From positions 1-56,616 of the forward strand of contig CAMNRM010000033.1 of the NCBI GenBank assembly GCA_946553025.1: a stretch of DNA of 56,616 nt. Reading direction: 5' to 3'. Made by a program: the position numbers and the translations under genes. Below, one piece after another: positions 1 to 56,616 of this stretch; position 1 is the stretch's first letter, and every line of letters starts with the position of its first letter. Below the pieces are notes generated by a model. It made no database searches. It was not told where the DNA came from and saw only the letters and a list, made by a program, of their open reading frames with translations. The stretch is from an uncultured Clostridium sp. GTDB taxonomy: Bacteria > Bacillota > Clostridia > Lachnospirales > Lachnospiraceae.

Positions 1-22
1 AAACCGTGGGATTCCATGGTTT
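1..22 (-). terminator. Hairpin beyond the surface-protein gene, cut by window edge
   Basis: An inverted repeat with arms of about 9 bp (one G-T pair) around a 4-nt loop lies 18 nt past the stop codon of the reverse-strand surface-protein gene. Its position suits an intrinsic terminator, but any T-run would lie outside the window. Confidence 0.4.
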
Positions 23-33
23 CTTAGTGTTAC

Positions 34-51
34 AAACTTTTAACTCACAAG
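34..51 (-). repeat. 18-nt repeat, left copy
   Basis: On the reverse strand this reads CTTGTGAGTTAAAAGTTT and spans the last codons and TAA stop of the surface-protein gene. The identical 18-mer occurs on the forward strand at 56563-56580. Similarity continues imperfectly past the repeat (AACA and AAGAA blocks at matching offsets). Its role is unknown. Confidence 0.6.
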
Positions 52-2583
52 TAAATCCTTTGCATGATTAATTGTTTTACCGTTAGCATCGAGTACTTTA
101 CTTAAAACATAATTATCTCCTTTTCGTTTAAATTCCAATTTATAATCGGAAATATATCTTTTTGCCTCATAATTGGTAATGGTCGTTCCATCTCCATATA
201 TTTCATGTGTAAAAATTGAACCTTTGGTAAAAAGTCCAGGATCTGCTTTTGTAAAACTTATTTCTCCGTTTACTAAATTATCTTCTGTTACACCTGTTTG
301 TTTAAGTTTAAAATTCCAAGCTCCGGGATAGTCGTGCCATATTGAATTATTTGCATTTTCATTATTATCATGATATATTCCAACTCCAATTCTATCACCT
401 GTTGTAGAAGTTGATTCATCATAAATACCTTCGTTTAAATGTATATTATTCATTCCAACACGATTTGTTCGTATTCCTTTATGCTTTGGTTCATTTGCTG
501 TATTATCACCTTCAATCGTAACATTATAGTCATGAAATTCTACTTGTGCCTGAATAGTATCATTTGGCTTTGGTTTATAGTAAATTTTAATTAGATTATT
601 ATTAGTTGTTGTTAAATTAATTATTTTTTGTTCATCATTTTCATAATACTTTGTTCCATTAAATTCTACATAATCTACATTATAATGCCCGCCTAATGTT
701 ACTTTACTCCAATTTTTTACTGCAATTTCATAATCAATTCCTGTACCCGCACCATTAGGTAGTATAATCTCATCTGTGCTATATATTTGCCAATCTTCCT
801 TTTTATAACGTTCTCCTTCTGGAGCATCTGGATAAGCTACACCAGGTGATAAAGTAGTATCTTTGTGTGTTGCTGCTTCAATCTCACGTTCATTCATCCC
901 AGTCGTATCAATATCTGTTTTAACTCCCGTAGGCCTTTCAACGGGAAGACCGTTTTGCATTTCCATGCGCTCAAGCATTGCATGATGTTCTACTGTAAGA
1001 TGAATTTCTTTTGGACCATCTGGGACATTTACTACAATATAAATCGAGAAATGATCCGTATCCATTACAACATCGCCATTTTCCTGAACTTCACTCTTCA
1101 TCTCATTGGCGACTATGGCATCTTCATCCAGATGGAGTACTTTGATATTCTCGCTGTTTTCTGCGGCATCTCCAGCTTCTCCAGCAGCATCCTCACTACC
1201 TTCTGCCTTCACGTTCTCAGCATCTTTTGTCTTAGTTTCTTCTTCACCCTCCGTTCCCGTTTCAGCTACCGCCGCAACATCTTCTTCCTCACTTCTGGCA
1301 CTAAACAGGGACATTACCTTCCTTACAGCCTTCTTCACAATCGACTGTTCCTCAACCTTCTCCTGTTCAGCTTCTTTATTTTCATCAACCTTTTCCAGAT
1401 TAACGTTCTTAAACCTTACCTGCACATCACCTTCCGGCTCGGTTTCCACACCGTCGGCCATCAGCTTGATATCCAGGGCCTTATATTGATTAATCTCGGT
1501 TCCTTCTTCTTCGGCTTTCTTCTGCAGTGCCTCATCTACTTTTTCCTGCTGTTCCTGCGTAATCTCCGATACCTTCAAGGACAGTTCATCCGCCTTCGGG
1601 AAGGAGCTTACCGGGCCGGTCATGACAATCTCGCTGTCCCCAATTTTTCCAACCAGTTCCAGTTCGCCGGTTTCCTGCTTTACTACAACCTTAAATCCCT
1701 GGGTGGTATGGAAGGACTTTCCTTTAATCTTGTAAGAAGCATTAACTCTTCCATAGTAAGTTCCCGGAAGGGTTTTTCTGCTTACATAGAAGCTGCACTT
1801 TAAGGATGTTCCAAAGTTATCATCATCCTTCACCGGAACCGCTTTAAATTTATCCAGCTTTACGCCAAAGGTTTCTACTTCGCATTTCAGATTCTTAATC
1901 ACCGCCGGGTCTTTCTTTCCCAGTGGCCGTTCGCCGTTTTCATCTTCCCAGCCGACCAGAAGTTCCGAAGCGCTTGCCCTCTTTGCTTCTGCTGCGGAGG
2001 CGTCGCCGTTTTCGGTTTTTTCGAGTTCTTCTTCAATCGCCTCTTCCAATACTTCCCGCATCAGTCCAAGGTCGAATTCCAGAAGCATTTCGTCTTCTTT
2101 TCCGGTTTCTACATATCCTTTTTCTCCGCCTGCGGTCACGGTCATCAGGTTCAGTGCATCTACCGCATAACGGAAGGTTTCTCTTAAGGTGTTCTTTGTC
2201 TGCTTTCCTTCCTCATCTTCTAAGGTATAAGCAAAGCTAAAGTCAACCTTTTGGTCTTTCATCCCTTCGATTTCCGGGTCAATGGTGTAGTAGAAATTAA
2301 TGTAAGCCGTCTTCCCCGGCAGGATTTCCAGTTCGCTTAATCGTTCCGGATCGTCTTCCTCTTCTTTTTCTTCCTCGTCGTCTTCGCTGTCATCCTCGCT
2401 GCTTTCTGCTGCCTCTTCGCTTATCTCAGCTTCAGCATATGTGCTGTCCTCTTTATCTTCAATCGCTGTGCTGCTTTCTTCATCCTCAACCGCCACACTG
2501 CCTTCTTCAACGGTTTCTTCTACTTCATTCTCAACGGTTTCAACCGTTTCTACCGCTTCATTTCCTGCAACTTCCGTCCCCAA
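40..2583 (-). CDS. Large acidic surface-type protein, apparently lacking signal peptide and anchor
   Basis: The open frame encodes about 847 residues. The first ~85 are extremely acidic (Glu/Asp runs). A beta-rich region follows, then a second acidic low-complexity stretch (~400-480), then a C-terminal ~300 residues resembling fibro-slime/adhesin modules of Lachnospiraceae surface proteins (motifs such as VEFHDYNV, MNNIHLNEGIYD, SFTKADPGLF). No ATG start is visible. The best start is a TTG at 2583; upstream the frame stays open only to a TAG near 2670, adding no signal peptide. The C-terminus stops abruptly without LPXTG or membrane anchor. The 3' third is much more AT-rich than the rest, suggesting a mosaic. 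It lies back to back with an orphan integrase. It may be a silent or truncated cassette rather than an expressed surface protein. Function is not recognised beyond the resemblance. Confidence 0.55.
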   Translation of the reverse strand: MGTEVAGNEAVETVETVENEVEETVEEGSVAVEDEESSTAIEDKEDSTYAEAEISEEAAESSEDDSEDDEEEKEEEDDPERLSELEILPGKTAYINFYYTIDPEIEGMKDQKVDFSFAYTLEDEEGKQTKNTLRETFRYAVDALNLMTVTAGGEKGYVETGKEDEMLLEFDLGLMREVLEEAIEEELEKTENGDASAAEAKRASASELLVGWEDENGERPLGKKDPAVIKNLKCEVETFGVKLDKFKAVPVKDDDNFGTSLKCSFYVSRKTLPGTYYGRVNASYKIKGKSFHTTQGFKVVVKQETGELELVGKIGDSEIVMTGPVSSFPKADELSLKVSEITQEQQEKVDEALQKKAEEEGTEINQYKALDIKLMADGVETEPEGDVQVRFKNVNLEKVDENKEAEQEKVEEQSIVKKAVRKVMSLFSARSEEEDVAAVAETGTEGEEETKTKDAENVKAEGSEDAAGEAGDAAENSENIKVLHLDEDAIVANEMKSEVQENGDVVMDTDHFSIYIVVNVPDGPKEIHLTVEHHAMLERMEMQNGLPVERPTGVKTDIDTTGMNEREIEAATHKDTTLSPGVAYPDAPEGERYKKEDWQIYSTDEIILPNGAGTGIDYEIAVKNWSKVTLGGHYNVDYVEFNGTKYYENDEQKIINLTTTNNNLIKIYYKPKPNDTIQAQVEFHDYNVTIEGDNTANEPKHKGIRTNRVGMNNIHLNEGIYDESTSTTGDRIGVGIYHDNNENANNSIWHDYPGAWNFKLKQTGVTEDNLVNGEISFTKADPGLFTKGSIFTHEIYGDGTTITNYEAKRYISDYKLEFKRKGDNYVLSKVLDANGKTINHAKDLLVS

Positions 2584-2695
2584 ATTTTCCTTTTTGCTTA
2601 CCTCGGATTCGTCTTCTGTGGGAATACATATCCAATATTGAATAATATATGAAAATCCAATATTCTACAGCGAAATCGAAACAATATCTCTTCAT

Positions 2696-2720
2696 TCTGA
2701 CACAAAATTGACACAGAATT
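2696..2720 (+). repeat. Direct repeat upstream of integrase (possible arm-type Int site)
   Basis: Two tandem TGACACA-type units (TCTGACACAAAATTGACACA, then GAATT). A closely similar tandem pair lies in the same orientation just after the integrase at 4091-4117. Paired short direct repeats at both sides of a Tn916-type integrase resemble its arm-binding sites; this is inference. Confidence 0.5.
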
Positions 2721-2734
2721 ATTCAAAATACAGG

Positions 2735-2763
2735 TTGCTAGAGAGGATTCAAAGTGTTAAGAT
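2735..2763 (+). promoter_or_regulatory. Putative integrase promoter
   Basis: TTGCTA, 17-bp spacer, TAAGAT, ending 57 bp before the integrase ATG. The match is moderate and no other promoter competes in this gap. Confidence 0.4.
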
Positions 2764-2820
2764 AGAAAACACCAAATTTTCCATAAACAATGTTTTCATC
2801 GACAAAGGAGAGGGAGAAAT

Positions 2821-4041
2821 ATGTCAAGAAAAGATAACAGGGGCAGGGTGTTGCATAAGGGTGAGAGCCAGAGGAACGATGGACGTTATGTTTTTCGGTA
2901 TGTAGAGAAAGGGGGGAAGACACATTCGATTTATGCAAAGACGTTAAAGGAGCTGCGGGAGAAGGAAAAGGAGAGAACCAAGGCAGAGTTGACCGGTATT
3001 AAATACCACGACGGCAATCGTTTAACGCTAAATGATGTTTTTGACGATTATATCCAGCTTAAGGTAGGGTTAAAGGAAAGTACAAGGGTGAATTACACCT
3101 ACACCTATAATTTCCATATCCGAAACGGTCTGGGGCAGAGGGCGGTGAATGATATTCGTTATTCGGATGTAAAGGGGTTTTATTTAAGTTTGATTAAAAA
3201 TGGGATGAAGGTCAGCACATTGACCACTATCCATAATATCCTGCACCCGGTTTTGCAGCTGGCAGTTAGAAACAGTTATATTTCCAATAATCCCAGCGAT
3301 GAGGTGATGTCTGAGATTAAGAAGGATACCAATTGGGAGGTTCCGAAAAAACATGCGCTTACGGTAGAGGAGCAGCAGGCGTTTATGAATTTTGTAAAAA
3401 ATTCCAAGCGGCATCGGCGCTGGCTGAATCTGTTTATTTTTTTCCTTGGAACCGGGTGCAGGGTAGGGGAAGTTACGGGGCTGACCTGGGAGAATATTGA
3501 TTTTAAAAATAGTTTAATTTCTATTGAAAATAACCTGACTTACATCCGAAAAGCCGACGGAACCTTTGATTTTCACATGGGAACGCCAAAGACAAGGGCC
3601 GGAAAGAGGAAGATTCCAATGCTTCCGGAGGTGCGGAAGGTTCTGCTGGAAGAAAAGGAGAAGCAGTTTAAGGGCAAAAAATGCAAGGCTGAGATCGGCG
3701 GGTACAGCAATTTTGTTTTTATCAATGATAACGCTAAACCTCATGTTTTTCAGGTGATTAATAAAGCTATTAAGCGAATTATTAAGGCGCATAACCAGAA
3801 AGAGCAGGAGCTTGCAGAGCAGGAGGGAAGAGAGCCCCTGCTGATAAGGGATTTCAGCGTACATACGTTTCGGCATACATTTTGTACAAGACTCTGTGAA
3901 AATGAAACCAATGTAAAGGTCATTCAGGAGATTATGGGTCATGCAGATATTAAAACGACCATGGATGTCTATGCTGAAGTATCGAACAGTAAGAAGCAGG
4001 AAGTTTTCCATAGTCTGGAAGGAAAACTGAAAATCTGCTGA
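2821..4041 (+). CDS. Tyrosine-type site-specific integrase (Tn916 Int family), orphan
   Basis: This 406-residue recombinase should cut and rejoin DNA at att sites. The first ~60 residues match the Arm DNA-binding domain of Tn916-like integrases (RDNRGR..KGESQRNDGRYVFRY). A SAM-like core-binding domain spans ~65-160. The catalytic domain ends with Arg ~214 (CRVGEVTGL), the HTFRH box near 347-351, GHADI near 374 and nucleophile Tyr384 (DVYAEV), so the active site looks intact. The ATG follows a strong GGAGAGGGAG site. There is no excisionase, relaxase or phage gene nearby, so this is not a complete element. It is flanked by similar tandem repeats (2696-2720 and 4091-4117) and sits head to head with a surface-protein gene missing its 5' end. 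A role in rearranging that gene is possible but unproven. Confidence 0.92.
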   Translation: MSRKDNRGRVLHKGESQRNDGRYVFRYVEKGGKTHSIYAKTLKELREKEKERTKAELTGIKYHDGNRLTLNDVFDDYIQLKVGLKESTRVNYTYTYNFHIRNGLGQRAVNDIRYSDVKGFYLSLIKNGMKVSTLTTIHNILHPVLQLAVRNSYISNNPSDEVMSEIKKDTNWEVPKKHALTVEEQQAFMNFVKNSKRHRRWLNLFIFFLGTGCRVGEVTGLTWENIDFKNSLISIENNLTYIRKADGTFDFHMGTPKTRAGKRKIPMLPEVRKVLLEEKEKQFKGKKCKAEIGGYSNFVFINDNAKPHVFQVINKAIKRIIKAHNQKEQELAEQEGREPLLIRDFSVHTFRHTFCTRLCENETNVKVIQEIMGHADIKTTMDVYAEVSNSKKQEVFHSLEGKLKIC

Positions 4042-4090
4042 TAAGAATTAAACACTGAAGTCCGCGGATACAGAATTCAAATTTAAAAAT

Positions 4091-4117
4091 TGCTGACACA
4101 GAATCTGACACAGATTT
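4091..4117 (+). repeat. Direct repeat downstream of integrase
   Basis: GCTGACACAGAAT followed by CTGACACAGATTT: two tandem units matching those at 2696-2720 in the same orientation. It lies 50 nt after the integrase stop. The rest of the 345-nt gap to the next gene holds only the terminator at 4155-4209 and AT-rich sequence. Confidence 0.5.
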
Positions 4118-4154
4118 CCGTATCTGGCAGGAAGTGTATGGGGGATAATGACAG

Positions 4155-4209
4155 AAAAAACCATCCTTAAGGGGCTGCAACGATTGTTGGTATTGAGGGT
4201 GGTTTTTTT
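4155..4209 (+). terminator. Terminator after integrase, probably bidirectional
   Basis: AAAAAACCATCCTTA pairs with TTGAGGGTGGTTTTTTT across a ~25-nt loop, giving a stem with A-run and T-run on either side. Confidence 0.7.
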
Positions 4210-4386
4210 AATTGATTATAAAATGTTCGGAAAGATGTGTATTACAGTTCATGAGGTGTAGTATTCGCTGGATTTCTAAAATAGATTGTATTTATTTTAA
4301 GATAGGTATATACTTTAAGCAGAAATAGAAAAGCAATGATAGGAATAAAAGAAATTTCTGAGGAGAATAAAGGAGAATCCCAACCA

Positions 4387-5067
4387 ATGAACAATAATTA
4401 TACACAGAACCAATACACCTGCTGCATTTTTGACCTTGACGGAACGATTATTAACACGATTCATGCATTAACCTACACCACAAACCTGGTTTTAGCGCGG
4501 TTTGGCTTAGAACCGGTGGGGGAAGAGGCGATGATGAAGATGGTGGGAAACGGCTATAAAAAGCAGATGGAAAGAAGCCTGCTTGCCAGCGGGGATAAGG
4601 AGTTAGTGCATTTTGAGGCGTCCCTTCCCCTGTATCAGGAATTATTCCGCAAACACTGTCTGCATGATCTTGAACCTTACCCGGGAATGATGGAACTGCT
4701 CAACCGTATGAAGAAAGCGGGGATGAAGCTTGCCGTGTTGACGAATAAGCCTCACCAGCGCGGCATCGAAACGGTGGAAGCGGTGTATGGAAAAGGCTTT
4801 TTTGACTATATTCTGGGAGAGCAGGAGAGTATTCCTAAAAAACCAGATCCGGCGGGGGCATTTATGGTGATGGATGCTTTAAAGGTAAGCAGGGAGGAGT
4901 GCCTGTACATGGGCGATACGAATACCGATATGGAAACCGCGGCAAATGCCGGGCTGGATGCCGTAGGCGCGGTGTGGGGATTCCGTGGAAGAGAAGAGTT
5001 AGAGGCATTTCACCCGAAGTTTTTGGCAGAAAAACCGTTGGATGTGGCGGATATGCTGGGAATCTGA
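4387..5067 (+). CDS. HAD-family hydrolase, phosphoglycolate-phosphatase-like
   Basis: A 226-residue HAD-superfamily phosphatase. Motif I is FDLDGT near residues 16-21 (nucleophile and general acid Asp), motif II is LTNKP, motif III KKPDP with the conserved Lys, and motif IV MGDTNTDMETA. The cap insert between motifs I and II is alpha-helical, as in Gph/PgmB-type enzymes. Substrate is probably a small phosphorylated metabolite such as phosphoglycolate; specificity cannot be read from sequence. The ATG at 4387 lies behind GGAG; an in-frame ATG at 4336 would add 17 residues but has a poor ribosome site. It is a stand-alone gene after the integrase terminator. Confidence 0.85.
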   Translation: MNNNYTQNQYTCCIFDLDGTIINTIHALTYTTNLVLARFGLEPVGEEAMMKMVGNGYKKQMERSLLASGDKELVHFEASLPLYQELFRKHCLHDLEPYPGMMELLNRMKKAGMKLAVLTNKPHQRGIETVEAVYGKGFFDYILGEQESIPKKPDPAGAFMVMDALKVSREECLYMGDTNTDMETAANAGLDAVGAVWGFRGREELEAFHPKFLAEKPLDVADMLGI

Positions 5068-5132
5068 ACCGGAGAAAATCATAGGAGCAGCCAGAGAAAA
5101 TCACAGAAGTAACCGGAGAAAATCGCAGGAGT
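5067..5132. repeat. Three tandem 22-nt repeats
   Basis: Three near-identical 22-nt units (5067-5088, 5089-5110, 5111-5132), each built on AACCGGAGAAAATC plus a variable tail, in the gap before the exonuclease gene. The first base overlaps the HAD stop codon. Degenerate ACAGGAGAAAA echoes continue to 5245 and form the next ribosome site. Confidence 0.7.
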
Positions 5133-5247
5133 AACGATTCGGGAATAAATTTACCGGAGAAGCTGTACAGGAAAAAGATTACAGAAAAATCACTAAAGAA
5201 ACGATACGGAAATCAATTACAGGAGAAAACATACAGGAGAAAACATT

Positions 5248-6030
5248 ATGGAAAAACGGCAGCGAGGAAAACGGCGTGCGGAATACATAGACGATTATGT
5301 GGTATTTGACCTGGAAACGACGGGATTAAGTCCTTTGACGGATAAGATTATCGAATTGTCCGGCTTAAAGGTAAAGGCAGGAAAGGTCGTCGAAACTTTT
5401 TCCACCCTGGTTAATCCCGGCTGTCCGATTCCCTATGGGGCTACGGCGATTAACGGGATTACGGATGATATGGTTAAGGATTCTCCTTCGATTCATCAGG
5501 TTTTGGGGAAATTCCTTGATTTTGTCGGGGATTTTGTGCTGGTGGGCCATAATATCCACACTTTTGATATGAAGTTCATCTATATCGCCGCCGAAGAAGG
5601 TCTGGGCAGGGCCGTGGCGAATGATTATATCGACACCCTCTATCTTGCCCGAAAATGTCTTCCTGAACTTTCCCACCACCGCCTGGTTGACCTGGCGTCG
5701 CATTTTAAGTTTTCAACCCAGGGGGCACACCGGGCATTGGCGGACTGTCAGATGAACCAGAAATGCTATGAGGCGATGGCAAAGCTTGAGAAAGCAAAAA
5801 CACCCCAGCAGGAAAAAAACTTCCGGCAGGAAAATCCACTCTGTCAGGAAAACGTCTTCCGGCAGGAAAATCCGCTCCGGCAGGAAAACGTCTTCCGGCA
5901 GGAAAAAACGCTTTCTTCCAAACTTATCTGTCCCCGGTGTAATGGTGAACTTATAAAACGAGAAGGGAGATACGGCAGCTTTTACGGCTGCAGTAACTTC
6001 CCTTCCTGTCGTTATACAAAGAATATTTAG
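5248..6030 (+). CDS. DnaQ-like 3'-5' exonuclease fused to a topoisomerase-type zinc ribbon
   Basis: 260 residues. Residues ~17-180 form a DEDDh exonuclease: Exo I FDLETTG (Asp21, Glu23), Exo II GHNIHTFDMKF, Exo III HRALADC. This fold proofreads or trims DNA or RNA 3' ends and is close to the PolC/epsilon exonuclease. Residues ~190-225 are a linker made of 12-residue repeats (RQENPLRQENVF type, DNA period 36 nt). Residues ~228-260 are a four-cysteine zinc ribbon (CPRCNG ... YGCSNFPSCRY) like the C-terminal fingers of topoisomerase I, probably adding nucleic-acid binding. The ATG follows ACAGGAGAAAAC. It is a single gene, convergent with the sugar-transport unit. The precise role (repair or RNA turnover) is not known. 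Confidence 0.85.
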   Translation: MEKRQRGKRRAEYIDDYVVFDLETTGLSPLTDKIIELSGLKVKAGKVVETFSTLVNPGCPIPYGATAINGITDDMVKDSPSIHQVLGKFLDFVGDFVLVGHNIHTFDMKFIYIAAEEGLGRAVANDYIDTLYLARKCLPELSHHRLVDLASHFKFSTQGAHRALADCQMNQKCYEAMAKLEKAKTPQQEKNFRQENPLCQENVFRQENPLRQENVFRQEKTLSSKLICPRCNGELIKREGRYGSFYGCSNFPSCRYTKNI

Positions 6031-6138
6031 ATAGTTTAGATAGTTTAAATATTTTAGATACTGCCCGGTTGCTGCAAACCTTTCAGGAATTCAAAAATCT
6101 CCTGTGCTGCTGCAGTTACTCCAGGGAACCGATAGTTC

Positions 6139-8022
6139 CTACTTCGTCAAAACCGAAACTCCCGTATCCTGAACCTTACCGCCAAGGGATTCGCCCTCTA
6201 ATGCCTGAACGGCTGCTTTTACGCCTTCTTTGCCCATAACATCCGGGTTCTGTGCCATGGTGCAGAGCAGGTAGCCGTCGTTAATCAGGTTCATGATGGC
6301 GTCGGATTTATCAAAGCCTACGCCGATGATATCGGACTTGCCGGAAGCCTTGATGGCGTTTCCTGTACCGGTGGTGGAGCCTTCATTACATCCGAAGATT
6401 CCTACAACACCCTGGGTAATATAGTTCTCGGCGATGGTCTGGGATTTTGCAGCGTCGCCTTCGCCGTACTGGGTTTCCATCAGTTCAAAGTCGCTTCCTT
6501 CAAATGCGGAGCGGAATCCGGCTTCTCTCTTTACGGTGGAATCGGTAGCTGCATTGACATTGACAATACCAATCTTTCCGGAGGTGATTCCCGCGTCGGA
6601 TAAGGCTTTGATCATCTCTTCGCCTGCGGTCTTTCCGGCGGCTTCGTTGTCGGTGGAGAAGGTTGCTTCTGCGTCAACATTGGCCGGGGAGTCTACATAG
6701 ACAATCTTAATTCCGGAAGATGCTGCTTCCTTCAGTGCGGAGGAGATGGCGTCCGGGCCGTTTGCAGCCACGATAATGGCCTGATAACCGCCGGCAACGG
6801 CATTGTTCACACACTCAATCTGCTGTGCGTCGTCCTTGGTGTTGGGCGACATAAAGGTTACGGTTACGCCAAGTTCCTTTGCCATTTCCTGTGCGCCCTC
6901 ATTTAAGGTAACCCAGTGCTGGTCGATGGAGTCCATGGTGATTAACGCAATTTTCCATTCTTTGCTTGCGGTTACATCGCTGCCTGCTGCCTGTGCTGCT
7001 TCACCGGAACCGGAGGAAGCGCCGCCTGCTTTGATGGCAGATACGCCGGTATCGGTAACTTTTCCGCCCAGGGACTCGCCGTTTAATGCAGCTACAGCTG
7101 CCTTCACGCCTTCTTCACCCATAACATCCGGGTTCTGTGCCATGGTGCAGAGTAAGAATCCGTCTTCAATCAGTCCTAAAATCGCATCGGATTTATCAAA
7201 GCCTACGCCGATGATATCGGATTTGCCGGAAGCCTTGATGGCATTTCCTGTACCGGTGGTGGAGCCTTCATTACATCCAAAGATTCCAACTACGCCCTGC
7301 GTAATATAGTTCTCGGCAATGGTCTGCGATTTTGCAGCGTCGCCTTCGCCGTACTGGGTTTCCATCAGTTCAAAGTCGCTTCCTTCAAATGCGGAGCGGA
7401 ATCCGGCTTCTCTCTTTACGGTGGAATCGGTAGCTGCATTGACATTGACAATACCAATCTTTCCGGAGGTGATTCCCGCGTCGGATAAGGCTTTGATCAT
7501 CTCTTCGCCTGCGGTCTTTCCGGCGGCTTCGTTGTCGGTGGAGAAGGTTGCTTCTGCGTCAACATTGGCCGGGGAGTCTACATAGACAATCTTAATTCCG
7601 GAAGATGCTGCTTCCTTCAGTGCGGAGGAGATGGCGTCCGGGCCGTTTGCAGCCACGATAATGGCCTGATAACCGCCGGCAACGGCATTGTTCACACACT
7701 CAATCTGCTGTGCGTCGTCCTTGGTGTTGGGCGACATAAAGGTTACGGTTACGCCCAGGTCTTTTGCTGCCTTCTGCGCACCTTCATTTAAGGTAACCCA
7801 GTGCTGGTCGATGGAATCCATGGTAATCAGGGCAATCTTGGTATCGCCGGAAGCTGCCTTTTCCTCGGCCTTGGTTTCTTCTTCCTTTGTGTCGGCTTCG
7901 GCCTGTGTGCTTTCTGCCGGGGCTGCTGCTGATTCGGCTGGCTTATTTCCGCCGCCGCAGCCGGTCAGTGATGCGGTAAGAAGTGCCGCACAGGTCAACA
8001 GTGCAAATAACTTTTTCTTCAT
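6139..8022 (-). CDS. Sugar ABC transporter substrate-binding lipoprotein with two tandem binding domains
   Basis: This 627-residue lipoprotein should deliver a sugar to the adjacent permease. Residues 1-22 are a lipoprotein signal peptide ending LTGC (lipid-bearing Cys22), followed by an Ala/Glu-rich linker. Two RbsB-like periplasmic-binding (Peripla_BP_4) domains follow at ~60-345 and ~355-625; family members normally have one. The domains are nearly identical in protein, and 428 nt are identical in DNA (6443-6870 and 7328-7755, offset 885 nt), so the duplication is recent or kept uniform by gene conversion. The junction is a Gly/Ser/Ala linker. The start has a strong AAAGGAGG site. It is last in the unit kinase-ATPase-permease-binding protein, 142 nt after the permease. 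The sugar (ribose, allose, galactose or other) cannot be told from sequence. Confidence 0.93.
   Translation of the reverse strand: MKKKLFALLTCAALLTASLTGCGGGNKPAESAAAPAESTQAEADTKEEETKAEEKAASGDTKIALITMDSIDQHWVTLNEGAQKAAKDLGVTVTFMSPNTKDDAQQIECVNNAVAGGYQAIIVAANGPDAISSALKEAASSGIKIVYVDSPANVDAEATFSTDNEAAGKTAGEEMIKALSDAGITSGKIGIVNVNAATDSTVKREAGFRSAFEGSDFELMETQYGEGDAAKSQTIAENYITQGVVGIFGCNEGSTTGTGNAIKASGKSDIIGVGFDKSDAILGLIEDGFLLCTMAQNPDVMGEEGVKAAVAALNGESLGGKVTDTGVSAIKAGGASSGSGEAAQAAGSDVTASKEWKIALITMDSIDQHWVTLNEGAQEMAKELGVTVTFMSPNTKDDAQQIECVNNAVAGGYQAIIVAANGPDAISSALKEAASSGIKIVYVDSPANVDAEATFSTDNEAAGKTAGEEMIKALSDAGITSGKIGIVNVNAATDSTVKREAGFRSAFEGSDFELMETQYGEGDAAKSQTIAENYITQGVVGIFGCNEGSTTGTGNAIKASGKSDIIGVGFDKSDAIMNLINDGYLLCTMAQNPDVMGKEGVKAAVQALEGESLGGKVQDTGVSVLTK
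6443..6870 (-). repeat. Identical 428-nt block, copy in domain 2 of the binding protein
   Basis: By eye it is base-for-base identical to 7328-7755, with divergence starting abruptly at both ends. It is part of an 885-nt (295-residue) in-frame tandem duplication. Confidence 0.9.
7328..7755 (-). repeat. Identical 428-nt block, copy in domain 1 of the binding protein
   Basis: Partner of 6443-6870. The sequence outside the block differs at scattered synonymous and non-synonymous positions, so the two halves are not a simple assembly duplication. Confidence 0.9.
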
Positions 8023-8164
8023 AAAATAATCCTCCTTTTGATTTTTCTATAAAAAAGCATAAATGCTTTCTTTTCCAGATTTTTTCTGTTTTTTTGGGGT
8101 TACTTTCTCTGTTTTTGTTTTTCTTTCCCTGATTTAAAGCGTTTTAAGCTGTTTTCAGGCCGTT

Positions 8165-9178
8165 TTAAGCTTTTTTCTTTCCCAGATTCCCCGACCGGAT
8201 AACCACATCCAAAAGTACGGAGAAGACTACGATTATACCGATAACCAGACGCTGGATACCTACCTGTGCGCCGATCATGTTCAGGCCGTTTTCCAGGGTC
8301 TGCCATACGGCTGCCCCGGCAAAGGTTCCTAAAAGAAGACCGGTTCCGCCAAGCGGGGAGATTCCGCCGATAACGCCGGCTGCCACGCCGTACATCTCAT
8401 ACATATTTCCGGCTTCCATATTTCCCATACCGGCCTGTGCGCAGAGGATGAATCCGACGACGCAGGCGCAGACGGCACTGACCAGATAAGCCTTAATGGT
8501 GGTCGATACGACGTTGACACCGGAAAGCTTGGCGGCATCGACGTTCGATCCGATAGCGTAAATATGACGGCCCATCCTTGTCTTGGAGAGCAAGAAGAAG
8601 AACACAAGGAAGAGTACCAGGGCAATCCAGAAGGTGTTGAAAATGCCAAAGGTTTTTCCGTAGTAGAAGAAGTTCTGGAAGGCGTCGCCTGCTTCTTTTC
8701 CGATTCCTGTGGCAATGGCGTCGGTATTGCGGTTATTATTGACCATGTAGGCCGCGCCGCGGGTTACGAACATGGTTCCCAGTGTGGCAATAAACGGCGG
8801 CAGCTTAAATTTTCCGACTAAGAATCCGTTGACCACGCCGCATAAGAGGCAGCAGGCCATAGCCACAGCCATAGCCACAACCGGAGTGATGCCCATGGTC
8901 ATCAGCGTGGCGGAAATCATTGCGCTCATTCCGACCATGGAACCGATGGAAAGGTCGATATTTCCCGTGATCAGCAGGTAGCTCTGTCCCACGCCGATCA
9001 GCAGGTACTTGGACATGGAACGCAGAAGGTTCATCACGTTCTGTCCGGAAAATACATTGCTGTCAATAATGCCAAAGGCAATATAGATAATGATCAGCCC
9101 GGCAAAGGCAGTGATTACCGCCCCCATCCCCCGGGTATTTAACAGCCGTTTTACGGCGCTCTGCTTTGATTCTTTCAT
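8165..9178 (-). CDS. Sugar ABC transporter permease (RbsC family)
   Basis: A 337-residue, very hydrophobic protein of the BPD_transp_2 family, which forms the membrane channel of ribose/galactose-type importers. About eight to ten membrane segments are visible, with the family loop GSMVGMSAMISATLMTMG near residues 75-95 and GGISPLGGTGLLLGTFAGAA near 265-290. The ATG follows GGGGAGGAAAAAGAG. It lies 15 nt after the ATPase gene and is presumably co-translated; partners are the ATPase (9194-10699) and the two-domain binding protein. Confidence 0.93.
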   Translation of the reverse strand: MKESKQSAVKRLLNTRGMGAVITAFAGLIIIYIAFGIIDSNVFSGQNVMNLLRSMSKYLLIGVGQSYLLITGNIDLSIGSMVGMSAMISATLMTMGITPVVAMAVAMACCLLCGVVNGFLVGKFKLPPFIATLGTMFVTRGAAYMVNNNRNTDAIATGIGKEAGDAFQNFFYYGKTFGIFNTFWIALVLFLVFFFLLSKTRMGRHIYAIGSNVDAAKLSGVNVVSTTIKAYLVSAVCACVVGFILCAQAGMGNMEAGNMYEMYGVAAGVIGGISPLGGTGLLLGTFAGAAVWQTLENGLNMIGAQVGIQRLVIGIIVVFSVLLDVVIRSGNLGKKKA

Positions 9179-9193
9179 CTCTTTTTCCTCCCC

Positions 9194-10699
9194 TTAACCG
9201 GCCTGTTTCTTTTCAAATTCGGTTGCATATTTTAAGACTTCGTTCTGGGTGGTTTCCTTTGCCATAACTTCTCCGGTGATCCTTCCGTCGCACATCACAA
9301 TTACCCGGTCGGCGATGCCAAGGACTTCCGGCATTTCCGAGGAAACAAACATTACGGCAATTCCCTGCTGCTTTAACTGGTTCATCAGATGGTAGATTTC
9401 CACCTTTGCGCCGACGTCGATACCCCTGGTCGGTTCGTCGAAAATCACGACCCGGGAGTTTCTTGCCAGCCATTTCCCGACCACGACCTTCTGCTGGTTT
9501 CCGCCGGAGAGGTTTGCTGCGTTAATCTCCACATTGGGCGTTTTAATCATTAAATTCGACACGGCTTTTTCGCAGAGTTCGTCTTCTTTTTTGCTGTTAA
9601 TGACCCCGAGTGCACTGCAGACCAGATCGAGGTTGGGAAGCGAGAGATTGTGCCGGATGCTTAACTTGGTGCAAAGACCGTCCTTTTTCCGATCCTCCGG
9701 TGCCAGTACGATTCCGGCCTTAATCGCGTCCATCGGGCAGTGAATCGTGACTTCCTTGCCGTCGAGGATGATTTTTCCGCTGGTTTTTGGGTCAACCCCG
9801 AAGATGGCCCGGGTGGTTTCCGTCCGCCCTGCACCCATCAGCCCGGCAAAGCCGACAATCTCACCTTCATATAAAGAAAAGTTAATATCGCGCACCAGCT
9901 TTCCGGCATTCAGCCCCGAAACCTCAAAAATCTTCTTTCCCTTGGGACATTCCACCCGGGGGAACTGTTCCTTGATTTCCCGGCCGACCATGTTGGCAAT
10001 AATCTGATCCATCGTCATCTCGGCAAAAATGCCGTCGGTGATGTACTGGCCGTCCCGCATAATCGTTACCCGATCCACGATCGCCTTTAATTCCTCTAAG
10101 CGGTGCGAGATATAGACGATTCCGCAGCCGTCGGCTTTTAACTTGCGGATAATCCGGAAAAGCTCTTCGATCTCCTTGGCCGTCAGGGAGGAGGTCGGTT
10201 CGTCCATAATTAAGATTTTTGCGTGGATGGAGAGTGCCTTGGCAATCTCAACCATCTGCTGCTTGGAAACCGGCAGATCGCCCACCATCTGGCGGGGGTC
10301 GAGATCAATTTTTAATTCGCTTAATATGCCGGCGGCTTCTTCTTCCATCTCCCGGTCTTTTAATACCACACCGCCGACCTTTTCCCGTCCCAGAAACATA
10401 TTTTCCGCGACCGAGAGATGGCGGCACATGTTCAGCTCCTGGTGGATAATGGCAACGCCGACTTCCTGGGCTTGTTTGGGCGTCAGGCTTTCATAGTCTT
10501 TCCCAAAGATCGTCATCGAGCCGCCGTCCTTGGTGTAAACGCCGCTTAAAATCTTCATCAGCGTGGACTTTCCCGCGCCGTTTTCGCCCAGAAGCGCCAT
10601 AACCTCTCCCGAGCGAAGTTCAAAATTTACCCGGTCAAGAGCTTTTACGCCAGGGAAATTTTTAACGATTTCCTTCATGGATACAATGACTTCTCCCAT
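9194..10699 (-). CDS. Sugar ABC transporter ATP-binding protein (RbsA/MglA family)
   Basis: 501 residues with two ABC cassettes, typical of ribose/galactose importers. Cassette 1 has Walker A GENGAGKST (~36-44), a signature region DLPVSKQQMVEIAKAL and Walker B ILIMDEPTSSL. Cassette 2 has the usual family variation in Walker A (GLMGAGRTE), with intact signature LSGGNQQKV and Walker B VVIFDEPTRGID. It should energise import through the permease at 8165-9178. The start is ATG behind GGGGAAGGA with short spacing. This fully normal paralogue contrasts with the degenerate RbsA-like protein encoded at 14698-16143. Confidence 0.95.
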   Translation of the reverse strand: MGEVIVSMKEIVKNFPGVKALDRVNFELRSGEVMALLGENGAGKSTLMKILSGVYTKDGGSMTIFGKDYESLTPKQAQEVGVAIIHQELNMCRHLSVAENMFLGREKVGGVVLKDREMEEEAAGILSELKIDLDPRQMVGDLPVSKQQMVEIAKALSIHAKILIMDEPTSSLTAKEIEELFRIIRKLKADGCGIVYISHRLEELKAIVDRVTIMRDGQYITDGIFAEMTMDQIIANMVGREIKEQFPRVECPKGKKIFEVSGLNAGKLVRDINFSLYEGEIVGFAGLMGAGRTETTRAIFGVDPKTSGKIILDGKEVTIHCPMDAIKAGIVLAPEDRKKDGLCTKLSIRHNLSLPNLDLVCSALGVINSKKEDELCEKAVSNLMIKTPNVEINAANLSGGNQQKVVVGKWLARNSRVVIFDEPTRGIDVGAKVEIYHLMNQLKQQGIAVMFVSSEMPEVLGIADRVIVMCDGRITGEVMAKETTQNEVLKYATEFEKKQAG

Positions 10700-10840
10700 T
10701 CCTTCCCCTACTTTCTTTTTTCGCTGCCGGTTACATATTTACAGTAATTTACAGCAGCTTTTTTATGTTTTGCTCAAGCCATTCCTGTTTTATCTGGAAA
10801 TTTTATAATAAATCTGCATTTAAATCTTTATCAGGAAATT

Positions 10841-11725
10841 TTACGGTAAATCCGGATGCAAACCTGTATGCATGGCGACGCTGAGTGCGGCGATATCACC
10901 GATGGCATCCCCGAGTTTTGCAGGAAGAATCTGACAGGCTGCCAGGTTTTTTTCCAGTGTTTCTTTTTTAAGAACCTTCTGCATCTCCTCTTCCATAAAC
11001 CGTCCTGCCCTTGCATAGATGCTGCCGATAATGATTCTCTCCGGGTTGAATAAATCGATAAGAAGCGATAAAAGTCTTCCCAGATAGTTTCCCGTATCCG
11101 CCCAGAGTTTTAAAGCTTCTTCGTCCCCGGCGGCTGCCCGCAGGGCAAGTTCCTTTGCGCTACCCCTTCCGTACTGGGCAATGCCGCCTCCGCTGCAGTA
11201 GCCCTCGTAGGACCCGGCCTTCCCGTAACCTGTGTGTCCGTCCGGAAAGAGCCTGAGATGACCGGCTTCCCCGGCCATGCCGCAGCTTCCGGTGTAGAGT
11301 TTTCCGTTTAAGATGAGTCCCGCTCCAAGCCCTGTTCCAAAGGTTAAAAAGATCATGTGAGAGCATCCCCTTCCGGCACCGAAGCGCCACTCGGCAAGGG
11401 CACAGGCATCGGCATCATTTTGCAGGTAAGCGGGTACGTGAAAGGCTTCGCTTAACTTTCGGGTAATCGGAACATCATCCCAGCCCGGAAGATTTGGCGG
11501 CGACAGAATCCTTCCGTTTTCCTGATCCAGAGGACCGCCGCAGCTGACGCCGATGGAAAGCACCTGTTTTGTCCAGAGAGTTCTTACACCGGAAAAAATT
11601 TCTTCCAGTGTTTCTTTGCAGCTCCTGGTGGGAAAGGCAAGCTTTTCTAAAATCCTTCCCCTTTCATCCCCGCGGACAACGGCGCATTTCGTTCCGCCGA
11701 TATCGATTCCTATGTATTCCTTCAT
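10841..11725 (-). CDS. ROK-family sugar kinase
   Basis: A 294-residue ROK (repressor-ORF-kinase) protein that probably phosphorylates the imported sugar. Visible motifs are the phosphate loop GIDIGGTK at residues 5-12, the catalytic segment LQNDADACALAEW with its Asp, and GTGLGAGLI. No N-terminal helix-turn-helix, so it is a kinase rather than a repressor. The usual zinc motif CxCGxxGCxE is absent; the same place reads YGKAGSYEGYCSGGG. The start is set at the second ATG, giving the family-like MKEYIGIDIGG; an ATG nine bases upstream is also possible. First gene of the leftward sugar unit and divergent from the two-component system. Confidence 0.85.
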   Translation of the reverse strand: MKEYIGIDIGGTKCAVVRGDERGRILEKLAFPTRSCKETLEEIFSGVRTLWTKQVLSIGVSCGGPLDQENGRILSPPNLPGWDDVPITRKLSEAFHVPAYLQNDADACALAEWRFGAGRGCSHMIFLTFGTGLGAGLILNGKLYTGSCGMAGEAGHLRLFPDGHTGYGKAGSYEGYCSGGGIAQYGRGSAKELALRAAAGDEEALKLWADTGNYLGRLLSLLIDLFNPERIIIGSIYARAGRFMEEEMQKVLKKETLEKNLAACQILPAKLGDAIGDIAALSVAMHTGLHPDLP

Positions 11726-11782
11726 TTCACCCATCTCCGCTGCAGTTTGACCATGTATAAAGCAAAAATTTAAGATAGTCTT

Positions 11783-11811
11783 AGTATATCATAACAAAAA
11801 ATATCCTTTAA
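11783..11811 (-). promoter_or_regulatory. Putative promoter of the sugar-transport unit
   Basis: On the reverse strand TTAAAG, 17 bp, TATACT. The weak -35 suggests that an activator, plausibly the divergent AraC-type regulator, is needed. Confidence 0.45.
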
Positions 11812-11850
11812 GGGGGTATTCTTTCGGTTAATGTAGACAATCTTTTGATT

Positions 11851-11879
11851 TTGACTTCTGTCTGTAAATCTGTTATACT
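11851..11879 (+). promoter_or_regulatory. Promoter of the two-component system
   Basis: TTGACT, 17-bp spacer, TATACT: five of six matches in each box, about 110 bp before the response-regulator start. Confidence 0.65.
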
Positions 11880-11989
11880 ACTTTTTAAATGTTCTGTTGT
11901 TTTTGGGGGATAATTGTAATTGAAAACATTTTACCATGAACGCATGTGAACCGCGGCACGGAAACAAAAAAGGTTGGGTGAAAAACAGG

Positions 11990-13594
11990 ATGATTAAGGT
12001 ATTGATTGCTGACGATGAACAAAAGATCTGCCAGCTGATTGAAAAGCTGGTGGACTGGCCGGGGCTTCAAATGCAGGTGGCCGGTACGGCGGCGAATGGT
12101 CTGGAGGCTCTGGAGAAAATACAGTCCCTGCACCCGGATATCGTGATTACGGATATCCGTATGCCGGGGTATGACGGGCTGGAACTGATTCGTCTGAGTA
12201 AGGAATACTGTCCGAAAACGGAGTTTATTATTATCAGCGGCTACCGGCATTTTGAGTATGCCCAGACCGCGATCCGCTACGGCGTCCACGCCTATATTTT
12301 AAAGCCTATTAAAAAGGATGAACTGACGCAAACCCTGCGCAAGCTGGGCGAGAAATTTCAGGAAAATACGGCGAGAGAAATCAGCGAAGAGCAGTTAAAG
12401 CAGACCTTAAACACGGATAAGCAGACCCTGCGCCGGACATTTTTTTCGGATTTTATTGCCCGACGCAGCCGGGAGCGCTTATCCTGGCCGACGGAAAAGA
12501 TTAATCAGGAGTTTCGCTATGCATTTTCTTTGGGGGAATTCTGCATTGCCGTGCTGAAGATGGACGGGCGAGTGTTTGACCAGCCAAAAAACCAGGCGTT
12601 TATGGCGGATAAGGTGGAAAATGCCGCAGCGCGTCTTTTTAAGGATCTGGTAAATGACTATGAACTTCTGTTTTTTGGAGGGTTTTACTATTTCCTTTTT
12701 CAGATGCAGCCGGAGCACCGGGCGGGAGTCCGCAGGCAGATGAAGCTTCTTTTGGATGAGCTTCGGGTGCAGGGAGATATTTTGCAGGATTTTGCCGTTA
12801 CGGCTGCCTTGGGGAAGGGCTGCGAAAAACTTTCGGACCTGGAAGCTTCTTTAGATAACGCCCGGCAGAATATCGAAGAGCGGCTGGTTCTGGGTACGGG
12901 GAAGCTTTACGAGAATGAATTTCCGGAAAATATGCCGGTGAAGTTTACCGAATTTACTGAGTTTGGACGTCAGTTTTCGCAGGCTTTGGAAACGCTGGAG
13001 GTATTCCCTGTCCGCGAGGTTCTTCTTAAATTAAAAGCGCAGGTTCTGGCGGCAGAGGGGATTTCGGGACATGAACTTTTGCATGTGGCAGAGGAGGTTA
13101 TCAGCCTTTATCGGTTCTCGATGAAGAATTTTCAGATTCCGCTGGAGGAGGATGTCCAGGGAAAGCTTTCCACGGGAACCAGAAACTGTGCGTCGGCTGG
13201 CGAATTGTTTGATTATCTTATCCGTGAAGTCACGGTTTCCTATGAGAAGGCGGCAGTAAAGAAGCGTCAGAAGGAAAACCGGCCCATCCGCGTCGTCAAG
13301 CAGTTTATTGCCGCGCATTACCAGGAAGCAATAACTTTAGAGCAGGTTAGTGCGGCAGCCGGGCTTTCTCCTGCCTATTTCAGCACCGTGTTTAAAAAGG
13401 ATACGGGAATGACGTTTCTGGAATACCTCTCGGGCGTGCGCATGGATGCGGCCAAGCATCTGTTAAAGGAAACGAACCGGACGGTTGCGGATATCTGTGC
13501 GGCTGTGGGCTACAGTGATGTGCGCTATTTTACGAAATCATTTACCAAATACTCCGGATTAAAGCCAAACGAGTATAGAAAGCTGTATTCATGA
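11990..13594 (+). CDS. YesN-type response regulator with AraC-family DNA-binding domain
   Basis: 534 residues. The receiver domain is at 1-120, with acidic pair Asp8/Asp9, phospho-acceptor Asp55 (DIVITDIRMPG) and Lys near 105 (LKPIKK). A ~290-residue middle region follows, and the C-terminal ~100 residues are a double helix-turn-helix AraC domain (LEQVSAAAGLSPAYFSTVFK ... DICAAVGYSDVRYFTKSF). Such regulators activate sugar-uptake operons when phosphorylated by the partner kinase, here the next gene, whose ATG overlaps the stop codon (ATGA). The start is chosen as MIKVLIADDE; a GTG at 11978 is an alternative. The obvious target is the divergent sugar-transport promoter. Confidence 0.92.
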   Translation: MIKVLIADDEQKICQLIEKLVDWPGLQMQVAGTAANGLEALEKIQSLHPDIVITDIRMPGYDGLELIRLSKEYCPKTEFIIISGYRHFEYAQTAIRYGVHAYILKPIKKDELTQTLRKLGEKFQENTAREISEEQLKQTLNTDKQTLRRTFFSDFIARRSRERLSWPTEKINQEFRYAFSLGEFCIAVLKMDGRVFDQPKNQAFMADKVENAAARLFKDLVNDYELLFFGGFYYFLFQMQPEHRAGVRRQMKLLLDELRVQGDILQDFAVTAALGKGCEKLSDLEASLDNARQNIEERLVLGTGKLYENEFPENMPVKFTEFTEFGRQFSQALETLEVFPVREVLLKLKAQVLAAEGISGHELLHVAEEVISLYRFSMKNFQIPLEEDVQGKLSTGTRNCASAGELFDYLIREVTVSYEKAAVKKRQKENRPIRVVKQFIAAHYQEAITLEQVSAAAGLSPAYFSTVFKKDTGMTFLEYLSGVRMDAAKHLLKETNRTVADICAAVGYSDVRYFTKSFTKYSGLKPNEYRKLYS

Positions 13595-14685
13595 AAGAAC
13601 TGATAAAAACCAAACTGCACTATCTTTCCCGGCGTCTGTTTTTGTGTGCCTGCGCGGGTCTTGTGCTGCTCGTTCTTTATCTGGGGCTGTGCTGGAAGCT
13701 GTGTGCAGCGGCGCAGGCAGGCCCTGTTCCTCTCCTTTTTGCGGCGGCAGCGGCTGTGGGCTACATCCTGCTGATCCTTCGCCTGGTTGTCCGCCCCTAC
13801 CAGGAAACAAGAAAAATTTACGAGCAGTTTGCCATGGGCTACGTGCTGAATGACTTTTTCCACCAGCCGCATCCCCTTACTCCGGAGAGCGAGCTTGCCA
13901 TTGCGCGGCTGGATGAAATTATTGACCGGAACAACCTGATCCATCATTCCAAAAAGCAGGCAGAATACCTGGCGCTGCAGAACCAGATTAATCCGCATTT
14001 TCTCTACAATACCCTGGAGGGCATTAGGAGTGAGGCTTTGATTGCGGGGCTTGACAGTGTGGCGGAGATGACGGAGGCCCTGGCGACGTTTTTCCGCTAT
14101 ACGATTTCTCAGGTGGAAAACCTGGTGACCCTGGAAGACGAGCTTGCCAATATTGAAAACTACTATTACATCCAGCAGTTTCGCTTCGGCGATAAACTGG
14201 GGCTGCGCATTGAATATGCCCTGGATGATGCCGGCGATGAATGGGACGATTCCGGCAGTGAAGCAGCGCAGACGGAAGAAATGGACTGCGCCGTCACGCA
14301 TCTGGACGTTCTTTCCTGCCGCCTGCCCAAGCTTACTTTACAGCCCATTGTCGAAAACGCTATCTATCATGGTATCGAGAGGAAGACCGATAAGGGGAAT
14401 CTGGTGATCCGCATTGAGGTAAGCGATCTCTGTCTTCGTATCCGTGTTTCGGACGACGGACTGGGGATGGATGAGCGGACACTGTGCCAGCTTAATGAAA
14501 AGCTGCGGCGGCTGACCCTGGATGAGGAAACGCCGCCTCCGGGAAAACGGGGCGGGATTGCCCTGATGAATGTCAATAACCGGATTAAGCTTTTGTTTGG
14601 TGAAAACTACGGACTGGCGGTTTACAGCAGGGAAGGCGTGGGAACCGATGTGGTGGTTTCGCTTCCCCTGATCCGGGAATCCTAA
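13591..14685 (+). CDS. YesM-type sensor histidine kinase without extracellular sensor domain
   Basis: 364 residues. Two membrane segments (~11-33 and ~39-61) are separated by only a handful of residues, so there is no room for the large extracytoplasmic sensor usual in YesM kinases. A short HAMP-like stretch is followed by the His_kinase domain with phospho-acceptor His136 (NQINPHFLYNTLEGIR), the N box LQPIVENAIYHGI and the G boxes DDGLGMD and GGIALMNVNNR. It should autophosphorylate and pass phosphate to the regulator encoded by the preceding, overlapping gene. An acidic insert of ~20 residues (DDAGDEWDDSGSE) interrupts the region before the N box. How it senses a signal is unclear; the next gene is a candidate adaptor. 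Confidence 0.9.
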   Translation: MKELIKTKLHYLSRRLFLCACAGLVLLVLYLGLCWKLCAAAQAGPVPLLFAAAAAVGYILLILRLVVRPYQETRKIYEQFAMGYVLNDFFHQPHPLTPESELAIARLDEIIDRNNLIHHSKKQAEYLALQNQINPHFLYNTLEGIRSEALIAGLDSVAEMTEALATFFRYTISQVENLVTLEDELANIENYYYIQQFRFGDKLGLRIEYALDDAGDEWDDSGSEAAQTEEMDCAVTHLDVLSCRLPKLTLQPIVENAIYHGIERKTDKGNLVIRIEVSDLCLRIRVSDDGLGMDERTLCQLNEKLRRLTLDEETPPPGKRGGIALMNVNNRIKLLFGENYGLAVYSREGVGTDVVVSLPLIRES

Positions 14686-14697
14686 AGGACATCGAAA

Positions 14698-16143
14698 ATG
14701 AAACGTGAACTTTTATGCATCGATCATGTCAGTTTAATAAAAAACGGGGAAACCTGGCTGGATAACCTGAATTTCCAGATGTTTGCCGGGGAGATTATGG
14801 GGCTGGTATCCCAAAGCAATAAGGGCCATGATCAGCTGATTGATTTAATCTGCTACAACCGTCCGATTTCTTTTGGGCGGGTGTGGTACAACGGGCGGAT
14901 TGTGAACCGCTATTCGTTCAGCGACAACAGCAGCAACCGGGTTGCCGTTATCGAGCAGCAGAGCCATCTGGTCGAGGATTTAAGCGTTGCCGATAATGTT
15001 TTCGTTCTCCGGGAGGGATTTAAGAAGTATCTGATTCAGGAGAGGGTGCTTCGGGAACAGGCGGAGCGGTTTTTTGCGGAAAACGGTATTTCTGTCAGCC
15101 TGCACAAGCGGGTGTTTGCGCTGACTCCCTTAGAGCGCAGCCTGGTGGAACTGGGAAAGGCGCTGTTAATGGGATGCCGCCTGCTGATTGTGGATAACCC
15201 CGGCAATTTCCTCAGCCAGACAGAGTTAAATGAGTTTCAGCACCGTTTGCGGGAGGTGAAAAAGCAGGGGATTTCCGTTTTATACATCGGCAACCATCAC
15301 CAGGAGGTGTTCCGCATTGCCGACAGGACTTCACTGTTCTCCAACGGTCGGATTATCAAGGTTTTTGAACAGGATGAGATGACCGATGAGAAGATGGCAC
15401 CTTATATTACGGAATGGTTCGTTCCCAAGGCAAAAAATGAACAGGAAACCTCGGAGGGTGCCCTGCATTTTCATCATGTATGCACCGAAAACCTTGATCA
15501 CCTGCGCTTTAATCTTCACCGGGGGGAATGTCTGACCCTTCTGGATATGGATAACCGGATTGCGGGGGATATCCTTGATCTGCTGACCGGGGCACTGCGC
15601 GGGACGTCCGGCTGGATTACCCTGGAACACCAGCACTATCAGCCGCAGACTATCGGCGACTGCCTGGACGCCGGGATTGCCATTATCCCCAAGAATCCAG
15701 TGGAAAACCTGCTTTTTGAGCACCGCAGCTACATGGAAAACCTGACGTTTTTTGTGGATCGGAAGCTGAAAAAAACCATTGTTCCGGAAAAAATCTACCG
15801 CAGCATCCGCAGGGAATTTGCCCCCGTGATTGGCCCGGCTTTGGATGAAGCATCGGTGGAAAACCTTCCCTTTATCGAAAAGCTTGCCCTGGTCTATTAC
15901 CGTATGCAGCTGTTAAATCCCCGCGTCCTTGTCTGCGTTCAGCCGCTGGCCCGGGGGGATATGTTTGTGCGGATGAAGATCCTGACCCTGCTTCGGCAGA
16001 TATTAAAGATGGGAACGGCGGTGCTGATTATCACGGCAAATATCTCCGATACCCTGGAGATTTCTGATCGGCTGATGGTGATTGAACACGGGCGCTGTGC
16101 GGCTTCTTATGATAAAACGGAGTTTGGGAAGCTGGACTGGTGA
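14698..16143 (+). CDS. Degenerate RbsA-like double ABC protein, predicted unable to hydrolyse ATP
   Basis: 481 residues with the length and two-cassette layout of sugar-ABC ATPases, but all catalytic motifs are decayed. The cassette 1 Walker A site reads GLVSQSNKGHDQLIDL (no GKS/T), the signature reads LTPLERSLVELGKALL, and Walker B ends IVDNP instead of DEP. The cassette 2 P-loop reads LLDMDNRIAGD, the signature position reads NLPFIEKLALVYYRM, and Walker B ends CVQP. The frame is intact, with no stops or shifts over 1.4 kb, so it looks selected for something other than ATP hydrolysis. It starts 12 nt after the sensorless kinase and is surely co-transcribed. Inference: a regulatory adaptor that binds the sugar permease or kinase and relays transport state. 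No further function is recognised. Confidence 0.82.
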   Translation: MKRELLCIDHVSLIKNGETWLDNLNFQMFAGEIMGLVSQSNKGHDQLIDLICYNRPISFGRVWYNGRIVNRYSFSDNSSNRVAVIEQQSHLVEDLSVADNVFVLREGFKKYLIQERVLREQAERFFAENGISVSLHKRVFALTPLERSLVELGKALLMGCRLLIVDNPGNFLSQTELNEFQHRLREVKKQGISVLYIGNHHQEVFRIADRTSLFSNGRIIKVFEQDEMTDEKMAPYITEWFVPKAKNEQETSEGALHFHHVCTENLDHLRFNLHRGECLTLLDMDNRIAGDILDLLTGALRGTSGWITLEHQHYQPQTIGDCLDAGIAIIPKNPVENLLFEHRSYMENLTFFVDRKLKKTIVPEKIYRSIRREFAPVIGPALDEASVENLPFIEKLALVYYRMQLLNPRVLVCVQPLARGDMFVRMKILTLLRQILKMGTAVLIITANISDTLEISDRLMVIEHGRCAASYDKTEFGKLDW

Positions 16144-16247
16144 GGGGAGGTTATGGTTTATGGTGTATGGTTTATGAAGTATTGTGTATAAGAAGATGTC
16201 TGGAGGAAAAACTAAAAAAAGTTTGAAAGAAAAAGGAGGAAACAGCA

Positions 16248-17747
16248 ATGAATTCTGCATTTGAAGCATTAAAACCGCATCTTGACCGGATGATGGCGTT
16301 AAAGGCGGCGCTTGTTTTATTTGAGTGGGACGATGCCACGCTTGCGCCAAAGAAGGCCGGGGAACTGACGGAGAAGGTTATCGGTACATTGTCCGGGGAA
16401 TATTTTGGGGCAGTGAATAATGAAACGGTGAAGGAACTGGCAAAGAAGTGTGCAAAGGAAGAGGGGCTTTCCGAGGCCGAAGCAGGACAGGTGCGGGAAC
16501 TTCTGGAAGAGATTTCCAAGCTGGATGCCATCCCGCAGAAGGAATACCAGGAGTTTTCGCAGCTGACCGCAGGTGCGGTTCGGATTTGGACGAAGGCAAA
16601 GGAGGAGAATGATTTTGATGCTTTTGCGCCCACGCTGGAAAAGGTGATTGATTTCCAGAAAAGGTTTGCCGCTTACCGGGCAAAGGAAGGGCAGAAGAAG
16701 TACGATGTTATGCTGGATGACTATGAGCCGGGATTTTCCATGGAGCTTCTGGACAAATTCTTTGGGGTGATTAAGGAGGAAATTGTTCCTCTGCTGAAGG
16801 CCGTGCAGGAGAGTAAGGTGGAAATCCCCAATGAGTTTTTAACCGGCGATTTTACGGATGAACAGCAGGAAGAAATCGGAAGGTTTATCGCCGAGTACGT
16901 GGGCTTTGACTTTTCTAAAGGTGTGATGGCGGTCAGCGCCCATCCTTTTACAACGAATCTTCACAACCGGGATGTGCGGATTACCACCCATTACGGAAAG
17001 AATCTGGACAGCTCGCTCTTTTCCATTATCCACGAAACCGGCCATGCGCTCTATGAACTGGGCGTGCGGGACGATCTGACGCAGACGCTGGTGGGCGAGG
17101 GGGCCTCGATGGGGATGCATGAGTCGCAGTCGAGGTTTTTTGAAAATATCCTTGGCCGGAACAGGAGCTTCTGGGTTCCGGTCTATGCAAAGCTTCAGGA
17201 GGCTTTCCCGGATAACCTTGGAAATATCAGCCTGGATGATTTTGTCCGTGCAGTGAATAAGGCCACGCCGGGATTTATCCGCACGGAAGCCGATGAACTG
17301 ACCTACAGCCTGCATGTGCTGATCCGCTATGAGCTGGAAAAGGATTTGATTGAAGGGGATCTGCAGGTAAAGGATCTTCCGGGGGCCTGGGCGGATAAAT
17401 ATAAGGAATATCTGGGCATCCGTCCGGAGAATGTGAGGGAAGGCGTACTGCAGGATATTCACTGGTCACAGGGTTCTTTTGGCTATTTCCCGTCCTATGC
17501 CCTGGGGAGTGCCTTTGGTGCGCAGATGTATGCTTATATGAAGAAGGAGATGGATGTGGATAAGCTTTTGGAGGAGGGAAAGATTTCCGCGATCCGCGAT
17601 TACCTGAGAGAACACATCCACCAGTACGGCAAGCTGAAAAAAAGCCGGGAAATCTTAAAAGAGATGACCGGGGAGGATTTCAATGCACAGTATTATGTGG
17701 ATTACCTGAAGGAAAAATATGGAAAATTATATCGGCTGGATGTTTAG
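16248..17747 (+). CDS. Carboxypeptidase M32
   Basis: 499 residues, the usual length for M32 metallocarboxypeptidases (Taq/Pfu type), which remove C-terminal residues from peptides in the cytoplasm using a divalent metal. The HEXXH zinc site is IIHETGHALYELG near residues 262-274, followed by the downstream family motifs HESQSRFFENILGR and EADELTYSLHVLIRYELE. No signal peptide. The ATG has an AAAGGAGG site. It is followed by an intrinsic terminator, so it forms a single-gene unit. Confidence 0.95.
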   Translation: MNSAFEALKPHLDRMMALKAALVLFEWDDATLAPKKAGELTEKVIGTLSGEYFGAVNNETVKELAKKCAKEEGLSEAEAGQVRELLEEISKLDAIPQKEYQEFSQLTAGAVRIWTKAKEENDFDAFAPTLEKVIDFQKRFAAYRAKEGQKKYDVMLDDYEPGFSMELLDKFFGVIKEEIVPLLKAVQESKVEIPNEFLTGDFTDEQQEEIGRFIAEYVGFDFSKGVMAVSAHPFTTNLHNRDVRITTHYGKNLDSSLFSIIHETGHALYELGVRDDLTQTLVGEGASMGMHESQSRFFENILGRNRSFWVPVYAKLQEAFPDNLGNISLDDFVRAVNKATPGFIRTEADELTYSLHVLIRYELEKDLIEGDLQVKDLPGAWADKYKEYLGIRPENVREGVLQDIHWSQGSFGYFPSYALGSAFGAQMYAYMKKEMDVDKLLEEGKISAIRDYLREHIHQYGKLKKSREILKEMTGEDFNAQYYVDYLKEKYGKLYRLDV

Positions 17748-17770
17748 TGCCGATTTTAGTATTTGTTTAG

Positions 17771-17798
17771 AAAAAGAGGGCTGGAAACCCTCTTTTTT
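17771..17798 (+). terminator. Intrinsic terminator after M32 carboxypeptidase
   Basis: AAAAAGAGGG, short loop CTGGAAA, CCCTCTTTTTT: a clean stem followed by a T-run. Confidence 0.85.
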
Positions 17799-17853
17799 CT
17801 GTGCTATACTTAATTGTGCTTAAAAAAGTATTCGGTGTGAAGGAGGTAGAAAG

Positions 17854-18288
17854 ATGAAATTACACACCTATGAACATAAAACCCAGTATTATGAAACCGA
17901 TCAGATGGGGATTATCCATCATTCCAACTATATCCGCTGGTTTGAAGAGGCAAGGACGGATTTGATGCGCCAGATGGGAATTGGCTATGATGAGATGGAA
18001 AGCCAGGGGATTATCAGCCCGGTGCTTTCCGTTACCTGCGAGTATAAATCTATGACGCATTTTGGCGAAACGGTGTTGATTATTCCTATTTTAAAGTATT
18101 ATAATGGGATAAAGATGACGATTGAGTATTCGGTGACGGATAAGGAGAGCGGGGAGCTTCGCTGCGTGGGGAAAACTTCACACTGCTTTTTAAACCGGGA
18201 AGGCAAGCCGGTTTCCCTGAAAAAATCTTATCTGGAGATGGATAAGATGTTCCAGAAGGCGCTTCCGCAGAATGAAAAGGACGGATAA
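17854..18288 (+). CDS. Acyl-CoA thioesterase (YbgC/FadM, 4HBT family)
   Basis: A 144-residue hot-dog-fold protein. The N-terminal YETDQMGIIHHSNYIRWFEEARTD carries the 4-hydroxybenzoyl-CoA thioesterase signature with the catalytic Asp and conserved His-Tyr. It hydrolyses acyl-CoA or acyl-ACP thioesters; the substrate is not defined. The start has a strong AAGGAGGT site. The oxidoreductase gene follows 59 nt downstream. Confidence 0.9.
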   Translation: MKLHTYEHKTQYYETDQMGIIHHSNYIRWFEEARTDLMRQMGIGYDEMESQGIISPVLSVTCEYKSMTHFGETVLIIPILKYYNGIKMTIEYSVTDKESGELRCVGKTSHCFLNREGKPVSLKKSYLEMDKMFQKALPQNEKDG

Positions 18289-18347
18289 GAAGTAAGAGTC
18301 AGGTTATCGTGTATGTAGGCGAACCGCAGCAGGAGAGGAGAAAGGAC

Positions 18348-19334
18348 ATGAAGCTGGGCATTGTGGGAAACGGCATGATTGTAAAACGGCTACTGGAGGA
18401 TATCCGGCCGCTTTCGGAGGTGACGGCCCGGGCGATTTGTGTCCGCCATCAGAGCCTTGAGCAGGGGCGGCAATTGGCGGATCAGTTTGATATCCGGGAA
18501 ATTTATACGGAGTACCGCGTTTTTTTAACCCGAACCGATATCGATACCGTGTATATCGGCATTATCAGCAGCCTGCATTACCAGTATGCAAAACAGGCGC
18601 TGGAGGCAGGGAAGAATGTGATCTGTGAAAAGCCGTTTACGACGGAATATGATGAGGCGGAGGAATTAATACGGCTGGCAAAGAAGAAAAACCTGTTTTT
18701 ATGGGAAGCCTGCAAGATTCCCTATTCGGAAAATTTCCTGGCCATCAAGCACAATCTTGGGCGGGCAGGGTCGATTAAGTTAGTCCAGTGCAACTATTCG
18801 CGCCGTTCCAGCCGCTATGATGCCTATCTGGAACAGAAGGTGCTTCCGGCGTTTGACCCTGAACTGTCCGGCGGCTGCCTTTACGATATCAACATGTACA
18901 ATCTTCATTTTGTCGCGGCGCTTTTCGGGCGGCCCAAGTGGATACGCTACGATGCAAACCTGGGCTTTAACGGGATTGACACCTCCGGCATAGTCACGAT
19001 GGGCTATGACGGCTTTCAGGCTGTGTGCAGCGGGGCAAAGGATTCCGACAGCCCGTGCTTTGGCCTGGTGCAGGGGGATAAGGGCTGTCTTCGCCTGGAA
19101 GGCCCGGTAAGTTCAAGCGAATATGCGGAATTTATCCAGAAAGATATGCGGGAGAGGCTTTCGGAGGACGGGCAGGGCGGCACGCTTACGGCGGAGATGA
19201 AGGAGTTTGACCGTCAGATGAAAGAAAAGGATTATCCGGCCTGCTACGATATGCTGGGACAGACGCTGCTGGTGATGGAACTTTTAGTGATGGCCAGGAA
19301 GGACGCCGGGATTATGTTTGGGACGGATCTGTAA
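18348..19334 (+). CDS. Gfo/Idh/MocA-family NAD(P)-dependent oxidoreductase
   Basis: 328 residues with an N-terminal Rossmann fold (GIVGNGMIVKRLL, variant of GxGxxG) and the family signature ENVICEKPF-like VICEKPFTTEYDEAEELI near residues 90-107, followed by the alpha/beta substrate domain. Members oxidise or reduce sugars, inositol or dihydrodiols. The ATG at 18348 is chosen because AGGAGAGGAGAAAGG lies directly upstream; an open frame from 18309 is longer but lacks such a site. PAP2 follows closely. The substrate is unknown. Confidence 0.88.
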   Translation: MKLGIVGNGMIVKRLLEDIRPLSEVTARAICVRHQSLEQGRQLADQFDIREIYTEYRVFLTRTDIDTVYIGIISSLHYQYAKQALEAGKNVICEKPFTTEYDEAEELIRLAKKKNLFLWEACKIPYSENFLAIKHNLGRAGSIKLVQCNYSRRSSRYDAYLEQKVLPAFDPELSGGCLYDINMYNLHFVAALFGRPKWIRYDANLGFNGIDTSGIVTMGYDGFQAVCSGAKDSDSPCFGLVQGDKGCLRLEGPVSSSEYAEFIQKDMRERLSEDGQGGTLTAEMKEFDRQMKEKDYPACYDMLGQTLLVMELLVMARKDAGIMFGTDL

Positions 19335-19358
19335 AGCGTGTGCGCAATGGAGGATACT

Positions 19359-19883
19359 ATGGAGTTGGCATTTCTTGTCTGGCTGCAGGGCCTTCACCGG
19401 CCGTGGCTGGATGAACTGATGGCGGCAGTGACCTTCCTGGGGGATGCAGGGTGGTTTTGGATACTGACGGGCTGCGTCTTATTTTGCATGAAAAAGACCC
19501 GGAGCTGCGGTCTGGCCGTTCTGCTTTCCCTCGCCGCGGGATTTCTTCTGGGGAACTGTCTGCTGAAAAACCTGGTTGCCCGGCCGCGTCCGTGCTGGAA
19601 CCTGGATATCCGGGCGGCGTTTCCTCTTTTAGTGGAAAATCCCAGAGATTTTTCCTTTCCTTCGGGACACACGCTGGCAGGCTTTGAGGCAGGGGTCAGC
19701 ATCTTTTTCTTTCACCGAAGATGGGGTGCGGCTGCACTGGGACTGGCTGCGCTGATTGCCTTTTCCCGGATGTATCTGTTCGTCCATTATCCTACCGACG
19801 TTCTGGCCGGGGCGGTTTTGGGGACAGCGATAGCTTTTGGGGTGCATTTTTGTTTGATGCGAAGGAAGAACATGTTGCTGTGA
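19359..19883 (+). CDS. PAP2-family membrane phosphatase
   Basis: 174 residues with about five membrane segments. The three phosphatase motifs are present: KNLVARPRPCW (KX6RP), PSGHTLAG, and SRMYLFVHYPTD (SRX5HX3D). It probably dephosphorylates undecaprenyl pyrophosphate or phosphatidic-type lipids at the outer face of the membrane. The start at 19359 has GGAGG five bases upstream; GTG or ATG codons at 19338 and 19347 would add a few residues. The end of the gene runs into a palindromic repeat (19874-19899), which supplies the stop codon. Confidence 0.9.
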   Translation: MELAFLVWLQGLHRPWLDELMAAVTFLGDAGWFWILTGCVLFCMKKTRSCGLAVLLSLAAGFLLGNCLLKNLVARPRPCWNLDIRAAFPLLVENPRDFSFPSGHTLAGFEAGVSIFFFHRRWGAAALGLAALIAFSRMYLFVHYPTDVLAGAVLGTAIAFGVHFCLMRRKNMLL

Positions 19884-19899
19884 ACGTGTGAACAGTAAC
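19874..19899. repeat. Palindromic repeat (GTTACTGT family)
   Basis: GTTGCTGT and ACAGTAAC arms around a 10-nt centre (GAACGTGTGA). It overlaps the last codons of the PAP2 gene and lies upstream of the MBL hydrolase. Confidence 0.8.
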
Positions 19900-19934
19900 A
19901 GGAATGTAATCGATAAAGAAAGCAGGACAAGAGC

Positions 19935-20966
19935 ATGAATGAATATTTGCAGGAAATTTTTCCGGGGATTTATCAGTTAGAACTTCACGGCAATTTTAAG
20001 AGTATTGATGAGATTAAAATCTATATTATTCCGGGGAAAAATCCCCAAAAGGATCGGAGTCTGATGGTCGATGTGGGCTTCCACGATGAGGCATGTATGG
20101 AAACATTAAAGCAGGTGATGGAAAAGCTTGGAATTTCCTTTCCGATGCTGGATATTTTTCTCACCCATAAACACCACGATCACTGCGGGCTTGCGTCCTC
20201 ATTTGCAAAACAGGGAAGCCGGATTTTTATGAATCCCGAGGAGGAACGGCATCACTATGACTGTCTTCATTATAATGTAAAATACCACGAGGATCAGGCG
20301 GAAGTCCTCCGCTATGTGGGCATTACCGAGAGGGGGACGCCGGAACTCTGGGAAATGTTTACCATGGCGGTAGAACAGGATCGGCTGGCGGAATTTAATA
20401 TCCTGCATTTTCCCTACGAACCCATTGAAAAAGGACAGCATTTTTACTATGGAGGTTATGATTTCAGGGCGGTTGAACTGCGCGGCCACACGTTTGGACA
20501 GATGGGGCTGGCCGAAGATAATCTGAAGCTGCTTTTCAGCGCCGACCAGCTGATCCGCGGGATTGTGCCGATTGTGGGGAGCAGCTTTAAGGACGAGCAT
20601 CTGCTCAGTTCGTATTTTCGTTCACTGGAAGAACTCAGCCATGCGTTTGCCGATTATAAGCTTTACCCTTCCCACAATACCATGCTGGAGGGAGCAAGCA
20701 TCAAGAAGGCGGTCAACCGGATTGTATTTGCCTATCTGGAAAAGATTCAGATTATCGAGCAGGTGGTCAAGCACAGCCGTCGTCCAAGAACCGTAGTTCA
20801 GGCGGCAAGGCTGGCCTACGGGATGAAGGAACTTCCGCAGACCAAAGAGCAGCTTCTGCTGTTAAAGATGATTACCAGCAAGACCTTCTCCTGCCTGGAA
20901 TACCTGCGCGACGAGGACTTTGTGTATAGGACGGAGGAACATGGGGTGCTGTACTGGGAGGCGTGA
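19935..20966 (+). CDS. Metallo-beta-lactamase-fold hydrolase
   Basis: 343 residues. The zinc-binding motif is LTHKHHDHCG near residues 76-85 (HxHxDH), with a further His at RGHTFGQMGL, an Asp at FSADQL and a His at YPSHNTML, matching a two-metal MBL hydrolase of glyoxalase-II type. The C-terminal ~110 residues are helical. Substrate unknown. No signal peptide. No strong GGAGG lies before the ATG. The 460 nt that follow hold small TTCACGGCAG repeats (~21030-21070), a promoter, a riboswitch and an anti-Shine-Dalgarno hairpin. Confidence 0.88.
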   Translation: MNEYLQEIFPGIYQLELHGNFKSIDEIKIYIIPGKNPQKDRSLMVDVGFHDEACMETLKQVMEKLGISFPMLDIFLTHKHHDHCGLASSFAKQGSRIFMNPEEERHHYDCLHYNVKYHEDQAEVLRYVGITERGTPELWEMFTMAVEQDRLAEFNILHFPYEPIEKGQHFYYGGYDFRAVELRGHTFGQMGLAEDNLKLLFSADQLIRGIVPIVGSSFKDEHLLSSYFRSLEELSHAFADYKLYPSHNTMLEGASIKKAVNRIVFAYLEKIQIIEQVVKHSRRPRTVVQAARLAYGMKELPQTKEQLLLLKMITSKTFSCLEYLRDEDFVYRTEEHGVLYWEA

Positions 20967-21080
20967 GCTGTTTTGGTTAGTTCGGGATTTCTTGGTGAAG
21001 CCGGTTAAAAGTCAGTTACCCTTTATACGTTCACGGCAGTTCACGGCAGCAGGCATTCACGGCAGCAGGCAAAAAAGAAC

Positions 21081-21108
21081 TTGCTTTTTTTTGGTTTTCC
21101 TGTATAAT
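21081..21108 (+). promoter_or_regulatory. Promoter of folT
   Basis: TTGCTT, 16-bp spacer, TATAAT, about 75 bp before the THF riboswitch. It gives a ~310-nt leader. Confidence 0.7.
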
Positions 21109-21182
21109 CATATCCATGGTTATCTTGTCTTTCGGGAGCAAATCTTATTTCCGGCAGACGAAAAGCCAAATAAAAATCGTAT

Positions 21183-21288
21183 GTGCAGAGTAGGTTTGTG
21201 TGCGTTAAGTGCCGGCTGAACAGGGAGTTGTCAGCGGGACGAAAAGGAAGGTCTTTCCTTGCGGTACACAGGCCGCATCCCGCTGCAA
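21183..21288 (+). promoter_or_regulatory. THF (tetrahydrofolate) riboswitch
   Basis: It carries the landmark GAGTAG at 21188-21193 and GCGTTAAGTG at 21202-21211. A GCTGA/TCAGC stem-loop follows, then a TGCGGTACACAGG return strand that pairs with the TGTGTGCG side, and a closing GCAG/CTGC P1 stem. This matches the known THF aptamer layout. The gene behind it is a folate-type ECF S component, as in many Clostridia. Binding of tetrahydrofolate would be expected to lower folT expression. Confidence 0.85.
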
Positions 21289-21381
21289 TCCGAGAGATTA
21301 CCACTGCCGTTTTGCCGTGGCTTTCCGTGTGTGGAAACACTGTAAAAATATGAAAAAAGCAGCCTGGCAGTGAACGATTAT

Positions 21382-21416
21382 CTCCTATTGTGGTTGAATG
21401 GGTTCTGCAAAGGAGG
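21382..21416 (+). promoter_or_regulatory. Possible anti-Shine-Dalgarno hairpin before folT
   Basis: CTCCTATTG (21382-21390) can pair with CAAAGGAG (21408-21415), burying the AGGAGG ribosome site of folT, with one bulged base. It offers a translational output for the riboswitch; inference from pairing only. Confidence 0.5.
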
Positions 21417-21426
21417 TAATTTTTTT

Positions 21427-21990
21427 ATGAAGAAATTAGCAACTTTGTACACGCAGTCATCCCAGGAAATCCGAAAGACCCGAACGATTGCATCCTGTGC
21501 AATGCTCGCTGCGGTCGCCATTGTCCTTGGGTATTTTTCGATTGAATTGGGAAATTCACTGAGAATCGGTTTTTCCAGTGTTCCCAACCGGCTGGTCGAT
21601 TATCTGTTCGGCCCGGTGGTGGGGGCATATTTTGGCGGTTTGCTGGATATTTTAAAGTATATCATCAAACCGACGGGAACCTTTTTTCCCGGCTTCACCT
21701 TCGATGCCATGCTGGCGGGGGTGATTTGCGGCAGTATATTGTATGGAAGGAAGCTGACACTCTGGCGGGTATTTCTGGCGAAATTCCTTGTTCTGATGAT
21801 TTGCAATGTATTCTTTAACACTTTATGGATTTCCATACTTTACGGGAAGGCATTTATGGTGCTGCTTCCGGTGCGGCTGTTAAAGAACCTGGTGATGTGG
21901 CCGATTGACTCCATAATTCTCTACATGGTAGGGACGGTTCTTGAGCGGGCCGGGGTGTTTCGGCTTTTAAAGCGGACGTCATTTAGCTGA
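21427..21990 (+). CDS. folT: Folate ECF transporter S component
   Basis: A 187-residue integral membrane protein with about six segments, of the ECF S-component type that binds a vitamin and docks on a shared EcfA/A'/T module (not in this window). The region LRIGFSSVPNRLVDYLFGPVVGA resembles the folate S components, and the preceding THF riboswitch strongly supports folate. The start is the ATG 10 bases after AAAGGAGG; an upstream ATG at 21370 would lie inside the leader. Confidence 0.88.
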   Translation: MKKLATLYTQSSQEIRKTRTIASCAMLAAVAIVLGYFSIELGNSLRIGFSSVPNRLVDYLFGPVVGAYFGGLLDILKYIIKPTGTFFPGFTFDAMLAGVICGSILYGRKLTLWRVFLAKFLVLMICNVFFNTLWISILYGKAFMVLLPVRLLKNLVMWPIDSIILYMVGTVLERAGVFRLLKRTSFS

Positions 21991-22061
21991 GTTGATTTAC
22001 AGAAAAAAGACAGATAAAAATAGATAAAAAGATAGATAAAGAGAAGGGAGATTGATGTAAA

Positions 22062-22904
22062 ATGAGTGAGAATTGCAATCACAACTGCAGCTCCTGCGGG
22101 GAGAATGGATGTTCCAGCAGAACCCAGGAGCAGACAAGTTTTTTAGAGCCGCTTCATCCGGCCAGTTCGGTGAAAAAGGTGATTGGCATTGTCAGCGGTA
22201 AGGGGGGCGTGGGAAAATCCCTGGTGACTTCGATGTTAGCCATTGCCATGAACCGCAGGCATAAAAAGACGGCGATCCTGGATGCGGATATCACCGGCCC
22301 GTCGATCCCAAAGGCTTTTGGTCTGGACGACGAGATGGTGGGAACGACCTCGGACGGCGCACTGATGATGCCGGTGAAAACCATGAATGGGATTTCGGTG
22401 ATGAGTGCAAACCTTCTTCTGGAAAATACAACCGATCCGGTGATCTGGAGAGGGCCGGTGATTGCCGGTGCAGTCAAGCAGTTCTGGTCGGAAACCCTGT
22501 GGAAGGATATCGAATATATGTTCGTGGATATGCCGCCGGGAACAGGGGATGTGCCGCTGACGGTGTTCCAGTCCCTTCCTGTGGACGGAATTATTATCGT
22601 TACCTCACCGCAGGAGCTGGTGTCCATGATTGTGGCAAAGGCCGTAAATATGGCAAAGAAGATGGATATTCCGATTCTTGGCGTAGTGGAAAATATGAGT
22701 TATCTGGAATGTCCGGACTGCGGGAAGAAGATGTCTGTTTTCGGGGAGAGCCATATCGAAGAAGCAGCGAAGGAGCAGGGGATTAAGGTTCTGGCCAAGC
22801 TTCCCATTGACCCGAAGATTGCCCAGCTTGTGGATGCCGGCAAGATTGAATATCTGGAGGAAAACTGGCTGGAAGATGCCGTTTTGGCCGTAGAAGAGAT
22901 TTAG
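22062..22904 (+). CDS. Mrp/NBP35-family iron-sulfur cluster carrier ATPase
   Basis: 280 residues. The N-terminus has Cys-rich CNHNCSSCGENGCSS, a cluster-binding type motif. The deviant Walker A is SGKGGVGKSLV (~47-57), Walker B region FVDMPPGTGD, and near the C-terminus is ENMSYLECPDCGKKM, whose CxxC is required to hold a 4Fe-4S cluster between subunits. Such proteins deliver Fe-S clusters to apoproteins in the cytoplasm. The alarmone synthetase gene begins 10 nt later. Confidence 0.92.
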   Translation: MSENCNHNCSSCGENGCSSRTQEQTSFLEPLHPASSVKKVIGIVSGKGGVGKSLVTSMLAIAMNRRHKKTAILDADITGPSIPKAFGLDDEMVGTTSDGALMMPVKTMNGISVMSANLLLENTTDPVIWRGPVIAGAVKQFWSETLWKDIEYMFVDMPPGTGDVPLTVFQSLPVDGIIIVTSPQELVSMIVAKAVNMAKKMDIPILGVVENMSYLECPDCGKKMSVFGESHIEEAAKEQGIKVLAKLPIDPKIAQLVDAGKIEYLEENWLEDAVLAVEEI

Positions 22905-22914
22905 GGGTACAGCG

Positions 22915-23631
22915 ATGAATGTGAGCATGACCTCGAATAACAGTTATAATGAATTTACCAAGTCGCTGTTGGGAAATCCGGATATGGCAGCCGTGCCGGA
23001 AAGCCTGATCCATGTGGGGCGGCAGTTCCAGCAGATTATGATGATGTACACCTGCGCTATCCGGGAGGTGCGCACGAAGCTGGAAGTTCTTAATGATGAG
23101 CTTTCGGTGCGGAACCAGAGAAATCCGATTGAGATGATTAAGTTTCGGGTAAAGAAGCCGGAAAGCATTATCGAAAAGCTTCACCGCCGAAACCTTCCGG
23201 TTTCTTTAGAATCCGTGGTCAATAACCTGGACGACGTGGCAGGAATCCGGGTCATCTGCTCCTTTATTGATGATATTTACGAGGTGGCGGATATGCTGAT
23301 CCGCCAGGATGATGTCCATGTCATTGCCATCAAGGACTATTTAAAACATCCCAAGAGCAATGGATACCGCAGCTATCATATGATTATCGAAGTTCCTGTT
23401 TTTTTCTCGGACAGGAAAAAACCCATGCGGGTGGAGGTTCAGATCCGGACGATTGCCATGGATTTCTGGGCGAGCCTGGATCATCAGTTAAAGTACAAAA
23501 AAGAACTGGTGGACGGAACCGATATCAGCAGGGAATTAAAGGACTGCGCCGATGTGATTGCGCAGACCGATGAAAAGATGCTGGATATCCGCAAGAGGAT
23601 TGAGGCGCAGGGCGTTGCGGTTATGGATTAA
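22915..23631 (+). CDS. Small alarmone synthetase-like (RelA/SpoT synthetase domain)
   Basis: 238 residues containing only the (p)ppGpp synthetase domain, with no HD hydrolase or TGS/ACT regions, as in RelQ/YjbM and RelP/YwaC. Motifs include DDVAGIRVICSFIDDIYEVADML, KHPKSNGYRSYHMII, and EVQIRTIAMDFWASLDHQLKYK, the substrate and metal site segments. It transfers pyrophosphate from ATP to GDP or GTP under stress. Followed by a GC-rich hairpin (~23695-23727) without a T-run. Confidence 0.9.
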   Translation: MNVSMTSNNSYNEFTKSLLGNPDMAAVPESLIHVGRQFQQIMMMYTCAIREVRTKLEVLNDELSVRNQRNPIEMIKFRVKKPESIIEKLHRRNLPVSLESVVNNLDDVAGIRVICSFIDDIYEVADMLIRQDDVHVIAIKDYLKHPKSNGYRSYHMIIEVPVFFSDRKKPMRVEVQIRTIAMDFWASLDHQLKYKKELVDGTDISRELKDCADVIAQTDEKMLDIRKRIEAQGVAVMD

Positions 23632-23731
23632 GCCGCGCAGGGTGCCGCGGTCAGAGATGAAGTGCGGGGCACTTCGGTCAAAGATGAAGAGTGCGGGGCG
23701 CTGCGCGAAAGGCAGCCCAGCGCCCGGTAAG

Positions 23732-24514
23732 CTAATAGAGATAATAAGACAGGGTTTCCGTGATGTGAAATCCTGTTTTTTTGTAGAGTTTTACGGCGGG
23801 CGTGTTATCGGCGGAAACATGCAGATACAGTCCGGCATTTTCCGGCAGGGTCTGCATCACCGCTTCCATCAGCCGGGTTCCCAGACCACGCCTGCGAAAG
23901 TCCGGGGAAATTTCCACATGGTAGAGATAAAATCCTGCCTGTCCATGTTTGAGCACACGGCAGTTACCGACCGGATTTGCAGGAGCGGACGGCTCGTCTG
24001 TGCGGGAAAAAACCATGAACTCCCATCCCTCTTCACCCTCTTCACGGATTTTTTTGCAGGAGAGGGAAAAAGCATCGGCGGCAGGGGAAAATGGCAGCGC
24101 AGCCAGCGAATCTTTTTTGTTTATCCGGCGTTCCATCTGATATTCCGTGCGCCAGAGTTCCATCTCCAGGAAAGAAAAAGCAGCAAGGGCGTCCGGGCTT
24201 TGGTGATCCAGAAGAAAGACAAGTTCGGTATCGGCAGGGGCAAGTTCGCAGAGTTTACCGATAAGATTTTGGCAAAGTCCTTTTTTCCGCCGGTTGGGGT
24301 GCGTGAAGACATAACATTCCCATAAATCATCCTGTACCTTGCAGACGATAAGGCAGGAAATCACCGTCGTCTGTTCGCAGGTAAAAAGAAAGAGATCCGC
24401 ATCGTCGGGGAAGCCTAAACGGACAGGTTCATCGCTTTGGCAGGCTTTTATCAGGTCAAGGAAAGACCTGGTCTGCGAGGGGGTGAGTTCGGACTGACAA
24501 AAGGTTTTTTGCAT
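23732..24514 (-). CDS. GNAT N-acetyltransferase with two tandem domains
   Basis: 260 residues. The C-terminal half is a clear GNAT fold (HVEISPDFRRRGLGTRLMEAVM acetyl-CoA loop; NTPAVKLYKKTGF). The N-terminal half has a weaker second copy (VFTHPNRRKKGLCQNLIGKL). Tandem GNATs often keep one active site. The acceptor is unknown. The ATG has an AAAGGAGG site. It is a single reverse gene between forward units, and a long palindromic repeat lies just upstream. Confidence 0.88.
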   Translation of the reverse strand: MQKTFCQSELTPSQTRSFLDLIKACQSDEPVRLGFPDDADLFLFTCEQTTVISCLIVCKVQDDLWECYVFTHPNRRKKGLCQNLIGKLCELAPADTELVFLLDHQSPDALAAFSFLEMELWRTEYQMERRINKKDSLAALPFSPAADAFSLSCKKIREEGEEGWEFMVFSRTDEPSAPANPVGNCRVLKHGQAGFYLYHVEISPDFRRRGLGTRLMEAVMQTLPENAGLYLHVSADNTPAVKLYKKTGFHITETLSYYLY

Positions 24515-24526
24515 GGGAAGCCTCCT

Positions 24527-24589
24527 TTAGTTACAGTTCACGTAGGTCTGCGCACTTGTTGCGCTGACCGTATGTTAAACTGTGCTAAG
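24527..24589. repeat. Long palindromic repeat copy with internal GTAGGTCTGCGCACTTGT core
   Basis: A 63-nt imperfect hairpin. The outer arms (TTAGTTACAGTTCACGTA / TATGTTAAACTGTGCTAAG) enclose an inner stem GGTCTGCGCA/TGCGCTGACC with one mismatch. It shares GTTCACGTAGGTCTGCGCAC with the copy at 43132-43171. Confidence 0.8.
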
Positions 24590-24632
24590 ACCATAGCATA
24601 GCAAACAAAAAAAATCAATATTTTATTTTTCC

Positions 24633-24661
24633 TTGCCCTCATCCAAAACCCGTGCTAAAAT
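24633..24661 (+). promoter_or_regulatory. Promoter of lrgAB
   Basis: TTGCCC, 17-bp spacer, TAAAAT. A perfect-armed palindromic repeat begins 23 nt after the -10, so it would lie in the 5' leader. Confidence 0.55.
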
Positions 24662-24683
24662 AAGCGGTAATCGTGCAATGGAA

Positions 24684-24708
24684 GTTACTGTGACGTGTGA
24701 ACAGTAAC
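24684..24708. repeat. Palindromic repeat (GTTACTGT family), perfect arms
   Basis: GTTACTGT, nine central bases, ACAGTAAC. It ends a few bases before the GGAGG ribosome site of lrgA. Confidence 0.85.
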
Positions 24709-24726
24709 CAATGGAGGAAAAACAAG

Positions 24727-25083
24727 ATGAAATTTGCAAAAGAACTTTCAATAATATTGGGCATCAGTCTTTTGGGGGAAATCTTTAATAAGCTTCTGCC
24801 CCTGCCTGTTCCTGCCGGGGTGTACGGACTGTTTCTGATGCTGGGGCTGCTGTGTACGGGTATTTTGCATCTGGAGGATGTGGACGGGTGCGGAAATTTT
24901 CTGCTGGACAATATGTCGATGATGTTCATTCCTGCCGGCGTCGGCATTATCCGCTATAGGGAACAGCTTATGCAGGTCGGTGTTCCCTATCTGGTGATTA
25001 ACGTGCTTTCTACGTTTATTGTCTTTGTAGTTACCGGATGGGCGGCACAGTGGATGATGGAAAGAGGAGGAAAAAAGCAGTGA
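24727..25083 (+). CDS. lrgA: LrgA/CidA-family holin-like membrane protein
   Basis: 118 residues, four hydrophobic segments, with the family pattern LPLPVPAGVYGLFLMLGLL and FIPAGVGIIRY. LrgA and CidA proteins form membrane complexes with LrgB/CidB, linked to murein-hydrolase control and, in some Firmicutes, to pyruvate uptake. The ATG at 24727 sits behind ATGGAGGAAAAACAAG. Its TGA overlaps the GTG start of lrgB by four bases. Confidence 0.9.
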   Translation: MKFAKELSIILGISLLGEIFNKLLPLPVPAGVYGLFLMLGLLCTGILHLEDVDGCGNFLLDNMSMMFIPAGVGIIRYREQLMQVGVPYLVINVLSTFIVFVVTGWAAQWMMERGGKKQ

Positions 25084-25772
25084 AGGAGATCCTGGGAGAA
25101 AGTATCTATTTTGGATTTTTTATTACGATAGGGGCATACTATATTGGCCTGCAGTTAAAAAGGAAGCTGAAGCTTGGGATTTTTAATCCTCTGCTTATCG
25201 CGATTTTTCTGGTGATGGGCGTGCTGGTGCTGACCGGAATTGACTATGAGGCTTACCAGCAGGGCGGGAGGTTTGTCAGCGATCTGCTTACCCCGGCTAC
25301 GGTCTGCCTGGCGATTCCCCTCTATAAACAGCTTCACCTGCTGAAAAAGCACGGGCTGGCGGTTTTGGTGGGGATTAGCAGCGGCGTACTGACCAGCGCC
25401 GTCTGTATTTTTGTTTTCTGCAAGCTGTTTCGTCTGGGGCATGAGCACTTTGTTACCCTGCTGCCTAAATCCATTACGACGGCAATCGGCATGGGCGTGA
25501 GCGAAGAGGCAGGGGGAATCGTTACCCTGACGGTGATTTCCATTATTGTTACCGGGATTGTGGGAAATATATGTGCGGAAATGCTCTGCCGCCTGGCCGG
25601 GATTATTCATCCGGTGGCTAAGGGGCTGGCGATTGGAACCAGCGCCCATGCGGTGGGAACGGCAAAGGCTCTGGAACTTGGCGAAATTGAAGGGGCGATG
25701 AGCAGCCTGTCCATCGCCGTGGCAGGTCTGATGACCGTTGTGGTGGTGCCGTTAGCGGCAGGTTTGATGTAG
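25080..25772 (+). CDS. lrgB: LrgB/CidB-family membrane protein
   Basis: 230 residues with about six to seven membrane segments. The family core is LPKSITTAIGMGVSEEAGG and GLAIGTSAHAVGTAKALELGEIEGAMSSL (split here only for description). It partners LrgA. GTG start at 25080, overlapping the lrgA stop, with AGGAGGAAAAAAG upstream. Translational coupling is likely. Confidence 0.92.
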   Translation: MKEILGESIYFGFFITIGAYYIGLQLKRKLKLGIFNPLLIAIFLVMGVLVLTGIDYEAYQQGGRFVSDLLTPATVCLAIPLYKQLHLLKKHGLAVLVGISSGVLTSAVCIFVFCKLFRLGHEHFVTLLPKSITTAIGMGVSEEAGGIVTLTVISIIVTGIVGNICAEMLCRLAGIIHPVAKGLAIGTSAHAVGTAKALELGEIEGAMSSLSIAVAGLMTVVVVPLAAGLM

Positions 25773-25796
25773 TCGTGATTGGGAAAAGAAGAAAAG

Positions 25797-25819
25797 GTTG
25801 CTGTCGTGTGAACAGTAAC
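25797..25819. repeat. Palindromic repeat (GTTACTGT family)
   Basis: GTTGCTGT, seven central bases CGTGTGA, ACAGTAAC. Between lrgB and pepF. Confidence 0.8.
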
Positions 25820-25857
25820 AAGAAAAGTGCTGTAAAACGTGCAGAATGGAGGAAAAG

Positions 25858-27645
25858 ATGGTAAAGCGCAGGGAAGTTTTAGAAAAGGATTGCTGGAAGC
25901 TGGAGGATATGTTCGAGAGCGATCAGGCATGGGAAGAATTGTATCAAAAAGAAAAGGAAGAGATTGGCCGGTATGCGCAGTTTAAGGGACATATGGGGGA
26001 ATCGGCCGATCGGCTGTATGCCGCACTGAAATTTGACGACGAGTGTTCGCAGAGGCTGGAGGTTTTATATGTTTACGCCCGGATGCGCATGGATCAGGAT
26101 ACCGGGGAGGCCCGCTATCAGGAGATGTTTGCGCGGGCGCAGTCCCTTTCCAGTGCGGCGGTGGAACAGTCCTCGTACATGGCACCGGAGATTCTGGCCA
26201 TTCCCGAAGAACGCCTGCGGGAGTTTATGGGTGCGGACAATGGAATCCGGCATTTTTCCCGGGCTATGGAACAGCTCCTGGCGAAGAAGCCGCACACCTT
26301 AAGCCGCGAGATGGAAGAGCTTCTGGCGCAGTCCCAGGAAGCCACACAGGGGGCGGCACAGATTTTTACAATGTTTAATAATGCGGATATCTCTTTTCCG
26401 ACGATTACCGGAAGCGATGGGGAAAGCATTGCAATCACGCACGGAAACTATATTTCTTTGCTGGAAAGTGAAGACCGAAGGGTGCGCAGAGATGCATTTA
26501 CCGGCCTTTACGGGGTGTATAAGCAGTTTTCCAATACGCTTGCGGCGACGTATGCGGCGGAGGTTAAGCAGGCCGTCTACTATGCAAAGGCCAGGCATTA
26601 TACCTCCAGCAGGGCACATTCCCTGGCAGAAAATGAAGTCCCCGAAATCGTCTACGATCAGCTTCTCGAATCCGTGCGGGAAAATCTTTTCCTGCTTCAC
26701 CGCTATGTTCAGGTAAGGAAGAAGGCATTAGGGCTGGAAGAACTGCACATGTATGATTTATATACGCCGATGGTTGAAGGGGTGAGGAAAAAGTACAGTT
26801 TTGAGGAGGCCAAGGCCATCGTGCTTGAGGGCTTAAAGCCGCTGGGAGAAGAGTACCGGGAACGCTTAAAAGAAGGTTTTTCGCAGCGATGGATTGATGT
26901 GTATGAGAATGAAGGAAAGCGCAGCGGAGCGTACTCCTGGGGGGCCTATGGGACGCATCCTTATGTACTGTTAAATTATCAGGGGACGCTTGACCATGTC
27001 TTTACCCTGGCGCATGAGATGGGGCACGCGATTCATACGTACTATTCGGACAAATATCAGCCTTACACCTATGCGGGCTACAAGATTTTTGTGGCCGAGG
27101 TGGCTTCCACCTGCAATGAGGCCCTGCTTATCCGGCATTTGATGGAGAAAACAAGCGATGTGCAGGAAAAGAAATATCTGATTAACCATTTCCTGGAGAG
27201 CTTTCGGGGGACATTGTTCCGGCAGACCATGTTTGCCGAGTTTGAATATCAGGTACATCAGAAGGCGGAGCGCGGCGAGGCGCTGACGGCCAACGCTCTG
27301 TGTGCAATGTACCGGAAGCTGAATGAGGAGTATTTTGGTTCAGCGATTGTGGTGGATGAAGAAATTGCTTATGAATGGGAGAGGATACCGCATTTTTATA
27401 CGCCGTTTTATGTGTACCAGTATGCGACGGGATTTTCTGCGGCTATAGCGATTTCCGGCCGGATATTGAACGGTGAGGAAGGCGCACTGGAGGGTTATCG
27501 ACAGTTTCTGCGCAGCGGATGTACTATGCCGCCGGTTGAATTGTTAAAGCTTGCCGGCGTGGATATGTCCACGGCGCAGCCCGTGAAAGCCGCCTTAGAG
27601 GTCTTTGGCGGACTTCTGGATGAATTCGAGGCGATGGGGGAATAA
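25858..27645 (+). CDS. pepF: Oligoendopeptidase F (M3B family)
   Basis: 595 residues, the normal length for PepF, a cytoplasmic zinc metallopeptidase that cuts peptides of about 7-17 residues. The zinc site is LAHEMGHAIHTYYS near residues 384-397, followed by the third-ligand region FVAEVASTCNEALL. The N-terminal helical domain (ERDCWKLEDMF-like KDCWKLEDMFES) is typical. Start at 25858, since GGAGG lies eight bases upstream; an ATG at 25846 overlaps that site. Confidence 0.95.
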   Translation: MVKRREVLEKDCWKLEDMFESDQAWEELYQKEKEEIGRYAQFKGHMGESADRLYAALKFDDECSQRLEVLYVYARMRMDQDTGEARYQEMFARAQSLSSAAVEQSSYMAPEILAIPEERLREFMGADNGIRHFSRAMEQLLAKKPHTLSREMEELLAQSQEATQGAAQIFTMFNNADISFPTITGSDGESIAITHGNYISLLESEDRRVRRDAFTGLYGVYKQFSNTLAATYAAEVKQAVYYAKARHYTSSRAHSLAENEVPEIVYDQLLESVRENLFLLHRYVQVRKKALGLEELHMYDLYTPMVEGVRKKYSFEEAKAIVLEGLKPLGEEYRERLKEGFSQRWIDVYENEGKRSGAYSWGAYGTHPYVLLNYQGTLDHVFTLAHEMGHAIHTYYSDKYQPYTYAGYKIFVAEVASTCNEALLIRHLMEKTSDVQEKKYLINHFLESFRGTLFRQTMFAEFEYQVHQKAERGEALTANALCAMYRKLNEEYFGSAIVVDEEIAYEWERIPHFYTPFYVYQYATGFSAAIAISGRILNGEEGALEGYRQFLRSGCTMPPVELLKLAGVDMSTAQPVKAALEVFGGLLDEFEAMGE

Positions 27646-27739
27646 GTTATTTTGTCGCCTTTTTACCTGAAAATCTTCATGAAATTCCTGGAAAAACGGG
27701 AAAATAATTGTAAGGAATTAACAGTCTTTTTTCCCTTTG

Positions 27740-27768
27740 TTGACAAACGGGAGATAGAGGTCTATAAT
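27740..27768 (+). promoter_or_regulatory. Strong promoter of the DUF6465-like gene
   Basis: TTGACA, 17-bp spacer, TATAAT: a full consensus match. The ~110-nt leader contains a GC-rich hairpin (CGCCGC .. GCGGCG, ~27812-27831). Confidence 0.85.
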
Positions 27769-27882
27769 TCCAGAGGATCAATTTTTTTCCTGTTCGTTTA
27801 CCGTAGAAGTCCGCCGCCGGATGAGCGGCGTGTACTGTTTCTATAACGGTCAGTGGATTCATCATGAGGAGGATAATGTATT

Positions 27883-28236
27883 ATGGCGACAAAATCGACC
27901 AAGAAGGCTGCTCCGGTTCAGGAGGCAGCAGTAACAGAAACCAAGAAGACAGCAAAGAAGGAAACCGCAGTGAAGGCAGAGCCGGTAAAAGAAACCGCCC
28001 CAGCTCCTGTAAAAAAGGAAGAGAAGGCAAAAGAGGCATCCGTATCCGTTGTTTTTGAATTTGCAGATAAAAAGGTAGTGGCAAAAGAACTTCTGGCTAA
28101 AGCAAAGGAAGCTTTCTCTGCAGCACACAAGGATGTTGTTGTAGAAGAGATGAATTTGTACATCAATGCAAATGACGGCTATGCTTATCTTGTTGTAAAC
28201 GGAACTGAGTATCCAGAGGATAAGATTGAATTATAG
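27883..28236 (+). CDS. Lys/Ala/Glu-rich small protein, DUF6465-like
   Basis: 117 residues. The first ~50 are a disordered Lys/Ala/Glu/Pro tail, reminiscent of histone-like tails. The last ~65 form a compact domain (VVFEFADKKVVAKELLAKAKEAF ... NDGYAYLVVNGTEYPEDKIEL split for description), which I recognise as the Lachnospiraceae DUF6465 family. Function unknown. Driven by a consensus promoter and closed by its own terminator, so it is probably abundant. AGGAGGATAATGTATT precedes the ATG. Confidence 0.75.
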   Translation: MATKSTKKAAPVQEAAVTETKKTAKKETAVKAEPVKETAPAPVKKEEKAKEASVSVVFEFADKKVVAKELLAKAKEAFSAAHKDVVVEEMNLYINANDGYAYLVVNGTEYPEDKIEL

Positions 28237-28281
28237 AAAATTATTGATACAATACACTGGGAACGATAAAGGAAAAGACAG

Positions 28282-28315
28282 AAAGGGCTGGTATGCAAAT
28301 TGACCGGCCTTTTTC
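28282..28315 (+). terminator. Intrinsic terminator after the DUF6465-like gene
   Basis: AAAGGGCTGGT pairs with ACCGGCCTTTTT through two G-T pairs, followed by T-rich sequence. Confidence 0.8.
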
Positions 28316-28329
28316 TTTTTGGAAAAATC

Positions 28330-28344
28330 GTTACTGTTCACGTG
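28330..28344. repeat. Half palindromic repeat (GTTACTGTTCACGTG)
   Basis: The left arm only, ten bases upstream of the -35 of the next promoter. Confidence 0.65.
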
Positions 28345-28353
28345 AAAAATCTA

Positions 28354-28383
28354 TTGGCAGACAGTGAGAAAATGGATTACAAT
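28354..28383 (+). promoter_or_regulatory. Putative promoter of the RsmF-like gene
   Basis: TTGGCA, 18-bp spacer, TACAAT, upstream of a triple repeat. Confidence 0.55.
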
Positions 28384-28402
28384 AGAACAAAGGCGTTTGT
28401 GC

Positions 28403-28456
28403 CGGTGAACAGTGACGAACGTTTGAACAGTAACGAATGTTTGAACAGTAACGATT
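28403..28456. repeat. Three tandem 18-nt copies of the repeat arm
   Basis: CGGTGAACAGTGACGAAC, GTTTGAACAGTAACGAAT and GTTTGAACAGTAACGATT at exact 18-nt spacing, ending four bases before the first possible start codon of the methyltransferase. No spacers, so not a CRISPR. Confidence 0.85.
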
Positions 28457-28459
28457 AAC

Positions 28460-30139
28460 ATGGTGATGAATTTGATAACCGGATGGAGAAAGGAATGGGT
28501 TGTGGGAGTGACAGGAGAAGAAAAGGGCTATTTGGAGGCGGAACTTCCGGAAGGTTTTGTCTGCCGGATGAAGAAGCTGCTGGGGGAGGAGTTTTTGCCT
28601 TTTCTTGCAAGCTATCAAGAGCCGCGCACGCAGGGCCTGCGTTTCAATGGATTAAAGGTGAAAGCCGGGGAGGCAGAAGAGAACTGCCGCGCTTATTTTT
28701 CGCTGGAAGAAGTTTTATGGGCTAAAGGCGGGTTTAGTTATGCAAAAGAGGATCGGCCGGGGAAGCATCCTTACCATGAAGCAGGGTTATATTATATTCA
28801 GGAACCCAGTGCCATGGCGGCCGCAGAAGCACTGGAAGTAAGGCCGGGGGAAACCGTGCTGGATCTATGTGCGGCACCCGGAGGAAAAAGTACCCAGATT
28901 GCTGCATATTTACAGGGAAAAGGGCTTTTGGTAAGCAATGAAATCCACCCTGCACGGGCAAAAATCCTCTCGCAGAATATCGAGCGGATGGGCGCGGCAA
29001 ATGTGGTTGTGACAAACCATGACGCCCGGACGATGGCCGGATGGCTGCCGGAGTTTTTTGATAAGATTATTGTGGATGCCCCGTGCTCCGGGGAAGGGAT
29101 GTTTCGCAAAGAACCAGAGGCAAGAAAGGAGTGGACGCCGGATTCCCCCCGCCAGTGCAGCCAGCGCCAGAAAGAGATCTTAGGTTATGCTGCCGCAATG
29201 CTGAAGCCCGGCGGAAGGCTGGTGTACTCCACCTGTACCTTTGCACCGGAAGAAAATGAAGGGACGATTGAGGCGTTTTTAAGAGAACACACGGAATTTT
29301 TTATGGAAGACCCAAGGGAGCGGAAAAAGGGCTTTGCGGCTTTTGGACAGGGAAGGCCGGACTGGGTGGAGGAAGGGGGAAGAAAGGAACTGGAGGCCAC
29401 TTGCCGCCTGTGGCCGCATAAAATTCACGGGGAAGGACATTATCTGGCTGTTCTTGGAAAGAGAGAAGAAGGGGAAGGCAAAGGAACAGATGCAGCAAAC
29501 CTGAGCGGGAAAACAGGAAAGAAAAAAGGAAAGGGATCGGGAGAAAGAAATGGGGGAAACGGTCTGGAAGGAATGGGAAGCCGGGAATTAGAAAAAGTTT
29601 TTCGTGCGTTCTGCCAGGAGGTTTTCTGTGCCGGAGATTGGAAAATTGATGAGGAAGAATCCATAGACAGAGAAAAAATGATGGATAGAGGAAGGTCTGC
29701 GGATAGGGAAAAGTTTGAGGACAGGTTTATGCTTTTTGGCGGGCAGCTCTATGCTGTGCCAAAGCCTATGCCGGATATTCGGGGAAAAAAGGTTCTTCGG
29801 CCGGGGCTGCATCTGGGAAGCTTTAAAAAGAACCGCTTTGAGCCGTCCCACGCCCTGGCACTGTACTTAAATATAGATCAGGTAAAACAGTATGTGAACT
29901 TAGACAGCAGAGGAGAGTGGGTAATCCGTTATCTGAAAGGAGAAGCCCTGCCAGTAGAAGAAGTGCTGTCTGACGGAAAAAAGAAATTTTTAGTATCCAT
30001 GGATTCCGAAAAGAAATTCTTAGCAGACATGGCTTCCGGATGGGTTCTTGTCGCGGTGGACGGCTACAGCCTGGGCTGGGCAAAGCTGGCCGGGGGAAGG
30101 CTGCAAAATCATTATCCTAAGGGACTGCGATGGGGGTAA
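28460..30139 (+). CDS. RsmF/Nop2/Sun-family rRNA m5C methyltransferase
   Basis: About 540-559 residues. The SAM-binding motif is LDLCAAPGGKSTQIA (~131-145). Catalytic segments are DAPCSGEGMFRKEPEA and YSTCTFAPEENEG (the TC Cys forms the covalent bond with cytosine). The C-terminal ~110 residues look like the RNA-binding domain of RsmF. A charged low-complexity linker (~330-430, Gly/Lys/Glu/Arg, with DREK-type repeats) separates them. It methylates a cytosine in rRNA. The start is uncertain: ATG codons at 28460/28466 or GTG at 28508 are all in frame, and none has a strong ribosome site. Confidence 0.9.
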   Translation: MVMNLITGWRKEWVVGVTGEEKGYLEAELPEGFVCRMKKLLGEEFLPFLASYQEPRTQGLRFNGLKVKAGEAEENCRAYFSLEEVLWAKGGFSYAKEDRPGKHPYHEAGLYYIQEPSAMAAAEALEVRPGETVLDLCAAPGGKSTQIAAYLQGKGLLVSNEIHPARAKILSQNIERMGAANVVVTNHDARTMAGWLPEFFDKIIVDAPCSGEGMFRKEPEARKEWTPDSPRQCSQRQKEILGYAAAMLKPGGRLVYSTCTFAPEENEGTIEAFLREHTEFFMEDPRERKKGFAAFGQGRPDWVEEGGRKELEATCRLWPHKIHGEGHYLAVLGKREEGEGKGTDAANLSGKTGKKKGKGSGERNGGNGLEGMGSRELEKVFRAFCQEVFCAGDWKIDEEESIDREKMMDRGRSADREKFEDRFMLFGGQLYAVPKPMPDIRGKKVLRPGLHLGSFKKNRFEPSHALALYLNIDQVKQYVNLDSRGEWVIRYLKGEALPVEEVLSDGKKKFLVSMDSEKKFLADMASGWVLVAVDGYSLGWAKLAGGRLQNHYPKGLRWG

Positions 30140-30235
30140 AGGGTGCTGTTTTTTAAACTTATGAAAATAAAGTTTAGATGGCAAAAAAGATTGCTTTGGT
30201 AGAAAAGATAAATTAGGGAAGGCAGGGAAGATGTT

Positions 30236-30679
30236 GTGTCACTGAATATTTATACACGGTTAGAGGATATACCAGGCAGTATTAAGCTGATAAGAAATAA
30301 TGATTCTTATTTTAAACAAACGATATTGCAGGATACACCTTTAGTAAGAGAAGTATTGAAGGAAATTGATAAAGCAGAATATAGTTCACCCTTATATTTT
30401 ATAGGACGTGATAAAAACCTGGGCGCATTGAATAAAAGCTGTCTAAGCACAGGATGCAAAACCTTATTAAATATTATTCAAAATCCGGATACCTGTTTTG
30501 ATGTTATGGAGTGTGGTCCTAATGCTTTAGCGTTGCTGCCCAAAATAAGGAATGGCAATATCTTATGGCAGATTCCGACATTGGCATCCGATATTTCATG
30601 CGATTGCGATATTGTAAGTAAGAATAAACATTTCAGCAATTTTAGTGATTTTTTAGATACAGCGGAGGAGTTCATATGA
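30236..30679 (+). CDS. DUF4869-like small protein, first gene of an AT-rich cassette
   Basis: 147 residues. The pattern LNIY ... NDSYFKQT ... LVREVLKEIDKAE ... LSTGCKTLLNI ... CGPNALALLPKI resembles the DUF4869 family as I remember it. No catalytic motif is evident. GTG start behind GGCAGGGAAG. The stop overlaps the ATG of the next gene (ATGA), so translation is coupled. The whole three-gene block is markedly more AT-rich than its neighbours, suggesting recent transfer. Function unknown. Confidence 0.6.
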   Translation: MSLNIYTRLEDIPGSIKLIRNNDSYFKQTILQDTPLVREVLKEIDKAEYSSPLYFIGRDKNLGALNKSCLSTGCKTLLNIIQNPDTCFDVMECGPNALALLPKIRNGNILWQIPTLASDISCDCDIVSKNKHFSNFSDFLDTAEEFI

Positions 30680-31071
30680 TAAGTATAAATACATCTAGTG
30701 ATGGAGTGGTTATAGCGTCCGATTTGCCTGAGGGAGTTATTATTTTAAGGGGAGATTCAGGAACAGGAAAGACTTTATTTATGGGAGCATTGGCGGCATA
30801 CTGTGAAACAAATGCGATTCCTTATTATATGTGTAATTCGCAGGCGGGAAGATTTATTGATGAAGCCATTATTAAGAGCAGCGAAGGATGTAGGGTGCTC
30901 TTGCTTGATAATGCAGATTTATATCTAACGAATGATTTGCTTAAGGTTTTACGTGATAAAGCGGAATATATTATAATAAGCAAAAAGCAGCTTTATAATA
31001 TAGATACAGACAATGTGTATTATGCACTAGTACATTATGAGAAAAATTATCTTAAGCTGGAGGTATTTTAG
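30676..31071 (+). CDS. Minimal P-loop NTPase-like protein
   Basis: Only 131 residues. Walker A is GDSGTGKT near residues 27-34 and a Walker B-like strand is CRVLLLDNADLYL near 71-83. There is no room for sensor or arginine-finger domains of full AAA proteins, so it may act with a partner. It overlaps both neighbours by one to four bases (ATGA at 30676; shared A at 31071), indicating a tight operon. Probably an energy or switch component of the cassette; inference. Confidence 0.6.
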   Translation: MISINTSSDGVVIASDLPEGVIILRGDSGTGKTLFMGALAAYCETNAIPYYMCNSQAGRFIDEAIIKSSEGCRVLLLDNADLYLTNDLLKVLRDKAEYIIISKKQLYNIDTDNVYYALVHYEKNYLKLEVF

Positions 31072-31862
31072 TGTCAGTTGTATTACTTTTTGAGGATAGT
31101 GATAAAGCACCAAGTTCATATTTACTGAAGGGTTCTGGTTTTGGAGAGCATATGGAATTTTCTCAAGGGGCACGTAAGTTATTGAGTAAGGCGGTAGAAC
31201 TGAGAAATGGGGGAAATATTGTATATGCTTTTTATGATTTAGTGCCAAATAATGCTAAAACAATTAGCAGATATGATGATATGTTGGGATGGATGCGAGA
31301 TAAATCTTTTTACTATGATATTTATCTTGTGCCTATTATTTGCATTGAATATTATATTTGCCGTTATTTATATGCACATCATTTGTTTGTTGTCAGCAAT
31401 TCTTTAAATTCGTTGATTGAGCATGTGGTTGCTACTTTTGATTATGCTGGTGTACCAGAGAAATATCGAAGAGAATCTTATACAGGTTCGTCATTAGAGC
31501 ATATGTATAAGTATATTCTTGAGGAACATAAGATGCAGTGCTTTCATAATCATTTTAAATATTCTTCAGATGGAAAAATACGAGATTGTGAAAGTATAAG
31601 CGGTATATTTTATGAACGTGATTGTGTATGTGAGAGGAAGTTTTGCAGGGTAAATTGCACAGAAAAACATCAGGTCAAAGCAGAGAAGTTATGCTGTGAA
31701 TTACCAGCATTCTTTATTGGTGGAAGCAATCATGAAAAGCGATTAAAAGAGTTAGGACTTTTTTTTCAGGAAACTTCTTATAATGAAATAATGAAGGAAA
31801 GGCAGAATTTTTATAATAAGGTGTGTGACAGCATGGGAATTTGCCGGTTGAGGGTAATTTAA
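31071..31862 (+). CDS. Unknown protein with cysteine-rich C-terminal region, third gene of cassette
   Basis: 263 residues, no signal peptide and no clear membrane segments. The N-terminal half alternates beta strands and helices: VVLLFEDSD, NIVYAFYDLVPNNAKT, YDIYLVPIICIEYYICRYL. Acidic residues at strand ends vaguely recall TOPRIM-type domains, which I cannot confirm. Residues ~165-215 are Cys/His-rich (DCVCERKFCRVNC, EKLCCELP), a possible zinc site. GTG start directly after the P-loop gene. Convergent with the RluA gene two bases away. Not recognised as any known family. Confidence 0.6.
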   Translation: MSVVLLFEDSDKAPSSYLLKGSGFGEHMEFSQGARKLLSKAVELRNGGNIVYAFYDLVPNNAKTISRYDDMLGWMRDKSFYYDIYLVPIICIEYYICRYLYAHHLFVVSNSLNSLIEHVVATFDYAGVPEKYRRESYTGSSLEHMYKYILEEHKMQCFHNHFKYSSDGKIRDCESISGIFYERDCVCERKFCRVNCTEKHQVKAEKLCCELPAFFIGGSNHEKRLKELGLFFQETSYNEIMKERQNFYNKVCDSMGICRLRVI

Positions 31863-31863
31863 G

Positions 31864-32760
31864 TTAGGATATTTCTTTATAAATCCACTGCATATCCCCC
31901 GGAACCTCCGCCTCAAAGTGCATAGCCTTTCCAGTAATCGGATGGCGAAAATCCAGCTGGAAGGAGTGCAGGGGCTGGCGATGCATCAGGCGGTAGTCCG
32001 GGTTATATAAAAAATCTCCGGGGAGAGGATGGCCGATATGCTTCATATGCACCCGGATCTGATGCGTCCTTCCGGTTTCTAAGCGAAGGCGTACCAGGCT
32101 GCAGTCTGATTTTTTATCGTAAAGCAGCCGCTGGTAGTGTGTGCAGGCATAATCCCCGCTGTTTTCGTCTACACAGCGCAGAACGGTAGAATCATCTGCC
32201 CGGCCAATGGGGGCACAGATCGTCCCTTTTTCGTCAACCTTTCCCGTGGCGATCGCCAGATATTCCCGATGAATTTCACGGCGTGAGGACATCTGCGAAA
32301 GAATGCAGGCACTCAGGGCATGTTTGGCGATAATCAAAAGCCCTGTAGTATCCCGATCCAGACGATTAATCACTCGGTAAACAAAAGCCTCCTTTTTTTG
32401 CTGAAAATACCAGGCCGCAGCATTTGCCAGCGTATTTTCAAAATTTCCCTGCGAAGGGTGGATGGGCATATTGGAAGGTTTATTAATAACCATGATATCT
32501 TCATCTTCATAGACAATGGGAAAGGGCAGGTCTGTGGGGACAATACGGGCAGAACTTTCCAGTTCCTCCAGGTGAATGTGCAGAGTTTCTCCCTGTTTTA
32601 AAATCTGCGGTGTAATTGCATGCAGACCATCTACTTCGATTCCGCCGGCGTCGCGCACCCCGATAATGATGTGCTTGGAATAACCCTTGCTTTTCAGAAA
32701 AAATTCAATACTTTCTCCCGCATGTTCTGCGTCAATAGGATAATAAAAATCCCGTTTCAT
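31864..32760 (-). CDS. RluA-family pseudouridine synthase
   Basis: 298 residues. An N-terminal S4-like RNA-binding part (~15-75) is followed by the synthase domain with the catalytic Asp in NRLDRDTTGLLIIAK and the family segment LVRLRLETGRTHQIRVHMKHIGHPLPGD (split for description). It isomerises uridine in rRNA or tRNA. The chosen ATG at 32760 follows GAAAGGAAATTT; an upstream ATG at 32847 has no comparable site. Confidence 0.92.
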   Translation of the reverse strand: MKRDFYYPIDAEHAGESIEFFLKSKGYSKHIIIGVRDAGGIEVDGLHAITPQILKQGETLHIHLEELESSARIVPTDLPFPIVYEDEDIMVINKPSNMPIHPSQGNFENTLANAAAWYFQQKKEAFVYRVINRLDRDTTGLLIIAKHALSACILSQMSSRREIHREYLAIATGKVDEKGTICAPIGRADDSTVLRCVDENSGDYACTHYQRLLYDKKSDCSLVRLRLETGRTHQIRVHMKHIGHPLPGDFLYNPDYRLMHRQPLHSFQLDFRHPITGKAMHFEAEVPGDMQWIYKEIS

Positions 32761-32969
32761 AGATAAAATTTCCTTTCTTTTCCAGGTATTATTTCCCGCG
32801 AAAATGGTTTTGGATAAAAATAATAAGATTCTCTGTGTCGGCTGCATAGCAGCGGCTGAACTTGGTATAATGAATTTTAGGTTGCCTACCGATTTTAAGA
32901 AGATTATACGATAAAATTTCTGTAATGCAAATGGAATTGGAGAAATTTTTTCAAGAAGAGATTAGACCG

Positions 32970-33143
32970 GTTATTGTTCATGGGGTTGCGTAGGTGGGGG
33001 CATGTTCCGTGAGGAATCCCCTCAAAAAACACCGGCGCTTAACGAGGTCTTTTCGAGTTTAGCGTCCGCTGTGTTCTTTTGCGGAGCGAGAGCGTGGTGA
33101 CGACGGAATATGCCCCCACCGCAGCAGCCCCGTGAACAGTAAC
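32970..33143. repeat. Composite hairpin element: 128-nt structured core inside GTTACTGT-family arms (copy 1)
   Basis: The core at 32993-33120 begins GGTGGGGGCATGTTCCGT and ends ACGGAATATGCCCCCACC, a near-perfect terminal stem. Inside are a hairpin GGCGCTTAAC/GTTTAGCGTC and a CCGC/GCGG stem. Outside the core, GTTATTGTTCATGGGGTTGC pairs with GCAGCCCCGTGAACAGTAAC through G-T pairs, after a 3x3 internal loop. The core recurs at 47901-48027 in reverse orientation. No gene lies here. The surrounding 500-nt gap holds only this, the palindrome at 33199-33224 and a promoter. Confidence 0.8.
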
Positions 33144-33168
33144 TAGACAGCAACGATTACTGAATGAC

Positions 33169-33197
33169 TTGGCTTAAAGCAAAAAATGTGATAAAAT
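33169..33197 (+). promoter_or_regulatory. Promoter of the GH-like lipoprotein gene
   Basis: TTGGCT, 17-bp spacer, TAAAAT. A palindromic repeat starts two bases after the -10 and so covers the expected transcription start. Confidence 0.6.
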
Positions 33198-33198
33198 A

Positions 33199-33224
33199 GT
33201 TGCTGTAAACGTGTGAACAGTAAC
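33199..33224. repeat. Palindromic repeat (GTTACTGT family) at transcription start
   Basis: GTTGCTGT, ten central bases AAACGTGTGA, ACAGTAAC, directly behind the promoter at 33169-33197. Confidence 0.85.
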
Positions 33225-33262
33225 GAAAATTAAGGATTTCGGATGCTCATGGGGTATAAAAA

Positions 33263-34858
33263 ATGAAACGATGGGAGAGTTTAAGGATTTTAACGGCGGT
33301 CCTGGCAGTGATTTTTAGTCTGGCTGGCTGTCAGCGGTATGAACCAGCCCCTGAACTGGGGGAAAAAAGCATGGTTGGCCGCCAGGAGGAGCATGATCCG
33401 GGGGGAGGAAGCGGACCAGGAAAAAGTCGTAATTCGGAAGATGGAAACGGATGGGAAGAAAAGGACGGGCCGCCTGCGCAAAACGGATGGCCGGGTGACA
33501 ATGGTCAGGAAAACGATGGTCAGCCGGGGAATGCGGATGGAGAAATCGGCATTGAAGCGGGGAATTCCGAGAGTGCACTTGCAAAAGCGGAATCCGAAGG
33601 AATTGTCATCCGTACAAAACCGGAGCGGACGCCGGTTAAGGTTAAGGGAATATATGTTTCGGCCTATGTTGCGGGGATGGAGGATTTGATGGATGAAATC
33701 ATTGCCCAGATTGACCGGACGGAATTAAATGCTGTGGTTATCGATGTTAAGGATGATCATGGACGGGTTACTTTTGCCATGGACTCGCCTTCTGCACAGG
33801 CTATCGGGGCATGTGTGAATTACATCCCGGATATGAAAACCCTGGCGGCGAAATTAAAAGAACATGATATTTATATGATTGCCCGCATCCCAGCTTTTCG
33901 CGATCCCTATCTTGCAGAAGCCCGGCCCGACTGGTGCTGTACGCTGGCGGACGGAACTGTTTTTCGGGACAGGAATAAACTGGCATGGGTGAATCCCTAT
34001 AAAAAAGAAGTCTGGAATTATCTGGTGGAAATCGGAAAGATGGCAGGAGAGGCCGGATTTGATGAGATCCAGTTTGACTATATCCGTTTCTGCACGGAAA
34101 AGGGGATGCAGAATGTTGTATTTTCCGAAGAGGATACGCAGGGAAAATCCCGGCAGGAAATTATCCTGGAATTTGTCCAATATGCTTACGATCAGCTGGC
34201 TGCGGAGGGGCTGTTCGTTTCCGCAGACGTTTTTGGCGTAGTGATGAGCGGGGGCGCAGATGCCCATGCGGTGGGCCAGGACTATGGGGAAATGGCTGCT
34301 TCGCTGGATTATATCTGCCCGATGATTTACCCTTCGCATTACGGGGACGGTTATTTTGGCATAGCCCATCCGGATACCCAGCCTTACCAGACCATAGCTG
34401 CCGCCCTGAATCAGTCGAAGCAAACTCTGGCATGGGCAAAAGAAATGGCAGAGCGAAAGAAAACAGCAGGCACGAAAAAAGATGAAGTAAATGCAGCCGG
34501 GGCAGCAGGAAATGAAGCGGCAATAACAGGAAATAAGGCAGCCGGGGCAGGGAACGAAGTGACAATACTGGGAGATGCAGCAGACGGGACGGGAAACAAA
34601 GTGATAATACAGGAAGGTCAGGCGGCAGCACCGGAAAATGGAGATGATGCGCAGGAAGCGGAATCCGACAGCCTGCAACAGGCTATCGTCCGCCCGTGGC
34701 TTCAGGATTTTACGGCCAGTTACCTGAAACATCATATCGCATATGGACCGCAGCAGGTAAGGGAACAAATCCAGGCGGTGTACGATGCCGGGTATGAAGA
34801 ATGGATTTTGTGGGATGCCAAGGTAACTTATCATTATGACGGGCTGCTTTTGGAGTAA
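33263..34858 (+). CDS. Putative glycoside-hydrolase-like lipoprotein (DUF4015/GHL family)
   Basis: 531 residues. Residues 1-23 are a lipoprotein signal peptide ending SLAGC. A Gly/Asn/Glu-rich linker (to ~115) leads into a TIM-barrel-like domain: VKGIYVSAYVAGMEDLMDEI, AVVIDVKDDHGRVTF, WVNPYKKEVWNYLVEIGKMA, FDEIQFDYIRFCT, LFVSADVFGVVMSG, DYICPMIYPSHYGDGYFG. This matches the putative glycosyl hydrolase family DUF4015. A ~65-residue Ala/Gly/Asn repeat insert (~400-465) interrupts the domain before RPWLQDFTASYL. It probably acts outside the cell on a polysaccharide; substrate unknown. The ribosome site before the ATG is weak (TGGGGT). Confidence 0.82.
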   Translation: MKRWESLRILTAVLAVIFSLAGCQRYEPAPELGEKSMVGRQEEHDPGGGSGPGKSRNSEDGNGWEEKDGPPAQNGWPGDNGQENDGQPGNADGEIGIEAGNSESALAKAESEGIVIRTKPERTPVKVKGIYVSAYVAGMEDLMDEIIAQIDRTELNAVVIDVKDDHGRVTFAMDSPSAQAIGACVNYIPDMKTLAAKLKEHDIYMIARIPAFRDPYLAEARPDWCCTLADGTVFRDRNKLAWVNPYKKEVWNYLVEIGKMAGEAGFDEIQFDYIRFCTEKGMQNVVFSEEDTQGKSRQEIILEFVQYAYDQLAAEGLFVSADVFGVVMSGGADAHAVGQDYGEMAASLDYICPMIYPSHYGDGYFGIAHPDTQPYQTIAAALNQSKQTLAWAKEMAERKKTAGTKKDEVNAAGAAGNEAAITGNKAAGAGNEVTILGDAADGTGNKVIIQEGQAAAPENGDDAQEAESDSLQQAIVRPWLQDFTASYLKHHIAYGPQQVREQIQAVYDAGYEEWILWDAKVTYHYDGLLLE

Positions 34859-34920
34859 GCTTGGATAAGGTTTGCTCCATTCATTTAGCCAATAAATTGA
34901 AATAAAACAGGAGAAAAAAC

Positions 34921-35535
34921 GTGAACAGGATACCAAAGCCAGGGGAATTTTATCGGGATATTGAAAACAGATTGTACCAGATTATTACAATGGCAAAGCA
35001 TACAGAAACAGGAGAGGAACTGGTGGTTTATCAGGCGCTTTACGGGGTGTATCCTATTGCTGCTGCACCGCTTTTGCTGTTTAACCGCAGAGTCGATGAA
35101 ACAGCACATCCCCGGGCAGAACAGGAATATTGGTTTGAACCAGTGAAATTTTTAGCAGGAAAGCGGGCAGGAAATAAAGATTTTTTGCCGGAAGAGGAGC
35201 CGGAGGAGTATTTCGACGAGGAAGGTGATACTTTTGAGGATGTGACCTTTGAGGAGTTATCCGAGGATGAATCCCCGCAATCGTCAGTGACAGAATCCGA
35301 GAGAAACGGCAGTACGGCGATTGAATGGCTGGAGAAGTTTCTGGATGCGGAAAGTTATGAAAAACAGCTGGAGGTTTTGGCTCAGATGCGCGGCAAGGTG
35401 GGGAAACGGGAACTGGACAGCATCTGCCTGGTTCTGGGGATTCCTGCGTCTTTGGGGGATGAGGACAGCCAGATTTTGAATATAAAGAAGCATCTGGAAA
35501 CACGAATGCGCTATGATAATCGAAGATTGAGGTGA
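34921..35535 (+). CDS. DUF1653-domain protein
   Basis: 204 residues. The first ~75 form the DUF1653 domain ([29 protein letters not shown]; split in thought at ~20: [20 protein letters not shown]), a small beta barrel of unknown role. An acidic stretch (~85-115) follows, then a helical C-terminus. GTG start behind ACAGGAGAAAA. Its TGA overlaps the GTG of an extended uvrC frame, so it is probably co-transcribed with uvrC. Confidence 0.75.
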
Positions 35536-35591
35536 TTTTTATGGAAAAATCCACACAGGAAGCAAAACAAAAACCCCGTGAGGAGGGAAAC

Positions 35592-37487
35592 ATGAAAGCC
35601 GTGCGGCACTCTCCCCTGGGGGCTTTTGATGTGGAGGCGGAGTTAAAGAAGCTTCCGGCAAAGCCCGGGGTGTATTTAATGCATGACGGACGGGATGAGA
35701 TTATCTATGTGGGAAAGGCGATCAGCCTGAAAAACCGGGTGCGCCAGTATTTTCAGTCCAGCCGGAATAAAACATCAAAAATTGAACAGATGGTGGAGAG
35801 GATTGCCCGGTTTGAATACATTGTTACCGACTCGGAACTGGAAGCTTTGGTGCTGGAATGCAACCTGATTAAGGAACACCGTCCAAGGTATAATACCATG
35901 CTTAAGGACGGAAAAACCTATCCCTATATTAAAGCAACCATTCAGGAGGATTATCCCCGGCTTTTGTTTTCCCGGGAGTTAAAGAAGGATAAAAGCCGGT
36001 ATTTTGGGCCGTATACGAATGCCGGAGCGGTGAAGGAATCCCTGGATTTAATGTATAAGCTTTACCAGATCCGCACCTGCAACCGCTCTCTTCCCAAGGA
36101 TATCGGAAAGGGGCGTCCCTGTCTGAATTACCATATTAAACAGTGCAGTGCACCCTGCCAGGGCTACATAAGCAAAGAAGAATACCAGAAGAATTTTGCG
36201 CGTGCCCTGGAGTTTTTAAACGGCAATTACGGCCCTCTGTTCAAGGAACTGGAAGCGAAAATGCTGGAGGCATCCGAGGCCATGGACTTTGAAAAAGCGA
36301 TTGAATACCGGGAGGCTTTAGCCAGTGTAAAGCAGGTTGCCCAGAAGCAGAAAATCACCAGTTACGGGTTGGAAGACAGGGATATTATTGCCATGGCAAA
36401 GGACAGTCAGGACGCTGTGGTGCAGGTATTTTTTGTCCGGGAAGGGCGGCTGATCGGGCGTGATCATTTTCATCTTTCCATTGCCGCAGCGGAGGATGAC
36501 CGGCAGATATTGACCAGTTTTGTTACGCAGTTTTATGCGGGAACACCCTTTATTCCCCGGGAACTTCTGGTACAGTTTCCTTTAGAAGATGAGGAGGTTA
36601 TCAGCCAGTGGCTGAGTGCAAAACGGGGGCAGAAGGTGCGCCTAATCAGTCCTAAAAAGGGAGAAAAAGAGCGTCTGGTGGAACTGGCGGCAAAGAATGC
36701 AAAGCTGGTTTTGGATCAGGATAAAGAGAAAATTAAGCGGGAAGAACTGCGCACGATCGGCGCGATGAACCAGATTGGAAGCTGGCTGGGGCTGCCCGGG
36801 CTGCGGCGGATTGAAGCCTTTGATATCTCCAATACCGGGGGTTTTTCCTCTGTCGGTTCGATGATTGTCTATGAGGACGGGAAGCCGAAAACCAGTGATT
36901 ACCGGAAGTTTCGGATTCAAACCGTCCAGGGCCCGAATGATTATGCCTCGATGGAAGAGGTGCTGACCCGGCGCTTTACCCATGGGATGGAGGAGGAAAA
37001 GGAATTAAAGGAAAAGGGAATGGAGCTTTCGCACGGAAGCTTTAACCGTTTTCCGGATTTAATTATGATGGACGGCGGGCGGGGACAGGTCAATATTGCC
37101 CTGGGGGTTATGGAAAAGCTTTCCCTGTCCATTCCGGTCTGCGGGATGGTTAAGGATGATAATCACCGGACAAGGGGACTGTATTATCACAATGTGGAAA
37201 TTCCCATCGATAAACATTCAGAGGGTTTCCGGCTGATTACCCGGATTCAGGATGAGGCGCACCGCTTTGCGATCGAGTACCACCGCAGTCTTCGGAGCAA
37301 GACCCAGGTGCGTTCGATTCTGGATGAAATTCCGGGAATCGGCCCGGCAAGAAGGAAGGCATTGATGAAGCATTTTAAAAGTCAGGAAGCGGTCAGAGAG
37401 GCTTCTGTGGAGGAACTTGCCGCAGCACCTCAGATGAACCGCAGAGCCGCCGAGGAAGTTTACAAATTTTTTCATGGAAAAGAATGA
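35592..37487 (+). CDS. uvrC: Excinuclease ABC subunit C
   Basis: 631 residues. The GIY-YIG nuclease domain is at ~15-95 ([19 protein letters not shown]), the UVR motif near 210-245 ([15 protein letters not shown]), the RNase H-like second nuclease domain near 375-540 ([20 protein letters not shown]), and helix-hairpin-helix motifs at the C-terminus ([20 protein letters not shown]). It makes both incisions in nucleotide excision repair with UvrA/B. Start at 35592, directly behind GAGGAGGGAAAC; the frame also opens at GTG 35532 overlapping the previous stop. First of a conserved DNA-repair/cell-wall/regulatory block. Confidence 0.95.
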
Positions 37488-37594
37488 CAATTTCTTTAAG
37501 GTATGCTACTATAGCCTTATGAAAGAGCGGAGTGCTGCTGTGAACACAGCTTAGGGCAGCGCCCCTGCGGTAACGAACAGAAAGGAGAAATCTA

Positions 37595-38524
37595 ATGCAT
37601 GGGGTAATGATTACAACGTTTATCGAAAAAATGAAATTAAAAAATGCCACCCCAGAGCTGGATACAGATAAGATTGTTCTCAGCCATCCTGAGGTAAACC
37701 GTCCGGCCCTTCAGTTAGCAGGCTTTTTTGACCATTTTGATCATGAGAGGGTTCAGATTGTGGGAACCGTAGAGCGGGCATATGTTTCGACCCTTTCCCA
37801 GGAAACGAAACTGGAGGTTTATGATAAGCTCTTGTCCAGCAAGATTCCCTGCCTGGTGTATTGCCGGGGGATGGAACCAGATCCGGACATCCTTCCCTTA
37901 GCCAATCACTACGATGTTCCCGTGCTGGTTTCGGATAAGACAACCTCGGATCTGATGGCGGAAGCTACCCGGTGGCTGAAGGTTCGCCTTGCCCCCTGCA
38001 TCAGCATCCACGGTGTGCTGGTCGATGTATTTGGCGAGGGCGTGCTGATTATGGGTGAGAGCGGGATTGGAAAGAGCGAGGCAGCCCTGGAACTGATTAA
38101 GCGGGGACACCGTCTGGTTACGGATGACGTGGTGGAAATCCGCAAGGTGAGCGACGATACGCTGATTGGAAGTGCGCCGGATATTACGAAGCATTTTATT
38201 GAACTGCGCGGCATAGGAATTATTGATGTTAAGACCTTGTACGGCGTGGAGAGTGTAAAAGATACCCAGGGAATTGATATGGTGATTAAACTGGAGGACT
38301 GGGATAAGGATAAAGAGTACGATCGTCTGGGACTGGAAGACCAGTACACGGATTTTCTGGGAAATCAGGTGGTCTGCCATTCGATTCCCATACGTCCGGG
38401 GCGGAATCTGGCGATTATTGTGGAATCGGCAGCCGTAAACTACCGTCAGAAAAAGATGGGCTACAATGCGGCACAGGAGCTGTATAACCGGGTGCAGGCG
38501 AATTTAAACCGGCATTATCAGTAG
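37595..38524 (+). CDS. hprK: HPr kinase/phosphorylase
   Basis: 309 residues. The N-terminal domain (~1-130) is followed by the kinase domain with Walker A GESGIGKSEAAL near 150-161, the catalytic LVTDDVVEI, and the family signature ELRGIGIIDVKTLYG. It phosphorylates or dephosphorylates Ser46 of HPr and Crh and thereby controls carbon catabolite repression through CcpA. It is 107 nt after uvrC. Its likely local substrate is the Crh-like protein at 41569-41823. Confidence 0.96.
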   Translation: MHGVMITTFIEKMKLKNATPELDTDKIVLSHPEVNRPALQLAGFFDHFDHERVQIVGTVERAYVSTLSQETKLEVYDKLLSSKIPCLVYCRGMEPDPDILPLANHYDVPVLVSDKTTSDLMAEATRWLKVRLAPCISIHGVLVDVFGEGVLIMGESGIGKSEAALELIKRGHRLVTDDVVEIRKVSDDTLIGSAPDITKHFIELRGIGIIDVKTLYGVESVKDTQGIDMVIKLEDWDKDKEYDRLGLEDQYTDFLGNQVVCHSIPIRPGRNLAIIVESAAVNYRQKKMGYNAAQELYNRVQANLNRHYQ

Positions 38525-38609
38525 CCGCAGAGAAAAGCCGGCAGAAGTCGGAAAAGATCAGGCAGGAAGCAGGGCAAACAGGAAATCGAGGAAGCAGCGG
38601 GAGGCAGAT

Positions 38610-39527
38610 TTGAGCAGGGATCATCAGTTTTATCAGGAATTATGCGCGGTAATAGCAGAAGAAGGCAGGGTTTTGCAGCAGGAGCCGATGAAATATCACA
38701 CGACGTTTAAAGTCGGAGGACCGGCGAGGTATTTTGTGCGGCCGGTAGACCGCAGGGAACTGGCAGCGGTGATTTCCCTTTGCAGGAGGGCGGATCGCGA
38801 ATGGTTTATTCTGGGAAACGGCAGCAATCTTTTGGTCTGTGATAAGGGCATTGAACGTGTGGTTATTGCTATGGAGGAAGGGTTTGGCGATGTACGGTTT
38901 GAGGGAACGCTGGCCATAGCCGGAGCCGGGATTCTTCTCTCCAGACTGGCCCGCACGGCCTGGGACAACGGGCTGACCGGACTTGAATTTGCCGCCGGGA
39001 TTCCGGGAACTCTGGGCGGAGCCGTGGTGATGAATGCCGGGGCCTACGGAGGAGAGATTAAGGATGTTCTGGAGTGGGTTCGGGTACTGAATGCGGAAGG
39101 AAAGGAAGAGGTTTTGCCTGCCTCTGCGCTGGGACTGGCTTACCGCAGCAGTATCCTTCAGGGAAATGAAATGATTGTACTGGAAGCGGGGCTTAGACTT
39201 TTGCAGGGGGATAAGGAAGAATCGAAAAAGCGTATGGAAGAACTGGCCGCGGCACGAAGGGAAAAGCAGCCGCTGGAATATCCCAGTGCCGGAAGTACTT
39301 TTAAAAGGCCGGAAGGATATTTTGCAGGAAAACTGATTCAGGATGCCGGGCTGAGAGGAAAACAAATCGGCGGTGCGCAGGTGTCGGAAAAGCACTGCGG
39401 CTTTATCATTAATCGGGAAAATGCCTCAGCAGAGGATATTCTTAACCTCTGTGCCTTTGTGGCCGGGGAAGTCAAAAAACAGTTTGGTGTGAAGCTGGAA
39501 CTTGAGGTAAAGGTTCTGGGAGAGTAA
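38610..39527 (+). CDS. murB: UDP-N-acetylenolpyruvoylglucosamine reductase
   Basis: 305 residues. FAD-binding PCMH-type domain: TTFKVGGPARYFVRP, WFILGNGSNLLVCD, AAGIPGTLGGAVVMNAGAYGGE. C-terminal MurB domain with the catalytic serine in YPSAGSTFKRP. It reduces enolpyruvyl-UDP-GlcNAc to UDP-MurNAc in peptidoglycan synthesis. TTG start behind GGGAGGCAGA; no better ATG is in frame at the N-terminus. Confidence 0.95.
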   Translation: MSRDHQFYQELCAVIAEEGRVLQQEPMKYHTTFKVGGPARYFVRPVDRRELAAVISLCRRADREWFILGNGSNLLVCDKGIERVVIAMEEGFGDVRFEGTLAIAGAGILLSRLARTAWDNGLTGLEFAAGIPGTLGGAVVMNAGAYGGEIKDVLEWVRVLNAEGKEEVLPASALGLAYRSSILQGNEMIVLEAGLRLLQGDKEESKKRMEELAAARREKQPLEYPSAGSTFKRPEGYFAGKLIQDAGLRGKQIGGAQVSEKHCGFIINRENASAEDILNLCAFVAGEVKKQFGVKLELEVKVLGE

Positions 39528-39578
39528 TCGGCAGACGAAAAGAATAAATAAAAACAAGAACAGCCGGAGGGCGAACAG

Positions 39579-40439
39579 ATGAAACTGGTTATTGTAACAG
39601 GAATGTCAGGTGCAGGCAAGACCCAGGCACTGAAAATGCTGGAAGATATGGGGTTTTATTGTGTGGATAATCTTCCGATTTCCCTGCTGGAGCGTTTTGC
39701 GGATTTACTTTTGGGAAATATGGCGGATATTCACCGGGTGGCCCTGGGCATAGATATCCGCAGCGGCGAGGACCTTCCGCAGCTTGCGGATGTTCTGAAA
39801 AACTGGAATACAAAAGAAATTTCACATCAGGTATTATTCCTGGATGCCAGCGATCCGGTGCTGATTAAGCGCTATAAGGAAACCCGCCGCAAGCATCCTT
39901 TATCCGGAACCGGAAGGATAGAGCGGGGGATTGAAGCGGAGCGGGAAAAGCTGGATTTTTTAAAGCGTTCGGCGGATTTTATTATTGATACCAGTCAGCT
40001 TTTGACCAAGGAACTTCGTCAGGAACTGGAGAAGATTTTCATTGCCCAGCAGGAATATAAGAATTTGTATATTACGGTGCTTTCCTTTGGATTTAAGTAC
40101 GGGATTCCCTCGGATGCAGACCTGGTTTTTGATGTGCGCTTTCTGCCAAATCCCTACTATGTCGAGGAATTAAGGAGCAAAACAGGCGAAGAAACGGCTG
40201 TGCAGGACTATGTAAAACGTGGCGGAAATGCCGATATTTTCCTGGATAAACTCTATGATCTTCTGGAATTTTTAATCCCTAATTACATCCTTGAGGGGAA
40301 GAATCAGCTGGTTATTGCTATCGGCTGCACAGGGGGAAAACACCGTTCGGTTACGGTGGCGACAGCCCTGTACGAGCAGCTTTTACGCCATCCGGAGTAT
40401 GGGATAAAGATGGTTCACCGGGATATCGGCAATGCCTGA
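39579..40439 (+). CDS. rapZ: RapZ/YvcJ-family nucleotide-binding regulator
   Basis: 286 residues. P-loop GMSGAGKTQALKMLEDMGF near residues 8-26, the central KRYKETRRKHPLSG segment, and the C-terminal RapZ domain ending in CTGGKHRSVTVA. The family binds nucleotides and RNA or amino-sugar ligands; in B. subtilis YvcJ sits in the same cluster with whiA and crh. AGCCGGAGGGCGAACAG precedes the ATG. Confidence 0.95.
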   Translation: MKLVIVTGMSGAGKTQALKMLEDMGFYCVDNLPISLLERFADLLLGNMADIHRVALGIDIRSGEDLPQLADVLKNWNTKEISHQVLFLDASDPVLIKRYKETRRKHPLSGTGRIERGIEAEREKLDFLKRSADFIIDTSQLLTKELRQELEKIFIAQQEYKNLYITVLSFGFKYGIPSDADLVFDVRFLPNPYYVEELRSKTGEETAVQDYVKRGGNADIFLDKLYDLLEFLIPNYILEGKNQLVIAIGCTGGKHRSVTVATALYEQLLRHPEYGIKMVHRDIGNA

Positions 40440-40476
40440 TTTATCCGGCGATGAAGTGTGGAAAGGGTGAATTTTT

Positions 40477-41481
40477 ATGTCATATGCCTCCAGGGTGAAG
40501 GACGAATTATCGCGTCAGCTATCTTCTGCCAGGCACTGTCAGATCGCGGAAATTGCAGCAATTATCAGCCTTTGCGGCAGAATTTCCATCACTGCCGATA
40601 ACCGTTACAGTATAAAAATCCATACAGAAAATGTGGCAGTTGCAAGAAAGTACTTTACATTATTGAAAAAAACATTTAATATAGTTACGGATGTTTCAAT
40701 TCGGAGAAATTCCTATCTGAAAAAAAACCGGACGTATTCCGTGGTGGTTCGTGAACACGGTGACGCTATCCGGGTTTTGCAGGCGGCAAAGCTGATTGGC
40801 GAGGACGGGGAGATAAAAGAAAACCTTTCCCTCCAGAAAAACCTGGTAGTTAAGCAGGCTTGCTGCAGGCGTGCTTTTATCCGGGGCGCTTTTCTGGCAG
40901 CAGGTTCCATCAGCGATCCGGAAAAGTCCTATCATTTTGAAATCACTTGTGCAACGGAGGAAAAGGCCCGTCAGCTTCAGGGACTTATCGGGACTTTTCA
41001 TTTGGATGCAAGAATTGTGGTTCGGAAAAAATACTTTGTGGTTTATATGAAAGAAGGCTGCCAGATCGTGGATATCCTGAACGTGATGGAGGCCCCCGTA
41101 GCTTTAATGGCGCTGGAGAATGTTCGTATTCTTAAAGAGATGCGGGGACAGGTCAACCGTCAGGTGAACTGCGAAACAGCCAATATTCATAAAACCGTGT
41201 CGGCTGCGGTAAAGCAGCTGCGAGATATTGAGTACATCCGCGATACTATTGGCCTTGCCAAATTGCCGGAACGCCTGGAAGATATGGCCAGAGTCCGCCT
41301 GGAAAAACCGGAAGCTACCTTAAAGGAATTAGGGGAGGCACTAGATCCTCCCGTGGGGAAATCCGGGGTGAACCATCGGCTGCGCAAACTCAGTGAAATT
41401 GCCGAAACCCTGCGCAGTGAGGAAAAGCCGGGGGAGGACGTTCTGGCTGATGCGTGTTATCCGGCAGAAAAAAAGAAGTAA
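40477..41481 (+). CDS. whiA: WhiA DNA-binding protein
   Basis: 334 residues. The N-terminal part is a degenerate LAGLIDADG homing-endonuclease fold (RRAFIRGAFLAAGSISDPEKSYHFEI split; core FIRGAFLAAGSISDP), the C-terminal part a helix-turn-helix (ATLKELGEALDPPVGKSGVN). In Firmicutes WhiA is needed for normal cell division and in Streptomyces for sporulation. The gene cluster is typical, though the usual glmR/yvcK gene between rapZ and whiA is missing here. Confidence 0.95.
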   Translation: MSYASRVKDELSRQLSSARHCQIAEIAAIISLCGRISITADNRYSIKIHTENVAVARKYFTLLKKTFNIVTDVSIRRNSYLKKNRTYSVVVREHGDAIRVLQAAKLIGEDGEIKENLSLQKNLVVKQACCRRAFIRGAFLAAGSISDPEKSYHFEITCATEEKARQLQGLIGTFHLDARIVVRKKYFVVYMKEGCQIVDILNVMEAPVALMALENVRILKEMRGQVNRQVNCETANIHKTVSAAVKQLRDIEYIRDTIGLAKLPERLEDMARVRLEKPEATLKELGEALDPPVGKSGVNHRLRKLSEIAETLRSEEKPGEDVLADACYPAEKKK

Positions 41482-41568
41482 GATGGTAACAGTGAAAGAC
41501 ACTTGAACTGTTCGTAAGATTGAATACTGGGACGGAAACGGGACCGTCCGGGAAAGAGGAGGAAAATT

Positions 41569-41823
41569 ATGATTAAGAAAACAGTCACTGTTGAACTCTC
41601 ATCCGGTTTGGAAGCAAGACCGATTGCTATGTTAGTACAGGTGGCAAGCCAGTATGAAAGCAAGATTTATGTAGAATGTGAATCCAAGAGGGTTAATGCA
41701 AAAAGTATTATGGGAATGATGACCTTGGGATTAGCCGCCGGAGAGGAACTGGTGATTACCGCAGAAGGCGACGACGAGCAGCAGGCGATTACCGATATCG
41801 AGAAATATTTGCGGAGCAATTAG
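41569..41823 (+). CDS. Crh-like HPr-fold regulator with His15 replaced by Glu
   Basis: 84 residues, an HPr fold. The active-site segment reads SSGLEARPIAM, so residue 15, the His that carries PTS phosphate in HPr, is Glu. Ser46 is kept in the motif NAKSIMGMM, the HprK recognition site. It therefore cannot act as a PTS phosphocarrier but can be phosphorylated at Ser46, as B. subtilis Crh (Gln15), which co-activates CcpA. It lies at the crh position behind whiA and four genes after hprK. AGAGGAGGAAAATT precedes the ATG; its own terminator follows. Confidence 0.9.
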   Translation: MIKKTVTVELSSGLEARPIAMLVQVASQYESKIYVECESKRVNAKSIMGMMTLGLAAGEELVITAEGDDEQQAITDIEKYLRSN

Positions 41824-41859
41824 GCAATTGGTCATAAAAAAGAATTAAAGAAAGAAAAT

Positions 41860-41887
41860 AAAAAAACACGCGCAAGCGTGTTTTTTT
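41860..41887 (+). terminator. Terminator of the uvrC-crh block
   Basis: AAAAAAACACGCGCAAGCGTGTTTTTTT: a short strong stem with T-run. Confidence 0.9.
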
Positions 41888-41992
41888 ACCAAATAGAGTT
41901 ATAGAAAAAATTTACCAAATTGTACGGAACAGAGCATGGAAGATTTAGAATAGAAGGGTAAAAGGATTAATAAGAACAGGAGGAAAAGGAAA

Positions 41993-43105
41993 ATGAAGAA
42001 ACTGGGGTTTGGATTAATGCGGCTTCCGCTTTTGCAGCCAGAGGATGTGACTTCGATTGACGAGGCGCAGCTTTGCCGGATGGTGGACAGGTTTTTAGCG
42101 GAGGGATTTACCTATTTTGACACGGCCTATCCTTATCACAAGCAGACCAGCGAGGGTGCGATTAAGAGAGCATTAGTTGAACGGCATCCAAGGGAGAGTT
42201 TTTTGCTGGCGGATAAGATGCCGACCTATCTGGTGGAAAAAGAGGAGGATTATCCGCGCTATTTTAAGGAACAGCAGGAAAGGTGCGGGGTGGAGTATTT
42301 TGATTATTACCTGCTGCACACCCTGGATCGGGATCTTTATGAAAAGACGAAGAAGTTCGGCGGATTTGCTTTCGTAAAGAAGATGAAGGAGGAAGGAAAG
42401 GTACGAAAAATGGGCTTTTCCTTCCACGATACGGCAGATGTTCTTGATAAAATTTTAACGGAACAGCCGGAGATGGAGTTTGTCCAGTTACAGATCAACT
42501 ATATTGACTGGGAGAGCGAAAAGGTACAGTCAAGGAAGTGTTATGAGGTGGCAAGAAAGCATGGTAAGCCGGTAATTGTGATGGAACCGATTCGGGGCGG
42601 CGCACTGGCGAATGTTCCCGAAGAGGCAGAGAAAAAGATGAAGAAGGTGCAGCCGGAACTTTCCGTTCCCTCCTGGGCGGTGCGGTTTGCGGCATCGTTA
42701 GACGGGGTATTTATGGTGCTGAGCGGGATGAGCAATGAAGAACAGCTCCTTGACAATATGTCCTATATGAAGGATTTTGCCCCGTTAAGTGAAGAAGAGA
42801 AGAAGACGGTAAATGAAGTAACCGAAATTATCCGCAGTACGATTACGATTCCCTGTACGTCATGCCGCTATTGTGTGGACGGATGTCCGCAGAATATCCC
42901 GATTCCTGAATATTTTGCCCTGATGAACCGGATGGAGCAGACGCGGGATAAGGATGAGGCGAAGAAAGGCTATAAGAAGCTGACCGAAGACGGCAGCAGG
43001 GGAAAGGCTTCGGGATGTATCGGGTGCCGACAGTGCGAGGAGCGTTGTCCGCAGCACATCGATATTACGGGATGGCTGGATAAGACGGCGAAGGCGCTGG
43101 AGTAG
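41993..43105 (+). CDS. Aldo/keto reductase with C-terminal 4Fe-4S ferredoxin domain
   Basis: 370 residues. The aldo/keto reductase barrel spans ~1-270 (GFGLMRLP, catalytic FDTAYPYHKQTSEG with Asp and Tyr, VMEPIRGGAL). The C-terminus carries two cysteine clusters, CTSCRYCVDGCP near 285-296 and CIGCRQCEERCP near 342-353, which should bind two 4Fe-4S clusters. Common in anaerobes; it probably reduces carbonyl compounds with ferredoxin-type electron input. Strong AGGAGGAAAAGG site. Confidence 0.93.
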   Translation: MKKLGFGLMRLPLLQPEDVTSIDEAQLCRMVDRFLAEGFTYFDTAYPYHKQTSEGAIKRALVERHPRESFLLADKMPTYLVEKEEDYPRYFKEQQERCGVEYFDYYLLHTLDRDLYEKTKKFGGFAFVKKMKEEGKVRKMGFSFHDTADVLDKILTEQPEMEFVQLQINYIDWESEKVQSRKCYEVARKHGKPVIVMEPIRGGALANVPEEAEKKMKKVQPELSVPSWAVRFAASLDGVFMVLSGMSNEEQLLDNMSYMKDFAPLSEEEKKTVNEVTEIIRSTITIPCTSCRYCVDGCPQNIPIPEYFALMNRMEQTRDKDEAKKGYKKLTEDGSRGKASGCIGCRQCEERCPQHIDITGWLDKTAKALE

Positions 43106-43131
43106 AACAGGGAAGAAAAAGACGGCAGAGG

Positions 43132-43171
43132 GTTATTGTTCACGTAGGTCTGCGCACTTGTGAACAGTAAC
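43132..43171. repeat. Palindromic repeat with GTAGGTCTGCGCACTT core
   Basis: GTTATTGTTCAC and GTGAACAGTAAC arms around a 16-nt centre identical to part of the 24527-24589 copy. Located just upstream of dnaE. Confidence 0.85.
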
Positions 43172-43217
43172 GTCGGAGAAGAAACCATAAGAAAAGGGAA
43201 AAGGAAAGGGGGAAGCA

Positions 43218-46200
43218 ATGGGCTTTACACATTTACACGTCCATACCGAGTACAGTCTGCTCGACGGTTCGAGTAAGATTAAGGAGCTGGTTGCCCGGGC
43301 GAAGGAGCTGGGGATGGACAGCATTGCCATCACCGATCACGGGGTAATGTACGGTGTTATTGATTTTTATAAGGCGGCAAAGGAAATCGGGATGAAACCG
43401 ATTATCGGCTGTGAGGTTTATGTTGCGCCGGGTTCGCGGTTTGACCGGGAAACGGTGAGCGGCGAGGATCGTTACTATCATCTGGTGCTTCTGGCAGAAA
43501 ATAATCAGGGTTATCAGAACTTAATGAAGATTGTTTCTAAAGGTTTTGTCGATGGGTTTTACTATAAGCCGAGGGTGGATGAAGAAGTTCTTACCACGTA
43601 TCATGAAGGGATTATTGCCCTGAGTGCCTGTCTTGCCGGGGAGATTCCGCGCTGTCTGGAACGGGGAATGTACGAAGAAGCGAAGAAGACGGCACGGCAT
43701 TATGAAGAAATTTTTGGAAAAGGAAATTTTTTCCTGGAACTGCAGGATCATGGGATTCCTACGCAGAAAACCGTGAACCAGGGGCTTCTGCGGCTGAGTC
43801 GTGAACTGGAAATTGATCTGGTGGCAACAAACGATTCGCATTATACTTTTGCCGAGGATGCCCAGCCCCACGATATTCTTTTATGCATTCAAACCGGAAA
43901 AAAGGTTGCGGACGAGAACCGGATGCGCTATGAGGGCGGACAGTATTATGTTAAATCCGAGGAGGAAATGCGAAAGCTCTTTCCCTATGCCCAGGAAGCA
44001 CTGGATAATACGCAAAAAATTGCCGACCGCTGCCAGGTGGAGATTGAGTTTGGCGTGACCAAGCTTCCGAAATTTGAGGTTCCTGAGGGAGAAACTTCCT
44101 GGTCTTATCTGCAGAAACTCTGCCGGGAGGGAATGGCAAGGCGCTATCCGGACGATGACGGCACGCTGGCCAAACGGCTTTCCTATGAACTGGATGTTAT
44201 CCACGGCATGGGCTATGTGGATTATTTTTTGATTGTGTGGGATTTTATCCGTTTTGCACGGTCGCAGGGGATTCCCGTGGGGCCGGGAAGAGGGTCGGCG
44301 GCGGGAAGCATCGTTTCCTACTGCCTGGAAATCACGAATATTGATCCCATCCGCTACAATTTGCTGTTTGAGCGGTTTTTAAACCCGGAGCGGGTGTCTA
44401 TGCCGGATATCGATATTGATTTCTGCTTCGAGCGGAGGCAGGAGGTTATCGACTATGTGGTGGAAAAGTACGGAAAAGACCAGGTTGTGCAGATCGTTAC
44501 CTTCGGTACATTAGCGGCCAAGGGGGTTATCCGGGATGTGGGGAGGGTTTTGGATCTGCCCTACGCCCAGTGCGATTCCATTGCCAAGATGGTTCCGAAT
44601 GACCTGGGGATGACGCTTGACCGGGCTTTAAAAGAGAGTCCTGATTTGCGCAATGCCTACCAGACAGACGACCAGGTAAAGTACTTAATCGATATGTCCA
44701 AGCGCCTGGAAGGGCTTCCGCGCCACACCTCCATGCACGCCGCCGGGGTGGTGATCAGCAGAACTTCCGTGGATGAATATGTCCCCTTAAGCCGGGCAGC
44801 AGACGGAACCATTACCACCCAGTTTACCATGACGACCTTAGAGGAACTGGGGCTTTTAAAGATGGATTTTCTGGGTTTGCGTACACTAACCGTAATCAGC
44901 AATGCCGTGGCGCAGATTGAGAAAAATCATGGGATACATCTGGACATGGATCATATCAATTACGACGATAAACAGGTGCTCGATTCCATGGGAACCGGGA
45001 AAACCGAGGGTGTGTTCCAGTTAGAAAGCGGCGGGATGAAAAGCTTTATGAAGGAGTTAAAGCCCGAGAACCTGGAAGATATTATTGCCGGGATTTCCCT
45101 GTACCGGCCCGGCCCTATGGATTTTATCCCGCGGTATCTGAAGGGGAAAAATGACCGCTCGTCTATCACCTACGAGTGCCCGCAGCTTGAGCCGATTTTA
45201 AGTCCTACCTACGGATGTATTGTTTACCAGGAGCAGGTTATGCAGATTGTCCGTGACCTGGCCGGGTATACGATGGGCAGGAGCGATCTGGTACGCCGTG
45301 CCATGTCAAAGAAAAAGGCGGCGGTGATGCAGAAGGAGCGCGAAAACTTTATCTACGGCAATCTGGCGGAGGATGTGGAGGGCTGTATTGCCAAGGGAAT
45401 TCCGGAAAAAACGGCGAATTTAATTTACGACGAAATGACGGATTTTGCCAAGTATGCTTTTAATAAATCTCATGCTGCCTGCTATGCCGTGGTAGCTTAC
45501 CAGACCGCTTATTTGAAGTATTATTACCCTCTGGAATTTATGGCCGCGCTGATGACTTCGGTGATGGACAATGGAAACAAGGCGGCAGAGTACATCCTTA
45601 CCTGCCGCCAGATGGGCATTTCCATCCTTCCGCCGGACTTAAACGAGGGAGAAAGCGGGTTTTCCGTGTCCAATGGGGCCATCCGCTACGGGCTGTCCGC
45701 GATTAAGAGTGTGGGAAAGAACGTGGTGGATCAGATTGTCGCCGAGCGCAGGGCAAACGGGGCATTTTCCTCCATGGAAGATTTTATTGACCGGATGAGC
45801 AATAAGGAGGCCAATAAAAAGACCCTGGAAAACTTTATTAAGGCCGGGGCCATGGATTCGCTGCCGGGGAATCGTCATCAGAAGCTGATTGTCGCCCCGC
45901 AGCTTTTAGAGCAGAAGAGTAAGGAGAAGAAAACCTCGATGGCCGGGCAGATGAGCCTGTTTGATTTTGTGGAGGAAGAGGTGAAGGACGATTTCCGCAT
46001 TACCCTTCCCGATGTACCGGAGTTTTCCAAGGATGAGCTTCTTGCCTTTGAGAAGGAAACCATGGGGATTTATGTCAGCGGGCATCCCATGGACGCTTAC
46101 CGGGAACTCTGGCAGAAGAATATTACGGCGACGGCGGCGGATTTTATCGTGGATGAGGAAACCGATCGGGCCAGGGTGGTGGACAGTTCGGTTGTAACCA

Positions 46201-46700
46201 TTGGCGGGATGGTGACGGGAAAAACCGTAAAAACAACGAGAACCGGGCATATGATGGCGTTTATTACGCTGGAAGATATGATGGGTTCTGTGGAGGTTCT
46301 GGTATTTCCCAATATTTACGAGAAAAAGCGGGAACTTTTTGTGGAAGAAGAAAAACTGTTCATCCAGGGGCGGGTTGCTCTCGAGGATGCTCCGGTGGGA
46401 AAGCTGATCTGCGAGCGGGCGGTTTCCTTTAAAGAGGTTCCCCGGGAACTGTGGCTGCAGTTTGAAGACTATGCGGCGTACCAGGAAAGAGAGAAGGAGG
46501 TTCTGGCGCTTCTGGGGGAAAGAGAAGGAAGGGACAGGGTTATTATCTATCTGAAAAAGGAAAAAGCGAAGAAGATTCTCCCGGCAAACTGGCAGGTCAA
46601 GGCGGATCAGGATTTATTAGAGATTTTGACGAAAAAACTTGGTGAAAAAAATGTCAGGATAGTAGAAAAAAGTATTGAAATGAAGGGCAAAATGATTTAA
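43218..46700 (+). CDS. dnaE: DNA polymerase III alpha subunit (DnaE)
   Basis: 1160 residues, full length. The PHP domain is N-terminal (FTHLHVHTEYSLLDGSSKI split; core HLHVHTEYSLLDG). The family-C polymerase core has the PDIDIDF aspartates near residues 396-402 and GPGRGSAAGSIVSYCLEI. The Gly-Tyr-rich fingers region, a helix-hairpin-helix and a C-terminal OB fold (TIGGMVTGKTVKTTRTG) follow. In Firmicutes with PolC, DnaE extends primers on the lagging strand. Start behind AAAGGGGGAAGCA. The pfkA promoter overlaps its 3' end. Confidence 0.97.
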   Translation: MGFTHLHVHTEYSLLDGSSKIKELVARAKELGMDSIAITDHGVMYGVIDFYKAAKEIGMKPIIGCEVYVAPGSRFDRETVSGEDRYYHLVLLAENNQGYQNLMKIVSKGFVDGFYYKPRVDEEVLTTYHEGIIALSACLAGEIPRCLERGMYEEAKKTARHYEEIFGKGNFFLELQDHGIPTQKTVNQGLLRLSRELEIDLVATNDSHYTFAEDAQPHDILLCIQTGKKVADENRMRYEGGQYYVKSEEEMRKLFPYAQEALDNTQKIADRCQVEIEFGVTKLPKFEVPEGETSWSYLQKLCREGMARRYPDDDGTLAKRLSYELDVIHGMGYVDYFLIVWDFIRFARSQGIPVGPGRGSAAGSIVSYCLEITNIDPIRYNLLFERFLNPERVSMPDIDIDFCFERRQEVIDYVVEKYGKDQVVQIVTFGTLAAKGVIRDVGRVLDLPYAQCDSIAKMVPNDLGMTLDRALKESPDLRNAYQTDDQVKYLIDMSKRLEGLPRHTSMHAAGVVISRTSVDEYVPLSRAADGTITTQFTMTTLEELGLLKMDFLGLRTLTVISNAVAQIEKNHGIHLDMDHINYDDKQVLDSMGTGKTEGVFQLESGGMKSFMKELKPENLEDIIAGISLYRPGPMDFIPRYLKGKNDRSSITYECPQLEPILSPTYGCIVYQEQVMQIVRDLAGYTMGRSDLVRRAMSKKKAAVMQKERENFIYGNLAEDVEGCIAKGIPEKTANLIYDEMTDFAKYAFNKSHAACYAVVAYQTAYLKYYYPLEFMAALMTSVMDNGNKAAEYILTCRQMGISILPPDLNEGESGFSVSNGAIRYGLSAIKSVGKNVVDQIVAERRANGAFSSMEDFIDRMSNKEANKKTLENFIKAGAMDSLPGNRHQKLIVAPQLLEQKSKEKKTSMAGQMSLFDFVEEEVKDDFRITLPDVPEFSKDELLAFEKETMGIYVSGHPMDAYRELWQKNITATAADFIVDEETDRARVVDSSVVTIGGMVTGKTVKTTRTGHMMAFITLEDMMGSVEVLVFPNIYEKKRELFVEEEKLFIQGRVALEDAPVGKLICERAVSFKEVPRELWLQFEDYAAYQEREKEVLALLGEREGRDRVIIYLKKEKAKKILPANWQVKADQDLLEILTKKLGEKNVRIVEKSIEMKGKMI

Positions 46701-46703
46701 TAT
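46675..46703 (+). promoter_or_regulatory. Putative pfkA promoter overlapping the end of dnaE
   Basis: TTGAAA, 17-bp spacer, TAATAT. It gives a ~65-nt leader. Confidence 0.45.
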
Positions 46704-46774
46704 AGTTGTGTACGGGTTTTCGAACAAGACAGAAGTTTTGGAAGAATAGATTTTCACAGCAGGAGGGAATAGCA

Positions 46775-47749
46775 ATGGCAAAGGCAGTCAAAACGATTGG
46801 TGTATTAACCAGCGGCGGTGATGCTCCGGGTATGAATGCGGCGATTCGTGCAGTTGTACGTACAGCGATTCATGAGGGACTGAAGGTAAAGGGCATTATG
46901 CGCGGCTATGCAGGGCTTCTTCAGGAAGAAATCGTGGATATGGGAAGTACCAGTGTGTCAGATATTATCCATCGGGGAGGTACGATTCTTTACACTGCCA
47001 GATGTATGGAGTTTATGACTCCGGAAGGGCAGGAGCAGGGAGCAGAAATCTGCCGGAAGCACGGGATTGACGGAATTGTGGTTATCGGCGGCGACGGATC
47101 TTTCCGCGGCGCAGGAAAGCTGGCGGCATTAGGGATTAATACCATCGGTGTTCCGGGAACGATTGATTTGGATGTGGCATGTTCCGATTATACGATTGGA
47201 TTTGATACTTCTGTAAATACGGCGATGGTTGCTATTGACAAGGTGCGTGATACTTCTACTTCTCATGAGCGTTGTTCGATTATCGAGGTAATGGGACGGA
47301 AAGCCGGTTATATTGCCCTGTGGTGCGGTTTTGCCAACGGTGCAGAGGATGTCCTTCTGCCGGAGAGATATGACGGTGATGAGCAGGCGCTGATTAACCG
47401 GATTATTGATAACCGGAAGAGAGGGAAGAAGCACAATATTATTATCAATGCTGAAGGTATCGGACATTCGGCTTCGATGGCAAGAAGAATTGAGGCAGCT
47501 ACGGGGATTGAAACCAGAGCGACGATCTTGGGCCACATGCAGAGGGGCGGTACGCCTACCTGTAAGGACAGAGTTTATGCGTCGATTATGGGTGCGAAGG
47601 CGGCATTGCTTCTGGCGGCAGGAAAGAGTAATCGTGTGATTGCTTACCGGCATGGGGAATATATGGATTTGGATATTCAGGAAGCATTGAATATGAAGAA
47701 GGATATTCCTGAGGATCAGTATGAGATTGAGAAGATGCTGGTGAGATAG
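46775..47749 (+). CDS. pfkA: ATP-dependent 6-phosphofructokinase
   Basis: 324 residues, typical of bacterial PfkA. Motifs: TSGGDAPGMNAAIR at the N-terminus, GGDGSFRGA (the Gly in GGDG marks ATP rather than PPi use), PGTIDLDVACSDYTIGFDTSVN-like segment with catalytic Asp (core GTIDLDV), and LGHMQRGGTP. It phosphorylates fructose-6-phosphate in glycolysis. The ATG at 46775 follows AGGAGGGAATAGCA. A terminator follows at 47810. Confidence 0.97.
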   Translation: MAKAVKTIGVLTSGGDAPGMNAAIRAVVRTAIHEGLKVKGIMRGYAGLLQEEIVDMGSTSVSDIIHRGGTILYTARCMEFMTPEGQEQGAEICRKHGIDGIVVIGGDGSFRGAGKLAALGINTIGVPGTIDLDVACSDYTIGFDTSVNTAMVAIDKVRDTSTSHERCSIIEVMGRKAGYIALWCGFANGAEDVLLPERYDGDEQALINRIIDNRKRGKKHNIIINAEGIGHSASMARRIEAATGIETRATILGHMQRGGTPTCKDRVYASIMGAKAALLLAAGKSNRVIAYRHGEYMDLDIQEALNMKKDIPEDQYEIEKMLVR

Positions 47750-47809
47750 GGTAAGCGGATTAAAAATGGATGCAGCAGTGTAGTATAGATGCAGACGGAA
47801 AAGATTGGG

Positions 47810-47838
47810 AAAGGCGTCGTGAGGGTGCGGCGCTTTTT
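47810..47838 (+). terminator. Terminator after pfkA
   Basis: AAAGGCGTCG pairs with CGGCGCTTTTT through two G-T pairs, with T-run. Confidence 0.7.
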
Positions 47839-47900
47839 CGTGTGGGTGGGGGAGGGGGAGTTGAGGCGGAAGGTGGGGAGGGGACATGCTTTTCCGCTAC

Positions 47901-48027
47901 AGCAAAGCCGTGTTCCGTCGTCACCACGCTCTCGCTCCGCATAAAACGTAGCGGACGCTAAACTCGTGAGGAACCTCGTTAAGCGCCGACGTTTGATAGG
48001 GGATTCCTCACGGAACATGGCTTTGCT
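47901..48027. repeat. 128-nt-type structured element, copy 2 (inverted relative to copy 1)
   Basis: In the orientation of copy 1 it begins AGCAAAGCCATGTTCCGT and ends ACGGAACACGGCTTTGCT. The inner core (GGCGCTTAACGAGG, CGAGTTTAGCGTCCGC, GCGGAGCGAGAGCGTGGTGA) is nearly identical to copy 1, but six of the eight outer stem pairs differ and all still pair. It lacks the GTTACTGT-family arms. It fills most of the 350-nt gap between pfkA and the next gene. Confidence 0.8.
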
Positions 48028-48099
48028 TTCGCTGGTTGATGAGTGGGCGGAAGGAAGGGTGATTGATTTGGATGTGACTTTGATAGAGGAGGAACGGAT

Positions 48100-48474
48100 A
48101 TGGAGAGAGAAACGGTTGTGCTCTGCGGGGCGAATTCGTATGAGCAGAAGTATTATTTTAATAGGGATTTTGCAAAGCTGCCGGAGGGGATTCAGCAGGA
48201 GCTGCAGGTGATGTGTGTTTTGTTTACGGAAGATGTGGGCGGGGTGCTTACGCTGGAGTTTTCGCCGGAGGGGGTTTTGGAGTTTAAGGTGCAGGTGGAT
48301 GAGCAGGATTATCTGTTTGATGAGATTGGGAGCGAACTTAAGATCCGGGAGTACCAGAGGGAGAAGAGGGAACTTTTGGAGGCATTGGAGATGTTTTACC
48401 GGGTGTTTTTTATGGGGATAGATGTGGGGGAAGTGGAGAGAATGAATTTGGATAAGATGGGGATGGGGGAATGA
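48100..48474 (+). CDS. DUF6145-like small protein
   Basis: 124 residues, no signal peptide. ETVVLCGANSYEQKYYFN at the N-terminus and LPEGIQQELQVMCVLFTEDVG in the middle match what I recall of the Lachnospiraceae DUF6145 family, which commonly precedes dusB. Function unknown. Strong AGAGGAGGAACG site. The stop overlaps the dusB ATG (ATGA), so the two are translationally coupled. Confidence 0.7.
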   Translation: MERETVVLCGANSYEQKYYFNRDFAKLPEGIQQELQVMCVLFTEDVGGVLTLEFSPEGVLEFKVQVDEQDYLFDEIGSELKIREYQREKRELLEALEMFYRVFFMGIDVGEVERMNLDKMGMGE

Positions 48475-49436
48475 AACTGGAGATTGGCGGGGTGGGGTTG
48501 GAGAATGGGCTTGTTTTGGCACCGATGGCGGGGGTTACGGATTTGTCGTACAGGAAGCTTTGTAAGGAGCAGGGGAGCGGGCTGGTGGTGACGGAGATGG
48601 TGAGCGCGAAGGCGATTCTTTATAAGAACAGGAATACACAGGAGCTTTTGCGCATAAGGGATGAGGAGAGGCCGGCGGCGGTGCAGCTTTTTGGGTCGGA
48701 TGCCGGGATTATGGGGGAGATTGCGGAGGTGGTTTCGGAGGGGAACTGTGATTTGATTGATGTAAATATGGGGTGTCCGGTGCCGAAGATTGTGAATAAC
48801 GGGGAAGGGTCGGCGCTTCTTAAAGAGCCGAAGAAGGTGGAAGCGATCCTGACGGCGATGGTGAAGAGGAGTAAGAAGCCGGTGACGGTGAAGATTCGCA
48901 AGGGGTTTAATGATGCGTCGGTGAATGCGGTGGAGATTGCAAGGATTGCCGAGGGCTGCGGAGCGGCGGCGGTGGCGGTGCACGGGCGGACGCGGGAGCA
49001 GTTTTATTCGGGGAAGGCAGACTGGGAGATTATCCGGCAGGTGAAGGAGGCGGTGAAGATTCCGGTGATTGGGAACGGGGATGTGACCGGGGCAAAGGAA
49101 GCGAAGGCGATGCTTGATTTGACCGGGTGTGACGGGGTGATGATTGGGCGGGGGGCGAAGGGAAATCCCTGGATTTTTTCGCAGATTCTTCATTATCTGG
49201 AAACGGGGGAAGTCTTGCCGGGGCCTTCGGTTTTGGAGATTAAGGAGATGATTTTACGGCATGGGCGGCTGCTTTCGGAGGATAAGGGGGAGTTTACGGC
49301 GATGCGGGAGATGCGAAAGCACATGGCCTGGTATACGGCGGGACTTCCCCATTCGGCGGCACTCAGGAATGAGATTAATTTGGTAGAAACGCTGGAGGAG
49401 ATGGCGGGGCTTATGGAACGTTATTTTGTCGGTTGA
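48471..49436 (+). CDS. dusB: tRNA-dihydrouridine synthase (DusB family)
   Basis: 321 residues, FMN-dependent TIM barrel. LAPMAGVTDLSYRKLC near the N-terminus, the catalytic-Cys segment DVNMGCPVPKIVNNGEGSAL, VHGRTREQFYSGKADW, and IGNGDVTGAKEAKAML with GVMIGRGAKGNPW. It reduces uridines to dihydrouridine in tRNA. The coding strand is strongly G-rich compared with neighbours. The greA promoter overlaps the stop codon. Confidence 0.95.
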   Translation: MKLEIGGVGLENGLVLAPMAGVTDLSYRKLCKEQGSGLVVTEMVSAKAILYKNRNTQELLRIRDEERPAAVQLFGSDAGIMGEIAEVVSEGNCDLIDVNMGCPVPKIVNNGEGSALLKEPKKVEAILTAMVKRSKKPVTVKIRKGFNDASVNAVEIARIAEGCGAAAVAVHGRTREQFYSGKADWEIIRQVKEAVKIPVIGNGDVTGAKEAKAMLDLTGCDGVMIGRGAKGNPWIFSQILHYLETGEVLPGPSVLEIKEMILRHGRLLSEDKGEFTAMREMRKHMAWYTAGLPHSAALRNEINLVETLEEMAGLMERYFVG

Positions 49437-49462
49437 CAATCGTGGGTGTTATAGGCTATAAT
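49433..49462 (+). promoter_or_regulatory. Promoter of greA-lysS
   Basis: TTGACA, 18-bp spacer, TATAAT. Perfect hexamers, starting over the dusB stop codon. Confidence 0.85.
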
Positions 49463-49479
49463 ACGGTGAAATAACAGGG

Positions 49480-49506
49480 ATGCTGTGTATGCGTGAACAG
49501 TGATAT
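49480..49506. repeat. Degenerate palindromic repeat in the greA leader
   Basis: GATGCTGT..GTATGCGTGAACAGTGAT, matching the GTTACTGT/ACAGTAAC family with substitutions. It starts 18 nt after the -10 of the greA promoter. Confidence 0.6.
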
Positions 49507-49584
49507 AACAGGCAGGAGGGCTGTGCGCAGAGCGTTGGAAAGACAGCAGCCGAACGAGTATTGAAGGTAAGGAAGGTGCAGAAT

Positions 49585-50070
49585 ATGGCAGAGAAGAAAA
49601 ACATTTTGACGTATGCTGGATTAAAGCAGTATGAGGATGAACTTCATAATCTGAAGGTGTTTAAGCGGAAAGAGGTTGCGCAGAAGATTAAGGAAGCCAG
49701 GGAACAGGGCGATTTGTCGGAGAACGCAGAGTATGATGCGGCGAAGGATGAACAGAGGGATATTGAACTTCGGATCGAGGAATTGGAGAAGCTTTTAAAG
49801 AATGCGGAAGTGGTTGTCGAGGACGAGGTTGATTTAGATAAAATCAGCATTGGCTGCCGGGTTAAGGTTTATGATCTGGAGTTTGCGGAGGAGATGGAGT
49901 TTAAAATTGTCGGGTCTACGGAGGCGAACAGCCTTCAGGGACGGATTTCTAATGAATCTCCGGTAGGTCATGCGCTTTTGGGACGGCGCGTGGGCGATGT
50001 TGTGGATGTGGAAACGCAGATGGGAATGATTCAGTATAAGGTGCTGGATATTCAGCGGGTGAGTGAATAG
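49585..50070 (+). CDS. greA: Transcription elongation factor GreA
   Basis: 161 residues. N-terminal coiled coil with the acidic tip segment EQGDLSENAEYDAAKDEQ, then the FKBP-like C-terminal domain ending ESPVGHALLGRRVGDVVDV. It rescues backtracked RNA polymerase by stimulating transcript cleavage. The start is chosen at MAEKKNILTYAG behind AAGGAAGGTG; an upstream in-frame TTG would add eight residues. Confidence 0.96.
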   Translation: MAEKKNILTYAGLKQYEDELHNLKVFKRKEVAQKIKEAREQGDLSENAEYDAAKDEQRDIELRIEELEKLLKNAEVVVEDEVDLDKISIGCRVKVYDLEFAEEMEFKIVGSTEANSLQGRISNESPVGHALLGRRVGDVVDVETQMGMIQYKVLDIQRVSE

Positions 50071-50185
50071 TCCTGTGCGCTTTGCCTGCGGGTGTGTGCC
50101 GGTTTTTGCGTAAAATGGCGGATGGAAAGCGCTGGCTGAACGCGGGTGAACAGCAGGAAGATAGAGGAAGGAGAAGTGCAGAAGG

Positions 50186-52210
50186 ATGCATTGGTCAGAT
50201 AAGATTGCGGATACGATTATCCGCAGGAATCCAGAGAAGGAAGAGTATGTGTGCGCTGCGGGCATCAGTCCGTCGGGGTCGATTCATATTGGAAATTTCC
50301 GGGATATTGCCACGAGTTTGTTTGTGGTGAAGGCACTTGAGCGGAAGGGGAAGAAGGCAAGGCTTTTGTTCTCCTGGGATGAGTATGACCGTATCCGCAA
50401 GATTCCGGTGAATGTGGCGAAGGTGAACGACGATATGGAGAAGTATATCGGGGCTTCTTATATTGACGCGCCCAATCCCTTTGGTACGGAAGAAAAGACG
50501 TATGCGGAGTATTTTGAGAAGGAATTTGAAGCTTCCATTGACCGGTTTGGGATTAAGATGGATTACCGCTATCAGGGGCAGATGAATAAGAGCGGGAAGT
50601 ATAAGGATTATGTGATTGAAGCCCTGCAAAAGAGGGGGGAGATCTTTGATATTTTAGACAGCTTCCGCACCCAGGACGCGCAGGAAGGGGAGCGGGAGGC
50701 ATATTATCCGGTGAGTATTTATTGCCCGGAGTGTCATCGGGATACGACGAAGATTACTTCGCTTTCTGAGGACTGCACCAGGGCTGAGTATGTCTGTACG
50801 TGCGGGCATCACGGAACCCATGATTTTACGAAGGACTTTAACTGCAAGCTGTCCTGGAAGGTTGACTGGCCCATGCGCTGGAAGTATGAGCAGGTTGACT
50901 TTGAGCCGGGCGGGAAGGACCATGCAAGCCCGGGGGGAAGCTATGAAACGAGCAAGGTGATTGCAAAGAAGATCTTTAACTATGAGGCTCCGGTGTTCCA
51001 GGGCTATGAGTTTATCGGGATTAAGGGATCGACGGGGAAGATGTCAGGTTCTACGGGGCTGAATCTTACGCCGGCGACTCTGTTAAATATTTATCAGCCG
51101 GAAGTGATTTTGTGGCTGTATGCAAAGTCCGATCCGACGAAGGCGTTTGATTTTTGCTTTGATGACGGGATTTTGCGGCAGTATTTTGAGTTTGACAAGC
51201 AGTATAAGAGCTTTCTGGACGGGACGGCGGATGATCATGTGCGGGATATTATGAACAGCTGCCTGATGTTTGATAAGAAGATTGAGATGGTGCCGATGTC
51301 GCATCTGGTGCAGCTTGGATCGATTGTTGATTTTAATGTTCCGATGCTGGAAACGGTATTTGAAAAGATTGGGACGCCTTATAAGTATGAGGAATTTAAG
51401 GAGAGATTGGGTCTTGCGAAGTACTGGCTGGAGAACTGTTCGCCGGAGAATGTAAATAAGCTGTGTCCGGTAAGAAACTGGGCAGTGTACAATGAACTGG
51501 ATGAGCAGGAGAAGGCGGCGGTGGCTGCACTCTTTGCCTACCTTTCGGGAAATGACTATACGCTGGATGAACTGAATACAAAGCTTTATGATATTCCCAA
51601 GGAAATCTACGGGAAGGATGCGGAGAATATTAAGGCATTGCAGGGGAAATTCTTTAAGAATGTTTACCGGCTGCTTTTGAATAAGGAGAAGGGGCCGAGA
51701 TTGTATCTCTTCTTGTATGCGATAGAAAAGGATCAGTTTTTGTCCCTGCTGGATTTTTCCGCGCCGATGACCGAAGAGGAAGAGAAGGCGATGCATCCGG
51801 AGGAAGAGGAGAAGGCAGGAGAAGAAGCTGCGGCGGAAAATGCTGTGGTTTACGGCGAGCCGGATGAGGTTTTGCCGGTGGAAGAGGAAATTGTGCTGGA
51901 TGAGTTTAAGAAGATTGATCTGCGGGTGTGCAGGGTGTTAAAGTGCACGGAGATCAGGAAGTCGCACAGCTGCTATAAGCTTACCTTATTTGACGGGCTG
52001 AAGGAGAGAGTGATTGTTTCCAGTATTAAGAAGTATTATCAGCCGGAAGAACTGGTGGGAAAGAAGATTATCGTGGTGGCAAACCTCCAGCCGGCGAGAT
52101 TCAGCGGCGTGACCAGCGACGGGATGCTTCTTGCGGCGACGAACAATGCCTGCGGGTGCCAGGTTGTGTTTGTGGATGATATCGTGCCGGAGGGGACGAG
52201 GATTTGCTAG
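50186..52210 (+). CDS. lysS: Class I lysyl-tRNA synthetase with C-terminal tRNA-binding domain
   Basis: 674 residues. The catalytic core is class I: the HIGH-type motif SGSIHIGN near residues 31-38 and KMSGS near 285-289. Zinc-type cysteines lie at CPEC and CTCG (~180-215). These match the archaeal/spirochaetal class I LysRS rather than the class II enzyme usual in bacteria. After ~570 an acidic linker leads into a ~100-residue OB-fold tRNA-binding domain (KKIDLRVCRVLKCTEI ... LQPARFSGVTSDGMLLAAT, split), as found at the end of MetRS and in Trbp111. It charges tRNA-Lys. It sits behind greA, the place where other Firmicutes carry class II lysS. AGAGGAAGGAGAAG precedes the ATG. Confidence 0.93.
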   Translation: MHWSDKIADTIIRRNPEKEEYVCAAGISPSGSIHIGNFRDIATSLFVVKALERKGKKARLLFSWDEYDRIRKIPVNVAKVNDDMEKYIGASYIDAPNPFGTEEKTYAEYFEKEFEASIDRFGIKMDYRYQGQMNKSGKYKDYVIEALQKRGEIFDILDSFRTQDAQEGEREAYYPVSIYCPECHRDTTKITSLSEDCTRAEYVCTCGHHGTHDFTKDFNCKLSWKVDWPMRWKYEQVDFEPGGKDHASPGGSYETSKVIAKKIFNYEAPVFQGYEFIGIKGSTGKMSGSTGLNLTPATLLNIYQPEVILWLYAKSDPTKAFDFCFDDGILRQYFEFDKQYKSFLDGTADDHVRDIMNSCLMFDKKIEMVPMSHLVQLGSIVDFNVPMLETVFEKIGTPYKYEEFKERLGLAKYWLENCSPENVNKLCPVRNWAVYNELDEQEKAAVAALFAYLSGNDYTLDELNTKLYDIPKEIYGKDAENIKALQGKFFKNVYRLLLNKEKGPRLYLFLYAIEKDQFLSLLDFSAPMTEEEEKAMHPEEEEKAGEEAAAENAVVYGEPDEVLPVEEEIVLDEFKKIDLRVCRVLKCTEIRKSHSCYKLTLFDGLKERVIVSSIKKYYQPEELVGKKIIVVANLQPARFSGVTSDGMLLAATNNACGCQVVFVDDIVPEGTRIC

Positions 52211-52253
52211 AAGTCAGGGATTAGGCAATGAAGCATTGACCATAGAACAAGTA

Positions 52254-52300
52254 AAATGCCGGAAATCTGCATCATTATGTGTGGATTTCCGGTTTTATGT
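52254..52300 (+). terminator. Terminator of greA-lysS
   Basis: CCGGAAATC (52259-52267) and GATTTCCGG (52284-52292) form a perfect 9-bp stem, followed by TTTTATGTTTT. Confidence 0.85.
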
Positions 52301-52336
52301 TTTGATGATTTGAAAAATAGATTTTTGCCTGTTTTT

Positions 52337-52352
52337 GTGTGTGAACAGTAAC
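52337..52352. repeat. Half palindromic repeat (GTGTGTGAACAGTAAC)
   Basis: Right arm of the GTTACTGT/ACAGTAAC family, between the lysS terminator and the promoter of the Panacea pair. Confidence 0.7.
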
Positions 52353-52430
52353 AAATTTTTTGTGAAATCTTTTAAGAGCAGGTTGTTAATTGATATGAAT
52401 TTGTTATAATAGAAAAAAGATGAAATAATG

Positions 52431-52459
52431 TTGACAGAACATATGTTCTGTAATATACT
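52431..52459 (+). promoter_or_regulatory. Promoter with embedded LexA-type SOS box
   Basis: TTGACA (52431-52436), 17-bp spacer, TATACT (52454-52459). The spacer is mostly filled by AGAACATATGTTCT, part of an 18-nt perfect palindrome (52434-52451). It fits the Gram-positive LexA/DinR box GAACRNRYGTTY. LexA bound here would block RNA polymerase, so the following pair is predicted to be induced by DNA damage. Confidence 0.8.
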
Positions 52460-52515
52460 ATGAATAGATAGCAAGTGATTAAGAAACAAGTTTGTAAATT
52501 GAGAGGAGGAGAAGG

Positions 52516-52935
52516 ATGTATTTGGCATTAGAGATAGCAAAGTATATTATTGATAAATGTACAAAAGATAACTGTCCCATATCTAATTTGCAATTACAAA
52601 AAATTCTTTATTATATTCAAAGAGAATTTTTACAGCAAGGAGAAATTGCTTTTCCAGAAGAAATAGAAGCCTGGCAGTTTGGCCCTGTTGTTCCAGAGGT
52701 ATATAGGCAGTATTGTGGATTTGGTGCACTGCCGATTAGAATGCGATATATGGTTAGGATAGAATTAGATGATATAAGAATGATTAATCCTATTATTGAA
52801 AAAAAGAGAATATTAAATCCATGGGATATGGTAAGTGATACACATAGTTCTGGAAAGGCATGGGATTTAATTTATAGAGATGGGGCGGGAGATCATCAGG
52901 TTATCCCGCAAGAATTAATTAAAAGTAAGGGATAA
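52516..52935 (+). CDS. Panacea-domain (SocA/GepA-like) protein, candidate antitoxin
   Basis: 139 residues. ISNLQLQKILYYIQREFLQQG and IEAWQFGPVVPEVYRQYCGFG are hallmarks of the Panacea/SocA fold, found as the antitoxin of PanAT toxin-antitoxin pairs and in phage-linked proteins. AT-rich relative to the flanking housekeeping genes. GAGAGGAGGAGAAGG precedes the ATG. The next gene starts three bases after its stop, as expected for a pair. The role as antitoxin is inferred from family and arrangement. Confidence 0.82.
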   Translation: MYLALEIAKYIIDKCTKDNCPISNLQLQKILYYIQREFLQQGEIAFPEEIEAWQFGPVVPEVYRQYCGFGALPIRMRYMVRIELDDIRMINPIIEKKRILNPWDMVSDTHSSGKAWDLIYRDGAGDHQVIPQELIKSKG

Positions 52936-52938
52936 TTC

Positions 52939-53790
52939 ATGAGGATATTAAATGAACAAGAAAAAAGGGATTCATTGAATGAGATTCTAATAGAATTATC
53001 TAAGTCACAGGATATATTAAAAGAATCAAAAGACAGAGTTGCCTTTTTCATACGACTTGAATCCATATATTATAATAATAATGAAGAAAAATTTCGCCAT
53101 TATTATTCAGATATTTTTTCCACATTAACTTTGATTGACGGGGATTCCAGTATAGGAAGCTTGGATATTCTGGCACAAAATATTCAGACGATTAAAGAGG
53201 GCTATATTCCTAAAAATAATGATGAAGATGGAAAAATCATTGATATCAGCAAAGAAATTGTAAAATTATATGATCATACAAATTTGGATATTGCGAGAAT
53301 TAATTATACAAAAACAATGACAAATGAAACAATGTCTGAATTAACTAAGACAAAATTGCTTGTAACCAAATTAGAAAAAAATGTTCAGGAATCTGAAGTT
53401 TTATTAAAAGAATTGTCAAAACAGACAATTGAAAATTTAAAACAGTTGTCCGAGGATATTCAGAAAAAGCAAGAAGATATGCAGAAAGAATATATTACCA
53501 TTCTGGGAATATTTGCTGCTATTGTTTTGGCATTTACTGGGGGAATTGTATTTTCAAGTTCGGTTTTGGAGAATATAGATAAACCATCAATATACAGAAT
53601 TACTTTGATTGCATTTATTATTGGTTTAATATTTTTTGATTTAATTTGGTTATTGATTGATTTTATAAGAGATCTTAATGGAAAGGTACTTGGAAAAAAG
53701 TGGATATTGGTATTTGTTAATTTTATTTTGATTGGTGGAATACTAGGTGTATGCTTCTCTTTTCAATTTGGATGGTTTCTTCCGATTTGA
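52939..53790 (+). CDS. Coiled-coil membrane protein, candidate effector of the Panacea pair
   Basis: 283 residues. A soluble N-terminal region (~1-130) is followed by a helical, coiled-coil-prone stretch (~130-188, NVQESEVLLKELSKQTIENL). Then come three hydrophobic segments: ~190-210 (ITILGIFAAIVLAFTGGIVF), ~222-246 and ~258-282. No enzymatic motif seen. AT-rich. Membrane-acting effectors are known among Panacea-partnered toxins, which fits, but this protein is not recognised and could instead be a membrane-anchored sensor. ATG three bases after the previous stop. Confidence 0.68.
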   Translation: MRILNEQEKRDSLNEILIELSKSQDILKESKDRVAFFIRLESIYYNNNEEKFRHYYSDIFSTLTLIDGDSSIGSLDILAQNIQTIKEGYIPKNNDEDGKIIDISKEIVKLYDHTNLDIARINYTKTMTNETMSELTKTKLLVTKLEKNVQESEVLLKELSKQTIENLKQLSEDIQKKQEDMQKEYITILGIFAAIVLAFTGGIVFSSSVLENIDKPSIYRITLIAFIIGLIFFDLIWLLIDFIRDLNGKVLGKKWILVFVNFILIGGILGVCFSFQFGWFLPI

Positions 53791-53836
53791 AATTTATTTA
53801 TGATTAAATGCAGAAGAATGAAAAAGGTGGGGACTT

Positions 53837-54847
53837 ATGAAAAGAAAACCAAAAATGCTGCTGATTTGCACCGGCGGGACGATTGCCTCGAAGAAGAAAA
53901 CAAACGGTCTGGCACCGGGGATGGACGGAGATGAACTTTTGTCCTATATTCCTTCGGTAAGGGAAAAAATAGATGTGGATGTGGTGCAGATCTGTAGTAT
54001 TGACAGCACGAATATGGCACCGGAACACTGGACGATGATGGTGGATGTGATTGAAAAAAACTATGATGTGTACGATGGTTTTGTGATCTGCCATGGGACG
54101 GATACGATGGCTTATACGTCGGCGGCATTGTCCTATATGATTCAAAATACAAATAAGCCGATTGTGGTGACCGGGGCGCAGAAGCCGATGGATTTGGAGA
54201 TTACGGATGCCAAGACGAATCTGATGGACAGTATTGTCTATGCGGCAGATGAAGGGTCACGCGGGGTAAGTATCGTCTTTGGCGGGGATGTGATTGCGGG
54301 AACGAGGGCAAAGAAGATGCGGGCCAGGAGCTTTAATGCCTTTTCCAGTGTGAATTTTCCCAACCTTGCTGTGATTCAGGAGGGGAAGATTATCCGTTAT
54401 ATTCCACAGCCGTTCTTTGAGGAGCCGGTGAAGTTTACCCGTAAGGTCAGGGACAGTATCGTGGTATTTAAGCTGATTCCCGGAAGCAAGCCGGAACTTT
54501 TGGAGTATTTATTCCAGAATTATGACTGCCTGGTGATTGAGAGTTTTGGCGTGGGCGGTATCCCCGAAAAGCTGGTGGATGCATTTTACCGGCAGATGAA
54601 GCAGTGGATTTCCAAGGGAAAGATCGCGGTGATGGCTACCCAGGTAGTGAAAGAGGGGAGCAATATGGAAATCTATGAGGTTGGCCGGAAGGTGAAGAAG
54701 GATTTTGATTTAATTGAGGCGTATGATATGACGTTAGAGGCGACGGTTACGAAGCTGATGTATCTGATGGAGTGTTTTGGGGCGGATTACCATGCAGTCC
54801 GGGAAGGGTTTTATCGGACAGTGAATTTTGACTTGCTGTATCGTTAG
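53837..54847 (+). CDS. L-asparaginase, type I cytoplasmic
   Basis: 336 residues, no signal peptide, which points to the cytoplasmic AnsA type. Catalytic motifs: CTGGTIAS (Thr15) near residues 11-18 and CHGTDTMAYT near 85-94 (Thr-Asp pair), with a Lys in TGAQKPM. It hydrolyses asparagine to aspartate and ammonia. AAAAGGTGGGGACTT precedes the ATG. A large hairpin terminator follows. Confidence 0.93.
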   Translation: MKRKPKMLLICTGGTIASKKKTNGLAPGMDGDELLSYIPSVREKIDVDVVQICSIDSTNMAPEHWTMMVDVIEKNYDVYDGFVICHGTDTMAYTSAALSYMIQNTNKPIVVTGAQKPMDLEITDAKTNLMDSIVYAADEGSRGVSIVFGGDVIAGTRAKKMRARSFNAFSSVNFPNLAVIQEGKIIRYIPQPFFEEPVKFTRKVRDSIVVFKLIPGSKPELLEYLFQNYDCLVIESFGVGGIPEKLVDAFYRQMKQWISKGKIAVMATQVVKEGSNMEIYEVGRKVKKDFDLIEAYDMTLEATVTKLMYLMECFGADYHAVREGFYRTVNFDLLYR

Positions 54848-54901
54848 AAACTTGCAAAGTGATCGAAAAAATTGTAAACTGATTGAAAAAAGGATGAAAA
54901 T

Positions 54902-54965
54902 AAGGCTGGAGAAAAGGAAAAGCGCGGCGGATGGCTGCTGGACTTTCCTTTTTCTTCAGCCTTTT
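54902..54965 (+). terminator. Long hairpin terminator after asparaginase
   Basis: AAGGCTGGAGAAAAGGAAA pairs with TTTCCTTTTTCTTCAGCCTT over about 18 bp with one bulge, followed by T-rich sequence; it may stop convergent transcription too. Confidence 0.85.
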
Positions 54966-55036
54966 GTGTTATTCTTATTGCTATCGGTTGTTATATTATG
55001 GCTGTTGTATTATGGTTCTTGTTTTATCTGTATTCT

Positions 55037-55669
55037 TTATTGATTTTCATTTATCTCCATTTGTTTCCATGGGATTTTTTTGTCTTTATAATAATACTCC
55101 CGGTCATGTTCATTGATTTCACGCATCACCCGGCAGGGGTTTCCCACGGCGACGACATTTGCCGGGATATCTTTGGTTACGATGCTTCCGGCACCGATAA
55201 CCGTATTATCACCGATGTTCACACCTGGCATAATGATAGCGCCTGCGCCAATCCAGCAGTTTCGTCCGATATGAACGGGCATGTTGTACTGGTAGGTCTG
55301 TTCGCGCAGTTCGGGCAGGATGGGGTGTCCGGCGGTGGCAATGGTGACATTAGGGCCAAGCATCGTATAATCGCCGATGTAGATATGGGTGTCATCCACA
55401 CAGGTCAGGTGATAGTTGGCGTAAACCATCTTGCCAAAATGGCAGTGGTGTCCGCCGAAGTTGGCATAGAAGGGGGCTTCAATATACACGCCCTCGCCGC
55501 AGTCGCCAAGCATTTCTTTTAACAGTTTCGTTCGCTTTTCGTATTCGGAAGGTTTGGTCTGGTTATACTCGCAAAGCTTATCCTGGTAAATCACCTGTTC
55601 GCTTATAATTTCTTCATCGCCCGGAAGGTAGAGTTCTCCGGTGTGCATTTTTTCTTTCATTTCGCTCAT
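55037..55669 (-). CDS. Sugar O-acetyltransferase (Maa/LacA/NodL family)
   Basis: 210 residues. An N-terminal maltose/galactoside acetyltransferase cap (MKEKMHTGELYLPGDEEI split; core MHTGELYLPGD) is followed by left-handed beta-helix hexapeptide repeats (NVTIATAGHP, HIGRNCWIGAGAIIMPGVNI, VIGAGSIVTKDIPANVVAVG) with the catalytic His in ATAGHP. It acetylates a sugar from acetyl-CoA. GGAGGCCATAAG precedes the ATG. It is downstream of the TreR-like regulator and likely co-transcribed with it. Confidence 0.93.
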   Translation of the reverse strand: MSEMKEKMHTGELYLPGDEEIISEQVIYQDKLCEYNQTKPSEYEKRTKLLKEMLGDCGEGVYIEAPFYANFGGHHCHFGKMVYANYHLTCVDDTHIYIGDYTMLGPNVTIATAGHPILPELREQTYQYNMPVHIGRNCWIGAGAIIMPGVNIGDNTVIGAGSIVTKDIPANVVAVGNPCRVMREINEHDREYYYKDKKIPWKQMEINENQ

Positions 55670-55708
55670 CTTATGGCCTCCAATGGTTTTATACGTATTT
55701 ATTTTCTT

Positions 55709-56440
55709 TTACCGGTTTTTCCTCACCGCGTTCTCATAAAACCTGAAGTAGTCCGGGCGGTGGCGGGACTGGGTGTATTCAAACATAATGCCGTCACTGT
55801 TGTAGGTCTGGCTGCTGACCACCGCCATGCAGTTATAGTCTTCCGTGTTCAGATGCAGGTATTTTTCGTCGATTTCCGTTATCTTTTCCACCGTCATTAC
55901 CCGCTTGCTGTTGACGATGGTCATGTGCAGTTCATTTTCCAGATAGTCATAGACGGAGTGCTCTGCAATCTCCTTTGTCAGACCGGGAACGGCTTCCTGA
56001 AGAAAATAGTTGTGGTTGATAATCAGAGGCAGGCCGTCTAAGTAGTGAAGCCGCTGGAGATACCAGACCAGGGCCCCGGCGGGAAAACCGGTGACGGCTG
56101 CCTGTTTTTCAGTGATGGTCAGTTCTGTAAACAAAAGAACCCGGGTGGAGGAGTGCTGTCCGTTTCGCTTTGCCGATTCCTTAAAGCTTTCGATCTCTCC
56201 GATGGTGAAAGCGGTCTGGTCAATGGGGCGGTAAATATTGCGCACGCCCTTCCCCTGCATGGTCTGCACATAGCCGTCCGTAACCAGTCGTGCAACGGCC
56301 CGGCGCAGAGTATTGCGGGAGCAGTCGTATTTCTGAATCAGGGTATTTTCCGAGGGCAGAAGTTCCTGATAGGCGAAGGTATTTTCTTCAATTTTCTTCT
56401 TTAAATCCTGATAGATGGTTTCGTAAATGCTTTTTGGCAT
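55709..56440 (-). CDS. GntR-family regulator with UTRA domain, TreR-like
   Basis: 243 residues. Winged helix-turn-helix at ~5-70 (LLPSENTLIQKYDCSRNTLRRAV), UTRA effector domain at ~90-235. The C-terminal stretch (LTKEIAEHSVYDYLENELHM and FEYTQSRHRPDYFRF) closely resembles the trehalose-operon repressor TreR of B. subtilis. It probably senses a phosphorylated disaccharide and represses a sugar operon; a target divergent from it would lie beyond the window edge. AAGGAAGGACGG precedes the ATG. The upstream 176 nt are T-rich and contain the 18-nt repeat. Confidence 0.85.
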   Translation of the reverse strand: MPKSIYETIYQDLKKKIEENTFAYQELLPSENTLIQKYDCSRNTLRRAVARLVTDGYVQTMQGKGVRNIYRPIDQTAFTIGEIESFKESAKRNGQHSSTRVLLFTELTITEKQAAVTGFPAGALVWYLQRLHYLDGLPLIINHNYFLQEAVPGLTKEIAEHSVYDYLENELHMTIVNSKRVMTVEKITEIDEKYLHLNTEDYNCMAVVSSQTYNSDGIMFEYTQSRHRPDYFRFYENAVRKNR

Positions 56441-56562
56441 CTTGGTCGTTCCGTCCTTCCTTCTTTTATTTTTCTGGATTCTTCTTATTTTTGTACATTT
56501 AGGTTTCTTCTCTATTCTCGCTGTTTTTTTCTTGTCTTGTTTTTTTCATCTTCTATATTGCT

Positions 56563-56580
56563 CTTGTGAGTTAAAAGTTT
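56563..56580 (+). repeat. 18-nt repeat, right copy
   Basis: CTTGTGAGTTAAAAGTTT on the forward strand, identical to the reverse-strand copy at 34-51. It lies upstream of the TreR-like gene, 36 nt from the window end. Confidence 0.6.
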
Positions 56581-56616
56581 TCAACAAAAAGAATAGCCCT
56601 TTTGTATGGATTTATG

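Follow-up and report, generated by a model that had tools for sequence, protein, structure and literature searches.

A number of two-component systems have been described in which the histidine kinase is coupled to a transporter or to a protein derived from one. In Bce-type modules (BceAB-BceS/BceR), a kinase with two transmembrane (TM) helices and no sensing domain is coupled to an ABC transporter and controls it (PMC10314905, PMC7828314, PMC8534201). In the UhpABC-UhpT system, a transporter homologue senses for the kinase that turns on the real transporter (PMC7607045). The XylFII-LytS and CuaDSR systems consist of a YesN/AraC regulator, a membrane kinase and an accessory protein derived from an ABC importer, and adjoin an importer (PMC10384115). 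A transporter fold also serves as kinase input in KsAmt5 (PMC8534201) and in CbrA.

The locus described here lies in a window of 56,616 nucleotides (the whole stretch of DNA analysed) from an uncultured Clostridium sp. It resembles the Bce type in its kinase, which likewise has two TM helices and lacks a sensor domain. However, BceAB is a functional ATPase and itself the partner of the kinase, whereas the ABC protein adjoining the window kinase is a degenerate ("dead") homologue of RbsA and separate from the live importer, which is of the RbsABC type. Also unlike Bce, the window has a His_kinase/YesM-family kinase, an AraC-type regulator and a sugar-type importer. UhpC is a membrane protein of the MFS type, whereas the homologue recruited in the window is a soluble ATPase subunit. 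In the SBP systems, an extracellular binding protein contacts an extracellular domain of the kinase; the window kinase has no such domain, and what has been borrowed is a cytoplasmic ATPase. The inputs of KsAmt5 and CbrA are membrane permease folds, unlike the dead ATPase of the window. Among the open-licence papers listed on this subject, neither titles nor the opening parts of abstracts describe a two-component kinase that is partnered by a dead ABC ATPase, and the pairing of a sensorless kinase with a dead transporter ATPase appears to be undescribed.

Gene arrangement and the sensorless kinase

The genes and segments of the window are as follows.

6139..8022, minus strand: sugar-binding protein, two fused near-identical binding domains
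8165..9178, minus strand: RbsC-type permease, BPD_transp_2 (Pfam, NCBIfam)
9194..10699, minus strand: live RbsA-type ATPase, 501 aa (Pfam, NCBIfam, alignment)
10841..11734, minus strand: ROK-family protein (Pfam)
11735..11935, no strand: intergenic region separating the divergent units (promoter scan)
11990..13594, plus strand: YesN-type response regulator (RR), receiver and AraC HTH, 534 aa (Pfam Response_reg and AraC HTH)
13591..14685, plus strand: sensorless YesM-type histidine kinase (HK), 364 aa (ORF, Pfam, alignment, AlphaFold)
13633..13698, plus strand: kinase TM helix 1, approximate (by eye on alignment)
13729..13794, plus strand: kinase TM helix 2, approximate, about 10 residues past TM1 (by eye on alignment)
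14698..16143, plus strand: degenerate two-cassette RbsA homologue, 481 aa (ORF, Pfam, NCBIfam, motif alignments)
14707..14718, plus strand: N-terminal residues 4-7 of the dead RbsA (family alignment)
14947..15012, plus strand: NBD1 Q-loop/ENx segment of the dead RbsA, residues 84-105 (family alignment)
15679..15756, plus strand: NBD2 counterpart of that segment, residues 328-353 (family alignment)

The unit encoding YesN, YesM and the dead RbsA is divergent from the ROK and RbsABC importer genes. The first-pass annotation had called the divergent unit a normal sugar ABC importer, which holds overall except that the binding protein is a tandem double of 627 aa. A promoter-like TTGACT-17-TATACT lies between the units at 11851-11879 (+), in a promoter and terminator scan of the intergenic region in which the count of such sites was at chance level. 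A longer ORF for the regulator opens at 11936. The kinase gene overlaps that of the regulator by 4 nt, and its stop at 14685 is separated by 12 nt from the ATG of the RbsA homologue at 14698.

YesM kinases usually, though not universally, have an extracellular sensing domain. The window kinase contains only the Pfam domains His_kinase (PF06580) and HATPase_c and adjoins a receiver-AraC regulator, the combination that marks the YesM/YesN type. It has no extracellular domain, its N-terminus being too short for one. We take His136 to be the histidine of the H-box, and what we take to be the N- and G-boxes are present. AlphaFold places helices at residues 2-41 and 46-90 (mean pLDDT 57; 70-77 over residues 11-60), in agreement with the first-pass annotation of two TM helices with hardly any loop; the 12 nt spacing and the full-length, two-cassette open frame that it described downstream are likewise borne out by the ORFs, lengths and spacing.

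Short N-termini are found among the relatives of this kinase. In 96 of 97 kinases linked to a dead RbsA, 49-192 residues precede the H-box, with a median of 127. The one outlier is L215, with 355 residues, which combines an extracellular kinase domain with a degenerate RbsA. In the long control kinases, 284-431 residues lie ahead of the H-box in 19 of 20, the motif being found in those 19. Juxtamembrane motifs, YLSxR ahead of TM1 and P-Y behind TM2, are kept. A hydropathy scan, whose TM counts are crude (overlapping windows) and were used only for zero-TM cases and N-terminal lengths, showed no TM segment in four kinases (L157, L160, L170 and L171), which therefore cannot receive their input by way of membrane segments of their own.

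Motif loss in the RbsA homologue

The 481-aa protein has the RbsA/CUT2 architecture, two tandem ABC cassettes in about 500 aa, and lacks the canonical site of that family (Walker A, Walker B Glu, LSGG signature), as read from alignments with the live RbsA neighbour. Pfam detects ABC_tran in a single stretch at 49 bits, versus 173 for the live neighbour, and NCBIfam models of the XylG/RbsA type match along the full length at 163/153 bits versus cut-offs of 699/745; the live neighbour, at 589 bits, is also below the RbsA cut-off of 745. The reported loss of both P-loops, both signatures and both Walker B acidic pairs stands for the most part, but NBD1 retains D166 in its Walker B (LLIVDNPG, Glu replaced by Asn) and the pair is lost only in NBD2. 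The second site of the live RbsA is non-canonical too (NBD1 signature LPVSKQQ, NBD2 P-loop GLMGAGRTE); what is missing from the dead protein is therefore the single canonical site together with the remnant of the other. The AlphaFold model has a pLDDT of 64.6, with residues 1-80 unreliable, and Foldseek aligns it best with ABC ATPases of two cassettes or one, DppD coming first (8wd9_D, TM-score 0.42).

A protein was classed as dead when LSGG was absent and at most one DEP[TA] was present, and as live in the reverse case; counts of the signature and of Walker B are thus in part a consequence of how the classes were defined. Motifs were counted in 97 of 107 loci (the window, L001-L010, L046-L065, L134-L173 with L214-L233, and L174-L189), omitting L046 and L183, whose stretches contain no HK, and also L134, L165, L167, L219, L226, L227, L228 and L231, whose degenerate proteins are truncated, half-size, fused or contig-cut. 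L011 and L012 (partial matches, 25-26%) were excluded from the relatives, and L190-L193, in which the profile match is a live RbsA, from set D, leaving 16 of 20 loci there. L183, retained in set D, is a live RbsA without HK.

The catalytic columns have lost a larger share of their conservation than the remaining fold (ratio 0.42 vs 0.63, p = 4e-14), which is not so for the permease-facing columns (0.71). The P-loop Lys with Ser/Thr is kept in NBD1 of 17 of the 97 members (whole GX4GK[ST] in 11), and nucleotide binding may therefore matter for part of the family; it is gone from the other 80, with replacing residues that differ between members. Other positions are retained. E4 (96%) and R7 (91%), neither conserved in live RbsA, prevail among 74 non-redundant members, N100 of the NBD1 Q-loop/ENx segment is found in 85% of the family, and N348 of the NBD2 counterpart is identical in all 97 aligned dead proteins. 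The window protein has Cys at position 7.

Linkage of the dead protein to the kinase

All ten close relatives (64-69% identity) hold the three genes together in the same order, show the motif loss again and keep the dead gene open. The recurrence of motif loss and gene order in these relatives and far beyond is therefore more than chance. The dN/dS of the dead gene is 0.04-0.13, similar to that of the kinase (0.04-0.15). In a tree made by a quick method, with many long branches and with 88 of the 97 dead proteins after thinning, a branch with an SH-aLRT of 99 separates these 88 from 90 live RbsAs; the live partners are spread over several clades, mixed with control importers.

A wider set was led by the kinase. 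Its 60 loci comprise 40 chosen mainly by score among the matches listed, known loci being skipped, and 20 added; 19 further short-frame rows and at least one listed row (G046) were omitted. Three of its rows have long open frames: G178, which is the fusion described below, G104 (L173), a 354-aa kinase by ORF call, and G133 (L215), where a degenerate RbsA accompanies a genuinely long kinase. Because dead-linked kinases supplied the HK profile, and loci that share a genome are not independent, the set is biased towards kin of those kinases. Among these matches listed, in Lachnospiraceae-type genomes, a degenerate RbsA was found in 59 of 60 loci, in 55 of them at most 150 nt from the kinase on the same strand. 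The RbsA-like gene closest to the kinase belongs to the dead class in 59 of these 60 loci and to the live class in all 14 controls possessing one, a comparison independent of how dead and live were defined. The 60th locus, L165, in a genome of two contigs, is a fusion of kinase and dead cassette in one 616-aa ORF (kinase residues 26-368, one dead cassette at 400-614, 105 bits). The 19 A1-led loci that hold a kinase gene all carry the linkage, 17 within 150 nt; the 20th, L046, has lost the kinase side at a contig end. None of 20 control loci with long kinases has a degenerate RbsA, though 14 have a live one; with L215 included, the count for kinases with a long N-terminus is 1/21.

The first-pass annotation had put forward, as a check, conservation of the dead protein and of its tie to sensorless YesM kinases, and the 59 of 60 loci among the matches listed, the fusion and the 0/20 controls bear this out. 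The pairing extends beyond the window to many gut bacteria. The homologues are neither scattered nor full of frameshifts, the outcomes that the annotation had named as refuting; two broken modules exist, L134 (dead gene truncated, RR split) and L054 (kinase in two ORFs). Given this linkage, the dead protein is very likely dedicated to the kinase as its partner.

A live RbsA is present in 18/20, 47/60 (among the matches listed) and 12/16 loci of three wider sets. The 13 HK-led loci without a full-length live RbsA in the stretch examined include several at contig ends, and L171 has no importer part across 19 kb.

Possible signalling routes

The basis of our reading is a conserved dead protein, tight gene linkage, one natural fusion and the loss of hydrolysis motifs, which suggests that a dead motor protein may have become the sensor of the kinase. 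With evenly balanced confidence, we propose a three-component sensory system in which the dead RbsA-like protein is the input subunit, signalling through the permease to the kinase and YesN. A sugar-loaded binding protein would dock on the Rbs-type permease, and the dead protein would sit on the permease dimer, replacing the live ATPase or beside it, or on an assembly of permease and kinase. A conformational change of the permease would then pass through the cassettes, independently of ATP, to the kinase dimer, which would phosphorylate the YesN regulator and so switch the importer operon. We strongly infer physical contact between kinase and dead protein; the direction of the signal and the target promoter are assumed from the gene arrangement. 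A broader version, possible but somewhat doubtful, is that pseudo-transporter receptors are widespread in Clostridia-type bacteria, the dead RbsA being seated on an Rbs-type permease as a non-transporting receptor with the kinase riding on the cassettes. If so, the fusion, with one cassette per kinase chain, would let a kinase dimer supply both cassettes for a permease dimer.

The three-component system, if real, would show the conversion of a motor protein into a signal relay and explain the input of many sensorless kinases in Lachnospiraceae-type gut bacteria. Since no ATP hydrolysis is expected of the relay, sensing of flux could then be told apart from sensing of occupancy by experiment. 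Such systems may be recognized by a short YesM kinase adjoining an RbsA without LSGG. Databases presumably label the dead genes sugar-transport ATPases, a name that would mislead in the case of the 97 full-length members studied here.

In live ABC proteins the Q-loop/ENx segment faces the permease. The corresponding segments of the dead protein are not significantly more conserved than its remaining fold (ratio 0.71 vs 0.63, p = 0.18), and over 82 loci its groove resembles that of its own live partner no more than those of other loci (NBD1 0.274 vs 0.275, NBD2 0.205 vs 0.209). Special groove conservation and within-locus resemblance were thus both discarded as signs of docking. Mirror-tree partial correlations were 0.49 for dead protein and RR, 0.23 with live RbsA, 0.21 with HK and 0.09 with the permease, and co-evolution is therefore clearest with the regulator. 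For docking on the sugar permease, as first proposed, the three comparisons (groove, resemblance, mirror tree) came out as not significant, null and weak respectively, and we would rate docking on an Rbs-type permease as about even. Competition with the live ATPase and a report of transport flux to the kinase, which the first-pass annotation also put forward, are conjectural.

It is rather unlikely, though the strongest of the alternatives, that the dead protein senses a cytosolic metabolite for the kinase through a vestigial nucleotide or sugar-phosphate pocket, the permease being uninvolved. The kinases without TM segments, the whole P-loop in 11 members and the weak permease co-evolution are consistent with such sensing, as is the mean identity of the dead protein (0.25, vs 0.42 for HK), the fastest-diverging of five parts, as a ligand-facing module might be. 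However, the P-loop residues are gone from 80 of 97 members, the site being filled variously, and the protein still has the double-cassette build of a permease motor. Alternatively, the dead protein may sit on the TM hairpins of the kinase as on a pseudo-permease and relay to the kinase or clamp it, the sugar signal arriving via the TM region or the binding protein. The conserved juxtamembrane motifs, the adjoining genes and the L165 fusion would fit this arrangement, which is nevertheless improbable, since kinases without TM segments still adjoin a dead protein. An effect on transport instead of signalling, with the dead protein as a poison or spare subunit replacing or pairing with the live ATPase, would agree with the RbsA architecture and with the importer linked at most loci. 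It is very improbable, as the protein travels with the kinase and not the importer, is found in none of the 20 control loci although 14 have a live RbsA, and is fused to a kinase in L165, while the live partners belong to several clades mixed with control importers. A decaying duplicate of the neighbouring rbsA, retained by chance, is hardly credible despite the lost catalytic motifs and the two broken modules, being ruled out by the dN/dS of 0.04-0.13, the open frame in all ten relatives and the single separate branch, which does not consist of local duplicates.

The gene cluster and its close relatives

The features recognized in the window are:

11990-16143, one direction: YesN-type regulator, YesM-type kinase and 481-residue RbsA homologue
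Divergent from this cluster: ROK protein, live RbsA, RbsC-type permease and binding protein with two fused domains
6139-8022: position of this binding protein, the sugar-binding protein (SBP) of the importer, a fused tandem double
2821-4041, close to the cluster: Tn916-type integrase
40-2583, minus strand: 847-aa ORF with a TTG start and no Pfam match

Spacing in the three-gene cluster is a 4-nt overlap followed by a 12-nt gap. The kinase contains His_kinase and HATPase domains only and its predicted structure starts with two helices (2-41 and 46-90), in agreement with the first-pass annotation, which had called it sensorless. Comparison with the live neighbour shows that the canonical site of the 481-aa protein has lost its Walker A Lys-Ser, catalytic Glu and LSGG signature, and that most of the non-canonical site has gone too. 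The earlier claim that both Walker B acidic pairs were gone holds for the second cassette only; in the first Walker B, Asp166 is retained.

Scanning GTDB species genomes with the 481-aa sequence alone gave 12 loci. Ten of these are true relatives (64-69% identity), from genomes titled Lachnospiraceae, Clostridiaceae or unplaced bacteria. The protein is conserved (mean column identity of 80% among close relatives), and in 10/10 the dead gene is an open frame linked to the kinase in the order regulator, kinase, dead gene. Live RbsA and permease genes also lie downstream in nine; the tenth locus is cut off by its contig end. In three close pairs dN/dS was 0.04-0.11 for the dead gene and likewise for the kinase; the regulator gave 0.05-0.08 in two of these pairs. 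The more distant window-L001 pair gave 0.13, 0.15 and 0.16 (dead gene, kinase, regulator). Some pairs are near saturation at synonymous sites. Broken modules were seen at L054 (two-ORF kinase, dead gene intact) and L134 (dead gene truncated, regulator split). Besides the window, the doubled SBP occurs at L001, L003, L006-L008, L058-L060, L063, L175, L180 and L181; its halves are 83-96% identical in the 13 doubled proteins, and other loci have a single copy. Such a two-headed SBP adjoining a dead-RbsA sensory system looks unusual.

Linkage of the dead protein to short kinases

A profile of 21 dead-linked kinases matched 133 of 397 family genomes at 1e-60, ordinary long YesM kinases included; by hand count, the short kinase of the dead-linked group was present in about 60 genomes among the matches listed. 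From among these listed matches 60 loci were fetched, and a degenerate RbsA-like gene was present in 59, on the same strand and within 150 nt in 55. At the 60th, L165, one frame of 616 aa codes for the kinase together with a single degenerate cassette (8418-10268; the regulator ORF there has just 253 aa). Degenerate RbsA was absent from all 20 control loci with long-N-terminus kinases taken from the same matches listed, whereas live RbsA occurred in 14. The contrast of 59/60 with 0/20 (Fisher p = 6e-18, loci not fully independent) bears out the linkage to sensorless kinases. Since dead RbsA accompanies short kinases and none of the long controls, extracellular sensor and dead ATPase look mutually exclusive within one kinase family, except at L215, where about 219 residues separate the kinase TM segments and the partner is mildly degenerate with an intact P-loop.

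An SBP-like gene directly follows the kinase in 7/20 controls (L196, L200, L203-L206 and L212), adjoining RbsABC. This arrangement fits sensing through an SBP, and the seven loci are candidate three-component systems of that type, present in the same bacteria as the dead-RbsA loci.

Proposed input and known systems

Linkage and the L165 fusion make it likely that kinase and dead protein form a physical unit. Kinases at L157, L160, L170 and L171 have no TM segment in a hydropathy scan, and input therefore need not depend on membrane segments of the kinase itself. Among membrane routes for the signal, the simplest would be the permease present in most loci, because the dead protein keeps its two-cassette form and its permease-facing segments are conserved no worse than the rest. 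Special conservation of the permease interface was not found in the dead protein (p = 0.18), its groove residues did not track the live partner of the same locus (82 loci), and the mirror-tree partial correlation between dead protein and permease was 0.09 (82 loci). Because these permease tests were negative or weak, a cytosolic ligand sensed by the dead protein remains a serious rival. The first-pass observation is confirmed and greatly extended. The core of its interpretation, a dead protein serving as dedicated kinase partner, stands; docking on the permease would be about as likely as not, and transport flux, which that annotation had favoured, occupancy and a cytosolic ligand are three possible versions of the input.

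In Bce modules a two-TM kinase that lacks a sensor is coupled to an ABC transporter (PMC10314905, PMC7828314, PMC8534201), and in the Uhp system the transporter homologue UhpC does the sensing for the kinase UhpB (PMC7607045). In CuaDSR and XylFII-LytS the third component is a binding protein (PMC10384115), and KsAmt5 has a transporter fold joined to a kinase (PMC8534201). CbrA also joins such a fold to a kinase. None of these uses a dead ATPase subunit, and aimed searches of open-licence literature showed, among the papers listed, no description of a dead ATPase paired with a kinase. The regulator, kinase and dead protein appear to be a new form of transporter-coupled two-component sensing.

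Spread, degeneration and history of the family

The dead RbsA proteins are a new, conserved family. A profile of eleven sequences (window and ten relatives) matched 21/397 genomes of the window's family at E <= 1e-80, its own included. A broader profile matched 34/392 order genomes at 1e-65 and 66/398 phylum genomes at 1e-60, mostly with low scores; at least 425 bits were reached by 14 matches in 13/392 order genomes and at least 572 bits in 7/398 phylum genomes, the window's genome included in both. Of seven matches examined below 300 bits, five were live RbsAs (L183, L190-L193) and two degenerate proteins (L182, L170), so a score cut-off loses some members.

Among 97 degenerate proteins (442-561 aa), the Lys and Ser/Thr of the P-loop in the first cassette (NBD1) are retained in 17, with the whole GX4GK[ST] in 11 of these; in the second (NBD2), the first signature glycine is retained in 2 and the Walker B Asp in 1, counts that partly depend on the definition of dead and live classes by LSGG and DEP. 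Live partners (84) and control RbsAs (14), classed by the same rule, are canonical at all 13 positions read. The dead family has gained its own constraints besides catalytic loss, as E4 (96%) and R7 (91% of 74 non-redundant members) near the N-terminus, not in live RbsAs, and N348 (identical in 97/97) are conserved. A whole NBD1 P-loop with incomplete NBD2 signature/Walker B occurs at L147, L148, L161, L162, L169, L170, L172, L173, L214, L215 and L221. Judging from their motifs, whole-P-loop members may possibly be relays that bind ATP without hydrolysis.

A tree built from 88 degenerate, 76 live and 14 control proteins has a branch with SH-aLRT 99 that separates all the degenerate proteins from the others; its inner branching order is unsure because of many long branches. 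L215 is closest to the live side, followed by L161, L162, L169 and L173 (all with P-loop) and L222 (without); the remaining P-loop members L148, L170, L172, L214 and L221 are placed at other points among the degenerate proteins. This pattern fits a single descent of the family from a live RbsA that lay next to a YesM kinase with a sensor; hydrolysis would have gone first and the P-loop afterwards, perhaps on several occasions. The live partners are spread over several clades, intermixed with control importers, and the sensory pair has therefore been combined with different importers.

Genomes G038 (L056, L137, L152, L170, L216), G340 (L050, L147, L151, L226, L229) and G208 (L058, L142, L163, L218) have 4-5 modules each, mostly beside different importers. 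Similar regulator loci (L226, L227, L231, L228) carry degenerate cassettes of half size (218-254 aa), made up of NBD1 only; at L226 and L227 the cassette adjoins the regulator on the side opposite the kinase, and at L228 a fragment that contains LSGG and DEP comes after it.
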